Shown here: in pieces, positions 1 through 20,029 of the stretch
How positions within the stretch are numbered: the stretch's first letter is position 1
How the letters are laid out: each line of letters opens with the position of its first letter
Virus record (IMG/VR): IMGVR_UViG_3300042398_000065
Location: 1 to 20,029 of that record
Strand: one strand, 5' to 3'
Source: a virus
Length of the DNA stretch: 20,029 nt
Notes under the pieces: generated by a model
What the model was told of the DNA's origin: nothing
Databases searched by the model: none
The model's input: only the letters and a program-made list of their open reading frames with translations
Translations under genes and position numbers: made by a program

Positions 1-221
1 CCCATCTCGATAAGAGCATGCAAAACATGTATCTTATAAATACTATTCGCGCTAGAAAACGTTTTGACAAATGGATCAAAATCGAGGACGATGCCGAAGT
101 GGAGATGGTGAAAGAGTATTATGGTTACAGCAATGACAAGGCTCGCCAAGCACTCACAATTCTCTCTGAAGAACAAAAAAAATATATAAAAGAGAAATTG
201 TTTAAAGGTGGTAAAAAATGA
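1..221 (+). CDS. 62: Sliding-clamp loader small subunit gp62, C-terminal part
   Basis: The reading frame is open to the left edge of the window, so only the last 70-odd residues are present. The visible stretch, with RARKRFDKWIKIEDDAEVE followed by a short helical tail, aligns with the C-terminal part of T4 gp62, where PRGKRYGKWAKLVED occupies the same place. In T4, gp62 forms the clamp loader with the ATPase gp44 and loads the gp45 clamp for the polymerase. The stop codon overlaps the regA start (ATGA at 218-221), the same 62-regA order as in T4. The internal ATG at 18 is probably not a start, because the homologous alignment continues upstream of it. The assignment rests on remembered homology plus synteny. 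Confidence 0.8.
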   Translation, partial: HLDKSMQNMYLINTIRARKRFDKWIKIEDDAEVEMVKEYYGYSNDKARQALTILSEEQKKYIKEKLFKGGKK

Positions 222-634
222 GCGAAGATTTTTTTGACATTGACTTTCCAGGGTACGCACCGCTGGAAGTCAACTTAAAGAATCCTGATGACTTCTTGAA
301 GGTTCGTGAGACCCTTTCCCGTATTGGTGTCGCATCAAGAAAAGAAAAGATTCTTTATCAATCATGTCACATTCTACACAAGCAGGGCAGATATTTCATC
401 GTGCACTTTAAAGAACTCTTTGCCTTGGATGGTAAAGATGCAGACTTTAGTGACAATGATTTACAACGTCGAAACACGGTAGCACATCTTCTTTCGGATT
501 GGGGATTAATTACTATTCTAAATCCAGAGATTCATGAAGATAAAGCACCACTAAATCAGATTAAAGTAATCGCGTTCAAGGAAAAGAATGAGTGGGAACT
601 TGTTCAGAAATATAACATTGGTCGCAAAAAATAA
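218..634 (+). CDS. regA: RegA translational repressor
   Basis: RegA is the T4-family RNA-binding protein that represses translation of early phage mRNAs by binding near their start codons. The 138-residue product matches T4 RegA (122 residues) almost throughout: NPDDFLKVRETLSRIG, then KILYQSCHILHKQGRYFIVHFKE, then HLLSDWGL, then FKEKNEWELVQKYNIG. It carries about 15 extra N-terminal residues (MSEDFFDIDFPGYA) compared with T4. The ATG overlaps the gp62 stop codon by the ATGA arrangement, which implies translational coupling. A strong terminator follows at 665-698 and closes the 44-62-regA transcript. Confidence 0.95.
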   Translation: MSEDFFDIDFPGYAPLEVNLKNPDDFLKVRETLSRIGVASRKEKILYQSCHILHKQGRYFIVHFKELFALDGKDADFSDNDLQRRNTVAHLLSDWGLITILNPEIHEDKAPLNQIKVIAFKEKNEWELVQKYNIGRKK

Positions 635-663
635 TTGACTTTCTTCTAAAAGTATAGTATAAA
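635..663 (+). promoter_or_regulatory. Sigma70-type promoter (also matches T4 late box)
   Basis: A TTGACT hexamer at 635-640 is followed after exactly 17 bases by TATAAA at 658-663. The -10 region is part of a perfect TATAAATA at 658-665, the T4 late promoter box, so it might be read both early and late. It shares the AAGTATAGTATA string at the same spacing with the promoter at 7980-8008. Transcription would start near 670, inside the stem of the adjacent terminator, and lead into hsp20. Confidence 0.7.
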
Positions 664-664
664 T

Positions 665-698
665 AAAGGGTGGAGTGCTTCGGACTCCACTCTTTTTT
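665..698 (+). terminator. Intrinsic terminator after regA
   Basis: The left arm at 665-676 pairs with the right arm at 684-695 (AAAGGGTGGAGT with ACTCCACTCTTT, one G-U pair). The loop is closed as a C(TTCG)G tetraloop with one bulged G at 677, and T-rich sequence runs through 691-698. This is a strong Rho-independent terminator for transcripts arriving from gp62-regA. It overlaps the start site of the promoter at 635-663. Confidence 0.85.
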
Positions 699-724
699 AA
701 TCTCGCTACAATAGGAGAACAATT

Positions 725-1213
725 ATGAAATTTAATACAACTAATTTGGCAGACTTCGACCGTTATTTCGTTGGCGCAGATCGCGTCATGAAAAGATTAG
801 CAGATATTGCTGATCAATCGTCGCAAATGATGCCAATTAAATATCCCCCATACAATATCAAGAAAGTCGATGAAGATCGCTACGTAATCGAACTGGCAGT
901 TGCTGGTTTCGGTAAGTCGGACATTGATATTGAATTGCAAGAAGGCAAGTTGTCCATCAAAGGAAACTGTGAAACGCCTGATCCAGAGCAATATCTTTAC
1001 AAGGGAATTGCTGAGCGAGGATTCAAACGCGAATTTACTCTCGCCGACAATGTTGAAGTAAAGAGTTCTTCACTGGTCAATGGTATGCTCAAGATCTTTC
1101 TTGAGGCATTTATTCCAGAAGAAAAGAAAGCAAAGAAAATCGACATCACTGATGAGGATACTGAATATCCATCGCAAGCTGCCGAATTCTTAGCAGAAGG
1201 TAAAACAAAGTAA
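725..1213 (+). CDS. hsp20: Hsp20 / alpha-crystallin small heat-shock protein
   Basis: This is a 162-residue small heat-shock protein, an ATP-independent holdase that keeps unfolding proteins soluble. The alpha-crystallin domain lies at about residues 40-140. It begins YPPYNIKKVDEDRYVIELAV, continues through GKLSIKG and GIAERGFKREF, and ends with the typical SLVNGMLKIFL strand and the charged tail EEKKAKKIDI. A good ribosome site (AGGAG at 714-718) precedes the ATG. Marine T4-like phages commonly carry hsp20 near the replication genes, and its job there is thought to be protection of phage or host proteins during infection. It probably has its own transcript from the 635-663 promoter. The family call is firm; the role in the phage is inferred. 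Confidence 0.93.
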   Translation: MKFNTTNLADFDRYFVGADRVMKRLADIADQSSQMMPIKYPPYNIKKVDEDRYVIELAVAGFGKSDIDIELQEGKLSIKGNCETPDPEQYLYKGIAERGFKREFTLADNVEVKSSSLVNGMLKIFLEAFIPEEKKAKKIDITDEDTEYPSQAAEFLAEGKTK

Positions 1214-1221
1214 TTTAAATC

Positions 1222-1250
1222 TGGTGGGTGGGATTAATTCTCACCCACCA
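1222..1250 (+). other. Stable RNA hairpin after hsp20
   Basis: A perfect 9-bp inverted repeat (TGGTGGGTG at 1222-1230, CACCCACCA at 1242-1250) can be extended inward to about 12 pairs with a TTAAT loop. No T-run follows, so it is not a classical intrinsic terminator. It sits 9 bases after the hsp20 stop and about 20 bases before the next start. It could attenuate transcription, stabilise the hsp20 mRNA 3' end, or mark an RNA-processing site. Confidence 0.55.
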
Positions 1251-1270
1251 ATAACAATGAAAGTGAATAC

Positions 1271-1570
1271 ATGAGCAATATTAGATGTTTGAAACTACTA
1301 AGTGGTGATGAAATTATCGCTGATATTGATGAGACAATTGATGGTCTTATTATTTTAAAGAAACCTATGCAGATTATGATGATTCCGAATCCAAATAATC
1401 AATTCGGTATAGGTCTAGCACCATTCTGCCCGTACGCAAAAGATGATATGGTTCCTCTACGTTCTGGCGCAGTTATCACAGTTTTTGAACCAGAGACTGG
1501 CATGTTAAACGAGTATAATTCTCGCTACGGTTCAGGTCTGGTTGTTCCAGAAAGTAAAATTATCATATGA
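1271..1570 (+). CDS. Conserved phage hypothetical protein, possible Sm-like fold
   Basis: The product has 99 residues and no recognised catalytic motif. It starts SNIRCLKLLSGDEIIADIDE, continues with GLIILKKPMQIMMIP, and ends with AVITVFEPETGMLNEYN. This pattern of short beta strands with a GDEIIADI turn resembles small Sm/LSM-like proteins that occur near replication genes in marine T4-like phages. The fold suggestion comes from pattern memory, not a search. Its stop overlaps the nuclease start (ATGA at 1567-1570), so the two are probably translated together. There is only a weak ribosome site upstream. Function is unknown. Confidence 0.7.
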   Translation: MSNIRCLKLLSGDEIIADIDETIDGLIILKKPMQIMMIPNPNNQFGIGLAPFCPYAKDDMVPLRSGAVITVFEPETGMLNEYNSRYGSGLVVPESKIII

Positions 1571-2211
1571 AACCATTAATCGCTCTCGCATTATTCCTGA
1601 TTCCAGGAACAGCATTCGCTTCTCCATGTGATCAGTTCTATCCGAATGGTAAGGAAATCGTAGTTCCAAACACTAAGGTTCTCTGCAACTCATTCTTCGC
1701 AATTGTATATGATGATGAGCGCAATGCTAATATCTTTTCGACCGAAATCGCACAAGAACGTTTGAAGAAAACTCCACGTACTGACGACTTCCGTGCTGAT
1801 AAGCGCATCGCTGACTCACCAACACCTGCTGACTATACCAACTCTGGTTATGACCGTGGGCACATGGTTCCTGCAGCAAATGCTGATGATCCAAACGAGA
1901 TGTCAGATACTTTCTTTATGACCAACATGACACCGCAGTTGCCTTCTGTCAATCGTGTCGCTTGGAAAAATCTAGAAGAACGTATTCGTTCCGTTCCTTT
2001 CAAGTGGGTTGTAACTGGTGCACATTACTCTGCGACGCCCAAAGTAATTGGCAAGAACAAGGTTCCAGTTCCAGACTTTCTTTACAAGGTTGCATTCTTC
2101 GAGAGTGGAAACGTTGCAGTCTATATCGTAGACAATCTAGTTCCCAAGTCACAGGTTTCAACTATGAAACTGGAAGAGTTAGAAGCAAAGATAGGATATA
2201 AGTTACGATAA
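1567..2211 (+). CDS. Exported DNA/RNA non-specific endonuclease (beta-beta-alpha-metal family)
   Basis: This 214-residue nuclease of the EndA/NucA/Serratia family cleaves DNA and RNA without sequence preference. The first 19 residues, MKPLIALALFLIPGTAFAS, form a textbook Sec signal peptide with a likely cut near Ala18, so the enzyme should act in the periplasm or outside the cell. The catalytic DRGH motif is at residues 96-99 (general-base His99). The metal-site block TNMTPQ...NRVAWKNLEE follows at 119-138, with Asn129 as the expected metal ligand and Glu137 in the position corresponding to the Serratia nuclease glutamate. Cys21 and Cys40 could form a disulfide, which fits export. It is coupled to the upstream small gene and sits just before gp43. 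An exported nuclease might scavenge DNA, exclude superinfecting phage DNA, or degrade competitor DNA; these roles are inferred. Confidence 0.88.
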   Translation: MKPLIALALFLIPGTAFASPCDQFYPNGKEIVVPNTKVLCNSFFAIVYDDERNANIFSTEIAQERLKKTPRTDDFRADKRIADSPTPADYTNSGYDRGHMVPAANADDPNEMSDTFFMTNMTPQLPSVNRVAWKNLEERIRSVPFKWVVTGAHYSATPKVIGKNKVPVPDFLYKVAFFESGNVAVYIVDNLVPKSQVSTMKLEELEAKIGYKLR

Positions 2212-2216
2212 ATCCC

Positions 2217-2245
2217 TTTACTTTTGTTATGTTTTATAGTATAGT
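2217..2245 (+). promoter_or_regulatory. Promoter for DNA polymerase gene
   Basis: TTTACT at 2217-2222 is separated by 17 bases from TATAGT at 2240-2245, inside TTTATAGTATAGTAG. It shares the TATAGTATA core and the spacing with the promoters at 635-663 and 7980-8008. Transcription would begin about 18 bases before the gp43 ATG at 2270. A GAGGGA ribosome site lies at 2259-2264. Confidence 0.65.
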
Positions 2246-2269
2246 AGTATTTGATGATGAGGGATTTTT

Positions 2270-4804
2270 ATGAAGTTTTATACATGCGCACACCAATATG
2301 GTTCCAAGGTTTTAGTCCGAGGCGTCCATAACGGTGTGCGTTTTACCAAACGAGATGACTTTAGTCCCACCCTGTTTGTAAAATCCAAGGGTGGTGAAGA
2401 AACAGAATACAAGTCTTTGTATGGAGACAACCTCCAACCGATTGACTTTGAAGATAACAATGCTGCCAAGCAATTTGTCCAGGCATACGGTCAAGTAGAC
2501 AACTTTGAAATCTTTGGGCAGACCAACTATGGTTACCAATACATTACAAAGAAGTATCCTGGAGAAATTCAGTGGGATATTTCCCAACTGAACATTCAGA
2601 CTATCGATATTGAAACGTCATCGGAACATGGGTTTCCTGATGTTCAAAATCCTATAGAAGAAATTCTCCTGATCACGGTTAAGAATCTCATCACTCGCCA
2701 GATTGTAACCTTTGGGTGTAAGGATTTTGATGACAAGTGTGAGGAAATCGAGAAACTTCGCGCCCAAGGCAACAGGTTTTTGTATGTCAAGTGCGACAAT
2801 GAGCGCGACCTACTAGAAACTTTTCTGCGTTTCTATTCTGAGAATTACCCTGACATTATTACAGGTTGGAACTGCGACCTATTCGATATTGCATATCTAA
2901 TCTCTCGTGTTGAACGTCTGTTCTGCACCGAAGAAGATAACACAATGAAAAAGAAGTTCTCTCCTTGGGGATTGGTTCGCCGTAAGAATGTAACGATCAT
3001 GGGTCGTGAACATGTGTCGTATGAAATTACTGGTGTGGCGATTATTGATTACATCGATCTCTATAAAAAGTTTACCTATACTCGCCGAGAGAGTTATAAA
3101 CTTGATTACATTGGCGAGGTGGAACTTGGTCTTAAGAAGATGGATAATCCATATGAGACTTTCCGCGAATTTTATGTTAAGGACTGGCAGAAATTTGTAG
3201 AGTATAACGTTCGAGACGTTGAGATCGTCGATGCTCTAGAGCATAAGATGAAACTGGTCGAGTTGATTCTTACAATGGCATACGATGCTAAGTGTAACTT
3301 CAACGATGTATTCTCTCAGGTTCGCACTTGGGATTGTATCATCTATAACCACCTTCACAATCAGAATATTCAGATTCCTCAGAAGAAAGAGAATCGTGGG
3401 CGATCTATTGAAGGTGCGTACGTTCAGCAACCAAAACCAGGACAGTATGACTGGGTGGTTTCATTCGATGCGACCTCGCTGTATCCATCAATTATCATGC
3501 AGTATAATCAGTCACCCGAAACGTTTGTTCAAGGTGAAGTCAAAGATACCACGGTAAATGGTTTGTTGGAAAATCGATACGATCTTTCCGATCTTAAAGA
3601 CAAAGACTATACCATGACTTCGAATGGTTACTGCTATACTCGCGAGAAGCAAGGTAAGTTTCCTGAGATTGTTCAGAAATTCTTCGACGATCGTCAGCGA
3701 TACAAGAAACTGATGATTGCAGCAGAGAAAGAATACGAAAAAACTAAGAATCCCAAACTGAAGAATGACATCTCAAAGTATAACAACTTTCAGATGGCAA
3801 GAAAAATTCAGTTGAACTCGTTGTTCGGTGCATGGGGTAACGAATACTTCCGTTATTATGATTCTCGTATTGCCGAGGGAATCACTATGACTGGTCAGTT
3901 TATCATCCGTAAAGTCGGTGAAGCATTGGACGAATATCTTAACAAGGTCGTGGGAACAAATGGACACAACTACTCTTTCTACTCTGATACTGATTCTTGT
4001 TACATTTCCTTGGACCCTCTTGTTCGTAAGTATTATGGCAATCTGGATCGCGATAAACTCATTGATGTTCTCGATAAAATCTGCGAAGAGAAAATCACAG
4101 AGACAATCAACAAAAGTTGCGATCAACTTGCGAACTACACGAACGCATTTCAAAAGAAGATTATCTTCAAACGTGAGGCAATCGCGGAACGTGGTCTCTG
4201 GGTTGCAAAGAAAAGGTATGCGCTCAATGTCTACGATAACGAAGGCGTCCGATACAAAGATCCGAAACTCAAAGTCATGGGTCTCGAGATTGTTCGTTCC
4301 TCGACTCCTGCTCCTGTTCGGGAAAGTCTCAAGGAAGCAGTAAGACTTTGTTTGACGACAGACGAACATACTCTTCAACAGTTTATTGATCATACTCGTG
4401 CACTATTCAATAAAATGGAACCTGAACAGATTGCGTTTCCTCGGAGCGTAAATGGATTGGCGAAGTATACGTCACGAGCAGACATCTATGCTAAGGGAAC
4501 ACCAATGCATGTTCGTGGTGCGTTGATGTATAATCATCTTCTTGAGAAACATAATCTTACTATGAAGTATGAAGAAATACAAGAAGGAGAGAAGATTAAG
4601 TTTCTATACTTAAAGGAACCGAATACTATTCGTGAAAATTGTATTGCATTTATTGGTAAAATACCAAAAGAGCTTGACATACATAGATATGTAGACTATA
4701 ATACAATGTTCGAGAAGAGTTTCTTGGAACCGATTAAACAAATTATTGAAGGTCTTGGTTGGGAAACTGAAAAGACCGCAACACTGGAGGATTTATTTGG
4801 ATGA
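2270..4804 (+). CDS. 43: Family B DNA polymerase gp43
   Basis: This is the replicative DNA polymerase with proofreading, 844 residues against 898 in T4, and intact in one frame. The 3'-5' exonuclease is shown by TIDIETSS (Asp113, Glu115), the NCDLFDIAYL motif near residue 201 and YNVRDVEIVDAL near residue 316. The polymerase domain has motif A FDATSLYPS near residue 400, motif B KIQLNSLFGAWGN near residue 515 (Phe where many relatives have Tyr), and motif C YSDTDS near residue 571. KKRYAL follows at about residue 647. The C-terminus ends TLEDLFG, like the clamp-binding tail of T4-type polymerases. It has its own promoter, and its stop overlaps the uvsX ATG (ATGA). No intein or split is visible. 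Confidence 0.98.
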   Translation: MKFYTCAHQYGSKVLVRGVHNGVRFTKRDDFSPTLFVKSKGGEETEYKSLYGDNLQPIDFEDNNAAKQFVQAYGQVDNFEIFGQTNYGYQYITKKYPGEIQWDISQLNIQTIDIETSSEHGFPDVQNPIEEILLITVKNLITRQIVTFGCKDFDDKCEEIEKLRAQGNRFLYVKCDNERDLLETFLRFYSENYPDIITGWNCDLFDIAYLISRVERLFCTEEDNTMKKKFSPWGLVRRKNVTIMGREHVSYEITGVAIIDYIDLYKKFTYTRRESYKLDYIGEVELGLKKMDNPYETFREFYVKDWQKFVEYNVRDVEIVDALEHKMKLVELILTMAYDAKCNFNDVFSQVRTWDCIIYNHLHNQNIQIPQKKENRGRSIEGAYVQQPKPGQYDWVVSFDATSLYPSIIMQYNQSPETFVQGEVKDTTVNGLLENRYDLSDLKDKDYTMTSNGYCYTREKQGKFPEIVQKFFDDRQRYKKLMIAAEKEYEKTKNPKLKNDISKYNNFQMARKIQLNSLFGAWGNEYFRYYDSRIAEGITMTGQFIIRKVGEALDEYLNKVVGTNGHNYSFYSDTDSCYISLDPLVRKYYGNLDRDKLIDVLDKICEEKITETINKSCDQLANYTNAFQKKIIFKREAIAERGLWVAKKRYALNVYDNEGVRYKDPKLKVMGLEIVRSSTPAPVRESLKEAVRLCLTTDEHTLQQFIDHTRALFNKMEPEQIAFPRSVNGLAKYTSRADIYAKGTPMHVRGALMYNHLLEKHNLTMKYEEIQEGEKIKFLYLKEPNTIRENCIAFIGKIPKELDIHRYVDYNTMFEKSFLEPIKQIIEGLGWETEKTATLEDLFG

Positions 4805-5871
4805 ATGCACTAATTGATAAAATTAAAAAGAACAGCACTATTAAAGAGACTAACGTTCTCTCTAAGAGTAAGTTGTTTAGTACGAAGGATCTGATCCAGA
4901 CATCAGTTCCTGCGTTGAATGTCGCCCTGTCTGGTAAACTTGATGGCGGTCTGACTCCAGGTCTGACTGTCTTTGCTGGTCCATCGAAGCACTTCAAGAC
5001 TGCGTTCGCGATGATGCTAGTCAAGAGTTTCCAAACAAAGTATCCTGATGGTGTCATTCTGTTCTATGACTCTGAGTTTGGTGCACCACAATCATACTTC
5101 GAGAACTTTGGTATTAATACTGACATGGTTATTCACACACCAATCACTGACATTGAACAGTTGAAGCATGATGTGATGCAGCAGATTAATCAATTTGAAC
5201 GTGGCGATAACGTTATGATTGTTGTTGACTCTGTTGGTAACTTGGCATCTAAGAAGGAAGTCGATGATGCTCTCGACGGTAAATCAGTTGCTGACATGAC
5301 TCGTGCCAAGCAGATGAAGTCACTGTTCCGTATGATCACACCGCACCTTACCATTAAGGATATTCCTATGGTCGTAGTCAATCATACTTACATGGAAATT
5401 GGTATGTTCCCCAAGGCAATCGTGTCAGGTGGAACTGGTATCTACTACTCTGCTGATAACATCTTCATCATTGGTCGCCAGCAAGAGAAGCAAGGCACAG
5501 AGGTGATTGGTTACAACTTCATTATCAATGTCGAGAAGTCTCGTTACGTTCGCGAGAAGTCTAAGATTCCGATTGAAGTTACCTTCGAAGGTGGTATCAG
5601 TAAGTGGTCTGGTCTACTAGACATTGCACTGGAATCTGGGCACGTTACTAAACCTTCTAATGGTTGGTATCAAAAGACTGGCGAAGAAAAGAAGTATCGT
5701 CTGAATGATACTTACAATAAGGAATTCTGGATGCCTGTTCTGACCGACCCAACGTTCGGCGAGTGGATTGAAAATCGTTATCGCATGGGCAATGGACAAA
5801 TGATGGAGGGTGACAATGTGGACATTTCTGATGAAGATATTTCAGAAGAATACGAAAATCAAGATATGTGA
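4801..5871 (+). CDS. uvsX: UvsX RecA-like recombinase
   Basis: UvsX is the phage strand-exchange ATPase used in recombination-dependent replication and repair. The product has 356 residues; T4 UvsX has 391. The Walker A motif GPSKHFKT is at residues 60-67, with the unusual SK-x-FK form also seen in T4 UvsX. Walker B is VMIVVDS at 138-144, followed by VGNLASKKEVDDA. The C-terminus is acidic (NVDISDEDISEEYENQD), as in T4, where the tail modulates DNA binding. The start overlaps the gp43 stop by four bases, with a GGAGGA ribosome site inside the gp43 end. The last 56 bases overlap the next small gene in another frame. Confidence 0.96.
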   Translation: MNALIDKIKKNSTIKETNVLSKSKLFSTKDLIQTSVPALNVALSGKLDGGLTPGLTVFAGPSKHFKTAFAMMLVKSFQTKYPDGVILFYDSEFGAPQSYFENFGINTDMVIHTPITDIEQLKHDVMQQINQFERGDNVMIVVDSVGNLASKKEVDDALDGKSVADMTRAKQMKSLFRMITPHLTIKDIPMVVVNHTYMEIGMFPKAIVSGGTGIYYSADNIFIIGRQQEKQGTEVIGYNFIINVEKSRYVREKSKIPIEVTFEGGISKWSGLLDIALESGHVTKPSNGWYQKTGEEKKYRLNDTYNKEFWMPVLTDPTFGEWIENRYRMGNGQMMEGDNVDISDEDISEEYENQDM

Positions 5872-6046
5872 TCAATGCGGGGTCGCTCTGAAAAAGAACG
5901 ACCCTGCTATTTGCCTTCACGGTATCGAAGAGGGTCTCGAGTATGAGATCTTTGTTTGTGAACCATGTTGCATTAAAATTGCACATGAATATGATGAAAT
6001 AGAGGATTTAAAAGTTGCAGAAGATCGAGACGATTATACTGAGTAA
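5816..6046 (+). CDS. Small Cys-rich (putative zinc-binding) protein between uvsX and gp41
   Basis: The product has 76 residues from the ATG at 5816. I chose this start because GGAGG at 5805-5809 lies six bases upstream. A GTG at 5810 and an ATG at 5831 are alternatives. Two CxxC pairs, CDQC and later CEPC (with a further Cys beside it), flank a short beta-like stretch and suggest a small zinc ribbon or knuckle, followed by an acidic tail. It overlaps the end of uvsX by 56 bases in a different frame, and its last codons overlap the gp41 start, so the three are probably translationally linked. T4 has gene 40 at this position, but I see no resemblance to it. Function is unknown; a role as a replication or repair accessory protein is only suggested by position. 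Confidence 0.7.
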   Translation: MWTFLMKIFQKNTKIKICDQCGVALKKNDPAICLHGIEEGLEYEIFVCEPCCIKIAHEYDEIEDLKVAEDRDDYTE

Positions 6047-7403
6047 ATTGTTTTCTGATGAAGACTATGCTCGCAAGGTAATTCCATTCATAACACCAGA
6101 ATATTTCCACGATACTTCCGAGCGCAAGATTTTTAATTATGCCAGAGAGTTTATCGAGAAGTATAATTCACTGCCGACAGTCGAAGCAATTGAAATCGCA
6201 GTGCAGAATGACCGTGGTATAAACGAAAATGAATTTAAAAGTATCAATGAGAAACTGACGCATCTTGATGATTCTCTTGATGTGAATGAGAAGTGGTTGC
6301 TTGAAGAAACTGAGAAGTTCTGTAAGGACAAGGCAGTTTACAATGCAATCATGCAATCGATTCAGATTATTGATGGTGATGATAAGCAACACACTCAGGA
6401 TGGTATCCCGTCCATTCTTCAGGATGCATTGAGTGTTTGTTTCGACAATAACGTCGGGCACGATTACCTTGATAATTCTGACTCGCGATATGACTATTAT
6501 CATCGTGTCGAGAACAAGTTACCTTTCGATCTTGACATGTTCAACAAGATTACCAATGGTGGTCTGCCAAATAAGACTTTGAATATTGCGCTTGCTGGCA
6601 CTGGTGTTGGTAAGTCTTTGTTCATGTGTCACATGGCAGCAGGTGCCTTGGGTCAGGGTAAGAACGTTCTGTATATCACCATGGAAATGGCAGAAGAACG
6701 TATCGCTGAACGTATCGATGCGAACTTGATGAACGTAAACATTCAGGATCTAAAGGATCTGTCAAAGTCCATGTTCGATAATCGGATTGATAAGATTAAG
6801 AAAAAGACTGAAGGTAAACTGATCATCAAGGAGTATCCTACTGCTAGTGCGCATGTCGGTCACTTCAAAGCATTGCTAAACGAACTACAACTGAAGCGCA
6901 ACTTTAATCCTGATATTATTTTCGTTGATTATCTTAACATCTGTGCATCCAGTCGATTCAAAGCAGGTGCTGGTGTCAACTCTTATACATATGTCAAGGC
7001 GATTGCTGAAGAACTTCGTGGGTTCGCAGTTGAGTTTGATTTACCTGTTGTTTCTGCCACCCAAACTACTCGTGGTGGATATGCGAACAGTGATGTGGAT
7101 CTGACTGATACTTCGGAATCATTCGGATTGCCAGCGACTGCTGACTTGATGTTTGCTCTCATCTCTACTGAAGAACTCGAGAACATGGGGCAACTTATGG
7201 TCAAGCAGTTGAAGAATCGCTATAATGATCCTGCTATAAATAAAAGGTTCATGGTTGGGATCGACCGTGGTAAAATGAAACTGTATGATCTAGAGTTATC
7301 TGCTCAACAAGGTATCACCGATTCAGGACAAGATGCTGTTCCTGTATTTGAGCGAACTCCATCTGGATCTCGAACGAGGGAGATGTCTAAATTTGACTTC
7401 TAA
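6015..7403 (+). CDS. 41: Replicative DNA helicase gp41 (DnaB type)
   Basis: This is the hexameric 5'-3' replication fork helicase that works with a primase, 462 residues and close to T4 gp41 (475). The N-terminal part (TIILSKLFSDEDYARKVIPF) matches the T4 start region. Walker A AGTGVGKSLF is near residues 194-203, MEMAEERIAERIDANL follows, Walker B is IIFVDYLNIC near residue 305, and the conserved GLPATADLMFALI block is near residue 375. A stop codon at 6009-6011 lies just upstream in frame, so the start must be the TTG at 6015. GAGG at 6002-6005 gives a nine-base spacing, and the alignment begins exactly here. It overlaps the preceding small gene by 32 bases. Confidence 0.96.
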   Translation: MQKIETIILSKLFSDEDYARKVIPFITPEYFHDTSERKIFNYAREFIEKYNSLPTVEAIEIAVQNDRGINENEFKSINEKLTHLDDSLDVNEKWLLEETEKFCKDKAVYNAIMQSIQIIDGDDKQHTQDGIPSILQDALSVCFDNNVGHDYLDNSDSRYDYYHRVENKLPFDLDMFNKITNGGLPNKTLNIALAGTGVGKSLFMCHMAAGALGQGKNVLYITMEMAEERIAERIDANLMNVNIQDLKDLSKSMFDNRIDKIKKKTEGKLIIKEYPTASAHVGHFKALLNELQLKRNFNPDIIFVDYLNICASSRFKAGAGVNSYTYVKAIAEELRGFAVEFDLPVVSATQTTRGGYANSDVDLTDTSESFGLPATADLMFALISTEELENMGQLMVKQLKNRYNDPAINKRFMVGIDRGKMKLYDLELSAQQGITDSGQDAVPVFERTPSGSRTREMSKFDF

Positions 7404-7983
7404 TTTTATAGAACTGTATCCGAACGTATTGACTGCTGAGGATTGCGCCGAGGCATGCAATAGAATCGATGATATCATTTCGCGCCCAGATCCTGGGGAT
7501 GGTTGTATTTTGTCTGACGATAGTTCTAGAACCGATTGGAATTTATTTACCAGCAAATATGGTTCATTGAAAACATCGGAAGATAAGATAATGGAAGCGT
7601 TGGCACGGTGTTGGCGCAAGTATAATATTTCATATTCTGCAACTTCTAAATCTTTTTTTGAAGTCGTCTCACCAGGATGGAAATTCCAGCGCTCTGACAC
7701 AGGCGGAGGATTTCATCAATGGCACCACGAACAAGGTTCGGGTAGACAATCTCCAGGAAGATTTGCAGTTTGGATGCTATACTTAAATGATGTAGAAGAA
7801 GGTGGAAAAACTGAATTCAAACATCAGGAATTAGCGTTCACGCCGACTGCTGGAACGTTGGTTATATGGCCCGCTGCGTATACCCACATTCATAGAGCAA
7901 ATCCAGATCTAGTTGGAAAAAAATATATTGCAACAGGATGGTTTGTTTATCCTGAAAAAGATAGATTCCGAGAAAACCGTTGA
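7393..7983 (+). CDS. 2-oxoglutarate/Fe(II) dioxygenase, prolyl-4-hydroxylase-like
   Basis: The product has 196 residues from a TTG start at 7393. A longer reading from ATG 7333 exists, but the fold normally begins at NFIELYPNVLTAEDC, and GAGGGAGA at 7376-7383 fits the TTG. The double-stranded beta-helix iron site is visible: His111-x-Glu113 in WHHEQG and a distal His165 or His167 in YTHIHRANP. A Lys in GKKYIATGW (176/177) should bind 2-oxoglutarate. Relatives are frequent in marine T4-like phages and are usually annotated prolyl 4-hydroxylase, but the real substrate is unknown. The gene overlaps the gp41 end by 11 bases and is followed by a tRNA and then a glycosyltransferase. A linked hydroxylation-glycosylation function is an inference from that order. 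Confidence 0.85.
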   Translation: MTSNFIELYPNVLTAEDCAEACNRIDDIISRPDPGDGCILSDDSSRTDWNLFTSKYGSLKTSEDKIMEALARCWRKYNISYSATSKSFFEVVSPGWKFQRSDTGGGFHQWHHEQGSGRQSPGRFAVWMLYLNDVEEGGKTEFKHQELAFTPTAGTLVIWPAAYTHIHRANPDLVGKKYIATGWFVYPEKDRFRENR

Positions 7984-8008
7984 CAAATTCTAATAAGTAT
8001 AGTATAGT
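7980..8008 (+). promoter_or_regulatory. Near-consensus sigma70-type promoter for tRNA-Arg
   Basis: TTGACA at 7980-7985 is followed after 17 bases by TATAGT at 8003-8008. The TGA stop of the preceding dioxygenase is inside the -35 box. Initiation near 8015 would begin a few bases before the tRNA at 8021. It shares the AAGTATAGTATA string and its position with the 635-663 promoter. Confidence 0.75.
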
Positions 8009-8020
8009 TGAATAGTAATT

Positions 8021-8097
8021 GGTGCCATAGCTCAGCTGGATAGAGCAAGAGCCTTCTAAGCTCTAGGTCGTAGGTTCGAATCCTACTGGCATCACCA
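8021..8097 (+). tRNA. tRNA-Arg(UCU), CCA encoded
   Basis: The sequence folds as a complete 77-base cloverleaf. The acceptor stem GGTGCCA pairs with TGGCATC (one G-U), and the D stem is GCTC/GAGC. The anticodon stem AGAGC/GCTCT holds the loop CTTCTAA with anticodon TCT at 8055-8057. The T arm is GTAGG-TTCGAAT-CCTAC, followed by discriminator A and an encoded CCA at 8095-8097. It reads AGA (and possibly AGG) arginine codons, which are common in this window. A promoter lies immediately upstream. Confidence 0.96.
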
Positions 8098-8117
8098 TTT
8101 TAATAAGAGGATAGATT

Positions 8118-8489
8118 ATGACTGAAGAAACTGAAACACAAGAATTGAAATTGAAGTTGGTTGCAACCACACTGGTATGGACCAATGCAGGAACCGAAGA
8201 CATGCCTCTGTGGAGAGCATCTGGTGGTAAAGAATATGTTATCGCTCGGTTTGATTACGAACCAACACTGGCAGAGATCGGTAAGGTAATGGATTCTAAG
8301 CGACACATGATTGAGAATCATTATCCGCAACTCCACGAAACTCTTTCGGGATGGCAACTTTATATGGATGGATTCATGACACATAATGAATACATGCAGC
8401 ATCACTTGACACAATCAGTGGATTTTCCTGCGACTGACTTGACCATCGTCGATGCCTCCGAGGAGATGGCGGGAATTGTTGCGCAATAA
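8118..8489 (+). CDS. Hypothetical protein
   Basis: The product has 123 residues and I do not recognise it. It has an acidic start (TEETETQELKLKLV), then TLVWTNAGTEDMPLW, a central ARFDYEPTLAEIGKVMDSKR and a His/Met-rich segment (HNEYMQHHLTQ). There is no signal peptide, membrane segment or obvious motif. An AGAGGA ribosome site (8107-8112) precedes the ATG, 20 bases after the tRNA, so it is probably expressed from the tRNA promoter. It overlaps the start of the glycosyltransferase, which suggests coupled translation. Confidence 0.65.
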   Translation: MTEETETQELKLKLVATTLVWTNAGTEDMPLWRASGGKEYVIARFDYEPTLAEIGKVMDSKRHMIENHYPQLHETLSGWQLYMDGFMTHNEYMQHHLTQSVDFPATDLTIVDASEEMAGIVAQ

Positions 8490-9195
8490 CATAACAATAA
8501 TTCACACGTATTACAATGAAAGATCCTATCTCGAAACTCAGATCGAGAGATGGAACAACTACAATACTCCAGTAAATATTATATTGATTGATGACGGGTC
8601 TCAGATAGAACCTGCAGAAAATGTTCTTAAAGAACACACATTAAATGATAATATTAATTTTTCATTGTATAGAGTTACTGAAGATATTGGATTCAACGGT
8701 CATGGATGTCGCAATCTTGGTGCAAGATTAGCAAAATCTAACTGGTTATTGTTTCTAGATATAGACTACACATTACAACCATCCGATCTCAAAAGATTGC
8801 AAAACGAAACCCTCGATCTCGATTCTTGGTATGAACTGAATGCCAAGTTTAAAGGTCGAGGGGATTCGTATATGGCATTAAATCAATTCATGATACCCAG
8901 AAAACTTTTCTTAGATTCTGGTGGATATGATGAATCTTTCGTGCCATTTCATCACGGAGATCGTGAATTTTTATCTCAACTCGAACGTGATTACCAAAAG
9001 ATTAATTTAGATTGGATGTATCTAACATGTCGTCGTGGTGGTAGAAAAGCAAGAGTAGATGATACTATTAAGATTCCAGTTTATGACGACGAGAACATGT
9101 TATTATATACTCCGCGATTTGACATAGAATCTATTGTGCACAAAGATACTAAATTGAATTTTACATGGGAAGAAATTGTTATAAATAGGGGGTAA
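8476..9195 (+). CDS. Family 2 glycosyltransferase (GT-A fold)
   Basis: The product is about 239 residues. NITIIHTYYNERSYLETQIE opens the Rossmann-like nucleotide-sugar domain and LIDDGS follows. DIGFNGHGCRNLGA and the metal-binding LFLDIDY (DxD) are in the middle, and a GGYDESFVPFHHGDREFL acceptor-site block follows, as in GT2 enzymes. I chose the TTG at 8476 because AGGAG at 8461-8465 lies ten bases upstream. An ATG at 8452 has no ribosome site, and a TTG at 8479 is also possible. The donor sugar and acceptor are unknown. Targets could be virion proteins, DNA or host surface polymers, and the neighbouring dioxygenase makes a protein-modification role conceivable. Confidence 0.85.
   Translation: MLRNNITIIHTYYNERSYLETQIERWNNYNTPVNIILIDDGSQIEPAENVLKEHTLNDNINFSLYRVTEDIGFNGHGCRNLGARLAKSNWLLFLDIDYTLQPSDLKRLQNETLDLDSWYELNAKFKGRGDSYMALNQFMIPRKLFLDSGGYDESFVPFHHGDREFLSQLERDYQKINLDWMYLTCRRGGRKARVDDTIKIPVYDDENMLLYTPRFDIESIVHKDTKLNFTWEEIVINRG
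9180..9187 (+). promoter_or_regulatory. T4-type late promoter TATAAATA
   Basis: A perfect match to the T4 late promoter box is followed 26 bases later by the ATG at 9214. An AGGA ribosome site (9204-9207) lies between. It overlaps the last codons of the glycosyltransferase gene and marks the change from accessory to virion-related genes. Confidence 0.7.
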
Positions 9196-9213
9196 CATTA
9201 TATTAGGATCCCT

Positions 9214-10329
9214 ATGCAAAGTTTCTTATCATTCCTTTCCGAAGCAGCAATTCTTCACATTGAGCATCCATCCGATAGACTATTTGATGGACCACAAGCA
9301 GCAAAGCATGCGCTTAAAACACTGAAGCAGGTTTCCGCCAGCAAAGCACCAACCATGACTCGTAAGATTGATGACAAAATGTCATTCAATGTTATTCGTA
9401 GAGCAGATGGTAAAGTCGGTGTTAAGTATAAGGGGACAGGTTCCTCTTACAATTTCTCCCAAGATGATATCGAAAAGCAGCATGGTCATAAACCATATCT
9501 CGCTAAACCACTTGGGTTACTTCTACAACATCTTCCTAAAGTTATTCCGCACACTCCAGGTGAGTATCAAGGCGGATACATGTCAGATCGTGAATCTAGA
9601 GAACATGAGAATGGGAAGATTTCTCACACACCAAACACAATTAAATATACGACGGATGCTGATAGTCCTGAAGGTAAAGCACTTGCTAAATCTAAAGTAA
9701 GTGCTGTTATTCACACTAAGATTACATCAGCAGGTGCAAAACCTCTGACAAATATGACTGGTTTCAACCATCATCCTGATGTTCATCTTGTTCAACATCT
9801 TGTGTCGAAAGACCACGCAGTTGTTCCGAAAGAATATAAGTCTATAGCAGATGAACATCTGAAAAAGGCAGAACAAATGATGGCGTCGCATACATATGAT
9901 CATCATGTTGGGCATGAGCGAACTCTTAGACAGTATATTAATTCAACTATTACTTCTGATGATACGCCCTCGACACAGGGGTATAAAAGTTATCTTGCCA
10001 AGTGGCATCAGAAAAAGATTGATGCAGTTAAAACTGACAAGGCGAAGTCTGCTAAGAAAAAGGTGATGGATGACATGATTGATCATGTCTCCAAACACCA
10101 AAAGCAATTCAATGATACCTTAGAAATACATCACCACTTGCAACAGGCAACTAATCACCTTTCGAGAGGATTAGATTCTTCTGGTGCAGGTGGTTTCACT
10201 ACATCTATCGCAGGTGCTGCAGCAGGTGGTGAAGGTCATGTTTTCAATGGTCTAAAGGTTGTTGACCGCCAAGGATTCTCAGCAGCAAATCGTGCTCGCA
10301 GTGAAATTTTGAGAGCGAGCAAAGGATAA
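9214..10329 (+). CDS. Ligase-like covalent nucleotidyltransferase candidate with capsid-targeting leader (DUF6267-like)
   Basis: The product has 371 residues and resembles the phage family I recall as DUF6267. It starts MQSFLSFLSE|AA, which mimics the T4 internal-protein leader MKTYQEFIAE|A, including a cleavable LxE|A at residue 10. Ligase-type motifs can be traced: motif I-like RKIDDKMSF with Lys51, GEYQGGYM near 117-123, and motif IV-like GEGHVF (Glu340) with motif V-like LKVVDR (Lys348) near the C-terminus. Between these lies a long His- and Lys-rich helical segment (about 190-320). Motif I has D instead of the usual G (KIDD for KxDG). The gene overlaps the next nucleotidyltransferase gene by one base. 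Enzymatic activity is inferred, not established for the family as far as I know. Confidence 0.7.
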   Translation: MQSFLSFLSEAAILHIEHPSDRLFDGPQAAKHALKTLKQVSASKAPTMTRKIDDKMSFNVIRRADGKVGVKYKGTGSSYNFSQDDIEKQHGHKPYLAKPLGLLLQHLPKVIPHTPGEYQGGYMSDRESREHENGKISHTPNTIKYTTDADSPEGKALAKSKVSAVIHTKITSAGAKPLTNMTGFNHHPDVHLVQHLVSKDHAVVPKEYKSIADEHLKKAEQMMASHTYDHHVGHERTLRQYINSTITSDDTPSTQGYKSYLAKWHQKKIDAVKTDKAKSAKKKVMDDMIDHVSKHQKQFNDTLEIHHHLQQATNHLSRGLDSSGAGGFTTSIAGAAAGGEGHVFNGLKVVDRQGFSAANRARSEILRASKG

Positions 10330-10940
10330 TGAGCGAAACGCATCACTTGACTATAGGTAGATTCGCACCTGTTCATGCTGGACATGCGCTTATGATCAAC
10401 CATGTTTTAAATGCCGCAAAGGCAGATAATGCTCACCACACAATCCTAACAACTGCAACACATGATGGTAATAAAAATCCTCTGACGCCAGAGCAAAAAG
10501 TAAAGCATCTAAAGCGTGCATTTCCATCTGCAAATATTGAAGCAATGAGCAAGGGTGCACCGACTCTGCTCCACCAACTGTCTAAGTTGCATAGTCAGGG
10601 CGTCAAGCATCTCGTCGTTCACGCTGGATCTGATAGAGCGCATGAGTATCATGCATTAATACACAAGTATAATGATGTCGAAAGTCGCCATGGTCATTAC
10701 AAGTTTGATTCGATTAAAGTAAAGACAGTGGGTGGAACTAGAACTGATGCTGATGAAGGCGTCGCTGGTGCATCTGCTACTAAGATGCGCAAGGCAGCAT
10801 CTTCTGGTGATGAGAAAACTTTTCATTCAATGGCACCAAGTTCTATGTCAACAGCACATAAACGTGAGATGTATAAAGACGTTCGTAGGGGTCTTGGAAT
10901 CCAAGAGTCAGTTTCATTCAAACAATTTCTAGGAATCTAA
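10329..10940 (+). CDS. HxGH-family nucleotidyltransferase (NMNAT/cytidylyltransferase-like)
   Basis: The product has 203 residues with an N-terminal nucleotidyltransferase signature GRFAPVHAGHALMI (His16, His19). A later GASATKMRKAA stands in the position of the ISSTxxR motif of NMNAT-like enzymes. HLVVHAGSDRAHEYH fills the central substrate strand. Such enzymes transfer a nucleotide from ATP or CTP to a phosphorylated partner, for example NMN. The product ends ESVSFKQFLGI, a C-terminal echo of the SFKxF leader seen at the start of neighbouring proteins. Its start overlaps the upstream stop, so it probably works with that ligase-like protein. The substrate cannot be told from sequence. Confidence 0.8.
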   Translation: MSETHHLTIGRFAPVHAGHALMINHVLNAAKADNAHHTILTTATHDGNKNPLTPEQKVKHLKRAFPSANIEAMSKGAPTLLHQLSKLHSQGVKHLVVHAGSDRAHEYHALIHKYNDVESRHGHYKFDSIKVKTVGGTRTDADEGVAGASATKMRKAASSGDEKTFHSMAPSSMSTAHKREMYKDVRRGLGIQESVSFKQFLGI

Positions 10941-10941
10941 G

Positions 10942-11769
10942 ATGGCACAGATTAGAGTTAATGACGAATTCTATGAGACCCATGGTCTTGTAACATCAGA
11001 TGGCGAGTTGGTAACAACTGCTAATCCTCTTCCCGTCACACAAGCAGGTGGTGCTGCTGTTTCTGAGAATAGCACGTTCGGACTAAACGTTGCTCGTGGT
11101 CTTGTTCCTGGTATGTCAGGGGTGTTCAAGGCAGGATATAACGAGGCATTTGCTAATGGTACAGAAGAAAGTTTCTGGTCGCACTCTGAAATATATCCTT
11201 GGTCAGCATGGTCTACACCTGGAACGTTGAGTCTTGTCAGTTCCTCTACCAGTGACACAGGAACAATTCTTATTGAGGGATTGAATGCATCTACATTTGC
11301 ATCACAAACTGAAACCATAACTCTTAACGGTACAACTCCTGTTGTCACCTCTCTTTCTTATGCTCGTTTGAATTACCTACATTACAGTGGAACATCGAAT
11401 ACAAATGTTGGTGAAATCCATGCTAACAGAAATGGAACCTGCGTAGGTCATATTGCACCACAAACAGGTATTGCGCAAGGTGCACAATATACTATTCCTG
11501 CTGGTTATACTGGATACATGTTGCAAGGAACTGCTAATATTGGTAAGGGCAATGACGGTAAAGGATACTTCAAGTATCGTCCATATGGTTCGTCGTTTCA
11601 ACATGCAATGACATTCTTATTATACCAGTCAACCTTTGATTATACATTTGCTGTTCCGCTTATGCTTCCAGAAAAGACTGATTTAGATGTTACAATGATT
11701 GCATCAAACTCTGGTACTGCGGCAACCTGCGAATATAGTTTGCTGTTGATAGCAAATCCAGAAGAATAA
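10942..11769 (+). CDS. Putative virion structural protein, beta-rich
   Basis: The product has 275 residues. It is rich in Ser, Thr, Gly and Asn and has no charged linkers. Features are an RVNDEFYETHG start, GVFKAGYNEAF, PWSAWSTPG, TETITLNGTTPV, QYTIPAGYTGYML and MLPEKTDLDVTMIAS. This pattern is familiar from beta-sandwich structural proteins of marine phages, where it is usually called virion structural protein. It starts two bases after the previous stop and is in the late block. Exact location in the particle (fibre, capsid decoration or tail) cannot be determined. The spanin gene follows after 21 bases. Confidence 0.65.
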   Translation: MAQIRVNDEFYETHGLVTSDGELVTTANPLPVTQAGGAAVSENSTFGLNVARGLVPGMSGVFKAGYNEAFANGTEESFWSHSEIYPWSAWSTPGTLSLVSSSTSDTGTILIEGLNASTFASQTETITLNGTTPVVTSLSYARLNYLHYSGTSNTNVGEIHANRNGTCVGHIAPQTGIAQGAQYTIPAGYTGYMLQGTANIGKGNDGKGYFKYRPYGSSFQHAMTFLLYQSTFDYTFAVPLMLPEKTDLDVTMIASNSGTAATCEYSLLLIANPEE

Positions 11770-11772
11770 ATA
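11765..11772 (+). promoter_or_regulatory. Possible late promoter variant (AATAAATA)
   Basis: AATAAATA differs in one base from the T4 late box TATAAATA. It lies 18 bases before the spanin ATG at 11791, overlapping the end of the preceding gene. The position suits a late promoter, but a one-mismatch 8-mer in AT-rich DNA is weak evidence. Confidence 0.3.
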
Positions 11773-11790
11773 TAGGAAAAGGAAATTGAT

Positions 11791-12303
11791 ATGTTCGGTA
11801 TGATCCCATTACCATATAAGTTACTGGCAGGTGTTGCCTTGATACTTGGTGTATTTGTATTTGGTTACATGAAGGGATCTGCTCATGCCGAAGTGGAACT
11901 GCAAAGATTTGCTGCTAAGAATGCAACATTAACTGCAGAAATGGAAAAGAAAAATTCAGAGATCTCCACAGAAGTGGTGACTCAATATGTTGACCGTGTA
12001 AATACAATTAGGGAAAAAGAATATGTCTATCGCGATGTCGCCAAAACTGTTGTGCCTTCTCAGTCTGTCCTTTCTAATGGTTGGGTGTTCACGCACGACG
12101 CTAGTGCCACAGGCAGTAATGCCGACGCCACCAGAGCTTCTGATGCGTCCCCCTCAGGTATTGCAGACAATCAAGCCCTCTTCACCATCATCGGAAACTA
12201 CGCAACCTGTCAAGCAAACGCCGAGCAATTGATTGCTCTTCAGAAATGGATTGCGGATAACAAGACAGCGATCGACGAACTAAACAAGAAAGCGAAAAAA
12301 TAA
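11791..12303 (+). CDS. Rz: Inner-membrane spanin (Rz-like)
   Basis: The product has 170 residues and the i-spanin layout. A short cytoplasmic start is followed by one membrane segment at about residues 9-27 (YKLLAGVALILGVFVFGYM). A long heptad-like helical region follows (ELQRFAAKNATLTAEMEKKN), then VDRVNTIREKEYVYRDV, and the C-terminal part is also helical. I-spanins pair with an outer-membrane lipoprotein to fuse the two membranes at the last step of lysis in Gram-negative hosts. A second gene for such a lipoprotein is nested in another frame inside this one (12023-12232), the classic Rz/Rz1 arrangement. An AGGAAAAGGAAA ribosome region precedes the ATG. The call rests on architecture and the nested partner. 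Confidence 0.82.
   Translation: MFGMIPLPYKLLAGVALILGVFVFGYMKGSAHAEVELQRFAAKNATLTAEMEKKNSEISTEVVTQYVDRVNTIREKEYVYRDVAKTVVPSQSVLSNGWVFTHDASATGSNADATRASDASPSGIADNQALFTIIGNYATCQANAEQLIALQKWIADNKTAIDELNKKAKK
12023..12232 (+). CDS. Rz1: Outer-membrane spanin lipoprotein (Rz1-like), nested
   Basis: The product has 69 residues in the +1 frame, fully inside the i-spanin gene. The signal sequence LLCLLSLSFLMVGC ends in a lipobox (MVGC, acylated Cys22). The mature chain is proline-rich with MPTPPELLMRPP, a PPELLRPP-like stretch familiar from Rz1 proteins. The lipid anchor would place it in the outer membrane, where it binds the i-spanin across the periplasm. AGGGA at 12010-12014 is a suitable ribosome site for the ATG at 12023; ATG 12035 is an alternative start. 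It is easily missed by gene callers because of the complete overlap. Confidence 0.82.
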   Translation: MSIAMSPKLLCLLSLSFLMVGCSRTTLVPQAVMPTPPELLMRPPQVLQTIKPSSPSSETTQPVKQTPSN

Positions 12304-14339
12304 TGGCAGAAAAAAAGTATATCGGTAAACCAGGAAAACAAGACGATCCTTGCTGGAAGGGATACGAGATGGTAGGCATGAAGAAGAAGGGTGGACGTCA
12401 GGTTCCTAACTGCGTGCCTGAAGCAACCGATATTTTTGCCAAAGCAAAGGCAGCAGTTGCAAAAAAAGCAGGTGCCAAACTAAAGATGGATCCAGATACT
12501 GGAACGCCTGATCATTTCACTGCTGCTCAAAGACGCAAGAAGGGTCTTGATGAAGCAGATTCTAAGAAGTATCCTAGAGAGGGATTCCCAGAAGAGGGTG
12601 ATTATGGTTATCACCCAAATCCTGGTCTGAAACCACAAGAGAGTGACAAAGACGAAGACATGGATGTCGCATATAAGAAAGCAACTGAGAAAGAGGGTCG
12701 CAAACCATTGAACGCAAAGATTACTGAAGGTGTGACTAATCCAGAAATCAAGAAAGCATATGCTGATCTTATAAAAACTCCTAGTGGTTCTGCTGAGCGC
12801 AAATCTGCTATCCGTCGTTACAAGAGTCTTCGTCAGAATGCTGTCAAGGAAGAATCGGAACTCGAAGAAAAGCGTGGACTGTGGGATAACATTCATGCCA
12901 AGCGTAAGCGCATTAAAGCAGGATCGGGTGAGCGTATGCGCAAACCTGGATCCGAGGGTGCGCCATCAGCAGCAGACTTGAAGGCATCGCAGACTGAAGA
13001 AGCGCATGGCATGTGGAAGGTAGACTTCCCTAAGCAACATGCTGGTAAGGCAGTCGCTGCTGGTTCGGTTCACGTTAAGGCGCAGAACACTGCTCATGCT
13101 CACAAGGTTGCAGCAAAGCGTGTCGGCGTTGATCACAAGATGTTCAAGTCGAAGGTTACTAAGTCGAGCATTCTTCCAGAGGGTGTTCAACTTGATGAAG
13201 TCTTGGGTAAGGACAACGAATGGGGTCGTCCAGAACTACGCAAGAAGTATGCTGCTATGACTCCAGGACAAGAAGGTATGACAGCAGATAAGATCCCATC
13301 TTTCGATCCACGCTACGACGATGTAACTACTCAATACTGCGGTGGCATCAGAGAAGGTTATCTTGCTGAGATTTCTGCCAAGGGTGCAGAGGCACGTGCT
13401 AAGTTCCAATCAAAAGTCAGACAAACACTGGCAGATCCTAAGAATATTGCACGAGCAAAGAAAACTCTTGCCAAGAAAAAAGAAGCAGAAAAAGCAAAAG
13501 AACCACCGCATCTTGTAATGCAACTTCGTAAAGCAGTAAGCATTGGTTCTAAGGTTCACTTCCAAGATGGTCAACATCATACAATTGCTCCTAACCATGC
13601 TGATGTATTCATGTCGAAGTATAACTCTGCCAAGTCTTCTATCGAAAAAGAAGCACTACAGAAGCGTGCTCACAAATCTCACGCTGAGTTTATGAGAACA
13701 ATTGCTGAAGAAGCGCATGAGAATTGCGGAACTCCTGATTGCTGCCAGATGTGCGACACCGCAGAAATGGGAACTCACCATGTTGATTCCTATGAAGCGC
13801 ACAAGGGTTCGGGCGATCAAATCTCACCAGTAATTTCACACGATGATGAAGATATCCGATTCCAAGATTTCGATGAAGAAGCATTCGAAAAAGAACTGGA
13901 AGCAGATGTCCTTGCTCTTTCGTGGGATGATTTAGTAGATCTCTATGACGAAGATGAAATTGAATATGATGAGTCGCCTGATGAAGAAGGCGAAGAACTA
14001 GAGGAAGGTATTACTCCTGCTGGTCGTCTCAAGAAAAAATTCAATGCGATGCGCACAAAGAGTCGTCGTATGATGGCAAGAAATATTGCAATCAAGCGTG
14101 TGTCTTCACCAGAAAAACTTAAATCTAGATCAATTCGTGCTGCTCGACGCATGGTATACAAGAGACTGTTGCGCAACAGAGATATTTCTACTGTTTCGGC
14201 AACAGAAAAGACACGTCTTGAAGGACAGATAAAGCGTATGGCACCAATGGTTGCTCGTCTATCTGTTAGAGTCATGCCAGCAGTTCGTAAACTTGAGCAA
14301 TCAAGAATCAAGAACAGCAGAACTAGAAAGAAAAAGTAA
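12303..14339 (+). CDS. Large mosaic basic protein, putative virion-associated
   Basis: The 678-residue product is a chain of modules known from marine phage proteins. These are DPCWKGYEMVGMKKKGG...VPNCVPE (16-40), a helical segment (145-185), GLWDNIHAKRKRIKAGSGE (192-210), MWKVDFPKQHAGKA (238-251) followed by an AHAHKVAAKR segment, and a Cys cluster CGTPDCCQMC (475-484). An acidic stretch WDDLVDLYDEDE (541-552) and a very basic helical tail (573-678) complete it. Sites of the form (I/L)xE|G, which the T4 head protease prefers, sit at residues 140-143, 291-294 and 566-569, close to module borders. The basic tail could bind DNA. The start overlaps the i-spanin stop (TAATG), and the stop overlaps the next start. 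No catalytic function is visible. Confidence 0.75.
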   Translation: MAEKKYIGKPGKQDDPCWKGYEMVGMKKKGGRQVPNCVPEATDIFAKAKAAVAKKAGAKLKMDPDTGTPDHFTAAQRRKKGLDEADSKKYPREGFPEEGDYGYHPNPGLKPQESDKDEDMDVAYKKATEKEGRKPLNAKITEGVTNPEIKKAYADLIKTPSGSAERKSAIRRYKSLRQNAVKEESELEEKRGLWDNIHAKRKRIKAGSGERMRKPGSEGAPSAADLKASQTEEAHGMWKVDFPKQHAGKAVAAGSVHVKAQNTAHAHKVAAKRVGVDHKMFKSKVTKSSILPEGVQLDEVLGKDNEWGRPELRKKYAAMTPGQEGMTADKIPSFDPRYDDVTTQYCGGIREGYLAEISAKGAEARAKFQSKVRQTLADPKNIARAKKTLAKKKEAEKAKEPPHLVMQLRKAVSIGSKVHFQDGQHHTIAPNHADVFMSKYNSAKSSIEKEALQKRAHKSHAEFMRTIAEEAHENCGTPDCCQMCDTAEMGTHHVDSYEAHKGSGDQISPVISHDDEDIRFQDFDEEAFEKELEADVLALSWDDLVDLYDEDEIEYDESPDEEGEELEEGITPAGRLKKKFNAMRTKSRRMMARNIAIKRVSSPEKLKSRSIRAARRMVYKRLLRNRDISTVSATEKTRLEGQIKRMAPMVARLSVRVMPAVRKLEQSRIKNSRTRKKK

Positions 14340-14626
14340 TGTTATCTTTCAAAGAATTTATAACTGAAGCAGCAGTTGACGGTAAAGGTCATAAGAGTTC
14401 CACTGGTGGTCTGACTCAGAAGGGTCGTGACTATTACAACAACAAGTATGGCGGCAATCTACAGGCACCAGTAACAACCAAACCTTCGAAGTTGAAGGCA
14501 GGCAGCAAAGCAGCGAATCGTCGCAAGTCTTTCTGCGCTAGAATGTCTGGCGTCGAAGGTCCAATGAAAGATGAAAAGGGTCGCCCGACTCGCAAAGCAC
14601 TAGCACTAAGAAAATGGAATTGTTAA
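14339..14626 (+). CDS. Small basic protein with T4-like capsid-targeting leader (DUF6321-like)
   Basis: The product has 95 residues. It begins MLSFKEFITE|AAVDG, nearly the same as the T4 internal-protein targeting sequence MKTYQEFIAE|A, with the predicted cut after Glu10. The rest matches a family I recall as DUF6321: STGGLTQKGRDYYNNKYGG, then KAANRRKSFCARMSGVEG, then KDEKGRPTRKALALRKWNC. It is strongly basic, with conserved Cys residues in SFCARM and at the extreme C-terminus. This fits a small internal head protein or DNA-associated protein injected with the genome. The molecular function of the conserved part is unknown. It overlaps the preceding stop and is followed at once by the Dps-like gene. 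Confidence 0.78.
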   Translation: MLSFKEFITEAAVDGKGHKSSTGGLTQKGRDYYNNKYGGNLQAPVTTKPSKLKAGSKAANRRKSFCARMSGVEGPMKDEKGRPTRKALALRKWNC

Positions 14627-14627
14627 T

Positions 14628-15065
14628 ATGGATGAACTGAACACATCAATGAAGATAGTGCTCGCAAATACTTTTGCGATGTATTTTAAAGCGCATGGGC
14701 ATCACTGGAATGTAGAAGGCAAAGACTTCTCCCAGATGCACGACTTCTTTTCTGGTATCTATGAAGAACTATTCGCTGCAGTTGATCAGATTGCTGAGCA
14801 GATTCGTGCGCTAGATGATTATGTGCCATATAATATGACAGAACTCACATCAATGACAACAGTTAAAGAATCAAATATCTTTGGGGTTGATGTTGCTGGT
14901 ATGCTCGCGGATCTTATTGATGCTAATGGTTCTGTCATAGAAGCATTAAATTCTGCACATAAATTGGCGGAAGCAGAGGGTAACAGAGGTCTTGTTAATC
15001 ATATCGAAGGGCGTCTTGATGTTCATGCTAAGCATGGTTGGATGCTTCTCGCAACCTCAAAGTAA
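14628..15065 (+). CDS. dps: Dps-like ferritin-family protein
   Basis: The product has 145 residues. Dps proteins form 12-subunit shells that bind iron and protect DNA from oxidative damage. The signature AHGHHWNVEGKDFSQMHDFF leads into YEELFAAVDQIAEQIR. Mapped on E. coli Dps, the ferroxidase ligands are His26 (H51), His38 (H63), Asp53 (D78) and Glu57 (E82), but position 42 (D67) is Ser. The C-terminal helix (HIEGRLDVHAKHGWML) matches the family. There is no extended Lys-rich N-terminal tail. It sits between two virion-related genes and just before a late promoter, so it could be made late or be associated with the particle. The family call is strong; iron oxidation is uncertain because of the changed ligand. 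Confidence 0.88.
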   Translation: MDELNTSMKIVLANTFAMYFKAHGHHWNVEGKDFSQMHDFFSGIYEELFAAVDQIAEQIRALDDYVPYNMTELTSMTTVKESNIFGVDVAGMLADLIDANGSVIEALNSAHKLAEAEGNRGLVNHIEGRLDVHAKHGWMLLATSK

Positions 15066-15073
15066 TATAAATA
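15066..15073 (+). promoter_or_regulatory. T4-type late promoter TATAAATA
   Basis: A perfect TATAAATA lies directly after the Dps-like stop codon and 26 bases before the ATG at 15099, almost the same spacing as at 9180-9187. A GAGGA ribosome site lies between. It is one of the few true intergenic gaps in the late block. Confidence 0.72.
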
Positions 15074-15098
15074 GATAAAAGATTAGAGGAATCATTTA

Positions 15099-16559
15099 AT
15101 GAGACTAGAACAAGTTATCAGGTCAACAATGACTGAAGCGATGGACATGGACGGCAGACTCGACCAGTTAGTTCGTGCTGGTTTGATGCCAACAAGTTCG
15201 CTGCCACTTTTGAAGCGTGCCATTTCTAGAATGCATGCTGGTATGTCACTTCAGGGTGCTGAGCGTGATGTAATGAACATGTTCATCAGTTCGATGATGT
15301 TCATTGTTCTCGGCGATGACACTGTATTCAATAAAGCACGTGCTGGTGCTAAGACTTATGCTACTGAAGCAAAAGAAAAGACAGAGTATGACTACGAAGG
15401 TGACATGGCAATGGGTCAACTGAAGTCAATCATTGCTAACTCGCAACGTATGCATGATATGCTTTCCGATGACACCAATCTCCCTGAGTGGGTTCAGTCG
15501 AAGATTACTTTGGCAGAAGATTATATCTCAACCGCAAGCAACTACATGCAAGGCGAGATGAATGAAGAGCAGATCGACGAACTTTCAAAGAATACTATGC
15601 TGACGTATCTTTCTGCCAATAAGAAATCAGACAAATCTGCTCAAGAAAAGGGTGACTACAGCAAATCAGATAAGCGTATGCGTGGCACTGACATGGCAGT
15701 CCGTAAGTATACAGCAAAACCTGGATCGAAGTATGTCCGTGTTCCTGCCACAGAAGAAGTGCAGATCGACGAACTTTCAAAGAAGACCATGGGTTCCTAC
15801 ATCAAGAAGGCATCTGGTGCTGAAAAACCAAAGAATGTAATGGATCCAAAGAATGTTCCTCTGACAAAAATCGCTGCTTACCAAGGTGACAGTGAAACAG
15901 GACACTTCGGTAAGAGATTCAATCAGGCAACCTATGATAAGGCAGAACGTCTTCACAAGAACCGTTCACAAGGAATCACAAGAGCTGCTGATAAACTTGC
16001 CAAAGAAGAAGTCGAACAAGTCGATGAGATCTCGAAAGCAATGGCAGGTCGCTATATTAACAAAGCGAAAAACTCTATCGATCTAACTGCTTGGAGACAA
16101 GGATACAAAGAAGCAGGTGCTGGTAGTCCTTCGAAGCATATGGAAAAGAAGTTGTCTAAGCGCCACAAAGGTATCGAAACTGCAGTCAAGAAGTTGACCA
16201 AGGAAGAGTCCGAAAACCTTGACGAACTGTCAAAGGCAACGATGGGTCGTTACATCAACAAGGCTGCCACAAAAATGGGGAGTCAAGGTGTTACTGCTGG
16301 TCTGAAGATTGCTGCTGATGAAAAGTCAAGCAAGAACTTCAAGGATATGGGCAAGCGCGAAAAGGGTATCTCGAGAGCAGTTAACAAACTGACTAAAGAA
16401 GATATTGATGCAGTAAAGAAAATGAACGAGTCATATAAGACTGCATTTGAAACTGCTCTTACAGAATATAACGTCAAGTCTCCCTCGGAACTTGATGAAT
16501 CGAAAAGAAAAGAATTTTTCAATCACGTAGATCTAGAATTTAAAAAGGGAGACAATTAA
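15099..16559 (+). CDS. Repeat-containing virion-associated protein (DELSK repeats)
   Basis: The product has 486 residues. The N-terminal part (1-150) is helical and Met-rich (MRLEQVIRSTMTEAMDMDG; GADRVM-like repeats are absent). From about residue 156 there are four imperfect repeats of roughly 63-84 residues. Each starts with (E)EQIDELSKxTMxxYI and most end with KRxKGIxxAVxKLTKEE; starts are near residues 156, 219, 303 and 369. The C-terminus (ALTEYNVKSPSELDESKRKEF) is a short module common in marine phage proteins. The leader MTE|A at residue 13 is a weaker match to the head-protease site than in the neighbours. A late promoter precedes it, and its stop overlaps the next start. Function is unknown; an internal or structural role is inferred. 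Confidence 0.72.
   Translation: MRLEQVIRSTMTEAMDMDGRLDQLVRAGLMPTSSLPLLKRAISRMHAGMSLQGAERDVMNMFISSMMFIVLGDDTVFNKARAGAKTYATEAKEKTEYDYEGDMAMGQLKSIIANSQRMHDMLSDDTNLPEWVQSKITLAEDYISTASNYMQGEMNEEQIDELSKNTMLTYLSANKKSDKSAQEKGDYSKSDKRMRGTDMAVRKYTAKPGSKYVRVPATEEVQIDELSKKTMGSYIKKASGAEKPKNVMDPKNVPLTKIAAYQGDSETGHFGKRFNQATYDKAERLHKNRSQGITRAADKLAKEEVEQVDEISKAMAGRYINKAKNSIDLTAWRQGYKEAGAGSPSKHMEKKLSKRHKGIETAVKKLTKEESENLDELSKATMGRYINKAATKMGSQGVTAGLKIAADEKSSKNFKDMGKREKGISRAVNKLTKEDIDAVKKMNESYKTAFETALTEYNVKSPSELDESKRKEFFNHVDLEFKKGDN
15561..16400 (+). repeat. Four in-frame imperfect tandem repeats
   Basis: The repeat units begin near 15564, 15753, 16006 and 16204. The first two share an exact 24-base block (15569-15592 and 15761-15784) encoding QIDELSK plus flanking residues. 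The other two are diverged at DNA level but conserved in protein (EISKAMAGRYINKA, ELSKATMGRYINKA). Spacing is about 190-255 bases. Confidence 0.8.
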
Positions 16560-18127
16560 TGTCCGCATGGGGTAAATCAGATAATAAATCATCGGATGGT
16601 ACAGTAGCATTATCTGCACCATCTATCACATTCAACGCCGCGACAGGTCATGCTGCTGGCGTATACACTTCGGCAGGTCATCCATTCCAACTTGGTGATC
16701 CTGTTGTATATTCAAACGGTTCAGGAACTTCGGTTGTTGGTCTAACATCTGGTAGCACATACTATGTTACTAACGTAACAGCAGACACTTTCATGCTTGC
16801 TTCCACAGAAGACCGTGCGCTACGCAACGTTCCTGAAGCAATCGTATCAACTGATGGTATTGGTTCTTCGCATACGTTCACGTTGCCACTTGCACTTGGT
16901 CGCGGAACTCTAACGGGTACCGACACCGTGTTTACTGAAGAACTGTTTGTCGGTGACATTGTTCGCGCTTCTTCAACGGGTGGCAATCAGGAAATGATTG
17001 CAATCGCAGTTACTAGTGATACACTTGCTACTGTAATTAACGCGAATCCAGGTACGACTCTGACTGCATTTACTGGTGATGAGAGTTATAGAATCCACGA
17101 GAAACCAACCTTTGTTTCTTCTGTTGCGACAACTGACTTCGAATCAACACAAGTATTCGGTGTAAGAAGCGACGAAATCCATGGTGACCAAACAGGTGGT
17201 TATATTTCAGCGGTTGCTCTAATCCAAGGTGGAACACGTTACCTTGAAGCACCTGCTGTAGGATTCTCTGGTGGCGGTGGCGCTGATGCTGCGGCAACTG
17301 CAACTATTGCTGCTGGTTCTGTTACTGCAATCGCTGTAACAAACAATGGTTCTTCATATGAAACTGCTCCAACTGTAAATCTTTCAGTTCCACGCAGAAC
17401 TGTGCCTATTTCTGGTGTTAACACTACAACAAATGTTCTCACTTATGCCAATCACGGTTTAACTGCTGGTGAGCACCTCAAGTATTATCATAATGGTGGT
17501 ACTGCAATTGCTGGACTAACAAATGCGGCATCCTATTATCCAGGACAAGTAACTACAAATACTTTCATGCTGTATAACAGTGCCACTCGTGGTGCGAATG
17601 CTGTTGCTACTATGGTAATTGCTACTACTGCGGTTAACACAACTACTAATGTCATCACTTCAAATGCACATGGCCTAGTTAATGGTGCAGAACTTAACTA
17701 CAGCAACCAAGGTGGTACCAGTATTACTGGTCTGACTTCGGGTAATGATTACTTTGTTGTTAATAAGACTAACGATACATTCCAACTAGCACTGACTTTG
17801 GGTGGTGATGCTATCGACCTTAGTGGCACAGGTAACAACTCGCAAACATTCGCATCAACTGGTCAACTTGACCTAACTGGTACTGGTAACGATGTCCAGT
17901 ACTTCGATCTTCAGACTGCAACAACTGCTACTGCTCGTGCTGCTCTTGGTGTAAACCAAGGTATCGACGAGGCAGAATCTGGTGCTGTTGCTCACACTGG
18001 TTGGGTACATCGCAAGGTTCTAACTGGTGCTCATGCTGGTCGTATCCAGTATGAAGTTCTGGTTGCACTTTCGAAGAACGGTATCACTAGTGATGCTGCT
18101 GATGATATTGCGTTCCCAGAGGACTAA
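16559..18127 (+). CDS. Putative virion structural protein with beta repeats
   Basis: The product has 522 residues, rich in Thr, Gly, Ala and Asn. Three related units (about residues 23-110, 285-355 and 358-432) follow the pattern HGLxxGxxxxYxNxGGTxxxGLTxGxxYYVxxxTxDTFxLA. Between them lies a YISAVALIQGGTRYLEAPAV...GSVTAIAVTNNGSSYETAPTV module (215-277), a known phage-fibre style repeat. The C-terminus (SGAVAHTGWVHRKVLTG...RIQYEVLVALSKNGI) resembles structural proteins of marine myoviruses. It is probably a tail, neck or fibre component; the exact place is not resolvable. The start overlaps the previous stop, with a GGGAGA ribosome site. Confidence 0.75.
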   Translation: MSAWGKSDNKSSDGTVALSAPSITFNAATGHAAGVYTSAGHPFQLGDPVVYSNGSGTSVVGLTSGSTYYVTNVTADTFMLASTEDRALRNVPEAIVSTDGIGSSHTFTLPLALGRGTLTGTDTVFTEELFVGDIVRASSTGGNQEMIAIAVTSDTLATVINANPGTTLTAFTGDESYRIHEKPTFVSSVATTDFESTQVFGVRSDEIHGDQTGGYISAVALIQGGTRYLEAPAVGFSGGGGADAAATATIAAGSVTAIAVTNNGSSYETAPTVNLSVPRRTVPISGVNTTTNVLTYANHGLTAGEHLKYYHNGGTAIAGLTNAASYYPGQVTTNTFMLYNSATRGANAVATMVIATTAVNTTTNVITSNAHGLVNGAELNYSNQGGTSITGLTSGNDYFVVNKTNDTFQLALTLGGDAIDLSGTGNNSQTFASTGQLDLTGTGNDVQYFDLQTATTATARAALGVNQGIDEAESGAVAHTGWVHRKVLTGAHAGRIQYEVLVALSKNGITSDAADDIAFPED

Positions 18128-18130
18128 TAA

Positions 18131-18583
18131 ATGGCAGACAGTAAAGTAACCGCCATGAATCCAGCGACGTCGGTCTCACCAACCGACGTCCTGTATCTCG
18201 TGAAACCAAATACAAGTCCATATGATCATAAGGTTACTGTTGCCAATTTGTTTGGTGGCATTCCAGTTCCCGTAGTTCTGGAAGACGATCTGATTCTTGG
18301 TGGCACCGTGCAGACAATGAGTTCTGCTGGTGCCATCAGCGTTTCTACATTAGTAACCAGAATCAATTCACCTGATGGTGCTGGAACTTTGACTATCCCT
18401 GATGGTGTAGATGGTCAAATTAAAGTTATCGTAATGGTAAGTAATTCAGGTAGTCATGCACTGACAATCAGTTCGAATATCGGTCACTCTTCCATTGTGT
18501 TTAATGCTGCAGGTAAAACTGCTACTCTTATGTTCTTGGCAGGAAATTGGTATTTCCTCGGGGGAACGGCGACAGTTACATAA
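18131..18583 (+). CDS. Putative small structural protein
   Basis: The product has 150 residues. The N-terminus MADSKVTAMNPATSVSPTDVLYLVKP is typical of phage fibre or head-decoration proteins (the xDVLYLV stretch), followed by DHKVTVANLFGG. The second half is beta-rich with a GTLTIPDGVDGQIKVIVMVS strand and a terminal AGNWYFLGGTATVT. It starts three bases after the previous stop and may belong to the same structure as the larger upstream beta-repeat protein. No enzyme motif is visible. Confidence 0.65.
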   Translation: MADSKVTAMNPATSVSPTDVLYLVKPNTSPYDHKVTVANLFGGIPVPVVLEDDLILGGTVQTMSSAGAISVSTLVTRINSPDGAGTLTIPDGVDGQIKVIVMVSNSGSHALTISSNIGHSSIVFNAAGKTATLMFLAGNWYFLGGTATVT

Positions 18584-18584
18584 C

Positions 18585-18947
18585 ATGCTTGAACTAAATA
18601 ATGATACCTTCTTGATTTATGCTATTAAAAATTATGACAATCCCAGTTGTAATGGGATGCCTGATTTAGAAGAAGACATGAAGAGATTCAAATATATAAA
18701 ACGATTGTTCAAGAGATATGAAAAAACTGATGTCTTGAATGAACGTTTGATTTTGAATCATATAATTGTTTTATATAATGTGTTTGGTAATGCGGCAACT
18801 AAGATGCTGTTTTACAAAATAGAAGAGAAATATTGGCACTACTTGAAAACATTTCTTGTCTTTCTCAATAGAATGACAAGTAGTTCTATGGTTGAGGTCA
18901 ACTTAGACCATAAAATAGTTACAAAGTTAAGGGAACTTAATGTCTAG
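18585..18947 (+). CDS. Conserved phage hypothetical protein
   Basis: The product has 120 residues from the ATG at 18585, one base after the upstream stop. An upstream ATG at 18495 would overlap the previous gene for 89 bases and adds nothing family-like. The sequence is helical and charged: LNNDTFLIYAIKNYDNP, DLEEDMKRFKYIKRLFKRY, ERLILNHIIVLYNVFGNAA, YLKTFLVFLNRM. This pattern is common next to the following gene in T4-like marine phages, but no function is known to me. It overlaps the next start by eight bases, so the pair is likely coupled. Confidence 0.7.
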   Translation: MLELNNDTFLIYAIKNYDNPSCNGMPDLEEDMKRFKYIKRLFKRYEKTDVLNERLILNHIIVLYNVFGNAATKMLFYKIEEKYWHYLKTFLVFLNRMTSSSMVEVNLDHKIVTKLRELNV

Positions 18948-19491
18948 ATTTGTAGATGCACTGATAACATATCGTATTCTAAGGTTGTTAACTACACCTT
19001 TCGATCAACAGGATGCATTTCGTCTAGGATTGATCGATAAGCATGGTAATCGATTGAAGAAAGAGAATGAACTAAATACTACTGAAGAACAAGAGGCATA
19101 TAGTCTACTTCATAGAATGGTATTTAGATTGAAACGAATTATCGAGAAGGTTCCTATGGACAATAAGAACTTCCTCTCGTTCGCCACAGCAGTTGCTTTG
19201 GTGCGGGAAGGTATCGAATATGATGATGAAATATTAGAGGAAGTTTTTTACATGACACAAGAACGTCAAGATGTTAAAGATCTTGCTGAAGAACTCGAGT
19301 CAGGAAAGATTCAGTCATTCAAGCAGTTTGTCGAGGAGATGGGTGTTGCTGGTGGTGGGGTTGCTGGGATTGGTATTCCGCATCCAACAAAGGCAAATCA
19401 AGCAGAACCTGGACTTACCAAGAGTCAACAGAAAAAATATAAAAAGAAAAACAAAGCAGGTGTACCTGCTACATTGATTAGAAGGAAGTAA
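18940..19491 (+). CDS. Conserved phage protein with SFKQF segment, putative internal virion protein
   Basis: The product has 183 residues. The N-terminal part (VDALITYRILRLLTTPFDQQDAFRLGLIDKHGNRLK...EEQEAYSLLHRMVFRLKRIIEKVP) matches a family spread over several phage groups. At residues 126-133 it contains SFKQFVEE, similar to the capsid-targeting leaders of other proteins here. A Gly-rich segment (GVAGGGVAGIG) follows, then a basic tail (KSQQKKYKKKNKAG). In this family the helical part may bind other virion proteins. The location of the SFKQF segment in the middle, not the start, is notable. Function is not established. Confidence 0.68.
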   Translation: MSRFVDALITYRILRLLTTPFDQQDAFRLGLIDKHGNRLKKENELNTTEEQEAYSLLHRMVFRLKRIIEKVPMDNKNFLSFATAVALVREGIEYDDEILEEVFYMTQERQDVKDLAEELESGKIQSFKQFVEEMGVAGGGVAGIGIPHPTKANQAEPGLTKSQQKKYKKKNKAGVPATLIRRK

Positions 19492-19492
19492 C

Positions 19493-19927
19493 ATGAAGGG
19501 TTTATTGGATTTTGTTAAAGTGCCGAACACTATCGACTCTCTAGAAAAACTAGAGATCGAAAAGGGTAAAGTCCAGATCATGATCATGAAGATGGCAGCA
19601 ATTACGCTGGGATCTATCATGCTTTCAGTTGTGATCATGATGTTGATCGGATTGTTTTTACCAAATGCAATGATCGATAACAATGAGATCTTCAAGATTA
19701 TTGGTCCAGCATTCTCGATGATTGTCGGTGCGTTCGTTGGTGCATTTGCTACAATGATGAACATGAAAGTTTCTGAGTTCGATCCTAATGTCAAGGTCCA
19801 AGAAATGGGCAAGACTGACTATAAGCATATCGCTGAAGCAAACTCTATCGAAGCAGATACTGAAATCAGATTGATGGCAGCAGTCGATAAGTATAAAAAT
19901 AGCGACGACGACTTCGGTCCATTCTAA
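19493..19927 (+). CDS. Two-TM membrane protein, holin candidate
   Basis: The product has 144 residues. An amphipathic N-terminal region (PNTIDSLEKLEIEKGKVQ) is followed by two hydrophobic segments at about residues 33-57 and 67-89. The second is GPAFSMIVGAFVGAFATMM. A charged C-terminal tail ends in DDDFGPF. Size, membrane layout and position just before the putative endolysin gene fit a holin, which forms the inner-membrane lesions that start lysis. No specific holin family is recognised, so another small membrane protein is possible. An AGGAAG ribosome site lies in the end of the preceding gene. Confidence 0.55.
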   Translation: MKGLLDFVKVPNTIDSLEKLEIEKGKVQIMIMKMAAITLGSIMLSVVIMMLIGLFLPNAMIDNNEIFKIIGPAFSMIVGAFVGAFATMMNMKVSEFDPNVKVQEMGKTDYKHIAEANSIEADTEIRLMAAVDKYKNSDDDFGPF

Positions 19928-19938
19928 GGAGTAAGATA

Positions 19939-20029
19939 ATGACACAACTAACTGAACATTTTACTCTCGCAGAAATGATTGTATCGCCAACCGCAAAGCG
20001 TCTTGGCATTCCTAACACACCAACTGCTG
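19939..20029 (+). CDS. Peptidase M15-type endolysin, N-terminal fragment
   Basis: The gene runs off the right edge after about 30 codons. The start MTQLTEHFTLAEMIVSPTAKR with LGIPNTP is the characteristic N-terminus of the M15_3 zinc D-Ala-D-Ala carboxypeptidase-like proteins used as phage endolysins. The catalytic His/Asp residues would lie beyond the window. AAGGAG at 19926-19931 gives a strong ribosome site. Together with the preceding membrane protein it forms a probable lysis pair, about 7 kb from the spanins. Confidence 0.7.
   Translation, partial: MTQLTEHFTLAEMIVSPTAKRLGIPNTPTA

Follow-up and report, generated by a model that had tools for sequence, protein, structure and literature searches.

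Probable capsid-targeting leaders of the T4 internal-protein type on a DUF6267 protein and a small basic protein of a T4-like phage

Two proteins encoded on an IMG/VR fragment begin with ten residues resembling the leaders of T4 internal proteins, which raises the question of whether this phage loads an enzyme-like protein and a small basic protein into its head and delivers them with its DNA. The window, meaning the whole 20 kb stretch analyzed here, carries the polymerase, UvsX and gp41-type helicase genes of a T4-like myovirus, and we consider its phage to be an aquatic T4-like phage. Its products, named by gene start, include a DUF6267 protein (9214; 135 bits against PF19782, Pfam gathering score 27), a cytidylyltransferase (10329), a spanin-like protein (11791), a mosaic protein (12303), a DUF6321 protein (14339; 91.8 bits against PF19846, gathering score 28.5) and a ferritin/Dps-like protein (14628); both products thus belong to their DUF families. 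The mature part of the DUF6321 product has a net charge of about +15. Cyanophages have the same gene order, pol-uvsX-gp41 .. DUF6267-cytidylyltransferase. The window is a 20 kb record and not a whole genome, and related loci and contigs were used in its place. Coordinates are collected in Table 1.

Table 1. Positions of the leaders, tags, genes and promoter-like element in the window.
Feature	Coordinates	Strand	Remark
Late-promoter-like element TATAAATA	9180..9187	+	26 nt ahead of the 9214 start
Capsid-targeting leader MQSFLSFLSE	9214..9243	+	Exact T4 CTS register; expected cut after E10
DUF6267 protein, possible ligase-type nucleotidyltransferase	9214..10329	+	PF19782, E 6e-39
Cytidylyltransferase, DUF6267 partner gene	10329..10940	+	Homologs in S-SM1, S-SZBM1, S-SCSM1 and S-CREM2 virions
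Cytidylyltransferase C-terminal mirror tag IQE/SVSFKQFLGI	10899..10937	+	Kept in 44/48 relatives
Mosaic protein; modules small, most of them basic, with [LIVM]xE at the joints	12303..14339	+	Probable head-protease polyprotein
RGLWDNIHAKRKRI module (residues 190-229 of the 12303 product)	12870..12989	+	Separate small gene in podoviruses
Capsid-targeting leader MLSFKEFITE	14339..14368	+	Expected cut after E10; T7-like phage DUF6321 without leader
DUF6321 small basic protein	14339..14626	+	PF19846, E 4e-26
15099 product N terminus, MRLEQVIRSTMTE/A	15099..15137	+	Possible protease site, no targeting motif
Internal tag SFKQFVEE/M of the 18940 product	19315..19338	+	Conserved in G001 and G002

Two further gene products of the window are described for completeness. 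The ferritin/Dps-like gene (14628-15065) lies immediately 3′ of the DUF6321 gene in the same gene run, and its product, which has no leader, is possibly a DNA-protecting protein made late. The product of 1567-2211, judged by its sequence only, has a signal-peptide-like start and a DRGH motif, comparable to secreted non-specific DNA/RNA endonucleases.

The original prediction placed the leaders MQSFLSFLSE/A (9214) and MLSFKEFITE/A (14339) in the register of the T4 capsid-targeting leader (CTS), with a putative cut after residue 10, and both were confirmed as stated: each matches the T4 CTS at its known key positions, aromatic residues 4 and 7, Leu or Ile at 8, and Glu at 10. Mutational work in T4 attributed targeting to residues 4 and 7, and cutting to residues 8 and 10 (PMC9026906). 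The accompanying claim that T4 IPI, IPII and IPIII all begin MKTYQEFIAE/A held only partly, as the exact form is that of IPII and IPIII and the IPI leader is merely similar (PMC9026906). An exact-register rule, ^M..[FYW]..[FYW][LIVM].E, was built from the T4 residue rules and set before any virion data were inspected. It matched two starts in the window, where 0.02 were expected, and over 1418 distinct ORFs from related loci it matched 50 first ATGs versus 0 of 5101 internal Met positions (Fisher p = 4e-34). Because the query families are over-represented in that sample, 50/1418 is not a genome-wide rate; there are about 0-3 matches per genome. The rule-bearing starts form approximately 30 sequence clusters, among them several DUF6267 lineages, cytidylyltransferases, a HAD phosphatase and DUF6321. 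In the T4 control (150 kb) the rule recovered ipII, ipIII and gp61.1 and did not match IPI, and it gave no match in the T7-like controls S-RIP1 and HTVC168P.

The leader is an add-on to the DUF6267 and DUF6321 domains. E10 is invariant in CTS-bearing DUF6267 proteins and is directly followed by a variable linker; leaderless cyanophage DUF6267 (26% identical) begins at the domain itself. In cyanophage S-H38 the leader element lies within the chain, immediately ahead of DUF6321 (IPSFAEFIYE/GAAW). AF2 models give low confidence and no structure for the leader and predict the domains well. The leader is retained in 50/50 distinct cyanophage cytidylyltransferases, in which position 9, the x of LxE, is among the most variable leader positions. 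Against the CTS reading, the P1′ residue after the leader is frequently Glu, Ser or Asp instead of Ala.

Leader-like starts were also seen on other proteins. A HAD-type phosphatase (DIDETLF; L171:2934-3545, or 62934-63545 of the relative G001), encoded elsewhere in relatives' genomes and matching the polynucleotide kinase family phrog_415, has the leader MIGFKDYIFE and a late-promoter element, and is tagged in G002, G003 and L095 too. In Methylophilales phage Melnitz, the adjoining genes 15-18 (L352:254-4917), DUF6267 and cytidylyltransferase included, start MQGFKTFLSE/A, MLTLINFSKYITE/D, MKKFSELTSE and MKKFSEIIE/A. The phrog_1742 family (S-H38, L193:28689-29018; S-SCSM1_30; S-SZBM1 122311-122628) has a CTS followed by (S/I)(V)NISGDFNGNLY(V/I)N; it is conserved close to DUF6321 or terminase genes and is unreported in two virion proteomes. 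The product of T4 gene 61.1 (L195:18966-19130) has a CTS, then a segment 14/28 identical to the mature gp23 N-terminal arm, then a lysine-rich tail; the segment aligns with T4 gp23 (L197:4945-6510) exactly at the cut site, scoring 82 versus 61 for the best of 2000 shuffles. Cyanophage virion proteins S-SCSM1_97 and S-CREM2 ORF160, and SSM1_197, resemble such gp61.1-like capsid-arm mimics.

Counting against the CTS reading, the 20 kb fragment contains no gp21-type protease gene, and no gp22 scaffold gene either. In relatives, the protease family PF03420 was found on 7 of 18 related contigs and in 8/8 isolate myoviruses checked; in G001, which encodes a DUF6267 protein 93% identical to the window's, the protease lies with gp20, gp22 and gp23. 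The lack of a gp21-type head protease in the genome had been named as grounds for refutation, and this did not occur in the relatives. The element TATAAATA stands 25-32 nt upstream in 38 of 39 distinct CTS-DUF6267 relatives and upstream of none of 32 CTS-less cyanophage DUF6267 genes, and in G001 it also precedes gp22, gp23 and the tagged HAD protein. Late expression of the 9214 gene is inferred, from sequence alone, through this conserved element. A further point against the CTS reading is the S-PM2 DUF6267-cytidylyltransferase fusion, which has the element without a leader, so the element is not a perfect leader marker. The 14339 gene lies downstream within its gene run.

Published mass spectrometry shows the virion location of leader-bearing homologs. 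The cytidylyltransferase T4-GC190 was detected in S-SM1 particles (PMC3037559), and its gene, SSM1_190, starts MKKFSAFLNE/A. The enzyme was also found in virions of S-SZBM1 (PMC9146016), S-SCSM1 (PMC9602691) and S-CREM2 (PMC10665884), where it starts MRFRQFIIE/A (shorter by one residue), MKSFLQFLKE/A and MKNFSSFLTE/A, respectively; the leader is therefore present on 4/4 cytidylyltransferases found in cyanophage virions by this method. In S-CREM2 the strict rule as first set, with ATG starts, gave two matches, both detected in the virion. With GTG starts and Phe at position 8 admitted, the widened rule matched 4 of 50 detected ORFs and none of the 159 that went undetected (p = 0.003); the proteins that fit besides the cytidylyltransferase are a SAM hydrolase (MKDFDSFLEE/F), a kinase (VKRFDAFLTE/E, GTG start) and ORF136 (MQTFSMFFSE/D). 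The leaderless DUF6267 neighbor is absent from the rows shown of the S-SZBM1 virion table. Against the CTS reading, three small proteins that bear the tag are missing from the virion proteins reported for S-SCSM1 and S-SZBM1. Tagged enzymes are thus present in purified cyanophage particles, and these phages therefore probably deliver preformed enzymes to the cell along with the DNA. As a separate observation, the virion Cas9-like nuclease of S-CREM2, ORF12 (L519:4205-6814), has LRFASFMAE/AAVD at residues 17-25 and ends TFRDFLN; it is possibly an injected nuclease.

We consider it very likely (probability about 0.85) that the leaders are working CTSs of the T4 internal-protein type and that their cargo is packaged, cut and released with the DNA; cleavage, injection, activity and purpose are inferred. 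Late promoters would drive the tagged proteins, the leader would bind the prohead scaffold core through its F..F(L/I) residues, and the gp21-type protease would cleave after (L/I)xE, leaving a mature protein free inside the head that would exit with the DNA at infection. The predicted cargo in the window phage is the DUF6267 protein, the DUF6321 protein, probably pieces of the 12303 mosaic and, via its C-terminal mirror tag, the cytidylyltransferase. Its most likely role would be in repair or counter-defense, acting on nucleotides or nucleic acids within the first minutes of infection. Head packaging, as originally proposed, is well supported by the CTS register, by gp21, gp22 and gp23 in the 93%-identical relative, by the late promoters and by virion mass spectrometry of homologs. 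Injection with the DNA and leader cutting in this phage remain inference only; a point against the reading is that N-terminal cutting has yet to be demonstrated in a marine relative.

Weaker and displaced versions of the tag had also been flagged, and these flags held. The 15099 product begins MRLEQVIRSTMTE/A, and MSLEQTIKDTVMAE/S in relatives, so that an xE/[AS] site is retained and F..F is absent; a late-promoter-like ATAAATA lies ahead of it at 15067-15073. The SFKQFVEE at residues 126-133 of the 18940 product lies ahead of a lysine-rich tail. The 10329 product, flagged for ending SVSFKQFLGI, carries a conserved mirror-image tag, GIQE/SVSFKQFLGI. The pattern (I/L)xE/(S/A/T)..F..(F/W)(L/I) is found at the extreme C-end of 44 of 48 single-domain cytidylyltransferase relatives without an N-leader. 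The chains of the five N-leader relatives stop where the C-tag would begin, and none carries both. We infer that the C-tag is a C-terminal propeptide cut on the cargo side; such processing is also known for T4 Alt and gp21 (PMC9026906). If confirmed, the C-terminal version is new.

The 12303 mosaic is probably a substrate of the same protease. In pelagiphage HTVC168P the RGLWDNIHAKRKRI module is its own 49-residue gene, between the scaffold and capsid genes and adjoining DUF6321. Of 23 module contexts, which are not fully independent, 21 have an [LIVM]xE site directly upstream (background 8%, p = 5e-21), and one of the two exceptions is a short, podovirus-like stand-alone copy. Cyanophage S-SZBM1_139, which contains a CWKGY module and is encoded beside the cytidylyltransferase, is a virion protein. 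The simplest reading, inferred and likely, takes the 12303 product for a polyprotein that the head protease cuts into pieces.

The description of the 9214 product as an enzyme candidate held in part, in that DUF6267 resembles ligase-type nucleotidyltransferases, not significantly. K51xD, E340GxV and K348 are invariant in both clades, with motif I reading KIDD in the window clade versus KWDG in the cyanophage clade; the window protein thus lacks the KxDG form of ligase-type motif I, with Asp in place of Gly. The leading Foldseek matches of the DUF6267 model in the PDB were all DNA/RNA ligases, none significant (best E 0.039, prob 0.85). The DUF6267 profile matched no PDB chain, and hhalign against T4 Rnl2 and gp30 was not significant, the Rnl2 alignment ending on the EGYV motif. 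Because no fold match is significant and motif I has Asp, DUF6267 is not filed as ligase-type; we lean slightly toward its working like a divergent ligase-type nucleotidyltransferase, with enzyme activity inferred. For DUF6321, a fold search gave no match and nothing was found in the literature searched. By analogy with T4 IPI and IPIII, it is plausible, though untested, that an injected set of DUF6267 and cytidylyltransferase, with the tagged HAD phosphatase encoded elsewhere in relatives, would serve nucleic-acid or nucleotide repair or counter-defense.

The rival that survives best, and remains possible, is that the leader does target the prohead but that the proteins do their work there, for assembly, end processing or condensation of the DNA, without being injected as effectors. 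In its favor are the small size and basic character of DUF6321 and the 12303 modules, whose podovirus homologs sit between scaffold and capsid genes. Against it are the host-directed tagged cargoes of S-CREM2 (SAM hydrolase, kinase and Cas9-like protein) and the action of T4 IPI and IPIII in the host (PMC9391042). A second rival, confined to the cytidylyltransferase, is that the C-terminal SFKQFLGI serves sliding-clamp binding and not packaging. Clamp clients in T4-like phages frequently end in short hydrophobic motifs; the peptide is at the extreme C-end, the gene is close to the replication genes, and the window polymerase ends LEDLFG. However, the tag core is not acidic and resembles SFKQF, SFTQF and SFKEF in the N-leaders that these phages carry; an (I/L)xE/(S/A/T) site lies immediately upstream, and C-tag and N-leader are mutually exclusive, the N-leader standing in for the C-tag, so that this rival is unlikely and disfavored without being excluded. 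Finally, that the leaders are chance or generic amphipathic starts and the virion enzymes lysate carry-over is all but excluded: the motif is short and the S-SCSM1 authors themselves raised carry-over (PMC9602691), but a chance origin is ruled out by the internal-Met and T7-like controls, the cytidylyltransferase recurs in four independent virion proteomes, and all four S-CREM2 matches were detected.

The packaging reading can be extended. A bolder version, which could as readily prove wrong as right, is that a single tag, in N-terminal, internal and C-end-mirrored (cut cargo-side) positions, serves marine and freshwater T4-like phages for loading exchangeable enzymes (DUF6267, cytidylyltransferase and HAD phosphatase; in S-CREM2 SAM hydrolase, kinase and Cas9-like nuclease) and polyproteins that the head protease would dice into small basic peptides. 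In the open-licence literature searched, we found no earlier description of marine T4-like phages employing the CTS so widely, on enzymes, internally or at the C-end. Cyanophage virion proteomes repeatedly show enzymes without an explanation of their entry, and the leader supplies one. A simple sequence rule would predict which proteins travel in the head, so that what very abundant marine phages inject could be read from sequence and tested, largely with existing mass-spectrometry data.

Among known systems, DUF6267 is like the DNA/RNA ligase-type nucleotidyltransferases in having the motifs KxD, EGxV and K arranged in the expected order, with ligases as its leading structural matches, and unlike them in its motif I Asp (window clade), a helical part of approximately 120 residues between the motifs, and the lack of a significant fold or profile match. 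The 10329 protein is homologous to the virion cytidylyltransferase/NMNAT-like proteins of S-SM1, S-SZBM1, S-SCSM1 and S-CREM2, several of which are encoded beside DUF6267; the cyanophage enzymes are tagged at the N-end, whereas in the window clade the cytidylyltransferase is tagged at the C-end and the N-leader is on DUF6267. T4 Alt, a virion ADP-ribosyltransferase processed at both ends, is a precedent for a head-borne enzyme and for C-terminal processing (PMC9026906), but homology to Alt was rejected, there being no ADP-ribosyltransferase match among the window cargo and alt being missing from cyanomyoviruses (PMC2984593). Unlike the T4 internal proteins, the cargo here is unrelated to theirs and includes the enzyme-like DUF6267, the tag also occurs internally and mirrored at the C-end, P1′ is often Glu, Ser or Asp, and cleavage is so far unproven. 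The tag system itself is that of T4 and already known: as in IPII and IPIII, with IPI similar, there is a ten-residue leader in the same register, with key residues 4, 7, 8 and 10 and an (L/I)xE site, together with, in relatives, genes for a gp21-type protease and the gp22 scaffold, as well as a late-promoter element and, in the 14339 product, a small basic cargo.
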